Positions 1 through 64,000 of a DNA stretch of 64,000 bases are shown piece after piece (the first letter of the stretch is position 1; each line of letters opens with the position of its first letter). The translations under genes were made by a program, and so were the position numbers. Origin of the DNA: Nitrospirota bacterium (GTDB taxonomy: Bacteria; Nitrospirota; Thermodesulfovibrionia; Thermodesulfovibrionales; UBA6898); the NCBI GenBank assembly GCA_021783515.1, contig JAJXTV010000017.1, forward strand, positions 1-64,000. Direction: 5' to 3'. Under the pieces are notes generated by a model. That model worked only from the letters and a program-made list of their open reading frames with translations, did not search any database and was not told where the DNA came from.

Positions 1-454
1 CCTCTGGGTGCGTTTCCTGAGGATGGATGTCGGAAATGGACATCGCAAGGAACTCTTCCCCGGAGTATCCGAACATCGAGCGGGCCGCGGCGTTTGCGCC
101 CATAAAATTTCTTTTCTCCACATCCGCGATCAGAACGCCCTCGACCATCGCCTCGTAGATCGCTTCCAGTTCCTTCTTCGATTCGGCGAGGCGCTCCCTG
201 CTCTTCCGCAACGATTCTTCCGCGCGGTCCCGTCTGTCGATAACGCGGGCAAGGAGTGTCCCGGCCCCCAGACAGATAAAGAAGAGAAACAGCCGGTACA
301 GGAAAAGATCGACATGCAGACTCGGCACGAGCCGTCCAGACGTTGCCTCGTGGAGGGCCGTCAGATAATCCCAGCCGACATCCAGCCCAACGACAAAGAG
401 CCCGCAGCCGGCGCCGAACGCAATGATCTTGTGCTGAAGCTTCATCGCTTCCAT
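1..454 (-). CDS. PAS-domain sensor protein, N-terminal part (truncated at window edge)
   Basis: Minus-strand translation MEAMKLQHKIIAFGAGCGLFVVGLDVGWDYLTALHEATSG...LHVDLFLYRLFLFFICLGAGTLLARVIDRRDRAEESLRKSRERLAESKKELEAIYEAMVEGVLIADVEKRNFMGANAAARSMFGYSGEEFLAMSISDIHP: two hydrophobic segments followed by a PAS start. Confidence 0.7.
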   Translation of the reverse strand, partial: MEAMKLQHKIIAFGAGCGLFVVGLDVGWDYLTALHEATSGRLVPSLHVDLFLYRLFLFFICLGAGTLLARVIDRRDRAEESLRKSRERLAESKKELEAIYEAMVEGVLIADVEKRNFMGANAAARSMFGYSGEEFLAMSISDIHPQETHPE

Positions 455-506
455 TATATCAGCAAGAAAGAGGAAGGCCGAATTCGGGCGTTCAGGCGCC
501 GGGGGA

Positions 507-1616
507 TCATCTTTTCAGTCTTCTCACCGCCCTGCCGAGGAAGGGCTCTGCGGCCCGAAGCGCGGCATGAGGACAGACCTCGATGCAGCAATAGCACCGT
601 ATGCACCTGTCGTAATCGAAGCGGAGCCTCCCGCCCTCGAAAGAGATGGCCTTCGCCGGGCAGTACTTCCCGCATTCGCCGCATTGCCTGCAGAGCGACT
701 CGTCCGGCACCGGCCTCTGCACGAGATGCCTCCTGAAGAAACCATGCAGCTTCGGCGGTCCGAAGACGAGCGGCGCGACGTCGGGAAACCTGAAATCGCT
801 TACGACCGGCAGTTCGCCTTCCACCTCGATCTCCCCGGCCGCATACCCCATCTCGCGGGCAGCCCGGTTCGTGGGCATGTCATACGGGTCGGCGCCGAGC
901 ATCCTGCACAGGGAAACATCAAGGGCGCAGGCGTCGTCACTTGCCGCGATGATGCCCAGATCCCGGGGGGTGCCGCTTCTGCCCGGCCCCTCCCCCTCCA
1001 TAGCAAGCACGCCGTCCATCAGCGTGACCGCAGGACTGATCGCATAATGGATCTTTACCAGAAGCGTTGCAAAAAGCTGCCTGTTTACACCTGTCCTGAA
1101 GTGCCATTCCGGCTTTCTCAGGCCGCAGATGCAGCCGAAGAGGTTCTTCACTCCGAGCGTCATGCCCATCTGGGCGTGGGTCTTCAGCTTCGGGAGATTG
1201 ATAAGGACGTCTGCATCGAGCGCGTCTCTTGCGATCTCTATCTCCTTAAACGGCTCTCCCGTGTCGAAGACGACCGACTCCCTGAACTCCCGGAATTCGA
1301 CCTCCATCCCCCGAAGCGCTTCCCTGATGCCGCTTTCCTTCAGCACCCTCTCGAACCCTCCCATGGCCGGGCTGTCGGATATCCGCGGCAGGCCGCCCTT
1401 CCCAAGAACATATTCCGTGACCGCCCTAACTATCAGGGGGTGGGTGACCATCGCCCGCTCGGGCGCCGCCGGAGCGAGCAGATTCGGCTTGATCACGACG
1501 CGGCTGCCCTTTCCGATCATGCTCCCGCAGAAAGCATCGATCATATCAAAGACAAGGGGCCTCAGCGTCCCGTAATCGTAGGAGGCTGATTTTATGATGA
1601 CGCGCGATTTCTTCAT
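507..1616 (-). CDS. DUF362 domain-containing protein with C-terminal 4Fe-4S ferredoxin motifs
   Basis: MKKSRVIIKSASYDYG...VVIKPNLLAPAAPERAMVTHP...LINLPKLKTHAQMGMTLGVKNLFGCI...CRQCGECGKYCPAKAI...CIRCYCCIEVCPHAAL; the 609-aa ORF upstream of this Met is a spurious extension. Confidence 0.85.
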   Translation of the reverse strand: MKKSRVIIKSASYDYGTLRPLVFDMIDAFCGSMIGKGSRVVIKPNLLAPAAPERAMVTHPLIVRAVTEYVLGKGGLPRISDSPAMGGFERVLKESGIREALRGMEVEFREFRESVVFDTGEPFKEIEIARDALDADVLINLPKLKTHAQMGMTLGVKNLFGCICGLRKPEWHFRTGVNRQLFATLLVKIHYAISPAVTLMDGVLAMEGEGPGRSGTPRDLGIIAASDDACALDVSLCRMLGADPYDMPTNRAAREMGYAAGEIEVEGELPVVSDFRFPDVAPLVFGPPKLHGFFRRHLVQRPVPDESLCRQCGECGKYCPAKAISFEGGRLRFDYDRCIRCYCCIEVCPHAALRAAEPFLGRAVRRLKR

Positions 1617-1701
1617 CCGACACCGTAGTCTACCGCATTTCCACTGAAGGGGCCAGGGGATATGCTGGACAGCGGGGGAACCGTCGAGCATAATAAAGGC
1701 T

Positions 1702-1962
1702 ATGGCGCATTCATTCACCATAGCCGTCTGCGGTCCGATGTCGGTCACCCTGGAAAAGGTCGGTTCGGAGATCACCTGCGGCGGCGGCATCTTTGACGGC
1801 GACGAATCCTGCGGGACCTTTTCTGGGAGCACGCCGCTTGGGCCCATCAGGGGGGAATATTGCTGCGTATCGCCAAAGGAGATTAAGATCACAATCGTCG
1901 ACAAACCCCTCCTCGTGCCGTTCAGCGTGATCGAAGCGAAGATACGCGCGTATTTCGGATAG
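1702..1962 (+). CDS. small Cys-containing hypothetical protein
   Basis: 86-aa ORF with G/C-biased third codon positions; no family recognised. Confidence 0.4.
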   Translation: MAHSFTIAVCGPMSVTLEKVGSEITCGGGIFDGDESCGTFSGSTPLGPIRGEYCCVSPKEIKITIVDKPLLVPFSVIEAKIRAYFG

Positions 1963-2065
1963 CGCCGCCCGCGCCCCGCTGAAATTGACATGACGGAGGA
2001 TACCTGATAGTATCGATGTGGGTGCGCGTGCGCCCCGGCAAATACAGTTTGTTCGAGGAGGAAGG

Positions 2066-2284
2066 ATGCTCGGAAAGAAGACGGTAAAGAAGACAGTTCA
2101 AAAGGCGGTAAAAAAGGCCGTGAAGAAGGTAGTAAAGGCCGAAAAAAAGGTCGCCAAAAAGGTAGTGAAGGCCGAAAAAAAAGTGATGAAGAAAGTCGCG
2201 AAGAAGGCCACCGCCGCAAAAAAGACCGTTGCGAAAAAGACCTCCTCGGCGGTAAAGGCAGCCAAAAAGAAATTATCCCTCTAG
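2066..2284 (+). CDS. Lys/Ala-rich histone H1-like protein
   Basis: MLGKKTVKKTVQKAVKKAVKKVVKAEKKVAKKVVKAEKKVMKKVAKKATAAKKTVAKKTSSAVKAAKKKLSL; Shine-Dalgarno GAGGAGGAAGG directly upstream. Confidence 0.75.
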   Translation: MLGKKTVKKTVQKAVKKAVKKVVKAEKKVAKKVVKAEKKVMKKVAKKATAAKKTVAKKTSSAVKAAKKKLSL

Positions 2285-2383
2285 CCTTTGCGGACCCTTC
2301 CGCTGGAACAGGATCGAGGAGTACATAAGGAAACATGCCGGCGTCGAATTTTCCCGCGGGATCTGCCTGGAATGCAAAGAATA
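2284..2383 (+). pseudogene. remnant of a Cys-rich C-terminal module found in PAS/GAF sensor proteins
   Basis: Open frame ...RWNRIEEYIRKHAGVEFSRGICLECKE* without a start; resembles the CGWCKKIRKEADTWEQLEAFL...FTHSMCPACAEKIF module of the 16465-18528 gene. Confidence 0.45.
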
Positions 2384-2449
2384 ATTATATCCGGAGTCCG
2401 GGGAGGACGAGAACCCGCCGAGTGACCCGCTCCGCTCCGCGGAGCGCCT

Positions 2450-5400
2450 TTAGGAAAACGAAAAACCCCCTTCCCTGAAAAGCCGGACGCAGGCATTGAC
2501 GACGTCGGGATCATAGTGGCGGCCCCGATATGCCGTGATCTCGCCGAGCGCGGTCTCGATCCCCCGGGCGGGACGATAGGGACGATGCGACGCCATCGCC
2601 TCGACCGCGTCGGCCACCGCGAGGATGCGCGCCTCCATAATGATATCCTCCCCTTTGAGGCCAAGGGGATAGCCCGTCCCGTCGATATGTTCGTGGTGCT
2701 GGCGGACCATAGATGCAACCGGCCATGGGAACTCGATGTCCTTGACGATATCGTAGCCGACCTGGGCGTGGGTCCTTATTATGGCAAGCTCGATATCCTG
2801 CAGCCGGCCGGGTCTGCTCAAAAATTCGGCCGGGACGTAGATCTTGCCGATGTCATGGATGAGACTCCCGAAGCGGATGCCTTCTATCCTGTCCTGCCCG
2901 AGCCCCATCTGCTCCGCGATGGCGACCGCCAGCTCGGAGACTCTGCGCTGATGCCCTGAAATATACGGGTCCCTCATCTCGAGGATCGAGGCGATCGCCT
3001 GGACGGTGTCGACCATCACCTTCCGCAGCTTTTCGAGATGGCTCTGCTGCTCCTGCACCGCCCGGTCCCTCTCGGCCCTCGCGCGAAGGGACATGATGCC
3101 GTACGAAAGGTCTCCGGAGAGTTCAGTCAGAAGCCTGACCTCGTCTTCAGTAAACGCATGGGGTTTTTCCGTAAAGATGCTCAGCGCGCCGATCGTGAGG
3201 CTGTCGTAACGAAGCGGGATCGCGATGCAGCCCGCATAGCCCCGCTTCAGCGCCTCGGATCGCCAAGGCGAGTCCTCCGCCAGCTGCCGTATGTCCTGAA
3301 GAATAACCGGTCGGAGCTCCGACATCGCCCTGCCCGCCGGGCACGTCCCCCCCGCCTCGCAGATCGCCGTGAGCGTCCCTACGTAGCCCTCCTCACGGCC
3401 GGCCCAGGCAATGGGAAGAATACCGGTCCCCTCCTCCCTGCCGTATCCGACCCAGACCATGGTGTATCCTCCCACTTCGACCATCGTACGGCAGATCTTC
3501 TCCAGCAGGCTATCCTCGTCCTTGGCATGGATGAGGGCCATATTGCTGGAGCTAAGGGTGCGGAGGGCCCGGTTGAGGTCCCTCAGATCGTTCTCGGTCT
3601 GTTTTCTCCCCGTTATGTCGTGGATCGTCTCGACCGCGACGACAAGCTCCCCCCGGCTGTCCAGGATCGGCACCGCCTCGAAATACATATAGCGGTCTTT
3701 CCCGTTGAGGTTCCTGTACCAGCCTTCCGATTGCAGCCCTTTTCCCCCGGGGCCAGTCCGCTCCCACCGGGGATAGAGTCGGTCCAGCCGGTCGAAGGAC
3801 CCTTCTATCACGACATCGGCGAGGGTCGCCCTCTCCCGGTCATAAAACGGCCTCCATTGGCTGCTGCTGCCGACCATGTCTTTCGCCGCGACTCCGGTAA
3901 GCTCTTCGCATGCCTTGTTCCAGAAAACCACCTCATGCCGGGGATTCAGGACAAACGTCGGGACAGCCGAGTTTGCGACGATCCCCTCGGCCAGCAGCTT
4001 CTGCCCGAGCATCGCGTCCTCCATCTGTTTCAGCCGGGTGATGTCGCGCGCCGCCGCAAACAGGCCCGACGCCGCTCCCTCCTCGTTCCGGTAGAGTGAC
4101 GCGTTATAGAGGACGGGAGTGGTATGGCCCAGACGATGCCGTATCTTCAGAAGAAAGTCACGTATCGAGCCGTCCCTGAAAGCCTGCCGGCAGGCGGCCG
4201 CCGCCATCTCCGGCTCCGCAAAGTAATCCGAAAAAACGGTCCCGGTCAGTTCGTCGCGACCAAGACCCGTCACCTCCTCGGTTGCCTTGTTCACGTCGGT
4301 GATCTTCCCGTCCGGCCCTATCGTTACGAGCGGATCAAGGCTCGCCTCGATGAGACTTCTGTTATAGGCGTTCATATGCCTGAGATCGTCCTCAACGCCG
4401 AACCGGAACATCGCCTCACCGATCAGGTGCGCCATCTGCTCGAGAAACTCCACCTTCCCGACGGGCACCCTCTCCGGCCGCTCGTCGGCGAGATGGATCG
4501 CCCCGAGCGTCTTGTCTCGGTAGCGGATTGGTATCACCGCGAGGGATTGGTATCCGTGCGCCATGCAGACGCCGCGGAACCGGGAGTGATCCGGGCCGGA
4601 AAGCTTCGTCAGAAAAGATGCGGTATCGTTGCTGCAGAACGACCCTCCCGGAGTCATCGACGCCCTGTCGGCGCATGCCGGTGAACCCGTCGCCACCCGC
4701 GTGCAGACGCACTGATCGCGCTCGAGGGAAAGCGTCCCTTCGGACCTAAGAAAATCCGCGTCATATCCGATATACGATTCATACTGGAGCACCCCGCCCC
4801 GCCGCACGACGCGAATCCCGGCATGACGGCACCCGCTCCAGCTCCGCACGAGCGCCAACGCGGCGTCGAGGTACTCCTTTCTCGAAAAGGTCTCTCTGAA
4901 GAACCTGATCAGCTCATTGAGGACGCCGGCACGACTCTCCGCCTCCTTACGTTCGGTTATGTCACGTGCGATCGTCGAGGCTCCGACCACTACGTTGCCC
5001 TCTTTGACGGGAGAGACGGTGAGAGAAACGGATATCTTCCGGCCGTCTTTTCTGACGCGGACCGTCTCGTAGTGGTCCAGGTGCTCCCCCCTGCGGATCC
5101 TTTCGAGAATACGATCGAGATCGCCCTCGCAGTCAGGCGGGCAGAGGATCCGCACCGAATCCCCCTTCGTCTCCTCTTCGGTGTATCCGTAGATCGCCTC
5201 CGCGCCCCTGTTCCAGGAAAGAATCGTCCCGTCCAGCGTCTTGCCGATAATCGCGTCGTCCGACGAGGCGACGATGGATGCCAGTTGCCTGATATCCCGC
5301 TCTTTCTCTCTCCGCTGTGAAATGTCCCGGAAGACGATCACCGCGCCCCTGGCGAGTCCCGATTCCCGCAGGGGGGTGCTGGTGAGTTCCACGGGGAAGC

Positions 5401-6211
5401 GCGTGCCGTCCTTCCTCAGAAAGACGTCCTCGATACCGCCTCGGATGCCACCGTCTTTGACCGTCATGACGACCGGGCACCGGGAGCCAGGCGGCTCTCC
5501 GTTGTGGCGATGGATGATCTCATGCAGCGACCGCCCCACCAGTTCCTCCGTCCGGTAACCGAGCATCCTTGCTGCCGCGGGATTGACGAACGTCGCATAG
5601 CCGTTGCGGTCGACCCCGCAGATGCCGTCGCCCACCGAATCGAGGATGAGCCTGTTCCGGTAGCTCAGGCGCTGAAGCGCCTTCTCGGCCATCCTCTTGC
5701 CGGCAAGGATTTCCTGGGTATACGCCTCGCTGCTCCGGCAGAGCTCTATCGACTTGACGAGATTGTTCAGCACCGGCTGAAAGATCATCGTCAGAGGAAG
5801 ATCGGCGGCCGGAGTGCAAGGCGAAAGGAGAAGGATCACCCCGGCGTCCCCTATCGGAAGCCTCAGAAACGTCGTGTAATAGTCCTTCCGGCAGGGAAGC
5901 ATGTTCAGCAAGGCCGGGTTTTCGGCCAGTTCCGCCCCTCCCGCAAGAAGCGTCCCGGGAACGCGAATCCTCACCTTGTTATACCGGGCCAGCTCGAAGT
6001 CGCCCACGGACATCTCGATCCGGACTTCGGCGTCCCCTCCGGGGCCGGCGGACGGCCGTTCCCCGGTGTCGAGGAAGACCATACCGCAGGGGAACGAGGT
6101 ATGAAAGAGCAGGCGCTGAAGCGTCTTCGTCAGGAGCGGGTCGAGGCGGATCTCCCCGCCGATGACGATCGCCATCTCATAGAGAATCGCGAGCGCCCGG
6201 TCTCTCTTCAT
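2450..6211 (-). CDS. multi-PAS/GAF protein with C-terminal HD-GYP phosphodiesterase domain
   Basis: Repeated PAS blocks, GAF blocks and HD-GYP signatures (SLIHDIGKIYVPAEFLSRPGRL...HHEHIDGTGYPLGLKGEDI). Confidence 0.9.
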   Translation of the reverse strand: MKRDRALAILYEMAIVIGGEIRLDPLLTKTLQRLLFHTSFPCGMVFLDTGERPSAGPGGDAEVRIEMSVGDFELARYNKVRIRVPGTLLAGGAELAENPALLNMLPCRKDYYTTFLRLPIGDAGVILLLSPCTPAADLPLTMIFQPVLNNLVKSIELCRSSEAYTQEILAGKRMAEKALQRLSYRNRLILDSVGDGICGVDRNGYATFVNPAAARMLGYRTEELVGRSLHEIIHRHNGEPPGSRCPVVMTVKDGGIRGGIEDVFLRKDGTRFPVELTSTPLRESGLARGAVIVFRDISQRREKERDIRQLASIVASSDDAIIGKTLDGTILSWNRGAEAIYGYTEEETKGDSVRILCPPDCEGDLDRILERIRRGEHLDHYETVRVRKDGRKISVSLTVSPVKEGNVVVGASTIARDITERKEAESRAGVLNELIRFFRETFSRKEYLDAALALVRSWSGCRHAGIRVVRRGGVLQYESYIGYDADFLRSEGTLSLERDQCVCTRVATGSPACADRASMTPGGSFCSNDTASFLTKLSGPDHSRFRGVCMAHGYQSLAVIPIRYRDKTLGAIHLADERPERVPVGKVEFLEQMAHLIGEAMFRFGVEDDLRHMNAYNRSLIEASLDPLVTIGPDGKITDVNKATEEVTGLGRDELTGTVFSDYFAEPEMAAAACRQAFRDGSIRDFLLKIRHRLGHTTPVLYNASLYRNEEGAASGLFAAARDITRLKQMEDAMLGQKLLAEGIVANSAVPTFVLNPRHEVVFWNKACEELTGVAAKDMVGSSSQWRPFYDRERATLADVVIEGSFDRLDRLYPRWERTGPGGKGLQSEGWYRNLNGKDRYMYFEAVPILDSRGELVVAVETIHDITGRKQTENDLRDLNRALRTLSSSNMALIHAKDEDSLLEKICRTMVEVGGYTMVWVGYGREEGTGILPIAWAGREEGYVGTLTAICEAGGTCPAGRAMSELRPVILQDIRQLAEDSPWRSEALKRGYAGCIAIPLRYDSLTIGALSIFTEKPHAFTEDEVRLLTELSGDLSYGIMSLRARAERDRAVQEQQSHLEKLRKVMVDTVQAIASILEMRDPYISGHQRRVSELAVAIAEQMGLGQDRIEGIRFGSLIHDIGKIYVPAEFLSRPGRLQDIELAIIRTHAQVGYDIVKDIEFPWPVASMVRQHHEHIDGTGYPLGLKGEDIIMEARILAVADAVEAMASHRPYRPARGIETALGEITAYRGRHYDPDVVNACVRLFREGGFSFS

Positions 6212-7356
6212 CGCCGGCCCCAGCGACAGCACAAGATTGCGCCGTTATGGAAAACCGGATATCCGCGCTGAAGCGAATGGCCGATTTCGCCGAGAGAAAG
6301 GGCGCCGGCGATATTCGTCCCGGCCAGGCGCGCGCCGAGTTCGTCAAGCTCCCTCCCGGCTGCGTCCCCCAGATGCATTTTCCTTCCCGCGCAATAAAAC
6401 GCCAGGATGTCGGCCCCCGAAAGATCCCCGCAGAGGTCGTTCATCTCCCTGGCGATCCCTTCCACGGTATGGACGGCGTCCGCCTCGGGCGACCTCAGCA
6501 GCGCAAGCACGGAATTCGGCGGCACCTCTCCGATGCAGAAGATCGAGCCGTCCTTTTCGAGCGCGGCCGGGAACCTGACGATAACCTCACCGTTCACCCG
6601 CAGGATGCCGAAGGGGAAATGCACCGCATGCCGGTAGAAATTCCCGGCGTCGATATCCACCCCGTACTCCGCTTTTGCCACCTCCCGGTAGACGTCAAAG
6701 GCAGGGCGCCAGTCTATCGAGATGATCCTGTTACCCTCCGTGGAGGTCGCCGAGCACATGCGATCCGGCGCCGAATAGCAGTGCTCGACCACCGCCCCCT
6801 CATGGTCTGGCAGGAGCATGAGAAGGACGGAGTCCTGCGCCACCCTTTCATTATCGAAGAGACAGGGCATCGGACGGAATGTCTCGCTGCCGGCGTTCAC
6901 CCCCATATAGCGGACATGGTCGGCGAGTCTCAGATAGAGCTGATCCAGGAGGGTGGCAATATTGACGACCATGGCGTCAAAGACCATAAAGAGAGAAGCG
7001 CCCCTCGACTCCTTCAGCCGTCCCTCGACGTCGGCGGACATCCGCCCGACTGCCGAAGCGTAGAGAGACGGCTTCAGAGGCCCGTAAATTTCGGAATGGC
7101 GCAGGCCGCCGGACCGCACGAGCAGACAGCCGCCGGCGTGAAAACGGCCGTCGGAGAAAAGACCGGGGAAGACGGCTCCTTTCAGAGGGACGCCCATTCG
7201 CCCGCAGGTCCGCTGAAGCGCGGGGATCGCGGTCTCCCGGTCCGCCTCGGCAACAAGCGCGAAAAGTCCCGCATCGGGATCGTCAGCCCGCCAGACGTCC
7301 AGCAGATCGCCGATGCGGCCTCCGTCCGGCGCCGCAAGGTATCGTATCGCCGTCAC
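6208..7356 (-). CDS. FIST-domain sensory protein
   Basis: 382-aa protein with FIST N/C-like organisation (AVFPGLFSDGRFHAGGCLLVRSGG...LFDNERVAQDSVLLMLLPDHEGAVVEHCYSAPDRMCSATSTEGNRI); overlaps neighbours on both sides. Confidence 0.7.
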   Translation of the reverse strand: MTAIRYLAAPDGGRIGDLLDVWRADDPDAGLFALVAEADRETAIPALQRTCGRMGVPLKGAVFPGLFSDGRFHAGGCLLVRSGGLRHSEIYGPLKPSLYASAVGRMSADVEGRLKESRGASLFMVFDAMVVNIATLLDQLYLRLADHVRYMGVNAGSETFRPMPCLFDNERVAQDSVLLMLLPDHEGAVVEHCYSAPDRMCSATSTEGNRIISIDWRPAFDVYREVAKAEYGVDIDAGNFYRHAVHFPFGILRVNGEVIVRFPAALEKDGSIFCIGEVPPNSVLALLRSPEADAVHTVEGIAREMNDLCGDLSGADILAFYCAGRKMHLGDAAGRELDELGARLAGTNIAGALSLGEIGHSLQRGYPVFHNGAILCCRWGRR

Positions 7357-7760
7357 GACACGCCCTTGTCCTTCAGAAACAGCCCGAACTTCTTGTCGAT
7401 CTGGGTGATGTGGTGTTGCAGCCAGTCTGTCAGAAACTGCAGGACATCGACCGTGATGGGCTTGTTGCCCGCTTCGAACGCCTGCTGAAAATCGATCACC
7501 CTCCTCGCGAAGGCGTCGTGCTCGGCCTTGTGCGTCTCGGCATCGGGATACCCGTATTCACGAAAGAGTCCCTCCTCTGTGCCGAAATGATAGACAGTAT
7601 ATTGCGCACGCTCGTCGAGGACCGGGGAGAGGGCATCTCTGCCCTTTCCCTGCTTCATCGCATCGAAAAGCCTGTTCAGAAGATCGATCAGTCTCTTGTG
7701 CTGGTCGTCGATCTCCTTGGTCCTGACGGCAAGTTCATCACTCCAGGTGATGAGCGGCAT
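7353..7760 (-). CDS. bacteriohemerythrin
   Basis: MPLITWSDELAVRTKEIDDQHKRLIDLLNRL...YHFGTEEGLFREYGYPDAETHKAEHDAF...LTDWLQHHITQIDKKFG: hemerythrin H/E/D ligand pattern. Confidence 0.92.
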   Translation of the reverse strand: MPLITWSDELAVRTKEIDDQHKRLIDLLNRLFDAMKQGKGRDALSPVLDERAQYTVYHFGTEEGLFREYGYPDAETHKAEHDAFARRVIDFQQAFEAGNKPITVDVLQFLTDWLQHHITQIDKKFGLFLKDKGVS

Positions 7761-8014
7761 ATCGAACCTCCGTGGCTGCCTGTTGTCTTTTGCCTCGCTC
7801 GCAATTACATTTTCCCTCCTTTCCCCGCTCACCGCAAGCGCCGTGCCTTTCGGGCAGGCACACAGGGCCCTTGGCCGTTACCCATAAGAGAATCAAAAAA
7901 TCTTTTGCCGGAAAAGGCAGGGCATTTCGGTGCAGGCCGGAAGAGTCGGGGGAGCTTCAGGGAGTCTGACTGATACTTCGTAATCCCTGGTTGTTTTGTA
8001 ATACTGAGGGTTCC

Positions 8015-8062
8015 CGAATAAGGGTCATTCAGCTGCGATAGTTGCTGAATGACCCTTATTCG
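8015..8062. repeat. perfect 19-bp inverted repeat with 10-nt loop
   Basis: cgaataagggtcattcagc-tgcgatagtt-gctgaatgacccttattcg. Confidence 0.95.
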
Positions 8063-8220
8063 AAAGTCGCGGCCACATCGATGTGCACAACGGGGTGGAG
8101 TATATGCGGAAATTAATACCGTGGACATATTGCAGAGGGTCAAAGTCAATAGTCAAGTCTGACCCCAAATGCCGCACACTCAGTGGCCTATATCCTCCCT
8201 CGGATCTTCTTCCGGACACG

Positions 8221-9300
8221 TTATGACGGCCCGATGTCTTGCGCTCTGCAGTATGCGATGCTGAAATACCTTTTCCGGAAATAGAGCGCAACATTCACCA
8301 GACTGATTAAGACCGGCACCTCGACAAGCGGACCGATGACCGCGGCAAAGGCGGCACCGGAGTTTATTCCGAAGACCGCAACTGCGACGGCTATCGCAAG
8401 CTCAAAGTTGTTGCTCGCCGCGGTAAAGGAGAGGGTGGCGGTCTTCGGATAATCCGCGCCGATCTTCCTGCCCAGATAAAACGAGACGAGAAACATGACC
8501 ACAAAATAGATAAGGAGCGGAATAGCGATGCGGACGACATCAAGAGGGAGCCGCACAATATAATCCCCTTTCAGAGAGAACATGACGAGGATCGTAAGGA
8601 GCAGAAAGACAAGGGTAACCGGACTTATCCTGGGAATGAATACCTTATCGTACCATTCACGACTCCTGATTTTCAGCAGGCTGAAGCGCGTGATCATCCC
8701 CGCAAGGAAAGGGATGCCGAGATAGATAAAGACGCTCTTCGCTATCTGGCCGATCGTAACATCGACCACAGCGCCCCTGAGCCCGAACCATGCCGGAAGT
8801 ATGGTGATAAAGACATAGGCGTAGACCGAAAAGAAGAGCACCTGGAATAGGGAGTTGAAGGCCACCAGGCCGGCCGCGTACTCGGGGTCGCCGCAGGCCA
8901 GATCGTTCCATACGATGACCATGGCGATGCAGCGGGCGAGTCCTATCATGATAAGCCCGACCATATATTCCGGATAACCCCGCAGGAAGATGATCGCAAG
9001 CAGGAACATCAGGATCGGACCTATCACCCAGTTCTGGATCAGGGAAAGAGCAAGCACCTTCCTGTTTCTGAAGACCTCTCCCAGTTCCTCGTATTTCACC
9101 TTTGCAAGAGGGGGATACATCATCAGGATAAGTCCGATGGCGATGGGGATGTTCGTTGTTCCGACCTGGAAGCTGTTTATCAGCGTCCCGGTCCCCGGCA
9201 CGAAATATCCGAGGCCGACGCCGGCGGCCATGGCGGCGAATATCCAGAGGGTGAGGTATCGATCCAGGAAAGAGAGTCTCCTTCCGATTTTTTCGGTCAT
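8221..9300 (-). CDS. acr3: ACR3-family arsenite efflux transporter
   Basis: [25 protein letters not shown]...[23 protein letters not shown]...[34 protein letters not shown]. Confidence 0.92.
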
Positions 9301-9728
9301 GGCCTCCCTCCGGGATTCACTGTATTGACCAGGTCGCGAATTCTCTCCTTTATCTCATCCCGGGCCTCTCTGAATTTCCCCGTCACTTCACCTTCGGTGC
9401 CGACAGCCGCAACCGGGTCGTCTATCGGCCAGTGGATACGCCTGATGGAAGGCGGGGTCACCGGACAGGATGCCTCGGCATTCCCGCATAACGTTACCAC
9501 GATATCCATCTTCCCCAGGAGGTCGCGGTCGATCGCCTTTGATTTCTGGACCGCAATATCTATTCCGACTTCCCTCATAACCGCGACGGCTTTCGGATGT
9601 ATCACTCCCGCCGGCATGAGCCCCGCGCTGTGCGCCTCTATCAGGTCTTTGCCGAGCTCCCGCGCAAACCCCTCTGCCATCTGCGAGCGGCAGGTGTTGC
9701 CGGTGCAGAGGAACATCACCCTTGTCAT
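9297..9728 (-). CDS. arsC: arsenate reductase, low-MW phosphatase/thioredoxin type
   Basis: [26 protein letters not shown]...[25 protein letters not shown]...[15 protein letters not shown]. Confidence 0.92.
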
Positions 9729-9905
9729 CTGCACCTCCCCGCGCATCGCTTCTTTTCCGAAAGGGCCACGATATTATCCCCGGCGGAGGAGCGCAATGAG
9801 GCCTGCGCATCTCAGCCGCCTCATCACCGCGCGCCTCTTCTCCATGGTTTTCTCCCTTGCGTCTCTGCTGCCGCAGGATCAATCCCGCCGGCAGGGCTCA
9901 GGCCA

Positions 9906-10190
9906 TTATACCATTGTCCAACCTACCAGCGCTTCCCCCTCCAAAGGGGAAGGCAGGTTGCGCCGTCCCTGAGGTCCAGGGTCTGATTGCCTATCGTGAT
10001 CGAGACGATCACCTTCTCGGTAGTCGGGCCTATTCGGGCCGGTGCAATCGCCATTGGGACAGACACCGGTCCCGGCCGCGTTCGGGCAGACACCGGTGCC
10101 GGGGCCCATTCCGTTTCCCGCAAAGGCGATAAATGCTCCGGCGACTACCATGAACAGTGAAACCAAACCTATCGTCATTGCCTTTTTCAT
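9906..10190 (-). CDS. small secreted Cys-containing protein, possibly frameshifted
   Basis: Signal peptide MKKAMTIGLVSLFMVVAGAFIAFAG then GTGVCPN repeats; coding character appears to move to another frame after about 10050. Confidence 0.45.
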   Translation of the reverse strand: MKKAMTIGLVSLFMVVAGAFIAFAGNGMGPGTGVCPNAAGTGVCPNGDCTGPNRPDYREGDRLDHDRQSDPGPQGRRNLPSPLEGEALVGWTMV

Positions 10191-10522
10191 ACGTTTTCCT
10201 CCTCATAAAAAATTGTTGGTAAAGATTTCCGCCCTGGCACCTGCCGGAGCCTGCAGACGTCCGACTTCGCGCCTTTGTCGTGCCGCTTTCACCCCCTCTC
10301 CTGCGATCTCATCTTATGAAATGCAGTTCTCGTGCCCGGGAGCAAGACATCGGAAAGAAAGAGAAAACGGACGGGAACGTGTAAAGCGGGATGCAAATCC
10401 TGCGTTCACGACTGCAAAAAATGCAGGGAAGAAGAGAAAAGAGAGGGGGCTAAAGAGTAATACCGCGATGCACGCGTGCGTTCCGGACGTGTACGGATAC
10501 GCTAACTCTTTATTGTAGCGCT

Positions 10523-10554
10523 CTCCGGCGGGCGGCGAATCCGGCCCGCCGGAG
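10523..10554 (-). terminator. GC-rich 11-bp hairpin downstream of the cytochrome gene
   Basis: ctccggcgggc / gcccgccggag perfect arms, 10-nt loop; no clear T-tract. Confidence 0.5.
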
Positions 10555-10570
10555 GCGTATGGGAAAGGAG

Positions 10571-11347
10571 CTAGATCTTTTTCGCAGTGGGAGGCGAAGG
10601 CACGTTCGAGCCGTGGCAGTCGCCGCAGTTCGACTGGGCGGTTATGCCGTACATCTTCGAAGGGATGGCCCCCTGAGTCTTGTACTTCCCGTCCTTCCAA
10701 TCGTTTAGCATTTCGACGAGATGATAGGCGACGCTGCCGGTAACGCGGGCGCAGCGATCCTTTCTCTCGGGGCTTCCGAGGGACTTGTCGGCCGCCTTCA
10801 TCCATTTGCCGACGGAGATGTGGCAGAGAGGCGAGTTGCTCACCGTCGTCGGCATATCGAACTTAATCTTCGGCTCTTTGGGCGTGAAGGTCGGCAGCTT
10901 TGCGTCCGAATACCACTGCAGCATCTCGCTTCCCATCAGCATGCCGTCTTCAGACCCGGACGTCCGCGGGCCTATAATCATGTTCGTAACGATATTCGCC
11001 CCGGCGTTCGATCCGCATACCGTCCCCCAACCCGACATCCCGCCTTCGAGAAAGATAAAGGCATCGACCGGGAACGACTTGTACGGTTCTCCCACCTTCT
11101 TTCTCAGCTGCGTAAAGACGCTGCTGATCACGGCAGCCCCGCAAAATACGCGGTACCACTCGTTATAGGCAAGTTCGGCGGTCTCTGCAGGGTCCAGTTT
11201 CACATACGGCCAGGGCCACTTCTCCATTTTTGCGGTCCTCGCTTCCGCCATCGGAAGGGGGCCGCCGAGGCCCATGAATGCCGCCCCGGCCGCGATCGCG
11301 CCGGCGGCGCCCAGTACCGCTCTCCTTGACATACGGTCTTCAGTCAT
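10571..11347 (-). CDS. Tat-exported split-Soret-type cytochrome c / C_GCAxxG_C_C-like redox protein
   Basis: Twin-arginine leader MSRRAVLGAAGAIAAGAAFMG; FCGAAVISSV..VCGSNAGANIV motif; CHISVGKWMK and terminal CGDCH haem-binding motif. Confidence 0.65.
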   Translation of the reverse strand: MTEDRMSRRAVLGAAGAIAAGAAFMGLGGPLPMAEARTAKMEKWPWPYVKLDPAETAELAYNEWYRVFCGAAVISSVFTQLRKKVGEPYKSFPVDAFIFLEGGMSGWGTVCGSNAGANIVTNMIIGPRTSGSEDGMLMGSEMLQWYSDAKLPTFTPKEPKIKFDMPTTVSNSPLCHISVGKWMKAADKSLGSPERKDRCARVTGSVAYHLVEMLNDWKDGKYKTQGAIPSKMYGITAQSNCGDCHGSNVPSPPTAKKI

Positions 11348-11504
11348 ACGTTTTCATCCTCCTTTGATTGTTATTATGAAACTTCCTACCGGGAATGCCT
11401 GACAGCCGTTCCCCGAAGCGGGGCCGCCATATCGGGAATTATCCCTCGAATCCGGGCATACCGAACCGTACGGCAGGGCATGGCCCGCCTCCGGCCCGGG
11501 AGGA

Positions 11505-11786
11505 TCATCGTTCGGGGGGGTGGTCTTTGACTGCCGGCATGACGAACTGCCGGCACACAAGGCCCTGCGACTCGGCAAAACCGGCGCAGCAGGGGCAGCA
11601 TACGGTGCAGCGTCCCGGCTGAAGCAGGGGATGGTCGGTATCCGTGGAAAAAGCGCCGCCCATGGAATCGCAGACGTCGTCGGCAATCATAAAGGCATAT
11701 GAAGAGGAAGGGACGAGCGTGACGGACAGCGGAACAAGGATTGATACAAAGAGGGCAAGCAAAGTCACGAATGTTGCAGTCTTCAT
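11505..11786 (-). CDS. small secreted Cys-rich hypothetical protein
   Basis: Signal peptide MKTATFVTLLALFVSILVPLSVTLVPSSSYA then CTVCCPCCAGF. Confidence 0.55.
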   Translation of the reverse strand: MKTATFVTLLALFVSILVPLSVTLVPSSSYAFMIADDVCDSMGGAFSTDTDHPLLQPGRCTVCCPCCAGFAESQGLVCRQFVMPAVKDHPPER

Positions 11787-12033
11787 CGCTTCTCAATTCT
11801 GCCCGATTTGATCGGAGTTGTCAATACAAACGTTTCAATAATCAGATAAACCGCCATGTTGCACTCGGCTGCTATTTTCGAGCATCACGACGAGGTCGCC
11901 AACCAATACCTCACAGGGCGGGGAGTAGCCCGAAAAGCCTTTTGCAGCGATTCCTTACGGCATCGGCAGCCACCTCCGAAGCGCCCGCCGGGACGTACCT
12001 GCGGCATCTTGCTCCGCTGCCGCAGCGCAGTCG

Positions 12034-12576
12034 CTAGAACCAGAACTCGGGATACCGTCTGGATTTTGGAATGTTGTTGACGATAAGGGCGATCAGCAGC
12101 ATGATGAGCGCGCCTCCCCCCGCCGGGATGATTGCATAGAGGAAGCCGAGTGCGTGGACCTTGCCGCCCCCGATCACCGCGATCAGCGCTGTTGCGCCGC
12201 CCGGCGGATGAAGGGTCTTTGTCGCATGCATGAGTGCGATTGCGGTAGCGACAGCCGCAGCAGCGGCAAGCCAGATCTGGGGATAAAAGAGTTGATAGGC
12301 GGCGACCCCGACTATCGCTGAGAGCACGTGGCCGCCGATGAGGTTCCGCGGCTGGGCAAGAGGGCTCTTGATCGCGCCGTAGATGAGCACGGCCGAGGCC
12401 CCGAACGATCCGATGATGAGAAGGACGTCCTGCTTCTGGAAAAGGTGAAAGTTGGCGAAGGCGACGACCCCGATGCCGAGAAATGCGCCGATCCATGACC
12501 ACACTATCTCCGATGCCCCGACGCAGGGCGGGCTCTTGGTCGTGCCTTTCATCTTTGCGAAGTAATCCGTCAGCAT
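12034..12576 (-). CDS. HPP-family integral membrane protein
   Basis: SFGASAVLIYGAIKSPLAQPRNLIGGHVLSAIVGV...ALMHATKTLHPPGGATALIAVIGG. Confidence 0.92.
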   Translation of the reverse strand: MLTDYFAKMKGTTKSPPCVGASEIVWSWIGAFLGIGVVAFANFHLFQKQDVLLIIGSFGASAVLIYGAIKSPLAQPRNLIGGHVLSAIVGVAAYQLFYPQIWLAAAAAVATAIALMHATKTLHPPGGATALIAVIGGGKVHALGFLYAIIPAGGGALIMLLIALIVNNIPKSRRYPEFWF

Positions 12577-13196
12577 GACGTAATCTTCCGCGGCAGCTCT
12601 GCACGCATGATGTCGGCCCGGGAAACGATGCCGACGATTCGCCCCTCTTCGCCGACGACCGGCACGCGGTTTATCGCCTTCCTTCCGAAGATTGCCATGA
12701 TATCGAATACGGCAGCATCCCGGGAGACGCAGACGGCCGGGGCCGTCATGATGTCAGCAGCATGAAGCGTCCGGATCGGGGCCGCGAGGCAGGCCCTGCC
12801 CTGGAGGCAGCGCGCGATAATGTCCATGACGTGCCTCCTGTCAGGAGATCCCATGCGGGAGAGAAAGTCCTTTTCCGAGATGACGCCGACAATCCTTCCT
12901 CCGGAGTCAAGCACCGGGATTCCGGAGATCCGGTGTTCCGCCATAAGCGCCGCGACCTCCTCCAGCGGGGCATCCGCCCGCACCGTCACCACCCGGCTCG
13001 TCATGATATCGACCGCCTTTACCGATGAGCTGATGCGCTGCACGGCGTGCCGATAGGCAGAACGAAAAACCTCCTTAAGATCACCCGGCGTGATGTCCAG
13101 ATATCCGTGGACGTCTTTCATCGCCTCGTAGATGTCCTCATCGGATACCTCTGTCTGAAACTCCAGGCTTTCCCTCTCCGGCTGCCCCTTCGTCAC
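12570..13196 (-). CDS. tandem CBS-domain protein (GTG start)
   Basis: VDIMTSRVVTVRADAPLEEVAALMAEHRISGIPVLDSGGRIVGVISEKDFL and a second CBS unit; GGGAGGAATAGC-GTG. Confidence 0.88.
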   Translation of the reverse strand: MTKGQPERESLEFQTEVSDEDIYEAMKDVHGYLDITPGDLKEVFRSAYRHAVQRISSSVKAVDIMTSRVVTVRADAPLEEVAALMAEHRISGIPVLDSGGRIVGVISEKDFLSRMGSPDRRHVMDIIARCLQGRACLAAPIRTLHAADIMTAPAVCVSRDAAVFDIMAIFGRKAINRVPVVGEEGRIVGIVSRADIMRAELPRKITSC

Positions 13197-13351
13197 GCTA
13201 TTCCTCCCTTTTTCTGTTACTCTACCGGATAAAAGGCATGAATTGTATGACACCCGTCATAATCGTCAATTTGACTGCGGACTCCCGGCTTCCCGGCCCG
13301 ATTGACTTTTCCTCGAAAACCTATATGCTTTAGGTAAAAGGAGACGCGATC

Positions 13352-14119
13352 ATGAAAAAGCTGTTTTTGTGCATGGTTCTCTGGGCTTCGGTGATTGTCT
13401 TTCCGGCCCCGTCGATTGCGGAGATTAATATTAATATCGGGATCGCCCTGCCGCCGCCCGTCGTCTTTGCTACGCCGCCGGATGTGATAGTGCTGCCGGA
13501 CACAAACGATGTATACGCCGTTCCCGGTGTCGATATAGATCTTTTTTTCTGGAGCGGCTGGTGGTGGCGGCTGTGGGAAGGCCGTTGGTATCGCTCGCAT
13601 TATTACGACCGGGGCTGGGCATACTATAACAGGGCCCCGAGTTTCTATTTCGATGTCGACCCGGGATGGAGAAGATACTACCGGGATCATGACTGGCGCG
13701 GACATCGATGGGACTACGAACGGATCCCCGACAGACAGCTCCAGCAGAACTGGAGGAGATGGCATAACGACAGGCATTGGGAAAGGCAGCGGACCTGGGG
13801 AGTTCAGCAGTATCACCCCCAGCCTCAAAAACAGAGGGAAGAGCTCAGACGCCAGCGACAGGAGCAATATCATCAGAGACCCGAGGTTCAGAAACATATG
13901 CGCGAGCAGCAAAGGAAACCGGAGGTGAGGCAACCCCAAAAGCAGCAGCCTCAGAAACAGCAACCTCATTATCAGCCCCAGAAACAACAGCCGCATTATC
14001 AGCCTCAGAAACAGGAGCAAAGACAACACGAGTCCCGGGGCCAGCAGGAACGCGGAAAGTCAGAGCACGAAAAATCACGGGAAAACCGCGATCAGGGGGA
14101 TGAAAGACACGAGAGGTAA
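13352..14119 (+). CDS. secreted Trp/Tyr/Arg-rich protein with Q/H/K repeat tail
   Basis: Signal peptide; ININIGIALPPPVVFATPPDVIVLPDTNDVYAVPGVDIDLFFWSGWWWRLWEGRWYRSHYYDRGWAYY then low-complexity tail. Confidence 0.82.
   Translation: MKKLFLCMVLWASVIVFPAPSIAEININIGIALPPPVVFATPPDVIVLPDTNDVYAVPGVDIDLFFWSGWWWRLWEGRWYRSHYYDRGWAYYNRAPSFYFDVDPGWRRYYRDHDWRGHRWDYERIPDRQLQQNWRRWHNDRHWERQRTWGVQQYHPQPQKQREELRRQRQEQYHQRPEVQKHMREQQRKPEVRQPQKQQPQKQQPHYQPQKQQPHYQPQKQEQRQHESRGQQERGKSEHEKSRENRDQGDERHER
13930..14020 (+). repeat. in-frame PQKQQPHYQ tandem repeat
   Basis: cctcagaaacagcaacctcattatcagccccagaaacaacagccgcattatcagcctcagaaacag. Confidence 0.8.
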
Positions 14120-14167
14120 AAGGACCGCCTCTCCCTTTCAATAATGCCGCCAGGCTTGCCGGTCGCC

Positions 14168-14935
14168 TCAGACTTCCCTGAGCGCGTCGGCAAGTCTGGC
14201 AAACTCTTCGAGCCCGAGCGTCTCGGGCCGCCGTTGCGGGTCGATGCCGGCGGCGGCAAGCGCCTCTTTCGGGTCGTCGGCAAGGCCCTTCAGGGAATTC
14301 GAGAGGGTCTTTCTCCTCTGCGAAAACGCGGTCCTGACGACCCTGAAGAAGGTCTTTTCATCCGCCACCCGCACCGCCGGGCTTTCGAGTATCGTCATAT
14401 GCACCACCGCGGAGTCTACCTTGGGCACAGGCCTGAATTCCTCCCTGGGGATGACGAAGCGCAGCTCCGGTCTTGCAAGGTACTGGACCATGATCGAGAG
14501 GACGCCGTAATCCTTGCCGCCCGGCGGGGCGACGATCCGCTCGGCAACCTCCTTCTGGATCGTCAGCGTCATCGTCTTCAGTGTCTCCTTCGCTTCGAGC
14601 AGTCTGAAGACGATCGGGGTGGTAATGTAATAGGGGATATTTGCAGCCACCTTGAACTGTCCGATCTCCTCATAGGGGAACTTCATCGCGTCGGCGTGGA
14701 CAAGCTCAACATTCCGGTATCCTATCAGCTCGGCCCTCAGCCTGTCGTAGAGCCCCTGATCGAGTTCGATCGCGATCACCTTCTTCGCCGTCTCCGCGAG
14801 GAGTCTCGTGAGCCCGCCGGGACCGGGTCCTATTTCGACGACCGTGTCGTCCGCAGCCACGCCTGAGGCCTCGACTATCCTCGCAAGGATCGCGCGGTCG
14901 AAGAGGAAGTTCTGGCCGAGGTGTTTCTTCGGCAT
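14168..14935 (-). CDS. rsmA: 16S rRNA adenine dimethyltransferase
   Basis: MPKKHLGQNFLFDRAILARIVEASG...VVEIGPGPGGLTRLLAE...AANIPYYITTPIVFRLLE. Confidence 0.97.
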   Translation of the reverse strand: MPKKHLGQNFLFDRAILARIVEASGVAADDTVVEIGPGPGGLTRLLAETAKKVIAIELDQGLYDRLRAELIGYRNVELVHADAMKFPYEEIGQFKVAANIPYYITTPIVFRLLEAKETLKTMTLTIQKEVAERIVAPPGGKDYGVLSIMVQYLARPELRFVIPREEFRPVPKVDSAVVHMTILESPAVRVADEKTFFRVVRTAFSQRRKTLSNSLKGLADDPKEALAAAGIDPQRRPETLGLEEFARLADALREV

Positions 14936-15925
14936 CTAGATCTTCAATCGTGCGGCGAGTCTGACCGCCTCTATTATGCTGGCCGGGCCTGCGATGCCCT
15001 TCCATGCAATATCGTAGGCGGTGCCGTGATCGGGCGAGGTCCTTACGAACGGCAGGCCGACCGTCACGTTCACCCCCGTGTCGAAGGCGATCATCTTCAG
15101 GGGGATCAGCCCCTGGTCGTGGTACATGCATACGACAATATCGAAGGCCGCCCGGTAGGCCTTATGAAAGACGGTGTCCGGCGGAAACGGCCCGGATACG
15201 GCTATGCCTTCCTTACGCGCATCCCCGACCGCCGGCACGATCTCCCTGATCTCCTCATCGCCGAAGATGCCGGCCTCGCCTGCGTGAGGGTTCAGTCCGG
15301 CGACGCCGATCCTCGGCTTAGCGATGCCGAGCATATCGCATGCCCTTTCCGCGAGCCGGATCGTCTTGAGGACCCTGCTGCGCGTGATCATGTCCGGCAC
15401 GCTCCTGAGAGCGGTATGGATCGTGACAAGGAGCACCCTCAGCGGTCCGCCGGTCAGCATCATACCGAAGTCTTCGGTCGAGGTGAGTTCGGCCAGCATC
15501 TCGGTATGGCCGGGCCACTTCAGCCCCGCCATCTTCAGCGCCTCCTTCGAGATGGGCGCGGTGACGATGCCGTCGACCTTCCCCGCCGTCGCAAGCTCGA
15601 CCGCCTTTCTGATATACCCGGCGCATGCGGCCCCGCCCTCGGCCGTCGGCCTGCCTTTTTCGAAGGCCTTCAGCGAGCCGGCATCGATCAAATCGATCGT
15701 TTCGGCCGACTCTGCCGACTCATCGGGAGCAGCGATTATTCTCAGTTTAAGGGGCCGGCCGAGGAGCCCCAGGGCCTCCTCCATCACGACCGCGTCGCCG
15801 ATCACGACCGGCCTGCAGCAGCCGCGCACTTCGGGGGAAAGAAGCGCCCGGACGATTATCTCGGGCCCGACGCCTCCGGGGTCACCCATCGTGATCGCAA
15901 GTCTCTTCCTGACGGACATGGCCAT
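14936..15925 (-). CDS. pdxA: 4-hydroxythreonine-4-phosphate dehydrogenase
   Basis: RLAITMGDPGGVGPEIIVRALLSPEV...WPGHTEMLAELTST...AGLNPHAGEAGIFGDEE...MYHDQGLIPLK...RTSPDHGTAYDIAWKG. Confidence 0.97.
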   Translation of the reverse strand: MAMSVRKRLAITMGDPGGVGPEIIVRALLSPEVRGCCRPVVIGDAVVMEEALGLLGRPLKLRIIAAPDESAESAETIDLIDAGSLKAFEKGRPTAEGGAACAGYIRKAVELATAGKVDGIVTAPISKEALKMAGLKWPGHTEMLAELTSTEDFGMMLTGGPLRVLLVTIHTALRSVPDMITRSRVLKTIRLAERACDMLGIAKPRIGVAGLNPHAGEAGIFGDEEIREIVPAVGDARKEGIAVSGPFPPDTVFHKAYRAAFDIVVCMYHDQGLIPLKMIAFDTGVNVTVGLPFVRTSPDHGTAYDIAWKGIAGPASIIEAVRLAARLKI

Positions 15926-15938
15926 TATTGTACCTGTT

Positions 15939-16355
15939 TTACTCCCCGATGATCTTGACGAGGACCCTTTTTTCCCGCCTGCCGTCGAACTCGCCGTAGA
16001 AGATCCTTTCCCAGGTGCCGAAGTCGAGCTGGCCGCTCGTCACGGCAACGACCACCTCCCTGCCCATGATCTGGCGCTTCATATGCGCGTCGGCGTTGTC
16101 CTCCCCGACGTTATGCCGGTACTGCGAGACCGGCTCGTGCGGGGCGAGTTTTTCGAGCCAAAAATCATAGTCGTGATGGAGCCCCGATTCGTCGTCGTTG
16201 ATAAAGACCGACGCGGTGATATGCATCGCGTTGACGAGCACGAGGCCTTCTTTGACACCGCTTTCGCGCAGACACTCCTCGACCTGGGGCGTGATGTTGA
16301 TAAACGCCCTCCGCGTCGGGACGTTGAACCAGAGCTCTTTGCGAAAGCTTTTCAT
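15939..16355 (-). CDS. YjbQ family protein
   Basis: [54 protein letters not shown]...[25 protein letters not shown]. Confidence 0.93.
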
Positions 16356-16464
16356 AGTAACGGCCTCATAATTATATCCGCTGATCGCCTCTTTTGTCCG
16401 TCATGCCCAAAGTGCTTGCTCGGGCATCCGGAGTCGTCAGTGGTGTAATCATCAGCACACGCTC

Positions 16465-18528
16465 TCACCCTTTCAGCTTTCCGTACATCCTCGCGTTCTC
16501 GATCGCAATGCCGCCCTGCTCGGCAAGGGCGACGGCGAAGGCGATCTCTTCCGGGGCGAACTCCCTGAATTCGCCGGTGAGAAGCCGCATGATGCCGATG
16601 ATCTTCTTCCTGACGACGATCGGCACAACGAGGATGCTCTTGATTCCTTCTTCCTTCGCCGCATCGCGGTAGGATATCCTGGGGTCGGTCGTGGCGTCGT
16701 AGATAGCAAGCGGCTCCCCCCCGAGCGCAAGGGAGATGCTCTCCTCGGCATCCACCGGCCCGCGCTGCAGATATTTTCCGCTGAGACCGTATGCGGCGGC
16801 GAGTTCGAGCTTCTTCCCCGTCTCGTCGAGGAGCCTGATCGTCGCGGCCTTGGCCTGCATGATTTCGGGTATCTTTCTGACGATCAGCGGGAGGATCTCC
16901 TGTATGTCGAGTGTCGAGCTCACCGCCTTTGAGACCTCCTGTATCGCCTTCAGGTACTGCATCTCCCGGCATTGCAGCTCGTACATGCGGGCGTTTTCGA
17001 TCGCGGTGCCGCATTGCTCCGCGAGCGAGGCGGCAAAGGCTATTTCGTCCTCCGAAAAATGTCTCGGCCAGCCGGTCAGGAGCCTCATCACGCCGATCAC
17101 CTTCCCGTGGGCGCTGATCGGGAGCGTCAGGATGCTCTTGATGCCCTCCTCCGCCGCCTCCCTGCGGTACCGTATCCGGCTGTCGCTCGATACGTCATAG
17201 ATGGCGACCGGCTTTTCGTTCAGCGCCTCGATCACGTTCTCTTCGGCGTCGACCGGGCCCCTGTTCAGGTACCGTTCGCTGAGGCCGGAGGAGGAGGCCA
17301 GATGAAGCTTCTTCCCCGTGCTGTCGAGGAGCCTGATCGTGACGGCCTTCAGGTTCATCACCTCCGGGATTTTTCTGACGATGAGGTCGAGGACCTCGCT
17401 GACATTGAGCGTCGAGCTCACCGTTTTGGTGACCGACTGAAATACGTTCAGATATTCCCTCTCCTTCGACAGGCTCTTTTCGAACATGCGCGCGTTCATG
17501 ATCGCGATCGCCGCCTGCTCCGCGATCGCCGCGACGAACTTCATGTCTTCCTCCGAGTATTCGATCGGCTCGGCGGTATACATCCTCAGCACGCCGATCA
17601 CTTCGGCATTAAAGCGCAGGGGGATCGAGAGGATGCTCCTGATGCCCTCCCGCTCCGCCTCCTTCCGGTATTTCGCGCCTCTGTCCGCCGTGATATCGTA
17701 AATCGATACCGTCTTGCCGGCAAGCGCGTCGTCGATGCTCGCATCGTACGCGACCGGGCCCTTGTTCACATAGCCGCGGCTCAGTCCGTGAGAGGCGGCG
17801 AGTTCGAGCTGATTGGTCTCCCTGTTCAGGAGCCTCAGCAGGCTCGCCTTGACGTTCATGACCTTCACGACGTTCGTCACGATCAACTTCAGCACCTCGT
17901 CAAGCGAGAGGCTCGTACTGATCGCCTTGCATATATTCTGATAATTTTCCAGATAGATCTTCTTCGAAAATATCTTCTCGGCGCAGGCCGGGCACATGGA
18001 ATGGGTGAAGTCGCCAAAGCCCTCCCCGGTGAGAAACGCCTCCAGCTGCTCCCAGGTGTCGGCCTCTTTCCTGATCTTCTTGCACCACCCGCAGATCGGG
18101 ATAAGGCGGTCGAGCTTTTCGGTCCTGAGCTGAAACGGCCTGAGCCCCTTGAAGGCCGAAACGTCCCTGAATGCGATGATCGCGCCGGATATCTTCTTCC
18201 CGGCAAAAAGAGGCGAGATATGCTCCTCGACGAGGACCTTTCTGCCGTCCTTCGCCCTGAGGAAAAGGTTTCTCTGAAGAGGCTCCTCGTCCATCCCGGC
18301 GGTCAGCGGGCAGCCCGAATCGCAGAGCGCGTTGCCCCTTTCGTCCTCGTGCCGAAGGAGATCGCAATAGCAGTTCTGCCCCACCATCTCCGCCGGCTGA
18401 TACCCGGTGATCCGGGCAGCGCCTTTGTTCCAGTAGAGTATCTTCCTGTTGCCGCCGACCACATAGACCCCGTCGGCGATATTGTCGAGCACCTCGGCGC
18501 AAAATCTCGTCTTTTTGTCGAACACCAT
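16465..18528 (-). CDS. sensor protein: PAS + 4-Cys module + three tandem GAF domains, no recognised output domain
   Basis: One PAS (ILYWNKGAARITGYQPAEMVG), CGWCKKIR..MCPACAEKIF module, then three homologous GAF repeats to the C-terminus. Confidence 0.88.
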   Translation of the reverse strand: MVFDKKTRFCAEVLDNIADGVYVVGGNRKILYWNKGAARITGYQPAEMVGQNCYCDLLRHEDERGNALCDSGCPLTAGMDEEPLQRNLFLRAKDGRKVLVEEHISPLFAGKKISGAIIAFRDVSAFKGLRPFQLRTEKLDRLIPICGWCKKIRKEADTWEQLEAFLTGEGFGDFTHSMCPACAEKIFSKKIYLENYQNICKAISTSLSLDEVLKLIVTNVVKVMNVKASLLRLLNRETNQLELAASHGLSRGYVNKGPVAYDASIDDALAGKTVSIYDITADRGAKYRKEAEREGIRSILSIPLRFNAEVIGVLRMYTAEPIEYSEEDMKFVAAIAEQAAIAIMNARMFEKSLSKEREYLNVFQSVTKTVSSTLNVSEVLDLIVRKIPEVMNLKAVTIRLLDSTGKKLHLASSSGLSERYLNRGPVDAEENVIEALNEKPVAIYDVSSDSRIRYRREAAEEGIKSILTLPISAHGKVIGVMRLLTGWPRHFSEDEIAFAASLAEQCGTAIENARMYELQCREMQYLKAIQEVSKAVSSTLDIQEILPLIVRKIPEIMQAKAATIRLLDETGKKLELAAAYGLSGKYLQRGPVDAEESISLALGGEPLAIYDATTDPRISYRDAAKEEGIKSILVVPIVVRKKIIGIMRLLTGEFREFAPEEIAFAVALAEQGGIAIENARMYGKLKG

Positions 18529-18615
18529 AGCCAGGCCTTTCAGAAAAATATAGGAAAACAACCCCCGGAAATTATTATAATTATATATGAAACCGGCCGT
18601 CAGGGGATTTTTTTA

Positions 18616-19374
18616 TTGAAAGGGCAAATTTATCCGGCTCTGAAAGAAAAGGCGACGAGGGTGGCCCGTCAGATCGGAGCGCCCTCTTTTTACCGGGACC
18701 ATGGCAGCGAGATCGAGCGGTCGGCTGCTTCGCTGGCCGGCAACGAGCTGTTTGCGAAATGCCGCTCCCTTCTCGGCAGCGCAACGCTGCATCCCGCCCA
18801 CGGGATAGAACATTGTGAGAAGGTGGCGGTCGAGGCCGGCGCGATACTTCGGATCGAGAGAGGCAGAAGACATCCTGGCGTTGCAGACACGGACGGCCTT
18901 GTGCTCTGCGCCCAGATTGCCGGCATCCTGCACGATATCAAGCGAAACGAGCACAATCATACGACAAAGGGAAGCATCGAGGCAGAAAAGATCCTGGGGG
19001 GATTCGATTTGAAAGAGAGATATAAACGGTACGTCGCCGCCGCGATCAGGAACCATGAGGCGTTCAGGGAGGTGCTTCCTTCGGAAGACGAAGAGGCAAA
19101 GCTCGTCAGCGACTCTCTCTACGACGCGGACAAGTTCCGGTGGGGGCCGGACAACTTTACCACCACGCTCTGGCTGATCGTAGAATCAGCGGGCACGCCG
19201 GTCGAAAGGCTGCATGCCACCTTCCTCGAAAAGATGGAGGGCGTCAGAAGGATCAAGGAGACATTCAGGACCGACACGGGCAGAAGGTACGGCCCTGAAT
19301 TCATAGACTTCGGGATAGAGATCGGCAACGAGATCTTTCATGATATGGAAAATCTGATAAGGAGCAGAAAATGA
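18616..19374 (+). CDS. HD-domain phosphohydrolase-like protein (TTG start proposed)
   Basis: HPAHGIEHCEKVAVEAGAI...LVLCAQIAGILHDIKRNEHNHTTKGSIEAEKIL...DSLYDADKFRWG; AGGGGA Shine-Dalgarno before TTG; longer ORF upstream is antisense to the GAF gene. Confidence 0.75.
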   Translation: MKGQIYPALKEKATRVARQIGAPSFYRDHGSEIERSAASLAGNELFAKCRSLLGSATLHPAHGIEHCEKVAVEAGAILRIERGRRHPGVADTDGLVLCAQIAGILHDIKRNEHNHTTKGSIEAEKILGGFDLKERYKRYVAAAIRNHEAFREVLPSEDEEAKLVSDSLYDADKFRWGPDNFTTTLWLIVESAGTPVERLHATFLEKMEGVRRIKETFRTDTGRRYGPEFIDFGIEIGNEIFHDMENLIRSRK

Positions 19375-20321
19375 TCCTGATTACCGATCTGAGTCGAATC
19401 GAAAGAACATTCGACAGGAGCATCATCACGCTCGGGAATTTCGACGGCGTCCATATGGGCCACCAGGAGCTGGTCCGGATGGTGATCCGGCGGGCGAAGG
19501 AGACCGGCGCGGCAAGCATGGTCGTGACCTTCAGGCCGCATCCTTTGAAAATACTGGCCCCCGAGAAATGCCCTCCGCTGATAAGCATTTACGAAGAGAA
19601 GATACGGCTCTTCGAGAAGTTGGGCATCGATGTCCTCGTAAAGATCCCTTTCACCGTCGAATTCGCGGCGATGACCCCCGAGGACTTTGTGAAAAACATT
19701 CTCTGCGACTCGCTCGGGGCAAAGGAGATATTCGTCGGGTACAACTATCGTTTCGGAAAGGGCCGAAAGGGAGACGTTAAGACACTGAGAGCGCTCGGAG
19801 AGCGATACGGCTTCACCGTCAGGGAAGTCGAGCAGATATCGCTCGATGGGGAGGTGATCAGCAGTACGAAGATCAGGCACCTCCTCAGGGAAGGCGACGT
19901 CGAACATGCGGCAAAACTGCTCGGAAGGACCTATGCGATCACCGGCATCGTCGTAAGGGGAGACGGCAGGGGAAAGGGGCTCGGATTTCCGACCGCAAAC
20001 ATCGCGCCTAAACATGCGATCATCCCGTCCCACGGGGTCTATGCGGTGAGGCTGTTCGTGCGGGACAGGCTCTATGACGGCATCGCCAACATCGGGATGA
20101 GGCCGACATTCGACAAAAAGGCCCTTGCGATCGAAGTCCATGTCTTCGACTTTAACGAGGACGTCTACGGCGAGGACATTTCGCTCTACTTCATAAGGAA
20201 GATACGAGAGGAGAAGAAGTTCGGGAGCGTGGAAGCGCTGGTCGGGCAGATACGGACCGATATCGGCGCGGCAAAGGGAATTCTGGCCTTGCGGCCTTCC
20301 GACGAAGCGGTCACAATCTGA
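19371..20321 (+). CDS. ribF: bifunctional riboflavin kinase/FAD synthetase
   Basis: TLGNFDGVHMGHQELV...VGYNYRFGKGRKGD...GRGKGLGFPTANI...GVYAVRLFVRDRLYDGIANIGMRPTF. Confidence 0.97.
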   Translation: MILITDLSRIERTFDRSIITLGNFDGVHMGHQELVRMVIRRAKETGAASMVVTFRPHPLKILAPEKCPPLISIYEEKIRLFEKLGIDVLVKIPFTVEFAAMTPEDFVKNILCDSLGAKEIFVGYNYRFGKGRKGDVKTLRALGERYGFTVREVEQISLDGEVISSTKIRHLLREGDVEHAAKLLGRTYAITGIVVRGDGRGKGLGFPTANIAPKHAIIPSHGVYAVRLFVRDRLYDGIANIGMRPTFDKKALAIEVHVFDFNEDVYGEDISLYFIRKIREEKKFGSVEALVGQIRTDIGAAKGILALRPSDEAVTI

Positions 20322-20378
20322 CGCTCATACGCACAACCGGGTCTTGCCATTCCCTCCGCAAACGGATAAGCTTTCTCT

Positions 20379-20915
20379 ATGAGCGGAATCGCGATATGGA
20401 TAACCGGCCTTCCCGGAAGCGGAAAGAGCACAGTCGCCGACGCCTTCAAAGAAGGGCATCCGGAGTTTCTGGTCCTCCGCATGGACGAGATGCGAAAGGT
20501 CGTCACCCCCGCGCCTTCCTATTCCGATGCCGAGAGGGAGCTCCTCTACCGCAGCCTCGTCTTTCTCGCAAAGAAGCTCTCGGAAGCCGGCCATGACGTC
20601 GTGATCGACGCCACCGGCAACATCAGACGATGGCGGAAACTGGCGCGCGAGCTCATCCCCGGATTCATCGAGGTCTATCTCAAATGCGGGCTCGAGACAT
20701 GCAGGGCCCGGGAGGCACAGAGGCTCAATACCCACGGCGCTCCGAAGGATATTTATGCAAAGGGAGAGCAGGGGGCGCCGGTGCCCGGAGTGAATGCGCC
20801 CTATGAGGAGCCGCTAAGCCCGGAGCTCGCCATCGACGTGGAACGCACAACGGCGGGGGATGCTGCGGATGAAATCGGGCGGTTTCTGAAGAAGAAAAAG
20901 AATTGTAGCGGATAA
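20379..20915 (+). CDS. adenylylsulfate kinase-like protein
   Basis: IAIWITGLPGSGKSTVADAF P-loop; APS-kinase-like GHDVVIDATGNIRRWRKLARELIPGFIEVYLKCGLETCRARE. Confidence 0.85.
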   Translation: MSGIAIWITGLPGSGKSTVADAFKEGHPEFLVLRMDEMRKVVTPAPSYSDAERELLYRSLVFLAKKLSEAGHDVVIDATGNIRRWRKLARELIPGFIEVYLKCGLETCRAREAQRLNTHGAPKDIYAKGEQGAPVPGVNAPYEEPLSPELAIDVERTTAGDAADEIGRFLKKKKNCSG

Positions 20916-20944
20916 GGCGGCGCCTTGGTCCCGCCCTATCCGCT
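20907..20944 (+). terminator. hairpin overlapping the stop codon of the APS-kinase-like gene
   Basis: agcggataaggcgg-cgccttggtc-ccgccctatccgct (one mismatch). Confidence 0.55.
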
Positions 20945-21072
20945 ATCGCGCCATCAGTGAGGCTGCGTGTCTGCGCGAGGGCGGCAGGGGCCGCACCAGG
21001 GTAATAGCCCCTCCGCTTCCCGGCAGATATCATCCGCTTGCCCGGATCAGTCTCCCATGACGTCTCAGACTT

Positions 21073-21663
21073 TTACTGAAATACCGCCGGAGTCGTGCCC
21101 ATGTCGGGCATGGAATCTATCCGTCCGGTGTATGAACACTGTCCGATCTCACGCGCGCTTTCGAACCAGAAAGCGAACTTCCCCGAATATCCATTCAGCA
21201 GAGAAACCGGCACGGTCACCTGCATGCCCTCCGAAAGAAACGTCACATCGTATGAGCCCACGCTGTCCCAATGCGTCGTGGCGCTGTTGTACTGAAGGAC
21301 ATTCGCCTTGCTCCCCAGACAGGCAGACCCCATTTCGATGATATATTCTCCTCCGATAAGTCCCGCATCGGTGGAATCGCCGGTAGCAGGGTTCATGTCC
21401 ATATCCATCACAATGTCGACGTCGCTGAGCAGCGGATCAAAGTCCCCGGGGGCCAATTTTACTGTAATCGTCAGGTTGTCACCCGCCTGCTCGATAGTGG
21501 CGGAGGTGAGGTCCGCCTTGCTTCCCGCATCAACATCGCCAGCCGGATCGGTTACGGAGACCTGCTTGTTCGCCACCTTCCCTCCGTCGCTACCGCCGCA
21601 GCCGGCGGCAAATCCCGCAAAGACCATCATAAGAAATGCGCTGAACACCCTTGCCTTTTCCAT
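21073..21663 (-). CDS. lipoprotein of unknown function
   Basis: Lipobox MMVFAGFAAGCGGSDGG; SVTDPAGDVDAGSKADLTSATIEQAGDNLTITVKL. Confidence 0.72.
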   Translation of the reverse strand: MEKARVFSAFLMMVFAGFAAGCGGSDGGKVANKQVSVTDPAGDVDAGSKADLTSATIEQAGDNLTITVKLAPGDFDPLLSDVDIVMDMDMNPATGDSTDAGLIGGEYIIEMGSACLGSKANVLQYNSATTHWDSVGSYDVTFLSEGMQVTVPVSLLNGYSGKFAFWFESAREIGQCSYTGRIDSMPDMGTTPAVFQ

Positions 21664-21739
21664 GAGATCCCCTCCTTTTTTTCAGATAATACCTTTATAC
21701 AACATTGTGTTGACGTGAGTCAACGGAATAAGGTGGCTC

Positions 21740-21946
21740 CTACCAGGTCAGAGAAAGGAGGCAGCTGATGTCGGACTGCAGGCGGTTGAATTTGCACTTG
21801 ATCACCATGCATTGCTCGGAGCGGTAGCAGAACCCGCCCTTGATCACCACGTGAACGCTGACGCCGGTCACTTCGCGGTGGGGACAGGGGATATGCAGCT
21901 TTCCCGTCGACTCTGAGAAATGCTTTTCGAGATAGGAATCCTTCAC
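21740..21946 (-). CDS. small Cys/His-containing hypothetical protein
   Basis: MKDSYLEKHFSESTGKLHIPCPHREVTGVSVHVVIKGGFCYRSEQCMVIKCKFNRLQSDISCL; own ORF between flanking genes. Confidence 0.5.
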   Translation of the reverse strand: MKDSYLEKHFSESTGKLHIPCPHREVTGVSVHVVIKGGFCYRSEQCMVIKCKFNRLQSDISCLLSLTW

Positions 21947-21986
21947 ACCTTATTTTCCAATACCGCCCTCCGGAATATCAAGAGCC

Positions 21987-24017
21987 TCACAGCGTCGGCG
22001 AATAGCCCGGGACCCCCGTCGGAGATTTTGTGGAAAGCCCGGTAAGATCGAACATCACCTTCATCGTAAAGTCGCCGGTCGTCTTTACCGCCTCCAGCCG
22101 GAGGCCCCAGCACTGCCGCTTGTACCGGAGGGTGAGGGTCATGTCCCGCAGCCCTTCCCCTTTTGCGTCATACCACATCTGGCCCCCCACCTGCACCGAA
22201 CGATGCAGATTCACGTCGACGGAAGCGGTATACATAAGCACGTCCTCTTTCCTGTCATATCTCTCGCCGACCGCCACGCCGGCATTGAAGACCCTGAACC
22301 GCACGCTGGAGGTGACAGTCTCGATCCTTCGGGTATTGAAGTCATACGTCGCCTCCATCATAAGGGGAAGGGGCGCAGTGAGGTTCAGATCGAGCTTGAA
22401 CGGCTGCCAGATCCTTCCGCTATAGGTGTCGAGCGGCTGAGTCAGCCGGATCACGAAGACTTCCCTCCCGCGGACGATACCCCGGTTCAGAAGGCTCAGC
22501 TCGACATCCGAGGTCTTCCCGTAAAGCTCCGCCGAATCGAAGACAGGGAGATTATTCTCCGAGCTGTAGATGAAATGATACCTGATCGACGGCTCGATAA
22601 TATGGGTAAAGGCTGAGTATTTCCTATATAGTCTCGTATGCGCGGTCGCGTCGTACTCGAACGCCGCCCGCTGCAAGGTTTTGCCGGGATCCTGCTCCCC
22701 GTAAAAGGCGTATGCCGTCTCCCTGAGCCCCACCGACTGGGCCAGAACAACGTCGCTTCCGACCGAATGGAGAAGTTTCGGATAGATATCCACCCGGCCG
22801 GCGGATTCGCCCTTCTCGCTCCAGAAATTCGACGTGCTCAGGGCGGCTGAATACATCACGCCCCCGAGGGGAGTATAATTCAGCACGTATCCGACCTCGG
22901 GAAGCCTTTCCGGAACGATGGCGGTATCGTTCTGAAGGTCCTGGCCGTACTGACCGAGGAAGTAGAGGCGGGAGTTGCCGAGCGGCAGGTTGAATTCTCC
23001 CACCGAATCGAGATAGCGCAGGATCTTGACGTCCCGCCGCGAGCTGTATTCCCTGTAGAAGTCTTTCAGGTTGACGTAGTTGACATCAAGATACCCCCCC
23101 GGCCCGTCTGCACGGCGGTTCTCATAGAGCCCCCTCACCTCCCAAAAATCCTCGCTGAGTTCGGTGTCCTTGATATGGTAGGTCCAGAGGTTACCGCTGC
23201 CTCCGCCCGGCTCGATAAAACGGTATTCGAGCCCCGTCCCGATGCCGCGCTTGCTGAAAGCGTCGAGCACGACGGTGGCGTCCCGGTTTTCGGAGATGTT
23301 CCAGTAGAAAGGGACGCTGAGCAAAAACCCCCGGGTGCTGCTGCTGCCAACCAGCGGCATCAGTAAACCGGTCTGTCTCTCCTTGATCAGCGACGCCCAT
23401 AAGTACGGGGTATAGAAGACGGGGACGTCCTTGATCCGGAAGGTCGTGTCGCGCGAGGTGAGCCGTTTGTCGACGACGGCATTGACCTCCTTCCCCTTGA
23501 AGCACCAGGCGGGGACCGGCGCATCGCAGGTGGTGAAGGTGGCATCGGGACTGAAATAGTAGTCTTCCCCGCGTTTCTCTATCTTGTCCCCTGAGATATG
23601 ATAGTTATACTTCCTGTAAAAGATTTCGGCATCAAAGAGTGTTCCCGTCTTCGCATCGACGTTCATCTCCGCCTTCGCCGCCTTGATTGAAGTCTCGGGG
23701 TCCTGGTAGGTGAAGGCGCCCGGAATCACCGCTTCGGACGTATCTTCGTAATAGATGATCTCGTCCCCCCTGACAACCGCTCCCGCCCTTTCGAGCACGG
23801 CCGAGCCGGTGGCGACATATTTTTTCGTCTGGCCGAAGTATTCCATCCTGTCTGCGGTGATGACCGTCCCCGGCTCCTCGGCAAAACAGCTCAGCGTGAA
23901 AACGGAAAGGCAACCAGTGAATAGTGAAACAAGAACAAGAAAGAAGCAGGGGGCATTCCACTTATCGCCGCTTATTCTGCCTCCTTCGCCCTTTTCCTTT
24001 AACTTTTCACTTTTCAC
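21987..24017 (-). CDS. lptD: LPS assembly outer-membrane protein LptD/OstA (exact start uncertain)
   Basis: ITADRMEYFGQTKKYVATGSAVLERAGAVVRGDEIIYY...CFKGKEVNAVVDKRLTSRDTTFRIKDVPVFYTPYL. Confidence 0.92.
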   Translation of the reverse strand: MKSEKLKEKGEGGRISGDKWNAPCFFLVLVSLFTGCLSVFTLSCFAEEPGTVITADRMEYFGQTKKYVATGSAVLERAGAVVRGDEIIYYEDTSEAVIPGAFTYQDPETSIKAAKAEMNVDAKTGTLFDAEIFYRKYNYHISGDKIEKRGEDYYFSPDATFTTCDAPVPAWCFKGKEVNAVVDKRLTSRDTTFRIKDVPVFYTPYLWASLIKERQTGLLMPLVGSSSTRGFLLSVPFYWNISENRDATVVLDAFSKRGIGTGLEYRFIEPGGGSGNLWTYHIKDTELSEDFWEVRGLYENRRADGPGGYLDVNYVNLKDFYREYSSRRDVKILRYLDSVGEFNLPLGNSRLYFLGQYGQDLQNDTAIVPERLPEVGYVLNYTPLGGVMYSAALSTSNFWSEKGESAGRVDIYPKLLHSVGSDVVLAQSVGLRETAYAFYGEQDPGKTLQRAAFEYDATAHTRLYRKYSAFTHIIEPSIRYHFIYSSENNLPVFDSAELYGKTSDVELSLLNRGIVRGREVFVIRLTQPLDTYSGRIWQPFKLDLNLTAPLPLMMEATYDFNTRRIETVTSSVRFRVFNAGVAVGERYDRKEDVLMYTASVDVNLHRSVQVGGQMWYDAKGEGLRDMTLTLRYKRQCWGLRLEAVKTTGDFTMKVMFDLTGLSTKSPTGVPGYSPTL

Positions 24018-24023
24018 TATTTT

Positions 24024-25331
24024 TCATTCCCTCAGCCGCGTGAGTACTCCCTTGCTTCCGAGGTATTCCTTCGCCTCTCCGATCGTATAGAACGACCCCG
24101 TAATGACGATCAGTTCTCCGGAATGCCGGAGTTCTTCCGCCTTGACGATCGCCTCCGCGACACCCGGCGCGACGATCGAGGCATACCCCGCCTTTGCCGC
24201 TGCCGCGGCCAGCCTTTCCGGCGGGGCCGCCCTGCCGTATGCCGGAGCACAGAAGAGGATCTCGGAGGCCAGGGGAAGAAGAGGCCCGATCAGGCCCTCG
24301 ATATCCTTGTCCCCCATCGCGCCCATCACCAGTATTATCTTCCCGTATGCAGACAGCGCGATCTTCTTCAGGTTTTCGGCGAGAACCGCAGCGGCCTGGG
24401 GATTATGCGCCGCGTCGATAAGGACAGGGGGGTCGTCCCTTACAAGCTCGAGCCTCCCCGGCCAGCGCACCCCCGCCAGCCCCTTCCGCACATCGAGCTG
24501 CCGGCCCGGAAATCCCCCGGACACCACCTCGACCGTCTTCACTGCGAGGGAGGCGTTCATCGCCTGAAAGTCCCCGGCAAGCGGCACGGCGAGTCTCCGG
24601 TGCCTCCGGGCCCCTGAATAGTGAAACGTGATTCCTTCAAGCGACTCCGAAGCGAGTTCGGCGGTGAACTCTCGCCCGAAGGCAAAGAGCCCGGAGCCCG
24701 TTTCCTCAGCCTTCCGGGCGATCACCTCCGCCGCCTCCGCATCCTGCGCGGCAGACACGACCGGGACTCCAGGCTTGACGATACCCGCTTTTTCTCCCGC
24801 GATCTCGCGCAGGGTCCGGCCGAGAAAATCGCAGTGATCGAGCCCGATCCTCGTGATGACCGAGACCTCCGGGGCGATCACATTCGTTGCATCGAGCCTT
24901 CCTCCCAGGCCGGTCTCGACAACCGCCCATTCGACCTTCCTGTCCCTGAAATGAAGAAACGCCATTGCGGTGACCACCTCGAAGAACGTCGGCGAAAAAT
25001 CCTCGATCCTCCCGGCCGCCTCCCTCACCCTTTCCGCAAGGGAAATCACCTCCTCTTCGGCAATCTCCTGCCCGTCGATCCGGATCCTTTCCGTAAAACT
25101 GATAAGATGAGGAGAGGTGAAGAGCCCCGTCCTCACACCGGCGGTCCTCAGGACCGACTCGATCATCGCGGAGGTCGAACCCTTCCCGTTCGTCCCTGCA
25201 ACATGGACCGTCCGGAACGAATGCTGCGGGCACCCAAAGACCGACATGAGCGTCCGGATGTTGTCGAGGCCGAACTTCATCCCGTACTGCTGAAGCCCGT
25301 AGAGGTATTCGATCGTCCGCTCGTAACTCAT
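24024..25331 (-). CDS. folC: folylpolyglutamate/dihydrofolate synthase
   Basis: HVAGTNGKGSTSAMIESVLRTAG...TGLFTSPHLISFTERIRIDG...ETGLGGRLDATNVI...DAAHNPQAA. Confidence 0.97.
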   Translation of the reverse strand: MSYERTIEYLYGLQQYGMKFGLDNIRTLMSVFGCPQHSFRTVHVAGTNGKGSTSAMIESVLRTAGVRTGLFTSPHLISFTERIRIDGQEIAEEEVISLAERVREAAGRIEDFSPTFFEVVTAMAFLHFRDRKVEWAVVETGLGGRLDATNVIAPEVSVITRIGLDHCDFLGRTLREIAGEKAGIVKPGVPVVSAAQDAEAAEVIARKAEETGSGLFAFGREFTAELASESLEGITFHYSGARRHRRLAVPLAGDFQAMNASLAVKTVEVVSGGFPGRQLDVRKGLAGVRWPGRLELVRDDPPVLIDAAHNPQAAAVLAENLKKIALSAYGKIILVMGAMGDKDIEGLIGPLLPLASEILFCAPAYGRAAPPERLAAAAAKAGYASIVAPGVAEAIVKAEELRHSGELIVITGSFYTIGEAKEYLGSKGVLTRLRE

Positions 25332-26161
25332 GCCAGCAGTTCTATGATCTTCCCGATGGTCTTTTTGATATCCTTCCTGTCGACGATCTTGTCGATGAAG
25401 CCGTGCTCCAGGAGAAACTCGGCCCTCTGGAAATCCTCAGGGAGCTGTTGTTTGATCGTCTGCTCGATCACGCCCCTGCCGGCAAAGCCCACCAGGCTCT
25501 TCGGTTCGGCAATGATCACGTCGCCGAGCATCGCGAAGCTCGCGGTAACCCCGCCGAACGTCGGGTCCGCAAGGATCGAGACATACAGCACCCCGTTGTC
25601 CTTCAACTGACCCACAGCGGCCGAGACCCGCGCCATCTGCATCAGGGAAAAGATGCCTTCCTGCATCCTCGCCCCGCCTGAAGAAGCGACGGTGACGAGC
25701 GGCCTTCTCGTCTCAAGAGCCGCTTCGGCCGCCCTCACGATCTTCTCTCCGACAACCGAGCCCATGCTGCCCCCGATAAACGAAAAATCCATTACCACCA
25801 GGATCACGGGCATTCCCTCTACCGCCGCCTCCCCCGAGATCGCCGCATCCCCGAGGCCGGTCTTCCTTCTGTTCTCCTCGAGCTTCTCCCGGTAGAGGAC
25901 CTTGTCCCTGAATCGGAGCGGGTCGTCCGAGGTCAGTTCCGCGTCCATCTCGACAAAGCTTCCTTCGTCGACAAGGAGGGCAAGCCTCTCGCGGGCGCTG
26001 ATTCTGAAATGATAATTACATTTCGGGCATATCTGGAGGTTCTTTTCTATCTCTCTTTTGTAGATGATCTCCCGACAGCTCTCGCACTTCACCCAGAGCC
26101 CCTCCGGGATCTTCACCTTCTTGTCGGTCTTTATCTCTTTGCTCTTCTTAAACCACGCCAT
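25328..26161 (-). CDS. accD: acetyl-CoA carboxylase carboxyltransferase beta subunit
   Basis: Zinc finger LWVKCESCREIIYKREIEKNLQICPKCNYHF; FSFIGGSMGSVVGEKI; SGGARMQEG; GFAGRGVIEQT. Confidence 0.97.
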   Translation of the reverse strand: MAWFKKSKEIKTDKKVKIPEGLWVKCESCREIIYKREIEKNLQICPKCNYHFRISARERLALLVDEGSFVEMDAELTSDDPLRFRDKVLYREKLEENRRKTGLGDAAISGEAAVEGMPVILVVMDFSFIGGSMGSVVGEKIVRAAEAALETRRPLVTVASSGGARMQEGIFSLMQMARVSAAVGQLKDNGVLYVSILADPTFGGVTASFAMLGDVIIAEPKSLVGFAGRGVIEQTIKQQLPEDFQRAEFLLEHGFIDKIVDRKDIKKTIGKIIELLA

Positions 26162-26246
26162 AATAGCTCCCTCGTCGTCCTAAGCCCGGCAGCGAAAGGA
26201 TCGCCGAGCTATGGACTTTTCAGCATATCCCCCCTTTTCCTCCGGT

Positions 26247-27008
26247 CTATATTTCATATGTTTTTCCGTCTTTGAACATCTCGATCCGCTGCGCCCTTAT
26301 CTTTCCGACCTCTTTCCGGATCGTTCCGATATACTGCGGTTTGGGATGCGTCACGAAGACACGGCCGGGGGGCGCCTGCATCTTCCCCAGCTCCGCCGCA
26401 AGGAGGCGCGACGTCAGATGGCCGGTCTTCAGAGCAAGCGCCTCCATGCTGTTGGGAAAGGAGACCTCGGCGATCACCGCATCGATCTTCTTCGCCGCGC
26501 TCCAGATCTTATCGGTCGGCCCCGTATCTCCGGTATAGAGCAGTACCCTGCCGTCCCGGCCCCTGACGATATAGCCGACGGCAGGCACGGTATGGTTCAC
26601 ACGGTATGCGCGGACCGAGTATCCCGCGCAGGAAAAAGACCTCCCCGGCACGACGGTCCTCATCTTCACCACCGGCTCCATCGCCGCCGATATCCTGGTG
26701 AAATCCGGCCAGAGCCGGTCGTTCAACACATATGCCTTCAGCGCATCAAGGGTCTCGCTTATCCCGAGAAGCGTGACACTATGGCGGCCGTTTCTGATGA
26801 CGATATTGTCGGCAAGAAAGGGGATCGCCTTGATATGGTCGAGATGGGAATGGGTGATCAGGATATTCTTTATCGCAAACTGTTCTTTCTCGGAGAGCCG
26901 GGCGCCGATCGTGCCGCCGTCCAGGAGAAACGTTCCGTCGATAAGAAAAGCGGTAGGATAGTGTCCGGGGAATTCCGCCCCGGCGCTGCCGAGGACCTTA
27001 AGCCGCAT
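26247..27008 (-). CDS. MBL-fold hydrolase, class II cyclic-nucleotide phosphodiesterase-like
   Basis: FLIDGTFLLDGGTIGARLSEKEQFAIKNILITHSHLDHIKAIPFLADNI...LLYTGDTGPTDKIW. Confidence 0.8.
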   Translation of the reverse strand: MRLKVLGSAGAEFPGHYPTAFLIDGTFLLDGGTIGARLSEKEQFAIKNILITHSHLDHIKAIPFLADNIVIRNGRHSVTLLGISETLDALKAYVLNDRLWPDFTRISAAMEPVVKMRTVVPGRSFSCAGYSVRAYRVNHTVPAVGYIVRGRDGRVLLYTGDTGPTDKIWSAAKKIDAVIAEVSFPNSMEALALKTGHLTSRLLAAELGKMQAPPGRVFVTHPKPQYIGTIRKEVGKIRAQRIEMFKDGKTYEI

Positions 27009-28098
27009 ACTGTCCTGTCCCGCTGAAATATCTGACGAAGGTCTCCACGATCTCTCCGTCGAACTGTGTGCCCGAGTTCTTCCTGAGCTCCCCCACCGCC
27101 TCCGAGACGGTCAGCGCCTTCCGGTACGGCCTGTCCGTCGTCATCGCGTCGAAGGTGTCGGCCACCGCAATGATCCGGGCGATCATCGGGATGCCAGAGC
27201 CCTTGAGCCGGTCGGGATAGCCGTTTCCGTCAAAGCGTTCGTGATGAGCCCTGACGCCAGGGATCACCTTATCGAGCTGCTTTACGTGCCGGAGTATCTC
27301 AGCGCCGTATTCGGCATGGAGGTTCATCGTCCGCACCTCTTCTCTGTCGAGCCTGCCGTTTTTCAGCAGGATGCTGTCCCTGATGCCTATCTTCCCGATG
27401 TCGTGGAGGATCGCGGCCAGCTTCAGGTTCTCGGTCTCTTCGTCAGGCAGGTCCATCATCTTCCCTATCGCGAGACTGTATTCCATGACCCGGTACGTAT
27501 GCCCGCCGGTATAAGGGTCCCTCTTTTCAATCGTTTCGGCAAGCGCATGTGCAGTCCCGTAAAAGGCCTCTTTCAGCTCCTGATACAGGCCGGCATTCTC
27601 GATCGCGACCGCAATCTGGTTGGCGAGCGCCGAGAGCCCTTCGCTGTCCTCCTCGTCGAAAAGACCGCTTCTCTTGTTGACCGCCTGAAGAACGCCGATC
27701 ACTTTCCCCTTTGACTTCAGGGGCACGCAGACCATATTTTTCGTCGTAAAGCTGCTCTTTTCGTCCGCTCCCCTGAAGAATCGCGGATCGGTCCCGGCGT
27801 CGTTGACGATAAGCGGCTCGCCCCTTTCGGCCACCCAGCCGGCGATCCCCTGCCCTCTGGCCAGCCTCATCGCCTGCAGGATATTCCCTTTTTCGCCGAG
27901 CGCCACCTCGAAAAAGAGGTCGCCGGTCTCCCTGTCGACGAGCAGCAGACTCCCCGTCTCCGCATCCGCAAGGGTAGTCGCCGCCTCAATCGCCCTCTTC
28001 CTGATCTCGCGGGTATCGAGGGTGGAATTCACGAGGGCCGACAGGTCCACCAGGGTCTTGAGCTGCCGGTTCTTCCGGAGCACGGCATCGTCGCTCAT
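26998..28098 (-). CDS. GAF + HD-GYP phosphodiesterase
   Basis: GAF block then LAAILHDIGKIGIRDSILLKNGRL...HHERFDGNGYPDRLKGSGIPMIARIIAVADTFDAMTTDRPYR. Confidence 0.94.
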   Translation of the reverse strand: MSDDAVLRKNRQLKTLVDLSALVNSTLDTREIRKRAIEAATTLADAETGSLLLVDRETGDLFFEVALGEKGNILQAMRLARGQGIAGWVAERGEPLIVNDAGTDPRFFRGADEKSSFTTKNMVCVPLKSKGKVIGVLQAVNKRSGLFDEEDSEGLSALANQIAVAIENAGLYQELKEAFYGTAHALAETIEKRDPYTGGHTYRVMEYSLAIGKMMDLPDEETENLKLAAILHDIGKIGIRDSILLKNGRLDREEVRTMNLHAEYGAEILRHVKQLDKVIPGVRAHHERFDGNGYPDRLKGSGIPMIARIIAVADTFDAMTTDRPYRKALTVSEAVGELRKNSGTQFDGEIVETFVRYFSGTGQYAA

Positions 28099-28871
28099 GA
28101 CACCGCCTTCCTCAGCGACGACAGGTACTCCCGCAGAAGACCGTCCGGCTCTGCCGCCCGCTTCACGATCGCGCTTCCGACGATCACGCCGTCGGCAAAC
28201 GCCGCGACCTCAGCCGCCTCTTCCGGGGTCGAAATTCCGAACCCCACCGCAACCGGGGTCCCGCTCATCGAGCGGATCCGGGCGACGTGGGACGCGATCG
28301 AGGAATCCATCGTTAGCTTCGAGCCGGTAATGCCGGTGATCGAGACATAATAAATGAATCCGCGTGAGGATTTTGCCACCTTCCCGGCTCTCTCCCCGGT
28401 CGAGGTAGGAGCAACGAGGAAGATGATGTCGAAATCAGACCTCTTCGAAAAAGCGAGGATATCGCGTGCCTCCTCGGGTGGCAGATCGGGGACGATAATC
28501 CCGTCGACTCCCGCCTCGGAGGCGTCTCGCACGAACCTCTCTTCCCCGTAATGAAAGATCGGATTATAGTAGGTCATCAGCAGGATAGGCGTCTGCGACC
28601 GCTTCCTGACATCCGCCACGAGTTCGATCACCTTCCGCAGGGTGACGCCCTGCGCCAGGGCGCGCTGGGCCGCTTTCTGGATCGTCGGTCCGTCGGCGAG
28701 GGGGTCAGAGAAAGGCACGCCAAGCTCAATGATGTCGGCCCCGCAGTCCTCAAGAATCCCGATAAGCTCGTGGGTCCTCGCAAGGCTGGGGTCACCGGCC
28801 ATGATATAGGGGATAAAGGCCTTCTTCCCTCCCCTGACGATCTCCCTGAATTTCTTCCCTATCCTCGACAT
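28095..28871 (-). CDS. trpA: tryptophan synthase alpha chain
   Basis: FIPYIMAGDPSLARTHELI...IIELGVPFSDPLADGPTIQKAAQRAL...GIIVPDLPPEEA...GFGISTPEEA. Confidence 0.97.
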   Translation of the reverse strand: MSRIGKKFREIVRGGKKAFIPYIMAGDPSLARTHELIGILEDCGADIIELGVPFSDPLADGPTIQKAAQRALAQGVTLRKVIELVADVRKRSQTPILLMTYYNPIFHYGEERFVRDASEAGVDGIIVPDLPPEEARDILAFSKRSDFDIIFLVAPTSTGERAGKVAKSSRGFIYYVSITGITGSKLTMDSSIASHVARIRSMSGTPVAVGFGISTPEEAAEVAAFADGVIVGSAIVKRAAEPDGLLREYLSSLRKAVS

Positions 28872-30064
28872 CAGAGCTCTATCCCCTTCATCCGCGCCAC
28901 CTGCTGCACGTCCTTGTCGCCGCGGCCGGAAAGATTGACGATCACCACGCCGCCCTTCGGCAGCCCGGGGACGAGTTTCACCGCCTCGGCGAGGGCATGA
29001 GACGATTCTAGCGCCGGGATTATCCCTTCCGTCTTCGACAGCAGTTCGAAGGCCCTCATCGCCTCGTCGTCCGTTGCGTATGTATACCGCGCCCTGCCCG
29101 ACTCCCTGAGAAACGCATGTTCCGGCCCTACCGCCGCATAATCGAGGCCGGCCGAGACAGAATGAGTACCGAGGATATTGCCGTCGTCGTCCTGAAGGAG
29201 GAAACTCTTCGTGCCCTGGAGCACGCCGAGAGACCCGCCGGCGAACCGCGCGGCATGCTCTCCCGGGAGGATACCCCTTCCCCCCGCCTCGACGCCGACC
29301 ATCTTCACGTCCGCGTCTTCGATAAAGGCGTGAAAGAGCCCCATCGCATTGCTCCCGCCGCCGATACAGGCGATCAGATAGTCCGGCAGCCTTCCTTCAG
29401 CGGAGAGGACCTGCCTTCTGGCCTCCCTGCCGATGACCGACTGAAAATCTCTCACGACCAGGGGAAACGGGTGGGGGCCGAAGACGGTCCCGAGGACATA
29501 ATGGGTGGACCTCACGTTCGTGGTCCAGTCGCGCATCGCCTCATTGATCGCGTCCTTGAGCGTCCTCGATCCGATCGCCACCTCGACCACTTTGGCCCCC
29601 AGAAGCTTCATCCTGAAGACGTTCAGGGACTGACGGGCGATGTCGTCCGAACCCATATAAATTTCGCACTCGAGCCCGCAGAGGGCCGCGCCGGTCGCGG
29701 TCGCGACGCCGTGCTGTCCCGCCCCGGTCTCTGCGATGAGTCTCTTCTTCCCCATCTTCTTCGCAAGGAGCGCCTGGCCGAGCGCATTGTTGATCTTGTG
29801 GGCTCCGGTGTGGGCGAGATCCTCCCGCTTCAGATAGATCCTCGCGCCCCCCAGGGTATCGGTCAGTCTCTTCGCAAAGTAGAGCGGGGTCGGCCTGCCG
29901 ACATAGGTCTTCAGAAGAAGATCGATCTCCTCCTTAAACTGCCCGTCCTTTTTCAGCGCGTGATACGCCTTTTCGAGTTCATCGAGCGCCGGCATCAGCG
30001 TCTCGGGCGCAAAACGACCGCCATACGCTCCGAAATATCCTCTCCTGTCAGGAAACTTCTTGAT
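28871..30064 (-). CDS. trpB: tryptophan synthase beta chain (homology-supported start is ATC at 30064; first ATG at 29995)
   Basis: PLP motif [45 protein letters not shown]; in-frame upstream sequence (ATC)[33 protein letters not shown]. Confidence 0.95.
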
Positions 30065-30193
30065 TTCAGGCCTCTCTCTCTGCCAAGTCCTTGTTTTTAT
30101 ACGGCTTTATAAAAATATCCTGAAGCTGTATTATATCCCAAAATCGGCAAATATGGACAGTCCCGGACCGTCCGAAGAAGCGCCGGGATGACG

Positions 30194-31186
30194 TTAGATA
30201 ACGAGGACCGCCAGTTTGCAGATGAGCCATGCGAGGATCGCGCAGGCAGGAAGAGTAAGGACCCAGGCGACGACGATCCTGCCGGCGACCCCCCACCTCA
30301 CCGCCGAGAGCCTCTTCGTGGCGCCCACACCCATGATCGTCGAAGAGATGATATGGGTCGTCGAAAGAGGAAGCCCGACCCTCGAAGCGATCTCGATGAC
30401 GGTGGCGGCCGACGCCTCTGCGGCAAAGCCATGGATCGGCCTGAGGTGCACCAGTTTCACTCCCAGGGTCTTGATGACCCTCCATCCTCCGAGGGCAGTT
30501 CCGCACGCCATGGCCGACGCGCAGAGCACCATCACCCAGATCGGCACATGAAAGCCCGGGAGCTTATAGTAGCTGACGAGCGCCATGGCGATGATGCCCA
30601 TCGTCTTTTGGGCATCGTTGTTGCCGTGGCTGAAGGCCATATAGGCCGCCGACACGATCTGCAGCCGGTTGAAAAGCGGGTTAACGAGGGAAAGCGGAGA
30701 CCTCTTAAAAAGCCACATCAGAAGGAGCATCAACAAAAACCCAAGAAAAAACCCGACTATGGGCGAGACGATAAGGCCTATGAAGACCTTAAAGACCCCT
30801 TTTTGGATGATGACTCCGGTCCCCGCGGTCGCGACCGCGGCGCCGAGGATGCTGGAGAGGATTGCATGGCTCGAAGACGTCGGGAGCCCGAAATACCATG
30901 TCAGCAGGTCCCAGAGTATCGCCGAAAGCAGCGCCGAAACGACAGTCAGCTGGGTCACCGCAGCGGTCTCGATGAGGCCGGCGCCGACCGTCTTTGCGAC
31001 CGCGGTGCCGGTGAGCGCGCCGACAAGGTTCAGGCAGGCGGCCATGACCACGGCAACCTTCGGCGAGAGCACCCTTGTGGATACGGACGTGGCGATTGCG
31101 TTTGCGGTGTCGTGAAACCCGTTGATGAAGTCGAAGACAGTGCCGAGAACTACGACGAAGACGAGCAGCGCAAAGGTGTCATGCAT
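30194..31186 (-). CDS. pit: PiT-family inorganic phosphate transporter
   Basis: FDFINGFHDTANAIATSVSTRVLSP...MAFSHGNNDAQKTMGIIAMAL. Confidence 0.95.
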   Translation of the reverse strand: MHDTFALLVFVVVLGTVFDFINGFHDTANAIATSVSTRVLSPKVAVVMAACLNLVGALTGTAVAKTVGAGLIETAAVTQLTVVSALLSAILWDLLTWYFGLPTSSSHAILSSILGAAVATAGTGVIIQKGVFKVFIGLIVSPIVGFFLGFLLMLLLMWLFKRSPLSLVNPLFNRLQIVSAAYMAFSHGNNDAQKTMGIIAMALVSYYKLPGFHVPIWVMVLCASAMACGTALGGWRVIKTLGVKLVHLRPIHGFAAEASAATVIEIASRVGLPLSTTHIISSTIMGVGATKRLSAVRWGVAGRIVVAWVLTLPACAILAWLICKLAVLVI

Positions 31187-31796
31187 ATTTGAGGACTATC
31201 GCCTCCAGGACATTCGCAACGTCTTCGCATCTGTCCGAGGCGTCTTCAAGGTGCTCGTATACCTCTTTCCACTTAATGATGAGGACCGGGTCTTTCACCT
31301 CGTCGAAAAGCCTCCCCAACGCGTCCCTGAAGCCCCTGTCGATCCTGTTTTCGAGCCTGTTGATCTCGATGCAGTATTCCTGGACATGGGCATAGTTCTT
31401 TTCCTTCAGTTTCTTGATTGCCTTGTGCATCACCTCGGCGGTAGTCAGGAGGTCCTTCGACATCACGACGGCCTCCGGAGTCGATTCCCTTATCTTGAAT
31501 ACCGCGATCCTGTCGGCCACCGCCCATATCAGGTCGATAACGTCGTCCATTCTTGAGGCGAGCGAATAGAGGTCCTCCCTGTCGATCGGCGTGATGAAGG
31601 TCTTATTCAGCTTCTTCATGATATCGTGGGTCAGCATATCGCTGTCCTGCTCCACCTCGTGAATCTCCTTGGCCCTGGCCTCGAGGCTGTCGAAGTTTTC
31701 CATCAACTCGACGAGCAGGGACGCGGCCTTCGTAATGTTCAGCGAAGTCCTGTCGAATATCTCGAAGAAATCTATTTCTTTGGGAAAAAGCCTCAT
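31179..31796 (-). CDS. DUF47/PhoU-like protein
   Basis: ALEAR..EIHEVEQDSDMLTHDIMKKLNKTFITPIDREDLYSLASRMDDVIDLI. Confidence 0.94.
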   Translation of the reverse strand: MRLFPKEIDFFEIFDRTSLNITKAASLLVELMENFDSLEARAKEIHEVEQDSDMLTHDIMKKLNKTFITPIDREDLYSLASRMDDVIDLIWAVADRIAVFKIRESTPEAVVMSKDLLTTAEVMHKAIKKLKEKNYAHVQEYCIEINRLENRIDRGFRDALGRLFDEVKDPVLIIKWKEVYEHLEDASDRCEDVANVLEAIVLKYA

Positions 31797-31871
31797 CGCA
31801 GTTCAGCCCCGGATAGCTTATAAGAATCCCTCCGGCTGTGTCAAATAAACCGCCGCAGGGCCGTTATCAGA

Positions 31872-32957
31872 TCAGCAGTTCGCGGCGAAGACCCTACGTA
31901 TCTCCTCTGCCGACAGACCGCCCTTTATCGTCACGGCGCCGATCCTTTCGGGCAGGACGAACTTCAGGTTCCCGGCCACCGCCTTCTTGTCCAGCTGCAT
32001 CGCCGAGAGGACCGCATCGAATGAGATATCCTCCGGAAGCGACGACGGCAGACCGTAGAGTTCGATGAGGGCCCTGATCCGCGCGGTCTGCCCTGCTTCC
32101 AGAAGACCCGCCTGCTGCCCGAGCCTCGCCTCGGCGTACATTCCGATCGCTACACCCTCCCCGTGCAGATACCTCGCGTACCCCGTCGCCGTCTCGAGCG
32201 CATGACCAATCGTATGACCGTAATTGAGTATTGCCCGCAGACCCGACTCCCGCTCATCTTTCGAGACCACCTCGGCCTTTATCTCGCAGGATCTCCGGAT
32301 GACCCGCTCCAGGGCTTCCGGATCGTGGGCCAGGACCTCCCGGGAGTGTTCCTCGAGAAAACGGAAAAATTCCTCGTCCCATATCACCCCGTACTTGATC
32401 ACCTCGGCGATCCCGGAGAGGAATTCCCTCTGGGGGAGGGTCTTCAGCGTTTCAGTATCGATCCAGACAAGCCTCGGCTGCCAGAACGATCCGATCATGT
32501 TCTTCCCCAGCGGATGGTTCACCCCGGTCTTTCCGCCTACCGAACTGTCGACCTGCGCCAGAAGGGTTGTCGGCACCTGGACGAAATCGACCCCCCGCAT
32601 ATAGGTCGACGCGGCAAACCCGGCGATGTCGCCGATCACTCCGCCTCCCAGCGCGACCACCACCGCTTTCCTGTCGAGCCTCGCCTTCAGCATGTCGGTG
32701 TAGATCTCCTCCACCGAGGAGAGGCTCTTGAATCCTTCTCCGTCGGGGATCAGTATGCGGGCGAGCTCAAACCCTGCGTCCCTGATCGACCGGGCCACCG
32801 TTTCTCCGTGCAGGCCGAATACCGTCGGATTACTCACAAGACAGATCTTCCTGCTGAATTCAAACTTCAGGAGGTTTTTCCCGATCTCTCCGAGGCGGCC
32901 CGCGTCGATGACGATATTGTAGCTCCTGTCGCCCAGGTCGACCCTTATCTTCTGCAT
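31872..32957 (-). CDS. aroB: 3-dehydroquinate synthase
   Basis: VVALGGGVIGDIAGFAASTYMRGVDFVQVPTTLLAQVDSSVGGKTGVNHPLGKNMIGSFWQP. Confidence 0.98.
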   Translation of the reverse strand: MQKIRVDLGDRSYNIVIDAGRLGEIGKNLLKFEFSRKICLVSNPTVFGLHGETVARSIRDAGFELARILIPDGEGFKSLSSVEEIYTDMLKARLDRKAVVVALGGGVIGDIAGFAASTYMRGVDFVQVPTTLLAQVDSSVGGKTGVNHPLGKNMIGSFWQPRLVWIDTETLKTLPQREFLSGIAEVIKYGVIWDEEFFRFLEEHSREVLAHDPEALERVIRRSCEIKAEVVSKDERESGLRAILNYGHTIGHALETATGYARYLHGEGVAIGMYAEARLGQQAGLLEAGQTARIRALIELYGLPSSLPEDISFDAVLSAMQLDKKAVAGNLKFVLPERIGAVTIKGGLSAEEIRRVFAANC

Positions 32958-33454
32958 TTGATGACCCCCGCAATCTCTTCCGCCACCTGGAGCGGTGTCT
33001 TCCCATCAGTATCGATCATGGTCCCCGCCTTTTCATAAAAAGGCATCCTGAAGGCGAGGAGGTCTTCGATCTTAGCAAGCGGGTCTTCCACGTTGAGGAG
33101 CGGCCGGTCGCCGCTGCCGGCCGTCCTCGCGAGGATCGTCTGCGGGGCGGCGCGCAGGCAGAATATCACGCCGGTTTCCCTCAGGGCGGCCATATTCTCC
33201 TCCCTCAGGACCGCGCCGCCGCCGGTCGAGATAATAAGATTCCTCTGGCGGGCGAACCTCCTGATGACCTCGGTCTCGAGGTCACGGAAATAGGGCTCGC
33301 CGAAATCCCTGAAGATATCGGCGATCTTCATGCCTCGGCCTGCCTCGATCTCGGAGTCGACATCCACCAGACGCATGCTCAGGAGCCTCGAGAGTTCCCT
33401 GCCGACTGCGGTCTTGCCTGTTCCCATGAAGCCTGTCAATACTATATTCGTCAT
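32945..33454 (-). CDS. aroK: shikimate kinase
   Basis: IVLTGFMGTGKTAVGRELSRLLSMRLVDVDSEIE...ISTGGGAVLREEN. Confidence 0.96.
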   Translation of the reverse strand: MTNIVLTGFMGTGKTAVGRELSRLLSMRLVDVDSEIEAGRGMKIADIFRDFGEPYFRDLETEVIRRFARQRNLIISTGGGAVLREENMAALRETGVIFCLRAAPQTILARTAGSGDRPLLNVEDPLAKIEDLLAFRMPFYEKAGTMIDTDGKTPLQVAEEIAGVIKCRR

Positions 33455-33507
33455 GTGAATTCCTCAATAATCTCTGGCGGTCCGGGCCGGGAAGCGGGAC
33501 GGCAACC

Positions 33508-34722
33508 TCAATAACCGTCCACCTGGGAGAGATATGAACGATAATTCCGTCTGATTTCTTTTTCGCTGTCTCCGCCGAACTTCTCGAGAAAGGCATCGGT
33601 CAACACCAGCGCAGCCATCGCCTCTCCGACGACTGCGGCGGCGGGGACCGCACAGACGTCGGAGCGCTCGTATGCCGCCTCGAAGGGCTTCTTCGTCCTG
33701 ATATCGACCGACATGAGCGGCCTTCTCAGCGTCGGGATCGGCTTCATCGCGGCCCGTATAATGATCGGCATCCCGTTGGACATGCCGCCTTCGATGCCTC
33801 CGGCGTTGTTCGACTTCCTGAAGAACCTGAGCCCCCGCGGGCGGGAAGGGGAAGAGTCGTAAAAAATCTCGTCCATGACTCGCGACCCGGAGGCCTCCGC
33901 CATCGCAAGCCCGAGTCCCGTCTCGACCGCCTTGATCGCTTGAATACCCATCAGCGCCTGAGCAAGCCGGCCGTCGAGCTTCAGGTCCCATTGTGTGTGG
34001 CTGCCGAGGCCTACCGGCACGCCCGTAGCGAATACCTCGAAAACGCCGCCGACCGAATCGCCGTCCTTTATCGCCGCGTCAATGCGTCGGATCATCCGCT
34101 TCGAGGCGGCCGGGTCCGCGCATCTGACCGGTGACTTTTCTGCCTCCTCGAACAAATTCATCAGTGCATCCCCGTCCGTTGCCGGTGACGCCGTCTTTGC
34201 CTTCTGGCTGCCGATCGCCAGGACATGGCTGCCTATCAGGATTCCAAAGACCGCAAGAAACTTTTTGGCGACCGCGCCGAGCGCAACCCGCATCGCCGTC
34301 TCCCTTGCGCTCGACCGCTCAAGGATATTGCGGAGATCTTTCTGATCGTATTTCAGCGCTCCCGCCAGGTCGGCATGCCCCGGCCGCGGGCGGGTAACGG
34401 GGGCCCCCTTGCCGTCCGCCGGCTCCGGCTTTGCGCCCGGGTCAGGATTCATCACCATGCGCCAATTCTCCCAGTCCCTGTTTTCCACAAGCAGGGCGAT
34501 CGGCGAGCCGAGCGTCCTGCCGCGGCGAACACCCGAGAGAATCGTCGCCCTGTCAGACTCTATCTTCATTCTGCCGCCGCGGCCGTATCCTCCCTGCCGC
34601 CTCCGCAGCTCTCCATCGATGTCCCCAGATGAGAGGGACATCCCCGAAGGGATCCCCTCGATAATGCCCGCAAGCGCCCTGCCGTGCGACTCGCCTGCGG
34701 TCGAAAAACGAAGTCTCGCCAT
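33508..34722 (-). CDS. aroC: chorismate synthase
   Basis: [24 protein letters not shown]...[35 protein letters not shown]...[13 protein letters not shown]. Confidence 0.98.
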
Positions 34723-34777
34723 TCTGTCGTCAGCTCCCTAAGAGTATTCCGCGCTTTCGCGCGTTAGATTATAGCAT

Positions 34778-34798
34778 CAAAAAGGGCAACGAGGCCCT
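34778..34798 (-). terminator. rho-independent terminator overlapping the stop region of subtilase 1
   Basis: Minus strand AGGGC-CTCGTT-GCCCT-TTTT. Confidence 0.65.
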
Positions 34799-36620
34799 AA
34801 TTTTTCCGTCGATGCAGCCGCGCCCCCCCCAGCAAAAGAAGCGGCAGCAAATAGACGAACAGGTCCGCGGCCGACGCAGAACCCCTCGCGCCGACGGAGC
34901 ATCCCCCTCCGCCGCCGCCTGAAGTGGGAGGGGTTGGCTGGGGCCCCTCCTCAGTTGTCGCCGCAGCCTGGTTGGAATATCCCGACGACGCGGGTATCGT
35001 GCTGAAGGCGCTCACCCGATACGTATACGCAGTAGAGGGCAGAAGCCCCTTGCTGTCCGCATATGTCGTCGCGTCCGGCCCTGTCCTGTCTATCTCCTCG
35101 AAGTTACCGCCGGTCGTCTTCCTCTCTATCACATAACCGTCCTCTCCGGTTGCGTGGTCCGTCCACGCAAGGGTGATCGAAGATGACGATACGGCGGCGG
35201 CGGAAAGTCCATCCGGCGGCAGCAGCGAAGAGAGCGCCTTGTAGGCATTGGCCCGGCCGCCGCTAACCGTGCGGCCTTGCAGAGACGGCAGCGGGTCGAC
35301 ATAGCGAATGATGGTGGCGCGGACCTGCTGGTAGCTGAAATTGGGGTAGAAGCTTTCGAACAGGCCTGCCAGCCCTGTAATGTGGGGCGTAGCCATTGAA
35401 GTCCCGGAGCAGAATTCATAGCCCACCCCGAAAGATATGCCGCAAAAGGGCGACTTAAGGGATGTGGGCACGGTGCTCAGGATGTCGACGCCGGGGGCCG
35501 CCACCTGCACGCTCTTTTCACCGTAATTACTGAAAGAGGCGAGCGTATCGGTCTCGTCGGTCGCCGCGACGGAAATGATATTCGGAAGATTGTAGCCGGC
35601 CGGATAGACCGGCGTTACATCGTTATTGCTGCCGACCGAATTGGCGTCGCCATTTCCCGCGGCGGTGATAAAGAGAATGCCGGCAGCGTTTGCAGCGGAA
35701 ATCGCGCTCTTTTCAAGGTTAGAAAAGGTGTCACCGGCGAAACTGGCGTTGATGATCCTCGCACCGTTGGCGATCGCATACTCGATCGCGGCGGCCTCGT
35801 CGGCAACCGTCCCTTCGCCCTTGGAGTCGAGCACCTTCAGCGGCATGAGCCTCACCTTCCAGAGCATCCCCGCGATGCCGGTGGCGTTGTTGCCGACCGC
35901 GCCGATAATGCCGCTCACATGGCTGCCGTGGCCGTCGTCGTCCATGGGATTATTGTCCTTGGCTACGAAGTTCCATCCCCTGCAGTCGGCGACATAGCCG
36001 TTATGGTCGTTATCGCTTCCGGATGAGCAGTCGGAATCGCCCGGGTTGGTCCAGATATTGGCCGCAAGGTCGGCATGGGTATAGTCGATTCCGGTATCGA
36101 TGACTGCAATAACAAGACCGCTGTTGCCGCTGATGACGTCCCACGCCTGGGGCATATGCATGTCGGCGCCGGCGACAAGACGGTTGCTGAGCGCCCACTG
36201 CGAGCTAAACGACGGATCGTTCGGGACCGTAGAGCGGACCGACCTGAGATAGTTGGGCTCGGCATATTCGACATCGGGGTCCTGCATATAGAGGGTGACG
36301 GCATCCCTTACCGAAAGACCGAGGGGAAGCCTCACCTGCTCCGCACGGAGCAGGGGCAGGTCCCTCATCTTCTTTGTGCCCAGCGCACCTTGCAACCGCG
36401 CCGAGGAGGACGAGCGCATCTCGGACTTGTATCTGACAATCAGTTCGCCCTCCCTGAAGCCGTTTCTTTCGATGTTCGCCAATATCGACTGCAGCGTAAT
36501 CTTTGCGGCGGCGGGTGCCCCTGCCGCGACAGTCGCCCCACTCGTAGAGACGGCAGCGTTCCATGAGTTGCCGCAGGAAACAAGAAGGAGGACACACACC
36601 AGGGCCAGCAGCTTTTTCAT
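34797..36620 (-). CDS. S8 subtilisin-like lipoprotein protease with FN3 domain and Cys-containing C-terminal sorting-like signal
   Basis: Lipobox LLLVSCGNS; VIAVIDTGIDYTH, DGHGSHVSG, FCSGTSMATPH; FN3; C-terminus GGGGGGCSVGARGSASAADLFVYLLPLLLLGGARLHRRKN. Confidence 0.92.
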   Translation of the reverse strand: MKKLLALVCVLLLVSCGNSWNAAVSTSGATVAAGAPAAAKITLQSILANIERNGFREGELIVRYKSEMRSSSSARLQGALGTKKMRDLPLLRAEQVRLPLGLSVRDAVTLYMQDPDVEYAEPNYLRSVRSTVPNDPSFSSQWALSNRLVAGADMHMPQAWDVISGNSGLVIAVIDTGIDYTHADLAANIWTNPGDSDCSSGSDNDHNGYVADCRGWNFVAKDNNPMDDDGHGSHVSGIIGAVGNNATGIAGMLWKVRLMPLKVLDSKGEGTVADEAAAIEYAIANGARIINASFAGDTFSNLEKSAISAANAAGILFITAAGNGDANSVGSNNDVTPVYPAGYNLPNIISVAATDETDTLASFSNYGEKSVQVAAPGVDILSTVPTSLKSPFCGISFGVGYEFCSGTSMATPHITGLAGLFESFYPNFSYQQVRATIIRYVDPLPSLQGRTVSGGRANAYKALSSLLPPDGLSAAAVSSSSITLAWTDHATGEDGYVIERKTTGGNFEEIDRTGPDATTYADSKGLLPSTAYTYRVSAFSTIPASSGYSNQAAATTEEGPQPTPPTSGGGGGGCSVGARGSASAADLFVYLLPLLLLGGARLHRRKN

Positions 36621-36751
36621 ATCTTCTCCTCGATCACCATCACGCTCCTGTCATTGCAGGCAGGGATGGTCCGTGTATGCGGCTTCGGTCATCCGGCGCC
36701 GCGGCCGGCCGCACAAATTGCGTAATCAGGAAACGCGTTTCATACAGTATA

Positions 36752-37285
36752 TCATAGGGACCCCAGGTAGACGGCGTTCGCCAGAAGATGGAAGATCGTC
36801 GACGGGATGACGCTGGAGGTCCTCAGATACAGAAACCCCATAACCAGAGAAGGGAAGAAGGTGAGGGGAGCATAAGAGTCTCCGGAATAAAAAAACGCCG
36901 GGAGGTGGGCTACGCTGAAGAGCAGGCTCGTAAGGACGATCCCCCTGAAATTGTTCCCGGCCGTCTCCTGGATAAAGCCGCGGAAGAAAACCTCTTCCGG
37001 AAAACAGACCCCGAAAAGCTGGGCCGTCAGCATTACCGGGCCCGGCATAGAAAAACTCCTGCCCTGCAGGAAAAGAAAAAGAAACGGCAGCAACACAGAG
37101 ACGGAGACCATCGCCGTAAGGGCCGCCTGCCTGGCGGAGATGCCCATGGTGATCTTCCCCCCGAGTGCCAGGGGCGCGGCTACCAGATAGATGGGGAGCA
37201 GATATGCTGCAAAGCGGAGGCTGAATGCATGTGAGGCAAAGACGATCACGAGGAGCAGGGCATACGCGAAAAGGGCCTTCTTCAC
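36752..37285 (-). CDS. CPBP-family intramembrane glutamic endopeptidase (GTG start proposed)
   Basis: Polytopic; CFPEEVFFRGFIQE (EExxxR), FSVAHLPAFF, FHLLANAV (HxxxN). ORF track start 37351 would overlap the upstream terminator. Confidence 0.88.
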   Translation of the reverse strand: MKKALFAYALLLVIVFASHAFSLRFAAYLLPIYLVAAPLALGGKITMGISARQAALTAMVSVSVLLPFLFLFLQGRSFSMPGPVMLTAQLFGVCFPEEVFFRGFIQETAGNNFRGIVLTSLLFSVAHLPAFFYSGDSYAPLTFFPSLVMGFLYLRTSSVIPSTIFHLLANAVYLGSL

Positions 37286-37309
37286 GAGGGATCCGCTCCC
37301 TTCAGCAAC

Positions 37310-37336
37310 AAAAACAGAGAGGGGCCGAAGCCCCTC
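37310..37336 (-). terminator. rho-independent terminator of subtilase 2
   Basis: Minus strand GAGGGGC-TTCG-GCCCCTC-TCTGTTTTTG. Confidence 0.8.
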
Positions 37337-37366
37337 CCGAGGATGTCTCACGCAACTGAGGGGGGA

Positions 37367-39994
37367 CTATTTCCTCCTGCGCCTAAGCGCCCTCATCGCC
37401 GCCACCAAGAAGAGCGGCGCAAACATCAACATGATATCGGCAGCAGCCGATGGCCCGTCAACCTTTCCGCCCACTGAGCATCCGCCCCCGCCTCCGCCAG
37501 AGTTGCTCGAGCCTGCCTGTGCCTCCGTGGTCGCAGCCGCTTCATCCGAGTAGGCCGACTCCGCCGCGACAGGGTATCTGTTGGGCGGATTGGGGAGGTC
37601 GCTCGCCGCCTTGATCCGATAGGAATAGGTCGTGCCGGCGCTCAACCCGCCATCGGCAAAGGACGTCACGTTCTGGCCGACCGTTGCCACCTGCTGGAAG
37701 GCGCCGCCCGCCTGTTTCCTTTCGATCACGTAGGAGTCCTCGCCGGAGTTGTCCGCCCAGGAAAGAGAAATCTGTGACGATGATTTGGCGGTGGCCGTCA
37801 GGCCTGTAGGCTTCAGAAGGGACGTGATCGCCCACTGGGCGTTGATGCGTCCTCCCGAATAGATCCAGCCGTCCAGGGTGGGCAGTTTGTCCACATACCT
37901 GATGATCATCCCCCTGATCTGCTGATACGTGTAGTCGGGATATACGCTATAGAGCAGCGCCGCCAGGCCGGCCACATGAGGGGCGGCCATCGACGTCCCG
38001 CTGCAGACGTTGTAGCCGGCGGTCGCAATGCCGGTGCACCAGTCGCCAAGAAAGACGTTCGAGACCGTAGTCGGCACCGTGCTCATGATGTACTGGCCGG
38101 GAGCGGCCACATGCACCGTCTGCAGCCCAAAGTTGCTGAAGGCGGTCCTTCTGTCGTTCTGGTCCGTAGCCGCAACCGAGATCACGTTGTCCAATACATA
38201 TGACGCGGGATAGGTCGGACTCACGTCGTTGTTGTCTCCCACGCCGTCGACCGGATTATCGGCGCTTCCGTTTCCTGCAGCGGCGATCAGGATCGTCCCG
38301 GCCTGGCCCGCGTCGACGAGGGCGTCCCTCATCGCGTACGACATAGCAGGACCGCCGAGACTCGCGTTCATGATCTTTACGCCTTTAAAGACCGCATAGC
38401 CGATCGCATCGACAATTGCCGAAGTCGTGCCCATGCCGCTTCCATCCAACACTTTGAGCGGCATAAGTTCCACGTTCCAGTTGACTCCTGCGATCCCGAG
38501 ACCGTTATTCCCGGTTGCGCCTATGATGCCGGCGACATGGGTGCCGTGGCCGAAGTCGTCCCAGGGATCGTTGGTATCGGAGACGAAGTTCCAGCCTCGC
38601 CAATCGTCGATCTTGTGGTTGTTATCGTACGAGACGGTATCGGGCGTGTATGCCGCGCTGTTGTCGGCCATGATCGCGACTTCAACCCTTCCCTCAAGCA
38701 GGTCCGCAAATTTCTGCGCATCAGTCGCCGTCCCTTCAAACGCGCCGAAGTGCATCGGGACAGCGACCTTCGGCCGTATGGTCAAGGCGGCCTGGGCGGC
38801 CTCGTCGGCGCTCATAACAGTCACTCCGGAGACCGGCAATATCGCCACGTCAGCGCCCTTGATAGGCGAAGATGCCATCTCGGGAATTATGTCCGTATCG
38901 CCAGCGAAATAGATCCTCGTGCCCGGCTCCTGGTTAAGATCGACCACCGGTTTAGGGGTGTCAGTCGAAGGGGCTATGTCACGGTTTCGGTTTACAGTAA
39001 AGACAAAGCCGACCCAGTTGCTGGCCCTGGGATTGGCGGTCCTGCCGGTATTGTAGTTATATGCCGGCACCGCGGTAATGTCGATCCCTCCCACGGTAAG
39101 CGCAGAGCCCGGCTCGACGGTCATGATCTGACCGGCAAAGGGATATGTCGGGTCCTGCCTCAGTACATAGGCGCAGTCGGCCGTAGTAACGACAACAGTA
39201 TTGGGTCCCTTGACCTTGGAGACATCGATCGGGGAGCAATGGTCCAGATGCGAGTTGGAGATAAGAATGATATCTGCGACATCCGGGCTTTGGATGTTGT
39301 AGGGATCGGTAATGATCACCTTCTCCCCCACAATCTTGAAAGTATCGTTGCCCATCCAGTGCATATCCTGCAGAAGCACCTTCACCCTGTCGGCCCACAT
39401 GTTGCCGACCAGATCCTGATGGGTATAATCGATGCCCGTATCGAGCACCGCCACCGTCACGCTCCTGCTGCCGGTGCTGACGTTCCAGGCGCCGGTCGCC
39501 CGGATATCGGCGCCGGGGGTGCCGCTCGCATAATTACCGGTATTGTTGAGGGCCCACTGCTGCGGGTTGAAATACGTATCGTTCGGGGTAGCCGACGCCG
39601 AGTAGATATAGTTGGGTTCGGCATAAAGGACGTTAGAGTCAGCCATATAGGCGGTAACCGCATCCTCCGCGGAGAGGCCGGCAGGCAGCTTCACCTGCTG
39701 GAGATTGGAAACGTTCGCGAAACTCTTGGTCACCGTCGCCCCGACTGCCTGATGAACAGCCGACATCGTAGTCGCAGCCGTGCCTTCTTTAAACCTGACG
39801 AGGAGCTCCCCTTCCGCATAATTCGCCTTCGCCGCCTGGGCCAGCACCGCCTGGGCCGATACCGTCGGCGAGGAGGCCTGACTGACCGTCACCTTCGCCC
39901 CCGGCGTCGAGAAGCTCGTAGTAGAATTGCTCCCGCAGGATACGAGCGCAAGAGATGCGATGAGTGCGAATATGATAAAAGCGAATCTTTTCAT
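37367..39994 (-). CDS. S8 subtilisin-like lipoprotein protease with an MBL-fold domain inserted in the catalytic domain, FN3 and Cys-containing C-terminal sorting-like signal
   Basis: Lipobox LALVSCGSN; VAVLDTGIDYTH; UlaG-like MBL segment residues ~203-448; FGHGTHVAG; VCSGTSMAAPH; C-terminus GGGGGGCSVGGKVDGPSAAADIMLMFAPLFLVAAMRALRRRRK. Confidence 0.93.
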   Translation of the reverse strand: MKRFAFIIFALIASLALVSCGSNSTTSFSTPGAKVTVSQASSPTVSAQAVLAQAAKANYAEGELLVRFKEGTAATTMSAVHQAVGATVTKSFANVSNLQQVKLPAGLSAEDAVTAYMADSNVLYAEPNYIYSASATPNDTYFNPQQWALNNTGNYASGTPGADIRATGAWNVSTGSRSVTVAVLDTGIDYTHQDLVGNMWADRVKVLLQDMHWMGNDTFKIVGEKVIITDPYNIQSPDVADIILISNSHLDHCSPIDVSKVKGPNTVVVTTADCAYVLRQDPTYPFAGQIMTVEPGSALTVGGIDITAVPAYNYNTGRTANPRASNWVGFVFTVNRNRDIAPSTDTPKPVVDLNQEPGTRIYFAGDTDIIPEMASSPIKGADVAILPVSGVTVMSADEAAQAALTIRPKVAVPMHFGAFEGTATDAQKFADLLEGRVEVAIMADNSAAYTPDTVSYDNNHKIDDWRGWNFVSDTNDPWDDFGHGTHVAGIIGATGNNGLGIAGVNWNVELMPLKVLDGSGMGTTSAIVDAIGYAVFKGVKIMNASLGGPAMSYAMRDALVDAGQAGTILIAAAGNGSADNPVDGVGDNNDVSPTYPASYVLDNVISVAATDQNDRRTAFSNFGLQTVHVAAPGQYIMSTVPTTVSNVFLGDWCTGIATAGYNVCSGTSMAAPHVAGLAALLYSVYPDYTYQQIRGMIIRYVDKLPTLDGWIYSGGRINAQWAITSLLKPTGLTATAKSSSQISLSWADNSGEDSYVIERKQAGGAFQQVATVGQNVTSFADGGLSAGTTYSYRIKAASDLPNPPNRYPVAAESAYSDEAAATTEAQAGSSNSGGGGGGCSVGGKVDGPSAAADIMLMFAPLFLVAAMRALRRRRK
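38651..39388 (-). other. UlaG-like metallo-beta-lactamase-fold domain inserted between subtilase Asp and His motifs
   Basis: VLLQDMHWMGNDTFKIVGEKVIITDPYNIQSPDVADIILISNSHLDHCSPIDVSKVKGPNTVVV...GGIDITAVPAYNYN...IYFAGDTDIIPEM...DVAILPVSG...KVAVPMHFGAFEGTATDAQKFADLLEGRVEVAIM. Confidence 0.9.
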
Positions 39995-40014
39995 TCCAAT
40001 CCCTCTCCTTCCTA

Positions 40015-40042
40015 TAAAAAAGGGCGGGCTCTTCGCCCGCCC
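40015..40042 (-). terminator. rho-independent terminator of the Ig-like lipoprotein gene
   Basis: Minus strand GGGCGGGC-GAAGA-GCCCGCCC-TTTTTT. Confidence 0.9.
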
Positions 40043-40056
40043 CGTCTCACTTCTTC

Positions 40057-41673
40057 TTACGGGTTAACCGTTACCGCCACTGATGCTGTTTGGCCGCAGT
40101 GATCTCCGACAGTGATCGTCACGGGCGTAGCTGCCGCCGGTATACCGGAGGTTACAGTAAACGTGCCGCCGGAAGCAACCGGTGGAGTAGGCGTCGGAAC
40201 AAGCACAACGTCACTTGAGGCAATCGTGTAGGGAAGCAATCCCCCGGTTACTGTGACCAGTGAAGGGGTGCAGACTCCGGTGGTGCAGACGACCGACAGA
40301 GGCGCCACCGAGAAGGGTGTGCCGCCGACTATCGTCACCGTTACCGTCTTCGATGCGCCGGTTGAATCATAGACTGTCAGCGTTACGTTCCCCGGACACG
40401 CATTTGCAGCCACTTTCGCAGTTATTGTCGAGCCGCTCCATGAGCCGTTGTTCACCGTGTTGTTATACACGCGCGTCGGGTCGGAGGATATCGTCGTATA
40501 AGACGGGGTGCCTCCGGTAATCCCGAATGTGATTGTCTGCTCAGAAGCCTGGCTGACCACAGTCCTCGCGCCCGGGATAACGGTCAGGGCTTGGGCCGGA
40601 GGAGTGACGGTAACCTGGGTGGTGCCTGATGGGGCCCCGCCGGCATCTGCTTTAATTGTGACAGTCACCGGTAAGGAGCCGGCGGTGAGCGTCGGTGCAG
40701 TGTATGCGACAGTCGCAACTCCGGCAGTCGTCTGTCCGAACGGCACTATTGTACCTCCGCCGCTGACGCTGAAATTCACGGCTGTGCCGTCGGGGACAGC
40801 GCTCCCGACCGTAGTCGTAACATTGGCCGTCACCGTGGAAGTGCCGCCGGATGGGACAGTTACGGGGTTCGCAAATACCACTATATTGCCGACTTCAATG
40901 GGCGTCAGAAACAGCGTTATCACATTGCCCGCACCGGTCGCCGCCGAGACAGCAGTGACGTTGACGGGGGTATCGAAATTCCTGATCTCAGAAGGCACCA
41001 CCTTGACCCTGGCGAATGCCTGCCCATCGGGATTGGTCGTCTTCACAGCGCCGTCGGGAAAGGTGAGTTCCGTACTGTCTGAGCCGAATGTCACCGCATC
41101 GCCCAGCACGGGGCTGCCTGTCTCGTCCTTAACCGTCGCCCTGACAATAGCTTCGCCGCTGCTGAGATAAAAATCAGTCGGATCGTTGTAGATTCCGTCG
41201 CTATTGTTGTCCACCGCCAGGGTAAGCGTCGGGACTGCAGTCGCCGTCGGAAAGGATAGGTCAAAGAGTGAGAAGAAGACCATCTTTCTGTCCCTGACCT
41301 TGCCCGAGCCGGTATTGACCTCAGCCTGGACCGTTGCAAACCCCGCGTCGGTAGAGTAGAGCGATACCGTTGCATAGCCCAGTGAATTCGTCGTCGCGGT
41401 GGTCGAGCTGAGGACACCGAGAAGGGAAAGATTGGTAAATACCACCGGCACGCCCGCAATGGGGACGCCGTTTCCGTCTAGCACCTTTGCCCGCATCGAG
41501 GTGGAGGAATTCGTCTGAACAATCTGCTGGACCGCCAAAAGCTGAACGATGGAAGGAACGGAAGGGTTTACCCCTCCCGGCGAACTCGAGCTGCCCGCCC
41601 CTCCGCCGCAACCCGCCAGCAAAGCCACTATCACAAACAGCGCTATTGGTAACGGCAACCTTTTTCTTGTCAT
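40057..41673 (-). CDS. lipoprotein with bacterial Ig-like (Big_1-type) repeats
   Basis: Lipobox IVALLAGCGGG; VLDGNGVPIAGVPVVFTNLSLLGVLSSTTATTNSLGYATVSLYS and later similar units. Confidence 0.82.
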   Translation of the reverse strand: MTRKRLPLPIALFVIVALLAGCGGGAGSSSSPGGVNPSVPSIVQLLAVQQIVQTNSSTSMRAKVLDGNGVPIAGVPVVFTNLSLLGVLSSTTATTNSLGYATVSLYSTDAGFATVQAEVNTGSGKVRDRKMVFFSLFDLSFPTATAVPTLTLAVDNNSDGIYNDPTDFYLSSGEAIVRATVKDETGSPVLGDAVTFGSDSTELTFPDGAVKTTNPDGQAFARVKVVPSEIRNFDTPVNVTAVSAATGAGNVITLFLTPIEVGNIVVFANPVTVPSGGTSTVTANVTTTVGSAVPDGTAVNFSVSGGGTIVPFGQTTAGVATVAYTAPTLTAGSLPVTVTIKADAGGAPSGTTQVTVTPPAQALTVIPGARTVVSQASEQTITFGITGGTPSYTTISSDPTRVYNNTVNNGSWSGSTITAKVAANACPGNVTLTVYDSTGASKTVTVTIVGGTPFSVAPLSVVCTTGVCTPSLVTVTGGLLPYTIASSDVVLVPTPTPPVASGGTFTVTSGIPAAATPVTITVGDHCGQTASVAVTVNP

Positions 41674-41684
41674 TTTGCCTCCCG

Positions 41685-42272
41685 CTAACATACTGGAAAC
41701 CACGCCAGCCAAATGTCCAGTTGTGTCGTAAAAGTGCCGACTTTGCCAAAGACGTTCATATACTGGCAGTCAGCAACCGCCACATAGTGTGACGGATGTT
41801 CTGAAGATGCGAAAGAACCTCCCGTGACATCGAGGGCCCATTTATCCTTTCTCGAAATGTCCATGACCGTAACGGGACAGGTTGCAGCCCCGTTCACTAT
41901 CGGGCAATCAGGATAGATTGTAAATGTCTCGATGATAGGTGAGGCAGGGTCTTCGTTCGCCTTCAGATACGTAATCGTGCACTGCTGCAAAGTTGCGGGA
42001 AACGGGTCGTCGGTAGCGCCTGCAACGAGAGCGGCAGCGGAGATTTTAAGGGTCCCGTCAGTCCTCTTCAACCCGGGCCCCACAGTCTTTCCGTCAGCGC
42101 ACACATTGAAGGCATTTATGTCCGGGCTACTGACGGTCATGCCGGCAGACTGTATGATGATACCTGTCGAGTCGCTGTTGGAAGAGCCGGGAGCTCCCAT
42201 GCCCCCCCCGCAGCCGGCGAGCGCACCAATAAATACTAAACCAATAATGAACCTGTAGTATGTATTCTTCAT
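41685..42272 (-). CDS. lipoprotein of unknown function
   Basis: Lipobox VFIGALAGCGGG; 195 aa; co-directional with pilQ and the Ig-like lipoprotein. Confidence 0.75.
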   Translation of the reverse strand: MKNTYYRFIIGLVFIGALAGCGGGMGAPGSSNSDSTGIIIQSAGMTVSSPDINAFNVCADGKTVGPGLKRTDGTLKISAAALVAGATDDPFPATLQQCTITYLKANEDPASPIIETFTIYPDCPIVNGAATCPVTVMDISRKDKWALDVTGGSFASSEHPSHYVAVADCQYMNVFGKVGTFTTQLDIWLAWFPVC

Positions 42273-42331
42273 TATGCCTCCTTAACTTTCTCCAATCGAA
42301 ACGTATCCTTCCTCACCGCGCCGCAGCGCCG

Positions 42332-44602
42332 TCACATGGAATGGGTCGCAGGTTGTGCCACGATCGTCGGCGTTATGAAAATCAGCAGCTCCTTGATGTC
42401 CGGTCCCGTTTTTTCCCTTGTCTTGAAAAGCCATCCAAAGATAGGGATCCTGCTCAGAGCCGGAACCCCCTGGGTGCTTTCGGTCTCGTCAAGACGATAA
42501 ATGCCGCCTATCACTAGTGTTTCGCCGTTTTTCACAAGGGCCTGAGTGGTCAAACTCTTCGTATTGACGACCGCATTAGCCCCTGCCGTGCCCGGCTGAA
42601 GGCTGTTGTCGGTCGCACTGACCTTCAGCTGCACATAGCCGTCGGGCGTGATCTTGGGTGTCACCTGGAGGCTCAGCGTCGCGGTCTGCGACTGGGTCTG
42701 CGTGCCCGCCTGGCTGACCGTGGGGATGAAGAAAGTAGTACCCTGCTGGATCGTTGCAGCCTCGTTGTCCATCGTCAGCACCTTCGGGTTCGACAAAGTC
42801 TTTGATTTGCTCATCGTCTCCAGGGCGGAAAGCGACAGATTGACGCTCAGGCTGTTTGCATGCCCCACCGTCAGGTTCAGTGCCCCGCCCGGATTCGTCG
42901 TACTCGGGCCCCCTGCAACAGTCGGGGTGTTGACCGAGAAGTTTCCGCCGACATTATTCGGGAAAGTCTGGGAGGTAAACGAGCCGCCCCATCTGATCCC
43001 GAGCGATTCGGTATAGGACGTATCCACTTCGACGAGCTTTGCCTCGATCATGACCTGCGGCTTCGCAACGTCCATAATCGCCACGAGGTCCTTCATCTTA
43101 TCGATGCTCCCCTGCGTGTCCTTAATGATCAAGGTGTTCATTCTGCCGTCGATCGTGATGCTCCCCCGGGGACTGAGCAGCTTTCCGCTGCTGATCGCAC
43201 TCTGGATTTCCGAAGCAGTAGCGTAGTTAACCCTGATGATTTCCTGGACGAGAGGTTCGGCCTTTTCTTCGGTCTCCTTCGATTTCATCCGTTCGCTGAC
43301 AATCTCGTCGAATACCTTGACCGGTGCAATCCAGAGGATATTCCCCTCTATCCGATGACTCATATGCGTCTGGTTCAGGATTATGTCGAGAGCCTGGTCC
43401 CACGGGACATTCATCAGCTTGATCGTGATCTTCCCTTTGACCGCCGGATCCAGCACAAGGTTATAGTTATTGACATCGGCAAGCAGTCTGAAAATAGGCC
43501 CTACCTCCGCGTCCTGGAAATCAAGAGAGATCTTCTTCCCGCTGTACCGGCCCTCCCGCGTGTTCTCCTTCGCGGCAGAGGGCGCTGCCTCATTCATTGC
43601 AGCCTCCGCCGGGGCAGCTTCCTTCGGAGCCGCTTCCTTGACAGCAGGCGCAGGCTCACTCGCTGCAGCCTCTGCAGCGGGCTCCGCAGGCACTGCCGCA
43701 GGGGCCTCAGAAGATACCCCGCTTTTCAACGATATCTCGATCGTCTTCCCGACTGCCGCCACATCGAACGCTGTTTTTTCTTTCAGATCGAGCACCAGCC
43801 GGACTTTGTCCTTGTGGCGGCCTACCCTCATTCCTTTCAGCGGCGAGACCGCGCTTGAGGGGAGCGAGGCATGCATCGAAACGTTCGGTATGTCGATGAC
43901 GATTCTCTTGTCGAGCGGAAAGACATTGGGCATCATCATCCCGTCTCCGATAATGAGCACCTTCAGTCCGCCGGACGATTTCCTCAACTCTATGCGATCG
44001 ATCGATGTTGCCTTGGGGATGGCCCCCTGGCCGTCGCCCGCCGCCTTGGGTTCGGGCTCCGCAGCGGCAGCAGGGGCGTTTTCCTTCGGTTCGGGTGCAG
44101 GATCGGAGGCCGCAGTCTCGACAGGCTTGCCGGCCGCTTCGACCTTCTCCCCGGCCTCGGCCTCTTTCGTCTGGGTGAGAGTGACCGGCTCCTCGGGTTT
44201 TATCTGGAGCGTAAGCGTATTATCCTTGTATAACGGCACTACCGACGCGGGGGCCTGCAGTATTACCTCTAGTTTCACCGACGGGTTCGGAGAATCCGTC
44301 TGCTGCGGCACGACTTCGCTGATGCCTGCCTTCTTCGACACAATCTTCCCGGTGAAAGCGCCGGCACGCATGTCGGGGATATCTATCGTGACCTTGTACG
44401 GGTCGTTCCCCGCATAGATCGTGTAGACAAAGGCCTTGTTGCTGACCACGGAAAGGCTGTTATCCTCCACCGTGATGTCGGTAATGACCGGCACGTCGGC
44501 GACGGAAGTGTTCTTGACCGCCGCCTTCGTTGCGCAGCCGAAGGCCGGCATCAAAAGAAAAAAGGATAAAAGAATCTTTAATATCATGAATTTTTTCATC
44601 AT
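42332..44602 (-). CDS. pilQ: type IV pilus secretin PilQ with AMIN-type N-terminal regions
   Basis: ISLDFQDAEVGPIFRLLADVNNYNLVLDPAVKGKITIKLMNVPWDQALDIIL; secretin KTLSNPKVLTMDNEAATIQQGTTFFIPT...VPALSRIPIFGWLFKT. Confidence 0.95.
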   Translation of the reverse strand: MMKKFMILKILLSFFLLMPAFGCATKAAVKNTSVADVPVITDITVEDNSLSVVSNKAFVYTIYAGNDPYKVTIDIPDMRAGAFTGKIVSKKAGISEVVPQQTDSPNPSVKLEVILQAPASVVPLYKDNTLTLQIKPEEPVTLTQTKEAEAGEKVEAAGKPVETAASDPAPEPKENAPAAAAEPEPKAAGDGQGAIPKATSIDRIELRKSSGGLKVLIIGDGMMMPNVFPLDKRIVIDIPNVSMHASLPSSAVSPLKGMRVGRHKDKVRLVLDLKEKTAFDVAAVGKTIEISLKSGVSSEAPAAVPAEPAAEAAASEPAPAVKEAAPKEAAPAEAAMNEAAPSAAKENTREGRYSGKKISLDFQDAEVGPIFRLLADVNNYNLVLDPAVKGKITIKLMNVPWDQALDIILNQTHMSHRIEGNILWIAPVKVFDEIVSERMKSKETEEKAEPLVQEIIRVNYATASEIQSAISSGKLLSPRGSITIDGRMNTLIIKDTQGSIDKMKDLVAIMDVAKPQVMIEAKLVEVDTSYTESLGIRWGGSFTSQTFPNNVGGNFSVNTPTVAGGPSTTNPGGALNLTVGHANSLSVNLSLSALETMSKSKTLSNPKVLTMDNEAATIQQGTTFFIPTVSQAGTQTQSQTATLSLQVTPKITPDGYVQLKVSATDNSLQPGTAGANAVVNTKSLTTQALVKNGETLVIGGIYRLDETESTQGVPALSRIPIFGWLFKTREKTGPDIKELLIFITPTIVAQPATHSM

Positions 44603-45105
44603 TCTCCCTCCTTGCGGAGTTGCAATATTGTGTCTTTCGTTCTGAGTTGCCCTCTGTAGTCCTTGACCTGCTCCCGGATCAACATGCTGTCCTTGGTGAT
44701 GTACTCGACCTTACCACCGTAAAGTCCGAGCGTTGTGCCTTTTCTGATCGTATAGGATTTTCCGTCAGGGAGAGTGATAAGAGCGTAATATTGCTTATTG
44801 TCCCAGAGTATCGCGATCAGTTTAATCTCATCGACATCGAAATTTTCGATCGGCTTTGTCCCCCGAAGCCGCTTGGGCTTCTCCTTGGCCACCTGCACCA
44901 GGGAAACAAAGGGGTCTCTGCGACCTTTCTGGCCATATTCATAGACCTCTTTTACCGCCTGCGGCGCCTCTGCTGCCTGTTCCGCAGGCTTGGCCACTGC
45001 CGTTACCGGCTTCTGCGCCGCCGGCTTCGGAGCCTCCTGCTCCTTTTTGCATCCCGCAAGAAAGAGTGTACATGCGGCGATGAAGATTATCAGCCACTTT
45101 TGCAT
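44599..45105 (-). CDS. pilP: type IV pilus lipoprotein PilP
   Basis: Lipobox TLFLAGCKKE; YGQKGRRDPFVSLV...GTKPIENFDVDEIKLIAILWDN; position before pilQ. Confidence 0.92.
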   Translation of the reverse strand: MQKWLIIFIAACTLFLAGCKKEQEAPKPAAQKPVTAVAKPAEQAAEAPQAVKEVYEYGQKGRRDPFVSLVQVAKEKPKRLRGTKPIENFDVDEIKLIAILWDNKQYYALITLPDGKSYTIRKGTTLGLYGGKVEYITKDSMLIREQVKDYRGQLRTKDTILQLRKEGE

Positions 45106-45133
45106 ATGAGATTCGTGTCTCCGCATCTTTTTA

Positions 45134-45712
45134 TTACTTCCCCGGCTCCAACGCCGAGAAGGTGGCCGCCGTGAAATTGATCTGCAATACCGCCTTCCCC
45201 TGTCTTATCTGGGGGCCTCCCATCTGGATATTGCTCACGTTGACTATCCTGTGCAGCTTTGTCAGGCTGCTCAGAAAATTCGCGAAATCGTGGTACGTCC
45301 CCGTGACCGAAACGGAAACCGGGGTCTCGGCAACGATCCCGCTCGGATGGTTCTTCCTCGGCCCGGGCCTCCAGTACATTATCTGGAGCCCCGCTGTGGT
45401 CGAGAGGTCCGAGACCTGTTTGAGAAGACTCGAAATCTCCTTCTCCTCCGGAAGCTGCTCCTTCAGCTCATCCAGTCTTCTGACCAGCGCCTCGTTCTCC
45501 TTCTTCAGGATTTCAAGCTTGGCCGCCTTCGCCTGACCCGTTGCGATCTTGTTGTTCTGCTCGTCTATTTTTGCGTCGAGTTCCTTGATCTGTTGCTGCT
45601 TCGGCGAAATCAAAAACATAAAGCCGACAACGAAGATGATCACCACCGGCAGGGCGCCGATCACCGCTTTGGCATAGAGAGGCAGGCTTTTCACGCTTAA
45701 TTTTATCGCCAT
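45134..45712 (-). CDS. pilO: type IV pilus assembly protein PilO
   Basis: Single N-terminal TM, coiled coil, TGTYHDFANFLSSLTKLHRIVNVSNIQM; operon position. Confidence 0.93.
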   Translation of the reverse strand: MAIKLSVKSLPLYAKAVIGALPVVIIFVVGFMFLISPKQQQIKELDAKIDEQNNKIATGQAKAAKLEILKKENEALVRRLDELKEQLPEEKEISSLLKQVSDLSTTAGLQIMYWRPGPRKNHPSGIVAETPVSVSVTGTYHDFANFLSSLTKLHRIVNVSNIQMGGPQIRQGKAVLQINFTAATFSALEPGK

Positions 45713-45713
45713 A

Positions 45714-46253
45714 TCAGGGTTTCACCTTGCACGTCAGGCCGAAGTTATAAATAGTGAATCCGCCCTCCTGGGCCTGGACCGACTCCTGCAGATATACGTC
45801 CGAAAAAAGCTTTGCGGCTTTGAGGTTATTCACAAAATTCACTACGTCCGTATTGGAAAATGCAGTGCATCTCATGTTTATGTTGTCCCCGTCTATATTG
45901 AGGGACGTAAGCCATACTCCCGCAGGCAGAACTGTGCTGAGTTCGTCGAGTATCCTTACCGGGATCGCGGTGTTCTTCCCGAGCTGCTCGATAAGGTCCT
46001 TGCGTTTCTTGTAGTCCGCATTCCTTTTCTCATAATCATCGACCGCCTTGATCTTCTTTTCGAGATCCTTGAGCGTCTGCTCGTTCTTGGATACGGTCGC
46101 CTCTCTCTGTTCCACGCGGGAGCCGAAAAAATAATTGAGGTAGGCCACCACCGCGATCGAAAGCAACGCCACGCCGACGGTGACGATGAGAAATGTCGGC
46201 AGCGGCTTCGCCTTCTTTTTCTTCTTGACGGGGAGCAGATTGATCTTGATCAT
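45714..46253 (-). CDS. pilN: type IV pilus assembly protein PilN
   Basis: MIKINLLPVKKKKKAKPLPTF; LDELSTVLPAGVWLTSLNIDG; operon position. Confidence 0.94.
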   Translation of the reverse strand: MIKINLLPVKKKKKAKPLPTFLIVTVGVALLSIAVVAYLNYFFGSRVEQREATVSKNEQTLKDLEKKIKAVDDYEKRNADYKKRKDLIEQLGKNTAIPVRILDELSTVLPAGVWLTSLNIDGDNINMRCTAFSNTDVVNFVNNLKAAKLFSDVYLQESVQAQEGGFTIYNFGLTCKVKP

Positions 46254-47302
46254 CTGTCGCCCTGCCTGCGGAGCGCGAGCCCTACTGCAACAGCCATCAT
46301 CGGCGCCATCTCGTTGATATAAGCGATGTCAAGTTTGTTCGAAAGCTTGATATTCCTGAACGGCTCGGCCACCTTCGTCTCGATGCCGGTCCTGCTGGAA
46401 ATCATCGAGGCGAAGTCCTTCAGGAGCGCGCAGCCGCCGCTGAATATGACTTCCGAAATATCTTCATGAAGCGTCGTGCTTCTGTAGTAGTCGAAAGAGC
46501 GGACGATTTCACTCAGGATCTCCTCAGAGGCGGATTCTATCACCGCAGCCGCATCCTCGGGTGAAACATTCTCGACGGCCTCTCCTCTTTTCAGTTTTTC
46601 AGCATTTTCATACGCGAGATTGAACTCCCGCTGGAGAGCCTCGGTATGGAGATTGCTCCCCAGAGAGCTGTCCCTGGTGAAAACCGAGATGCCTCCCTTG
46701 AGAATGCTCATATTGATCGTGCTTGCGCCTATATTGAGCAGCGCGACATTCTTTTCGGGTTCGATTTCATAATTGATCCCGTACATGTTTTCGAGGGCGA
46801 AGGCGTCGATGTCGACGACAATGGGATTGAGGCCCGCCTCCCGGATAACCGCGATATATTCATTGATGATGTCCTTCTTGACCGCCACGAGGATCACATC
46901 CATCTGCCCCGGCTCCTCTTTTGGCCCGAGGATCTGGAAGTCCAAGTTCACGTCCTCGATATCGAAGGGCACGTACTGTTCAGCCTCGAACTTTATCGAC
47001 TCGGAAAGATCTTCCTCAGACATCTCGGGAAGCGATATCCTCTTGATGATCACGGAAGAATGGCCGGAGATCGAAATAGCCGTGTCCTTCGTCTTGACAC
47101 CGGTCTTCTTCACCATCTCCTTGATCGAATCGACAAGTCTGATCGAGTCGATGATGGAGCCGTCGACGATCAGCTCCGGAGGAAGCGGGTGGATATCAAA
47201 AAGCTCCAGTTCGTACTGGCTTTTCGACTCTTTGAGCTTTACCGTCTTGATATAGCTCGACCCTAAATCTAATCCGATGGAACCCTTACCTTTAAAAAGC
47301 AT
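46250..47302 (-). CDS. pilM: type IV pilus assembly ATPase-fold protein PilM
   Basis: GSIGLDLGSSYIKTVKLKES...IKFEAEQYVPFDIEDVNLDFQIL...LNIGASTINMSILKGG. Confidence 0.95.
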   Translation of the reverse strand: MLFKGKGSIGLDLGSSYIKTVKLKESKSQYELELFDIHPLPPELIVDGSIIDSIRLVDSIKEMVKKTGVKTKDTAISISGHSSVIIKRISLPEMSEEDLSESIKFEAEQYVPFDIEDVNLDFQILGPKEEPGQMDVILVAVKKDIINEYIAVIREAGLNPIVVDIDAFALENMYGINYEIEPEKNVALLNIGASTINMSILKGGISVFTRDSSLGSNLHTEALQREFNLAYENAEKLKRGEAVENVSPEDAAAVIESASEEILSEIVRSFDYYRSTTLHEDISEVIFSGGCALLKDFASMISSRTGIETKVAEPFRNIKLSNKLDIAYINEMAPMMAVAVGLALRRQGDR

Positions 47303-47308
47303 AGCTTA

Positions 47309-47337
47309 TGAATACCAGAAAAAAAAAATAATGTCAA
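47309..47337 (-). promoter_or_regulatory. candidate sigma70-like promoter of the pil operon
   Basis: Minus strand TTGACA - 17 nt - TATTCA, immediately before the pilM ATG; weak -10. Confidence 0.4.
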
Positions 47338-47421
47338 GGTTTTTTTTAAAAATATTGCTGTTATATCAAAGAGTTCAATATAAACCCTTAGAAATTAGTT
47401 TAACATTTGGGAAAAATCGGG

Positions 47422-48303
47422 CTAGAGATTCAAGATTCTTTCGATCCGGATACAGCCACTTTCGACTCTTCCGATCCCGAACATTTTCCTTGATGGAGTT
47501 TTGAGTCTGACAAAAGAACCCACAGGTAAGTTATTGATAGTAAAGCTTTTTATCGGCACTCCATTCTTTGCTCTCTCATAGTCCTCCTCCACCAGCACGA
47601 CCTCCCGCAGTATCGGCAGCGCCTCATCGATCGAAGAGAAACCTTTTCTTTTATCCCGGAAATCCTGCGTCGCCAGTTCGTCGAGACCGACGGAGTCCGC
47701 GATAGTGAAAGAACCTACCGCCGACCGCTCGAGGGCTGCGAGATGAGCGCCCGTTCCGAGGGCATTTCCGATATCGTCGCAGAGCGTGCGGATATAGGTC
47801 CCCTTCGAGCACGAGACCTCCATATCGAAATACGGCAGTTCGGATAAGATCATCTTAAGGTGATAAATCATCACGATCCGCTCAGGTCTGTCAATTTCGA
47901 GCCCTTTTCTCGCCAGCTTGTACAGGGCGGTGCCCTGCACTTTTACCGCGGAATACATGGGCGGCGTCTGCACGATTTCACCTTTGAACATCCGCAGCGC
48001 CCGCTCGATCCGTTCCGGCGTCACGGAAGACGCGTCCCTCTGTTCGATGACTCGTCCCTCCGCGTCACAGGTGTCGGTCTTCTCTCCGAGCTTCACCCTG
48101 GCCCGGTACTTCTTGTCCATATCGAGGAAGAATCTGCTTACCTTCGTCGCCTCACCGAGGCAGATAAGGAGCACGCCGGTCGCCATCGGATCGAGGGTGC
48201 CGGTATGCCCGGCCTTGCCGGCGCCGAGCAGACGTTTCACCTTCGAAACGCACTGAAAAGAGGTAATTCCCCGGGGCTTATTGAAGTTTATGATCAGGTC
48301 CAT
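47422..48303 (-). CDS. truB: tRNA pseudouridine(55) synthase
   Basis: INFNKPRGITSFQCVSKVKRLLGAGKAGHTGTLDPMATGVLLICLGEATK...CSKGTYIRTLCDDIG. Confidence 0.97.
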   Translation of the reverse strand: MDLIINFNKPRGITSFQCVSKVKRLLGAGKAGHTGTLDPMATGVLLICLGEATKVSRFFLDMDKKYRARVKLGEKTDTCDAEGRVIEQRDASSVTPERIERALRMFKGEIVQTPPMYSAVKVQGTALYKLARKGLEIDRPERIVMIYHLKMILSELPYFDMEVSCSKGTYIRTLCDDIGNALGTGAHLAALERSAVGSFTIADSVGLDELATQDFRDKRKGFSSIDEALPILREVVLVEEDYERAKNGVPIKSFTINNLPVGSFVRLKTPSRKMFGIGRVESGCIRIERILNL

Positions 48304-48341
48304 CGGGCGTCACGGGAAGCGGGCACGCACAGGCTGCAGCG

Positions 48342-49292
48342 TTACCTGCGGGAGCGCCGACCGGCCTGAAACAGCGTGTCCTTGATCGTCTTCAGATCTG
48401 AAGTCGTTTTGAAGCCGGCGGCGTTCCTGTGGCCCCCGCCGCCGAACCGTTCAGCGATCCGCGCCACGTTCACCGCACCCTTCGATCTCAGGCTGGCCTT
48501 CCACCCTCTCTGCTCGAGCTCTCTCAGCAGAACCGCGATCCTGATCGAGCCGATCATGCGCGGGTAGTTCGAAAAATATTCGGTGTCTTCCGCGCTCGTC
48601 CCCGTATCTCGAAACATCTTCTTCGTGATATGGATCACCGCAACCCCATCCCTCACCTCGATCGTATTCAACGCGGCGACAAGAAGCCTGAACCTCTTGT
48701 ATTCCCATGTCTCGTAGAGATGGTCGGCAATGCGGTTCGGCTCGGCCCCGGCGTCGACCAGTTCGGCACTCACCCGCAGCACGTCCGCGGAGGTGTTGCT
48801 GTACCGGAAAGTTCCGGTGTCCACGGAAATCGCCGTATAAAGATTCGTCGCAATCTCCGGAGTGATTCTGCCGCCAAGCGCCTTCACCAGTCGATAGACC
48901 AGGATCCCCGTCGCCGCCGCGGTATGGTCCACCCAGCGCACGTCCCCGAATTCCTTCGCGGTTTCGTGGTGGTCGATGACGACCGCCTTTCTGAAGCGGC
49001 GCCCTTCGATCCCGGCCCTCTCGGGACTGTTGCAGTCGAGAAGCACGAGCACCGGGTCCTCCTCCACGATCTCCCGGAGTCTTGCAGTAAATTTCTTCCT
49101 GCCGGGCAGGAATGCAAAATACTTCGGGAGAGGGTCTCTGCTGTAGAGAAAGGTCTTCTTCCCGGCCGCTTCGAGAGCGGCGGAGAGCGCCAGCGACGAG
49201 CCGATCGCGTCTCCGTCCGGGTCGATATGGGCGGCAATGAGGAAGGGGCCTTCACCCCTGAGGACGGATAGCAGTCTTCTAGGTATCCGCAT
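48342..49292 (-). CDS. DHH/DHHA1 phosphoesterase (NrnA-like)
   Basis: AAHIDPDGDAIGSSLALSAAL...LVLLDCNSPERAG...VVIDHHETAKEFGDVRWVDHTAAATGILVYRL...RFGGGGHRNAAGF. Confidence 0.93.
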   Translation of the reverse strand: MRIPRRLLSVLRGEGPFLIAAHIDPDGDAIGSSLALSAALEAAGKKTFLYSRDPLPKYFAFLPGRKKFTARLREIVEEDPVLVLLDCNSPERAGIEGRRFRKAVVIDHHETAKEFGDVRWVDHTAAATGILVYRLVKALGGRITPEIATNLYTAISVDTGTFRYSNTSADVLRVSAELVDAGAEPNRIADHLYETWEYKRFRLLVAALNTIEVRDGVAVIHITKKMFRDTGTSAEDTEYFSNYPRMIGSIRIAVLLRELEQRGWKASLRSKGAVNVARIAERFGGGGHRNAAGFKTTSDLKTIKDTLFQAGRRSRR

Positions 49293-49635
49293 CGCCTTCC
49301 TTGATTTCCTTCAGCAGCTTGTCGATCTTGAAACCGTATTCGATCGAGGTGTCAAGACGGAATGAGATCGAGGGGATGAACTTCATCTTGAGCCGCTTTG
49401 TCAGCGCGGACCGTATAAAGTTCTTCGAGGAATTCAGGATCTCGAGCGTGAGGTCCCGGTCTTCCTCCTTCAGAATGCTCACGTAGATTTTCGCGAGCTT
49501 CAGGTCGTCGCTCAGGTCGACCCCGGTGACGGTCACGAACCCGATCCGAGGGTCTTTGAGGCGGTACATGATGATATCGGCGACTTCTTCCCTGATAAGG
49601 TCACCGACCCTTTCAGAACGCTTGTACGGCAGCAT
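49279..49635 (-). CDS. rbfA: ribosome-binding factor A
   Basis: RSERVGDLIREEVADIIMYRLKDPRIGFVTVTGVDLSDDLKLAKIYVSIL. Confidence 0.95.
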   Translation of the reverse strand: MLPYKRSERVGDLIREEVADIIMYRLKDPRIGFVTVTGVDLSDDLKLAKIYVSILKEEDRDLTLEILNSSKNFIRSALTKRLKMKFIPSISFRLDTSIEYGFKIDKLLKEIKEGDADT

Positions 49636-49735
49636 GGTTCACCTTCTCTTGCAGTAATGATTTTGGGACGGACCGCCCGCGTCATACCATCTTCCCCCAA
49701 CGGAGAGAATACGCCTCGGGGTCCCGCAGGCGGGA

Positions 49736-52126
49736 TCAGAGCTTCGCGGCGATCTTTTCTATGATGAAGTTTTCGAGGATATCTCCGACCTTGATATCGT
49801 TGAAATTCTCTACCAGGATCCCGCATTCATAGCCGGTCTGCACTTCCTTGACGTCGTCTTTGAACCTCTTGAGGGTGCTCATCTTCCCCTCGTACACCAC
49901 GATGTTGTCCCGCAGGACCCGTATCCCGTCGCAGGTGCGCGACATATAGCCGTCGACGACATAACAGCCGGCGATCGTCCCGAGTCGGGAAACCGGAAAG
50001 AGCTGTCTTACCTCCGCCCTGCCGAGCACCTTTTCCTTCAGCGTCGGCTCGAGCATGCCTTCGAGCGCCTTCTTGACGTCATCTATCGCCTCGTAGATGA
50101 CATTGTACAGGCGGATATCGACCCCCTCTTTTTCGGCAGTCTGCGACGCCTTCATCTCCGGCCGCACGTTAAACCCAATAATAATCGCATTGGACGCGGT
50201 CGCCAGCATAACGTCCGACTCGTTGATGCCGCCGACGGAGGTATGAATCACCTTCACCTTCACCTCGGCGTGGGTAATATGCTCGAAGGCGTCCTTCAGG
50301 GCCTCGACCGACCCCTGGACGTCGCCCTTGATGATAATGTTCAGTTCCTTGATCTGGCCCTCTTTGATCTTCGTGTAGAGCTCGTCGAGGGTAAGTTTTT
50401 TCGCCTTCGCGATCTCGAGGGACCTCTGCTTCTGGAACCGGGCAAGGGCGATCTGGCGCGCCCGCTTTTCGTCGTCGACAACGGTAAAGACATCGCCCGC
50501 CGCAGGCACCTCAGAGAACCCGATCACCTCGACCGGGGTGGAAGGCCCCGCTTCCTGGATGCGTCTGCCGGAATCGTCGATCAGCGCCCTCACTTTTCCC
50601 ACGTGGACGCCGGAGAGGAGCGCATCGCTGACCCTGAGCGTGCCGGTCTGAACGAGAAGGGTTGCGACGGGACCTCTGCCCTTGTCGAGCTTCGCCTCCA
50701 CGACCGTCCCCCTTGCCTCGCGTTCCGGGTTTGCCTTGAGTTCCATCATCTCTGCCTGCAGGAGGATCATTTCGAGGACGTGTTCGATGCCGATGCGCTT
50801 CTTCGCAGAGACCTCGACGAATATGTTCTGCCCTCCCCATTCCTCCGAGATGATGCCCTGCTCAGATAGCTCGCTCTTGACCTTCGCCGGGTTCGCCTCG
50901 GGTTTGTCGATCTTGTTTACCGCCACCACAATCGGCACGTTCGCCGCCTTCGCATGGTTGATCGCCTCGACCGTCTGCGGCATCACGCCGTCGTCCGCGG
51001 CGACCACCAGAACAACGATATCCGTCACCTTCGCGCCGCGCGCCCTCATCGAGGTAAACGCCTCATGGCCGGGCGTATCGAGAAAGACGATGTCCTTTCC
51101 CTTCAGGTTCACCTTGTAGGCTCCGATATGTTGGGTAATTCCCCCCGCTTCGGTTTCGGTCACCTTCGTCTCCCGGATCGCGTCGAGAAGAGACGTCTTG
51201 CCGTGGTCGACATGGCCCATAATCGTCACGACCGGCGCCCTCGGCGCAAGCTTTGTGACGTCCTCCTGCACCTCTTCGACCTGGGTGTCCTCTTCGACGG
51301 ACGCCAGTTCCAGCTTGACGCCGAAGCCCTCCGCGACAAGCAGTGCCGCGTCGGGATCCACCGGCTGGTTTATCGTCGGCATATAGCCCATCTCCATGAA
51401 CTTCTTGATCACATCCGAAAATTTCAGGCCGATCAGCTCGGAAAATTCCTTGACCGTTGTTCCTTCGCGAAGCTTCAGGTTCTTCTTCCTCGGCATGGTC
51501 GAAAGCACCTGCCCCTTCGCCTCCTGCCGCTGGCCGAACCTGGAGCGGTCTCCTTTTTTGCCCCCTTTGGCGTCATGCCATTTCTTCGGCTCGATCTTCC
51601 GGATCGCCTGAAACGCCCGCTGGAGCCCCGGCTTGGCCTTGAACTTCTCTATTTTCTCCGCCTCGATGTCCTTCTTGTAACGGTCGGGAAGTTTGATTTC
51701 CTCTTCGGTTTCCCCTGCGGGGGCCGGAGCGGCCTGCGGCTTCTCCCCGGTTTCTGCCGTCGGCGCCGGTTCCTCGACTGACGGTCCTCCGTGCGCGGCC
51801 TCCATCTGTGAAGGCTCCGGTTGCGGTTTCGCGGGGGCGGGAGTCGTCTTCTTCTCTTTGGGCCTTGCAGCCTCTGCTGCGGGATGCGCTGGAGGTTTCA
51901 CCGCCTCAGCCTGAGGCAGGGCCTTCCCCTTTGCAGGCTTTTCGGCGGCCGCTTCTTTCGAAGGCGCCGGCGAGGTGAGCAGCTTCGTGACCCTCGCGGC
52001 GACGGCATCCTCGATAGTGGACGAATGAGTCTTACCGTCCACGCCGATCTTCGCAAGCTCGTCGAGAATCTCTTTATTGCTCTTATGTAATTTCTTCGCT
52101 AGTTCGTATATTCTTATTTTCGACAT
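49736..52126 (-). CDS. infB: translation initiation factor IF-2
   Basis: [62 protein letters not shown]...[18 protein letters not shown]. Confidence 0.98.
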
Positions 52127-52251
52127 TCCGGCGGCCTTACCTGTTCGGTTTTTTTTGCGTTGCGTCTTCGGATGTGTGTTCTTGTATCATCAATCTTAAA
52201 ATGGTATCATAAAAGACCTTGTTTATGCAATTATGAAAGGAGGATTCAATC

Positions 52252-52440
52252 ATGGCAAGCTGTGTGGCATGCGGTAAGAAGAAGACTGTCGGAAATAATG
52301 TCAGTCACGCCAACAACAAGACAAAGCGGCGGATACGCCCCAACCTTCAGAGGACGCGTATCTCCACTTCGGCCGGCCCGAAAAAGGCATACGTCTGCAC
52401 GAGGTGTCTTCGCTCCGGTCTCGTAAAGAAAATCGTCTAG
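52252..52440 (+). CDS. rpmB: 50S ribosomal protein L28
   Basis: [37 protein letters not shown]...[19 protein letters not shown] Shine-Dalgarno. Confidence 0.95.
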
Positions 52441-52896
52441 ATGGAAAAGGCGGGCTCCCTGCTCGGTCCGGTCCTCAGGCAGCTCGGGATCGAAACGGGC
52501 GTCCGTCTCGAGCAGATGAAGCGCGAGTGGCACACCCTCTTCGACAAGCCCCTTTCCGCCCACATGTCTCCGGGCCGGCTTTCCGAGGGTGAGTTGCTGC
52601 TGTTTGTCGATTCCCCCATCTGGATCCAGCAGCTTACCTATTACCGGAAGGAGATAACGGGCAAGCTTGCCCGTTACGGGGTAAAAGATGTGAAATTCCT
52701 GCTCGGAAGGGTCACGCGCCCCCGGCAGGTCCCCGACGCCCCGGCACCCCTGCCTCCGCTTTCCCCCGAAGAATCGGAGTTCGTGGAGAGATTAGAGCAG
52801 GCCGCCGGCAACCGCGAACTCGGCAGGGCGGTCAAGGCAGCCGCGGAGAGATCGATCAGGGCAAAAAAAAAGAGCGGCCGTGCGCCGCTCCGTTAG
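52441..52896 (+). CDS. DUF721 (DciA-like) protein
   Basis: LKREWHTLF-like REWHTLFDKPLSAHMSPGRLSEGELLLFVDSPIWIQQLTYYRKEIT. Confidence 0.85.
   Translation: MEKAGSLLGPVLRQLGIETGVRLEQMKREWHTLFDKPLSAHMSPGRLSEGELLLFVDSPIWIQQLTYYRKEITGKLARYGVKDVKFLLGRVTRPRQVPDAPAPLPPLSPEESEFVERLEQAAGNRELGRAVKAAAERSIRAKKKSGRAPLR
52863..52890 (-). terminator. rho-independent terminator for the clpX direction, inside the 3' end of the DUF721 CDS
   Basis: Minus strand GAGCGGC-GCACG-GCCGCTC-TTTTTTTTT. Confidence 0.85.
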
Positions 52897-52917
52897 GACA
52901 TTCCCCGACGTTTCGTT

Positions 52918-54159
<1,242 letters not shown>

Positions 54160-54212
54160 CTAATCCTCCCATTCCGAAACTGGTCGCCCTACCCTCATAT
54201 CATCCCCGCCTG

Positions 54213-54809
54213 CTAATCCTTTTTCTTCTTCATGCTGAAGATGACCTCGTCGACGAGACCGTATGCCTTCGCCTCATCGCCCGACATGAAGAAGTCCCTG
54301 TCGGTATCCTGGCGTATCTTGTCGAGCGGCTGGCCCGTATGCCCGGCGAGGATCGTGTTCAGCGTATCCTTCATTCTCAGGATCTCTTTGGCGTGTATCT
54401 CGATGTCGGTGGCCTGCCCCTGGAACCCGCCCATCGGCTGGTGGAGCATGATCCTCGAATGGGGAAGCGCATATCGTTTCCCCTTTGTGCCCGCCCCGAG
54501 CAGAAGGGCGCCCATGCTGGCCGCCTGCCCCACGCAATACGTGGCGATGTCCGGCTTGACGTACTGCATCGTGTCATAAATCGCAAGCCCCGACGAAACC
54601 ACGCCCCCGGGAGAATTCACATAGATATGGATGTCCTTGTCCGGATCTTCGGTCTGCAGGAAGAGGATCTGGGCGATAACCGTATTGGCGACGGTGTCGT
54701 CGATCGCGCTGCCCAGAAAGATGATCCGGTCCTTCAGCAGTCGCGAGTAAATATCGTAGGCCCTCTCGGACCTGCCGGTCTGTTCTATAACAATAGGTAT
54801 CACGCTCAT
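54213..54809 (-). CDS. clpP: ATP-dependent Clp protease proteolytic subunit
   Basis: [21 protein letters not shown]...[21 protein letters not shown]...[11 protein letters not shown]...[13 protein letters not shown]. Confidence 0.98.
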
Positions 54810-54815
54810 AACGTA

Positions 54816-56108
54816 TTATGCTCCTTTAATGATTTCGGCCCGGGAGAATATCAGGTCCAGCACCTTCTCGTCCCTGACCGAATGCCTCAGGTTCTCAAGA
54901 GAGCCGTCCTTTGTCACGAAGAGGTTCATCACCGCCTCAGGAGTAGTCTGAAGGTGCCGCGCAAGCATCATGATCCTCGTCTTCATCTCCTCCTCGGTCA
55001 CCGAGACCCCCTCTTTTTCCGCAATCGTATCAAGAAGGATAGTGGCCTTTGCATTGCGTACCGCCTTCGGCCTCATTTCCAGGGCGAGCTTCTCGTCGTC
55101 GTCAGGGGATTCCCCTTCCGCGCCCTGCGCCAGCTGCTGGGGCTGCTGCCTCGCATGTTTTTCGTTGATGACAAGGGTCTCGAGCTCACGGTCGAGCACC
55201 GATTGGGGGATATCGAAATTATACTTCTCGATCAGCTGGTCGAGAAGTTTCGCCTTCTGCTCGTTGGCGGCCTTGTCTTTCTTCGCCTTAAGAATGCCCT
55301 CCCTCACCCTTTCCCTCAGCGATGCGAGCGACTCATGCCCGAAGTCTTTGGCGAGTTCGTCGTCGATGAGAGGCACTTTCTTCACCTTGACCTCTTTGAC
55401 GGTAATCTTCAGGCGGTCGCCCTTGCTGCCTTCCTTGATCTCGCCTTCCTCAACCGCCGGCAGGACGATCTCGACAAGGTCACCTTTCTTTCTGCCTACC
55501 AACTCGTCGAGGATGCCCTTCGGGGTGAGGTTGTTCCCGAGGTTCATCACCTGGTCTTTTGCGGTCGAAAGCTCCTTTTCGCCTGCCGCATCGAGCTTCA
55601 CATAGTCGATGACGATCAGGTCGTCGGCCCTGATCTCCCTGTCGACCACCTCGTACATCGCCCTTCCGTCCTGGAGCCCCTTGATCGTTTCGTCTATCTC
55701 TTTCTCTTCCACCTCGCACGCAATATCGTCGGCCTTCATGCCGTCGTAGGCGAGATTGTCGATCCGCGGTCTGACTTCGACCGTAAGCGAGAACGCGAGC
55801 GGTTCGTTCCTTTTAAGCTCGAGCGCCCCCGCAAACTCGGGGAGGGTCACCGGCACGAGCTCGGATTCCTTCAGCGCCTCGGAATAATACTTCGGCACGA
55901 GCCGGTCGATGATGTCGGCCTTGATATCGCCGCCGAACCGTTTCTCGATCATCGCGACCGGCGCCTTTCCGTTCCTGAACCCGGGGATGCGCGAGCGCTG
56001 GCGAACGTTGTCGAGCGAGGCGGCATATTCCTTCTCGACGATATCGGCCGGAATCTCTATTTTAAGCCGTTTTTTTGTACTGCTGATATCTTCAACGGTA
56101 GCGCTCAA
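54816..56108 (-). CDS. tig: trigger factor (TTG start proposed)
   Basis: RLKIEIPADIVEKEYAASLDNVRQRSRIPGFRNGKAPVAMIEKRFG; AAGGAGG before TTG at 56108; upstream ATG at 56126 is an alternative. Confidence 0.95.
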   Translation of the reverse strand: MSATVEDISSTKKRLKIEIPADIVEKEYAASLDNVRQRSRIPGFRNGKAPVAMIEKRFGGDIKADIIDRLVPKYYSEALKESELVPVTLPEFAGALELKRNEPLAFSLTVEVRPRIDNLAYDGMKADDIACEVEEKEIDETIKGLQDGRAMYEVVDREIRADDLIVIDYVKLDAAGEKELSTAKDQVMNLGNNLTPKGILDELVGRKKGDLVEIVLPAVEEGEIKEGSKGDRLKITVKEVKVKKVPLIDDELAKDFGHESLASLRERVREGILKAKKDKAANEQKAKLLDQLIEKYNFDIPQSVLDRELETLVINEKHARQQPQQLAQGAEGESPDDDEKLALEMRPKAVRNAKATILLDTIAEKEGVSVTEEEMKTRIMMLARHLQTTPEAVMNLFVTKDGSLENLRHSVRDEKVLDLIFSRAEIIKGA

Positions 56109-56226
56109 ATCACCCTCCTTAAGCATTTATCTACTCTAAAATAATACTTCTCAAATAGTCAATTTGACTGAATCCGCCGGTTGCTCCTGGAAACATCGGA
56201 CTTTTTCTGCTAAAGTGATTGGCGAG

Positions 56227-57051
56227 ATGGAAGATATCCTGATCACCAGCGCGTCCAACAGCCGCATCAAAGAAGCGATCCGGATCAGGGAGAGAAGGCG
56301 TCCCGGAGCGGAGAACCTCTTCTTCATCGAAGGCACCAAGATCGTCGGGATGGCCCTTGCCGCCCGTGTGGAGATGCGGGAGGTTTTCTTTGCCGATCAT
56401 TTCGCCGCGAAGAAGGAAGGCGGGGATCTCTTGCGGCTCCTTTCAGAAACGGCAGCGGCTGTCTGCAGGGTTGCAGACCACGTTTTTGCAAAGCTGTCCG
56501 ATACCGAGGCACCGCAGGGGATAGCGGCAGTCGTCTCGTATCCCATACTGTCGCTCGACACCCTTCCGCCCGTTTCCCCCACGCTTTGTGTGGTAATCGA
56601 CGGCGTCAGGGACCCGGGAAACCTGGGGACTATCATACGGACATCCGACGCCGCGGGGGCGGATGCGGTCATCCTGCTCGAGGGTACGTGCGACGCCTTC
56701 AGCACGAAGGTCATACGAGCGACCGCCGGCAGCATCTTCAACCTGCCGCTGGCGCTCTCCGGATACGATGAGCTATCTGCCTGGCTGCAGAAGCGCGGAA
56801 TGCGCATTGCGGTCACGGCGGCGGACGCGGCCCTGTCGATCTTCGATGCCGACCTGACCGGTCCGATCGCCTTCGTCTTCGGAAACGAGGCTAGCGGAGT
56901 GAGAAAGCCGATCAGGGATGCCGCGGACCTTGCCGTCAGAATCCCTCTTTATGGAAAGGCCGAGAGTCTGAACGTCGCGACAGCTGCAGCCATTTGTCTC
57001 TACGAGGCGGTCAGGCAGAGAACAGGAAGCCGCATTCCTAGAACTCTTTGA
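56227..57051 (+). CDS. TrmH/SpoU-family RNA 2'-O-methyltransferase
   Basis: FFIEGTKIVGMAL...DGVRDPGNLGTIIRTSDAAGADAVILLEGTCDAFSTKVIRATAGSIFNLPL...FVFGNEASGV...IPLYGKAESLNVATAAAICLYE. Confidence 0.95.
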   Translation: MEDILITSASNSRIKEAIRIRERRRPGAENLFFIEGTKIVGMALAARVEMREVFFADHFAAKKEGGDLLRLLSETAAAVCRVADHVFAKLSDTEAPQGIAAVVSYPILSLDTLPPVSPTLCVVIDGVRDPGNLGTIIRTSDAAGADAVILLEGTCDAFSTKVIRATAGSIFNLPLALSGYDELSAWLQKRGMRIAVTAADAALSIFDADLTGPIAFVFGNEASGVRKPIRDAADLAVRIPLYGKAESLNVATAAAICLYEAVRQRTGSRIPRTL

Positions 57052-57448
57052 AGACCTTCGCGAGCGAATCGCCGGCGACGTGAATCCTGAATTCGTTGAA
57101 ATATCCGAAGGGCGTCGTCATGACCGCATAGCCGGTCCGTTCGAGACGCTCCAACACCTCCCCGAGTAATTTTCGCGCGAAATCAGGGGAGGATTTGCTC
57201 GACGAAAGATGATTAAAGGAGTGCAATACGATATTCTTCGTCCCGAACTTCCCGGCGATCCATTTTGCATTCTTTGCGAATTTCTGGACAACACCCTCGT
57301 ACTTGTCTTCGTCCTCCGCTTCGCAGTGAAAAAAGATGACGACCGCATGGTCGGCCTTTTCCTCTTTGTCGACGTCCGGCGCGTCCGGAAGCGTCTTCGA
57401 CGCGGTCTTGTACCACCATTCTTTCGTGTAGAACATCAGAAGTTTCAT
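57038..57448 (-). CDS. freestanding archaeal-type threonyl-tRNA synthetase editing domain protein
   Basis: MKLLMFYTKEWWYKTA...NIVLHSFNHLSSSKSSPDFARKLLGEVLERLERTGYAVMTTPFGYFNEFRIHVAGDSLAKVFKEF. Confidence 0.72.
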   Translation of the reverse strand: MKLLMFYTKEWWYKTASKTLPDAPDVDKEEKADHAVVIFFHCEAEDEDKYEGVVQKFAKNAKWIAGKFGTKNIVLHSFNHLSSSKSSPDFARKLLGEVLERLERTGYAVMTTPFGYFNEFRIHVAGDSLAKVFKEF

Positions 57449-57466
57449 AAGTGGTTTTTCGCCTTG

Positions 57467-58504
57467 CTATCTCCCGTTGCTCCGGAATCCTTTCAACTGA
57501 GTGTGTTCGATCAACTGATCAAGCGTCTTTAGGGTGAAGACCTTACCACGCGTTGCCAGGATCATCTTCTTCATATCTTCACGCCTGACTCCAAATCCAC
57601 GGCCTCCGATGCAGGCTATAACCTCATACTTGGGTTTCCCCTTCGGTCGGTCTGCCATGCTCAATTCGCCTAAGTGTTGGATACGCGTTACCTTATCGCG
57701 CGCGGTGCCGTCATCTTCGGTAATCTTGGCTTCTATTATTACCTGTGGGTTAAACTCGCTCGGGATAATAAAATCGGGCGTCTGATCGAAGCCCTGAATT
57801 TTTTCGGCCCTTTTAGTCTTCCTGAAGCTGATGCCTGCCCCGCTCAACACTTCTTCTATGGCGGATTCGAGACTGTCGCCCACCAACTCGCTTACCGAAT
57901 CGCGGTGGCCGGCAAACGGCCGTCCCAGAAAGCGCTCATAAAGAAGCATCGCATAGGGGACGCCCATGCCGGAGAGATGACGAATGCTGTCTAATCCATC
58001 TTTTGTGTCCGCCTTGTCGAGCCGGTGGAGCTGTCCGCCGTTCACTTCGGGAACGCCCTGCGCAAGCAAATGACAAGCGGTATCGACAAGGGCCTGAAGC
58101 CGAGCCTTCATGACACCTGAAACACGCAGCGGCTTTGCCGGTGCCATGCGGACGTTCCTATCAAGGGTTCGGATAAAACCCTGTGCAACGTTTACGCCTG
58201 TCCTCCGGGTCGCCACATAACCCCACTCGGGCGGGGTAAAGCCGAGCATAGCCCGCAGGACCACAAAGGCTATCGGTTCGGCAATCACAGCAGGAGTGAT
58301 CTTGTCAGGGGTAAACATACTGAACCCCGCGGTTGCCGATTTCAATGCCTCGTACCCGCGCTCGAACAGTGGATAGTCGACGAAACCTGCTCCCTTTGGC
58401 ATCGTGAGAAACTCAGACTCAAGACATGAGAAAACGGCATCGACATACTGTTCAGGCTCTTTGAGTATTTCTTCGAGGTCCACTTCAAAAGGATACTTCG
58501 GCAT
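57467..58504 (-). CDS. PD-(D/E)XK-type restriction endonuclease candidate
   Basis: C-terminal TPDFIIPSEFNPQVIIEAKITEDDGTARDKVTRIQHL; overlaps the upstream MTase gene by about 20 nt. Confidence 0.65.
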   Translation of the reverse strand: MPKYPFEVDLEEILKEPEQYVDAVFSCLESEFLTMPKGAGFVDYPLFERGYEALKSATAGFSMFTPDKITPAVIAEPIAFVVLRAMLGFTPPEWGYVATRRTGVNVAQGFIRTLDRNVRMAPAKPLRVSGVMKARLQALVDTACHLLAQGVPEVNGGQLHRLDKADTKDGLDSIRHLSGMGVPYAMLLYERFLGRPFAGHRDSVSELVGDSLESAIEEVLSGAGISFRKTKRAEKIQGFDQTPDFIIPSEFNPQVIIEAKITEDDGTARDKVTRIQHLGELSMADRPKGKPKYEVIACIGGRGFGVRREDMKKMILATRGKVFTLKTLDQLIEHTQLKGFRSNGR

Positions 58505-60686
58505 ATTTCCCTCCATAGGCAGCAGCCTTCTCCCTGACCATAAGCGGCTCCTTTTTCCCGCCTGCCGGTTTGGCACCGTTGAGATTTTTACTCACCTTAG
58601 CCCAGCCGCCAAACCGCTCCAGCCATTTCTCAACGGCAGCAATGCGCTCCTCGGTTCCCTTCCCCTTGTCCCATTCTTTACGCAAAGACCATACAGCAAG
58701 CCTGATAAGGTGGCCATAGGCAACACATCGCATATCGCCCTGAGACGGCGCAACGCCGCCCTGCTCCAACTTCGCGATGTCCGCCTTTACCAATCGGGCA
58801 ACGCCGGCAGGCGTATCGGCAAGCCATTGTCTTGGCACAACTCCGGTTGAACGACAGACGAAAACAGTATCGATAATCGAAGATCCGGTCCCGCTGATAT
58901 GGATCGAGGCGCCCATTTCCGCCGGGCTGGGCAGTGAGGCCGAACAGGTCAGCTTCGCATCCAACATCGCTACAGCGATAGGAATGTATGCCCTTATGTC
59001 GTTATGGTGGTAGGTGAAAACAAGGGGACGGCCTGTTTTAAGGGCCTTTCCCATCCGCCGAAACACCCTGGATAGACCCTCCGTAAAATGTCCGAGGTCC
59101 CTGCCCATATTTTCGTTGCCGGTGAGTTCGTCCGGGTTCCGCGTAGATGCCATAGCGAACGCCGGGGAAGACTTGCCCACCAGCCGTCTCAGCCAGACGT
59201 AGCAAAAATCCATGAGTTCGGCATACTGGACGTTGCCGAAATAGGGTGGATCGGTAAAAACCGCATCCAAAGATGCTGCGTTCAGGTCAGTCGCAGCGGC
59301 GTCTGCGCACCGGATATCTATCCCGCGCAAAACCGACCCGTTGAGCCGGTCGCCGATCCATTCATTATTAATGGGAACGATTTCTTTCCCCTGTTTATTG
59401 TGGCGCACCTCGAACGGGTCGTCGCAATATGCCTTAGCCTTGCGGAACTTCTCGATAATGTTGGCCCACCCTCCGCTTCCGACGCAGATCTTCTTTTTTG
59501 CATCCATGATGCCGAGGAGGTTCGATTCGCACTGCACCAGCCCGACAGGGAAGCCGTGGACGGAAAAAATATCGAGAGATTTTAAAACGACCGAATCGTA
59601 CCGGCAGAGCATGTTCTGATACCGGAGGAGATCTGATAGGTTAGTAGCGAGCGCGTTCCTTATCCGGTCATCAGAAATAGAGGATATAGCCCGGGCGCTC
59701 ATCTCGAGCCCCAAAAGCTGCCTTGAGTTGAACATCTCCGAATACCGTTTATAGCCCCAGCGATGAAGCCTGTCTGTCTCGTCCCCTTTTGGTATCTTGT
59801 CGCGGGGGACAAAAGCAGGACGTATTGCTTCTAATCCGGTTTCCGCCTCCTCATATCGAGACAGGTCCTTTTCATCAGGCTTTTTGAAAAACCTGCCGCG
59901 ATGCTTGTCTTTGCATTTTGAGCAATGATATTCGATCGCAAATAGCCTGTGTTGCGGGGGCCCGGATTTGGGAGAAGGAAAGGAATTGACTGTCTTGCAA
60001 TGCGGGCATTCGCAATGGCTTCGATGCGCCGGGCCTGCCTCGATCAGCCTTGAGGAGCAAGATCCGCACTTGCCGGGTTTGCTTCTGTCGGCAACCTCTG
60101 AAAGTTCGCCGCAGGAGGGGCAGACAAAGACATTCTTGGGATGTCGCACGTCGGCAGAAAGAAGGTAGCCAGGGAAAAGATCGAAAGACTTCCCGCATCC
60201 GCTACAGTCTTTGACTTTGACCCATAAAAAATATTTGACGTGCGCGCCCGTGTCCCCGCATATCGTGCAGCGTGTCCGGTAAAACCGGCCGATATCTTTC
60301 TCCAAAGACAACTTTAATTCTTCAGCCGCTTCGTCATAAGCCTTTAGATCAAGGTGTTCGATCTCTTGCTTGACGATCCAGTAGGACATTGGATTGATGT
60401 CAAAGCCGATCACATCGCAACCGACACGATTTGCTTCAAGAAGGGGAGTTCCGCCGCCCATGAAAGGGTCGGCAATGCGAAGCCCCGGAAAATTGTTACT
60501 TCCGTAAAAGATTTCACGCAAAGGCTTCGACCCAAACTCAGATAATATCAGCCCGCGAAAAAGCGTCCCAGGCCGCCTTGCAAACCACTTGTGCACGGCT
60601 ATAACAGGGCGGTAGTTCTGCTGGATCTGCTTTTCCCGAAGGGCGAGATTGGCGATAAAAGGTATATCAAAATCACGTTCGATCAT
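58485..60686 (-). CDS. DUF1156-like DNA methyltransferase with several zinc-ribbon-like CxxC pairs
   Basis: VHKWFARRPGTLFRGLILSEF; IADPFMGGGTPLLEANRVGCDVIGFDINPM; CTICG, CSGCG, CPSCG, CGSC, CPHC, CSKC pairs; DAVFTDPPYFGNVQYAELMDFCYVWLR; FTYHH. Confidence 0.85.
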   Translation of the reverse strand: MIERDFDIPFIANLALREKQIQQNYRPVIAVHKWFARRPGTLFRGLILSEFGSKPLREIFYGSNNFPGLRIADPFMGGGTPLLEANRVGCDVIGFDINPMSYWIVKQEIEHLDLKAYDEAAEELKLSLEKDIGRFYRTRCTICGDTGAHVKYFLWVKVKDCSGCGKSFDLFPGYLLSADVRHPKNVFVCPSCGELSEVADRSKPGKCGSCSSRLIEAGPAHRSHCECPHCKTVNSFPSPKSGPPQHRLFAIEYHCSKCKDKHRGRFFKKPDEKDLSRYEEAETGLEAIRPAFVPRDKIPKGDETDRLHRWGYKRYSEMFNSRQLLGLEMSARAISSISDDRIRNALATNLSDLLRYQNMLCRYDSVVLKSLDIFSVHGFPVGLVQCESNLLGIMDAKKKICVGSGGWANIIEKFRKAKAYCDDPFEVRHNKQGKEIVPINNEWIGDRLNGSVLRGIDIRCADAAATDLNAASLDAVFTDPPYFGNVQYAELMDFCYVWLRRLVGKSSPAFAMASTRNPDELTGNENMGRDLGHFTEGLSRVFRRMGKALKTGRPLVFTYHHNDIRAYIPIAVAMLDAKLTCSASLPSPAEMGASIHISGTGSSIIDTVFVCRSTGVVPRQWLADTPAGVARLVKADIAKLEQGGVAPSQGDMRCVAYGHLIRLAVWSLRKEWDKGKGTEERIAAVEKWLERFGGWAKVSKNLNGAKPAGGKKEPLMVREKAAAYGGKYAEVSF

Positions 60687-60824
60687 TGGGGTTGCATCAT
60701 TATATCAGATAACGTAAAACTGGAGCAGGCGGTCTGCAAGCGAATTGCCTTCCCACTAAAGAAGGAATGCACTACTGCATCAAATACATACAGATAGGGT
60801 TTTCAGATGTGATATTATGTTTTC

Positions 60825-61640
60825 ATGACGGATACCCTTCTTAACGAACTCCTCAAAACCGCCGTCTCGGCCGCGCGGCTTGCGGGCGACATCATTATTA
60901 AGAACCTCGGCCATCTCTCGAAGGAGGACGTCCAGACGAAGCAGGCCTTCGACTTCGTCACGAAGGTCGACCGGTGGTCGGAGGCGGTGATCATGCAGAC
61001 GATCAGGGAGAAATTCCCCTCGCACCGTTTCCTGACAGAAGAAACGCTGAAACAGGAAGACACCGGAGACTACCGGTGGATCATAGACCCGCTCGACGGG
61101 ACGACGAATTTTATCCACGGCTACCCGATGTTTTCCGTCTCAATCGCCCTTGAATACAAGAGCGAAATCATCATGGGCGTCGTCTTCGACCCGCTGAAAG
61201 ACGAGCTCTTCCATGCGGTGAAGGGCGGTGGATCGTATCTGAATAATCATACGATCTCGGGCTCGGCCACAACCGACCTCGGCAGGAGCCTTGTCGCAAC
61301 GGGGTTCCCCTTCCGTTCGAAGGAAATGATCGATCAATATCTCCGCGCCTTCAAGAATATCTTTCTTGAAGTAAGCGATATACGCCGCGCCGGATCGGCG
61401 GCATTAGACCTCGCGTATATCGCGGCCGGCAGACTGGAAGGCTTCTTCGAGCTGAACCTGAGCCCCTGGGACATCGCAGCCGGCAGCATCCTCATCACCG
61501 AGGCAGGAGGGGCGATCACCGATTTCGGGGGAGGCAATACCTATTTGTCGACGGGGAACGTCGTCGCGGGCAATAAAGAGATGCAAGGGGAAATTCTGGC
61601 TAAAGTGCAGCAGGTATTCCGGGGGATGGTCGATAAATAG
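60825..61640 (+). CDS. suhB: inositol monophosphatase family protein
   Basis: FVTKVDRWSEAVIMQTIREKFPSHRFLTEET...WIIDPLDGTTNFIHGYPMFSVSIAL...WDIAAGSILITEAGG. Confidence 0.95.
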   Translation: MTDTLLNELLKTAVSAARLAGDIIIKNLGHLSKEDVQTKQAFDFVTKVDRWSEAVIMQTIREKFPSHRFLTEETLKQEDTGDYRWIIDPLDGTTNFIHGYPMFSVSIALEYKSEIIMGVVFDPLKDELFHAVKGGGSYLNNHTISGSATTDLGRSLVATGFPFRSKEMIDQYLRAFKNIFLEVSDIRRAGSAALDLAYIAAGRLEGFFELNLSPWDIAAGSILITEAGGAITDFGGGNTYLSTGNVVAGNKEMQGEILAKVQQVFRGMVDK

Positions 61641-61676
61641 CGCGCTGATCGCTGACGAATGGCAGCCAGACGCTTC

Positions 61677-62438
61677 CTACAGCCCGGTCGGTGAGTCAAT
61701 AAATTCCACGGCGAGCCCGAGTTTCTTCTTCAGCATCTTTCCGACCGCCTTCACTCCGAACGTCTCTGTGGCATAGTGGCCGGAAAAGACAAGGTTCACC
61801 TTCATCTCCTTTGCGAGATGATAGGCGCTATGGGAAGCTTCACCCGTAAGGAAGGTATCTATCCCCAGATCCTCTGCGTCGTGGATCGCGGACCATCCGC
61901 CCCCCGAAACAACGCCGATGTTGCGGACCTTTCTCCCGAAATCTACGTACCATGACCTCACCTTGAGGGTCTTATCCACGCGTTTGACGAATTCAGTCAT
62001 CGACACTGGCGTTTTGGTCATTCCCCGGTACCCTATCCTCTTGCCGTGGTATTCGCCGAATTCGCCCGTCTTCCTGAGCGAAAGGACCCGCAGAAGCTCG
62101 GCATTGTTTCCGTATCGCGGATGCCAGTCAAGCGGAAGATGGCATGCGTAAAGAGAGATGGCCGAATCCAGCAAAGTCTTGATCCTTCTTCCCGTCACCC
62201 CGCTTACGGACTTCAGTCCTCCCCAGATGAGCCCGTGATGGACGAGCAGAAAATCGACGTGCTTCTCCTTCGCCATCTCGAACGTCTCTTCACAGGCGTC
62301 GACCGCAAGACCTATCTTGGTGACCCGTTCCCCTCCTTCGACCTGAAGCCCGTTTATGCTGTCGTCTTTCGGGAACTCGGAAAGGGAGAGCTCTGAATCG
62401 AGGAATGCGACGAGCTTCCGGAGCCCTATCGCCGTCAC
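61677..62438 (-). CDS. Nif3-like dinuclear metal-center protein
   Basis: NGLQVEGGERVTKIGLAVDACEETFEMAKEKHVDFLLVHHGLIWGG...YACHLPLDWHPRYGNNAEL...FSGHYATETFGVKAV. Confidence 0.95.
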   Translation of the reverse strand: MTAIGLRKLVAFLDSELSLSEFPKDDSINGLQVEGGERVTKIGLAVDACEETFEMAKEKHVDFLLVHHGLIWGGLKSVSGVTGRRIKTLLDSAISLYACHLPLDWHPRYGNNAELLRVLSLRKTGEFGEYHGKRIGYRGMTKTPVSMTEFVKRVDKTLKVRSWYVDFGRKVRNIGVVSGGGWSAIHDAEDLGIDTFLTGEASHSAYHLAKEMKVNLVFSGHYATETFGVKAVGKMLKKKLGLAVEFIDSPTGL

Positions 62439-63775
62439 CTGCTCACCGCCAGGCCGGCCTGAGCCGGCGTGCAGATCCCCTCAAGATTGAACTGATAGGT
62501 GTCCCACTGCCTGCATCGGTTGCACCGGCCCGACCACTCCTCGGAGCTGATCCCACAGTGCGTACAGCAGTAAGGCAGCCTGAAGGACTTCTTGACGTCG
62601 ATCACCTTGCGGTATTCGGCGGCGGCCTTGTCCGGCTGATGCCTCCTCATGTAGATATTCCCGAGCAGCTGGTGGATCTCCGGGTAGGAGACCCCGATCG
62701 CGTCCATCCCCGCAAGGGTATCAAAGGCGTCGTCAATCATCTCGAGCCGGTAGTAAAGCTTGCCGAGGAAGAAACCGGTCACCGGGTCGTTCGGGTTTCT
62801 CGATATGCCCGCCTTGTAGATCGAGATGAGTCTTCCCGGCTCGCCCAGACTGATAAGCAGGTCCTCCAGCCTCGCCAGGACGATCTTCGAGGAGCCGCTC
62901 TCATAGGCCTTCTCCAGAAGGTTGATCGCCTCTTCGCTGTCGCCTTCCCTCAGCATCACCTCGGCAAGCCCAAGCGTGGCCGGGACGAAATCCTTTTCGA
63001 GCCGCAGGACGGTCTTGAAGGCCTTTTTCGCCTTCTCGAGCTGGCTGCTTTCGAGGCTGTGCCTGCCGTACTCGTACTTGTAGCCGATCAGGATCTCCTG
63101 TTCGCGCTTCTTGTCCTTTTCACCGTGCTGGTATTTCAGCACCGATTTCTGCAGATAGACGAGATCGTCCCAGCGTCCCTGTTTTTCCAGAAGATCGCGC
63201 TTCCGGTAGAGGGCGGTGAGGTTGGCGCCATCGATATCGAGAATCTCTTCGATATACTTGAGCGCATCCGACCATCTTCCGGACTTTTCTAAAAGTCTTT
63301 CAAGCGCGAAGAGCGTCGAGAGGTTCTGCGGGTTCACCATCCTTGCCTTCTGATAGTAGGTGTTGGCCTTTTGGAAGTCCTCTTCCCCGGCATAGAGGTC
63401 GCCGAGCCTGAGAAGCGCGTCGACATGGTCGTGCTCTTCGGCCAGGATCGCCTCCAGCGCCTCTTTCGCTGCGTCGTCCTTGTGAGCAAGTATGGCGTTG
63501 ACCGCCCTGGAATAGAGCCCCTGGACTTTTGCGTCCTGCTTCTGTTTTTTCTGGTACTGCCAGTTATCGATATATTTCTTGGTGTCCCTGATCGCAAAAA
63601 AGACGAGCGAAATAAGCACCCCGGCCGCGATCGAAAAGAGCATGAAGGCAAACTTAGGGACCTGATACACCTCGCCGAAGGGCACGGCGAAGGTGATCGC
63701 CTCGTGGTTGTATACCGCAAAAAGCGAGAGCGCGGCAAAGAACAGGACCAGTATGAATATCGACAGCTTGCCCAT
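62435..63775 (-). CDS. lapB: LapA-like TM domain fused to LapB/YciM-like TPR + rubredoxin-type metal site
   Basis: N-terminal two-TM DUF1049/LapA-like segment (LFAVYNHEAITFAVPFGEVYQVPKFAFMLFSIAAGVLISLVFF), TPR array, C-terminal CTHCGISSEEWSGRCNRCRQW. Confidence 0.85.
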   Translation of the reverse strand: MGKLSIFILVLFFAALSLFAVYNHEAITFAVPFGEVYQVPKFAFMLFSIAAGVLISLVFFAIRDTKKYIDNWQYQKKQKQDAKVQGLYSRAVNAILAHKDDAAKEALEAILAEEHDHVDALLRLGDLYAGEEDFQKANTYYQKARMVNPQNLSTLFALERLLEKSGRWSDALKYIEEILDIDGANLTALYRKRDLLEKQGRWDDLVYLQKSVLKYQHGEKDKKREQEILIGYKYEYGRHSLESSQLEKAKKAFKTVLRLEKDFVPATLGLAEVMLREGDSEEAINLLEKAYESGSSKIVLARLEDLLISLGEPGRLISIYKAGISRNPNDPVTGFFLGKLYYRLEMIDDAFDTLAGMDAIGVSYPEIHQLLGNIYMRRHQPDKAAAEYRKVIDVKKSFRLPYCCTHCGISSEEWSGRCNRCRQWDTYQFNLEGICTPAQAGLAVSR

Positions 63776-64000
63776 CAGTGGTGGTATCCCCTCTTGTGCG
63801 TGATCGTGACCGCCCGGTAGAGCTGCTCGACGAGGAGCAGCCTCGACATCTCATGGGTGAGCGTCATCCTTGACAGGGCCAAAGAAGACTGGGCTGCGGC
63901 CTTCACCCCGTCGGAAACGCCGTATGCGCCCCCCACGACAAACTGCACGGCAGGCTGGCGGGCCGCAAGAAAATCCGCGAATGCGACGGACGTGTATTCC
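63775..64000 (-). CDS. rlmH: 23S rRNA (pseudouridine1915-N3)-methyltransferase, C-terminal part (truncated at window edge)
   Basis: Minus-strand translation FVVGGAYGVSDGVKAAAQSSLALSRMTLTHEMSRLLLVEQLYRAVTITHKRGYHH*. Confidence 0.93.
   Translation of the reverse strand, partial: EYTSVAFADFLAARQPAVQFVVGGAYGVSDGVKAAAQSSLALSRMTLTHEMSRLLLVEQLYRAVTITHKRGYHH

Follow-up and report, generated by a model that had tools for sequence, protein, structure and literature searches.

A subtilase of a Nitrospirota bacterium with an entire MBL-fold domain nested between its catalytic Asp and His

The subtilase gene at positions 37367–39994 (minus strand) of the window, i.e. the whole stretch of 64,000 nucleotides from a Nitrospirota bacterium that was analysed, encodes a complete metallo-beta-lactamase (MBL)-fold domain within its S8 catalytic domain. 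We consider it probable that this protein stems from a once-arisen, in-frame graft of an MBL domain into a subtilase, and that it is an exported, active protease in which the MBL domain serves as a non-catalytic stabilising or binding part.

Domain architecture of the fusion protein

The gene is a single open frame of 875 amino acids with zero internal stops, as the sequence-only reading had stated, and its assignment is based on ORF and Pfam analysis and on orthologous fusions in two other genomes. Pfam Peptidase_S8 extends across residues 177–701 (E 5.9e-53, 180.5 bits versus a cut-off of 21.8), and nested within this match are Lactamase_B_2 (residues 235–346, E 1e-20) and Lactamase_B_3 (residues 212–415, E 1.1e-18). 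The same reading had placed a whole MBL domain inside the subtilisin catalytic domain, in the Asp-His loop, which is borne out by these nested matches together with the recovery of both folds by AlphaFold2 (AF2) and Foldseek.

All parts of the gene described here are on the minus strand. The N-terminal signal with a lipobox-like LVSC (residues 1–20; 39935–39994), the class of which was assigned by inspection of the sequence, is followed by a Fervidolysin-type prodomain (residues 48–128; 39611–39853; PF22148 E 7.8e-17; AlphaFold2 pLDDT mostly >90). The first piece of the S8 catalytic domain (residues 177–202; 39389–39466; Pfam and sequence) holds Asp185 in VLDTGID. The MBL-fold insert comes next (residues 203–444; 38663–39388; identified by Pfam, stand-alone homologues and AF2/Foldseek), with the motifs GNDTF, TDPY, NSHLDHCSP, VPAYN, GDTD and PMHFG, and is joined by a linker, placed by alignment (residues 445–456; 38627–38662), to the resumed protease. 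This second catalytic piece (residues 457–724; 37823–38626; Pfam and sequence) contains His483 (GHGTH), the oxyanion Asn575 and Ser668 (GTSMAAPH), so that Asp185 is N-terminal and the other three residues are C-terminal to the insert. A Fibronectin type III domain with the segment after it (residues 728–810; 37565–37813; PF00041 E 2.8e-07 at residues 728–799) and a C-terminal tail recognised from its sequence (residues 833–875; 37370–37498) complete the protein. The triad and the oxyanion Asn lie in standard motifs and are kept in all three known fusions, and because they are present the protease is most likely active.

The paralogous subtilase at 34797–36620 (minus strand; Pfam, alignment) had been put forward as an internal control with a short loop at the place of the insert; it indeed has an ordinary short Asp-His loop, and its Peptidase_S8 match is unbroken at residues 167–440. 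A 521-residue open frame antisense to the fusion gene (38537–40102, plus strand) seems to be a side effect of the high G+C content of the coding sequence.

The distance from the Asp motif to GHGTH is 60–66 residues in the insert-less subtilases compared, versus 303–307 in the fusions. The protease sequence ends with NMWAD before the insert and restarts with (Y)DNNxKxDDWRGWNF after it, and in the alignment some 10–14 residues of the Asp-His loop ('NIWTNPGExxxNGID' in insert-less subtilases) are replaced. Stand-alone MBL proteins align with the insert from their mature N-terminus, just past the export signal region, to their C-terminus; this implies that essentially the whole mature protein was taken in at the expense of these loop residues. 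The bounds first proposed, 38651–39388 (residues 203–448), are correct to within a few residues, as stand-alone relatives align from about residue 202–207 to about residue 443–446.

Fold and family of the insert

Whether the insert folds as an MBL domain had been set beforehand as a test, and the predictions agree that it does. Modelled alone by AF2 it reaches a pLDDT of 88.9 and a pTM of 0.89, and its top Foldseek matches all have the alpha-beta/beta-alpha MBL fold, the best solved neighbours being UPF0173-type proteins (3kl7, TMt 0.81). The AlphaFold2 model of the whole protein, made from a 60-row alignment, has a mean pLDDT of 78 and a pTM of 0.82, with the insert mostly at 80–96. Its Foldseek matches include 3kl7, an MBL protein (TMt 0.80, rmsd 2.2), as well as deseasin MCP-01, in an alignment of 597 columns that spans the insert (TMt 0.76). 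In the protease half the pLDDT is about 50 in stretches, and the model is thus no basis for domain contacts or gating geometry.

The insert had been described as UlaG-like. Its MBL fold and features stand, but in profile searches it is closer to UPF0173/PRK00685 (77.5 bits) than to UlaG (19 bits), both scores being under the curated cut-offs; the NCBIfam cut-off for PRK00685 is 144 bits, and the stand-alone relatives (103–106 bits) are under it as well. The UPF0173 papers in our literature search gave no function for these proteins.

Occurrence of the fusion

Among 61 relatives, the same full-length fusion was found in G014 (contig C11, 64% identity) and G018 (contig C13, 63% identity), in one open frame each. 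Both genomes are of a sister genus in the same family as the window genome. All three fusion genes occupy a common slot, adjoining an Ig-like (Big_1) gene, a putative lipoprotein gene and pilQ. In G018 and G014 the fusion is also flanked by very large secreted-looking proteins of 1664 and 1435 residues (L045:3723-8717 and L044:11794-16101); these contain repeats, are von Willebrand-like towards the N-terminus, and are missing at that place in the window. Searches of the order (177 genomes) and of the phylum (396 genomes) gave no further fusions. A single scan of 84,980 species genomes with short insert patterns returned the G014 contig as the sole fusion, and a plasmid collection gave only distant MBL proteins (25–31% identity), none of them annotated as a protease.

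The window genome is a draft of 48 contigs, in which an assembly chimera could in principle arise. However, the two other genomes, assembled independently, carry the full-length fusion with junctions identical to those of the window amid diverged sequence, and the window genome has no detected stand-alone copy available for misjoining. The fusion is therefore real and inherited, and a misassembly can for practical purposes be dismissed.

Origin of the fusion

Family tree analysis of the S8 domains, with the insert removed, places the three fusions in one clade (100/100), with insert-less subtilases of genus g3 as its sister group (96/95); the protease parts being one clade, the fusion has a single origin. 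The flanking pilN-Q genes tell a different history, as those of the window genome (G000) group with the insert-less G001 and G002, and those of G014 with the insert-less G022. Simple vertical inheritance is unsupported, since this grouping conflicts with the S8 tree.

The window gene is itself a mosaic. At its ends (residues 1–60 and 811–875) 17 informative sites are shared with G001/G002 versus 2 with G014/G018, whereas in the middle 65 are shared with G014/G018 versus 8 with G001/G002 (ends versus middle, Fisher p 1e-10). DNA identity in the initial part of the gene agrees with this pattern (about 82% versus about 57%). From this mosaic structure it follows that the fusion most likely entered the window lineage by recombination into a resident gene, whose export signal and C-terminal tail would have been retained. 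A possible alternative is ancient paralogy, with differential loss of a second copy.

Most genomes of the order encode exported stand-alone MBL proteins of the same family as the insert, with up to 57–59% identity to it. In the five genomes of the window genus (G000–G004) none was detected, save distant proteins at 27–29% identity; the MBL copies detected in the window genome are the fused one and one distant relative (27% identity). The fused MBL domains cluster together (94/57), apart from the 46 stand-alone sequences of Nitrospirota. Grouping the inserts with the stand-alone proteins of genus g3 is rejected (AU p 0.003), while a donor inside the wider family is not (AU p 0.12). A recent copy of a resident stand-alone MBL can be discarded in view of the g3 result and because only the distant relative was detected in the window genome. 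The predicted donor is of the exported, stand-alone, UPF0173-like MBL kind that is common in relatives.

Two features set the fused domains apart. A loop (TVNRNRDI...VVDLNQEPGTR, residues 333–360; 38915–38998, minus strand; found by alignment, with locally low pLDDT) holds about 20 residues that are present in all three fusions and in 0 of 47 aligned stand-alone MBL proteins. The segment DCAYVLRQDPTYPFAGQ (residues 273–289; 39128–39178, minus strand; alignment) holds a second extension, of roughly 8–11 residues, which is likewise found in 3 of 3 fusions and is absent from Nitrospirota stand-alone MBL proteins.

By eye, the exported stand-alone MBL genes L054:10375-11088 and L053:6111-6803 are clustered with amidohydrolase-like genes, a type III pantothenate kinase/biotin ligase-like pair and GalT-like genes, and this cluster adjoins a seryl-tRNA-synthetase-like gene. 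In an MBL relative from Candidatus Aenigmatarchaeota (L060:5860-6570) THEHDRHLS replaces THxHxDHCS, another altered site.

Loss of metal-site motifs under continued constraint

Alignment with stand-alone MBL proteins confirms the motif changes read from the window, GNDTF for GHDTF and NSHLDH for HEHxDH, and adds the loss of a third conserved His, in FHP, which has become ANP (residues 320–322). Of the full site set HxHxDH, GH, GDT and MH, the window insert thus has NSHLDH and GN in place of the first two, and keeps GDTD and PMH. The changes H216N and H247N correspond to the two residues replaced in TM_1162 structures whose deposited titles name H8A and H48A.

With the 89 near-invariant columns across the 46 Nitrospirota stand-alone MBL proteins as reference, 18 of 89 are changed in the window, 20 in G018 and 11 in G014. 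The changes in the window include the His of GHDTF, the first His of HxHxDH and the His of FHP; those in G018 the His of GHDTF, the second Asp of GDTD and the His of PMHY. G014 keeps all of these conserved His and Asp residues (GHDTF, HDHFDH, GDTD, PMHY), and the putative metal-site residues, which we take from family knowledge to be ligands, are kept by all 46 stand-alone proteins examined. As the residues lost are not the same in each lineage, the best interpretation is that the chemistry was no longer needed, not that one new site arose; in two of the three lineages the inserted domain seems to have kept its shape but not its chemistry.

These observations bear on the possibility of a bifunctional ecto-enzyme, in which the MBL domain would still work beside the protease as a hydrolase that depends on metal, its site perhaps being altered in the window protein. 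The complete motifs of G014, and in the window the retained HLDH, GDTD and PMH within a well-predicted fold, are in favour of it; yet Asn stands at two conserved His positions and a third is lost in the window, G018 is without two His and the second Asp of GDTD, and a single changed-but-selected site is not expected to vary by lineage. We regard this possibility as unlikely. In G014, catalysis by the MBL domain may persist, in which case a non-catalytic reading holds for two of the three fusions only. In the window protein, the MBL domain is most likely non-catalytic, because the predicted fold is kept and key metal-site residues are lost. Between the two options of the sequence-only reading, a sensor, inhibitor or substrate-gating module is accordingly favoured over a metal enzyme with a changed site, the site residues being lost differently in two of three fusions and kept in 46 stand-alone proteins.

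The insert is nevertheless conserved as a protein. Its identity between fusions is 62–71%, versus 72–76% for the protease, and 4-fold sites differ by 0.52–0.64, silent sites being near saturation. Because this level of amino-acid identity is maintained though 52–64% of four-fold sites differ, the insert is, as judged from these comparisons, under purifying selection nearly as strong as that on the protease. Relative-rate tests for the MBL part in the window and G018 lineages tend toward faster change but are non-significant (chi2 2.85 and 1.96). A tolerated passenger, harmless after a chance in-frame insertion into a surface loop and slowly decaying, would fit the independent motif losses in two lineages and the restriction to three genomes; with this constraint on the insert, a frame intact in all three fusions and the spread of the fusion by recombination, it is very improbable.

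The C-terminal tail and the adjacent CPBP protease

Between the two subtilases, both of which end with GGGGGGCS, a hydrophobic stretch and an Arg/Lys tail (RRRRK in the fusion), lies a gene for a CPBP/Rce1-like intramembrane protease resembling myxosortases (36752–37351, minus strand; PF02517 E 5.1e-17), a candidate processor of both tails. Its NCBIfam scores (MrtS 63.7 bits, Mrt_core 48.5 bits) are below every myxosortase cut-off, and the tail of the fusion matched no CTERM model in NCBIfam. The tail does resemble the MYXO-CTERM tag, which has a three-part layout and is cut by CPBP myxosortases (PMC11980579). The pairing of a CPBP gene with tailed subtilases recurs in relatives, and may represent an undescribed Nitrospirota sorting system.

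Proposed origin and role

We propose that DNA encoding the mature form of an exported UPF0173-like MBL protein was inserted in frame into a pilQ-linked subtilase gene of a Thermodesulfovibrionales bacterium, where it would have taken the place of a short loop that lies between the catalytic Asp and the catalytic His. After this single event, the window lineage would have gained the fusion by recombination, with the resident signal peptide and tail kept. The protein would be exported through its N-terminal signal with a Cys box, its subtilase part folding with the prodomain as chaperone; the tail would probably hold it at the cell envelope or surface, and would be processed by the adjacent CPBP protease. 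The MBL domain would then probably act as a rigid accessory: it would stabilise the protease after export and/or have a shaping or substrate-binding function beside the cleft. By analogy with the CspB jellyroll insertion, a role in stabilising or shaping the protease is most likely.

An alternative is a ligand-gated protease, in which the MBL pocket would bind a small molecule or peptide and alter cleft access or strain via the Asp-His loop. It is suggested by the location of the insert between two catalytic residues, by the fusion-only loops within the MBL domain and by the fold neighbour 7e3w of the UPF0173 family, deposited with cAMP bound; the pocket residues are, however, unconserved among the three fusions, and we find this alternative rather unlikely. 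Its far-reaching form would be a novel class of proteases, with a former metallo-hydrolase set between two residues of the catalytic triad as a sensor or gate that links binding at the old MBL pocket to the activity of the subtilase on the cell surface; this, too, seems to us unlikely.

The insertion of a whole enzyme between the catalytic residues of another is rare, and here all stages are available: the subtilase with the empty site, the stand-alone donor type, and three diverged fusions, of which one has its insert motifs intact and two have them broken. They offer a natural experiment in which a nested enzyme can be followed as it survives, gives up its chemistry and persists as structure, and the fusion suggests a permissive site for domain grafting in the subtilisin fold.

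Comparison with known systems

Our limited open-access literature search found no description of an MBL insertion in the Asp-His loop of a subtilase, in line with the sequence-only reading, and the architecture appears to be undescribed. The protease belongs with the S8A subtilases that have a Fervidolysin-type prodomain (PDB 3vv3, 1r6v), sharing their Asp, His, Ser, oxyanion Asn and prodomain; the deseasin MCP-01 group is both the best sequence match (E 5.4e-62) and the best fold match, but is without an MBL domain in the Asp-His loop. The insert shares the MBL fold (TMt 0.75–0.81) and the DHCSP, GDTD and PMH motifs with UPF0173 hydrolases (TM_1162, 3x2z; 3kl7) and COG2220/UlaG-like MBL proteins, and differs from UPF0173 hydrolases in being nested in a protease and in having Asn at the first His of HxHxDH and at the His of GHDTF. 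Its nearest relatives are the exported stand-alone MBL proteins of Thermodesulfovibrionales (e.g. L030, L054), which are separate genes, keep all conserved His and are without the two fusion-only loops.

Tripeptidyl-peptidase II has an insert of about 200 residues between the catalytic Asp and His, which is not known to be of the MBL fold, and is, unlike the fusion, a eukaryotic giant complex. In the Csp subtilases a foreign domain likewise interrupts S8; that of clostridial CspB, a jellyroll, stabilises the protease and aids its autoprocessing (PMC3567191). Csp subtilases are spore proteins with a beta jellyroll of about 130 residues, whereas the insert described here folds, as predicted, as an MBL domain. 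Subtilases with inserted domains and widespread MBL domains are thus already known; what appears to be new is an MBL domain between the catalytic Asp and His of an S8 protease.
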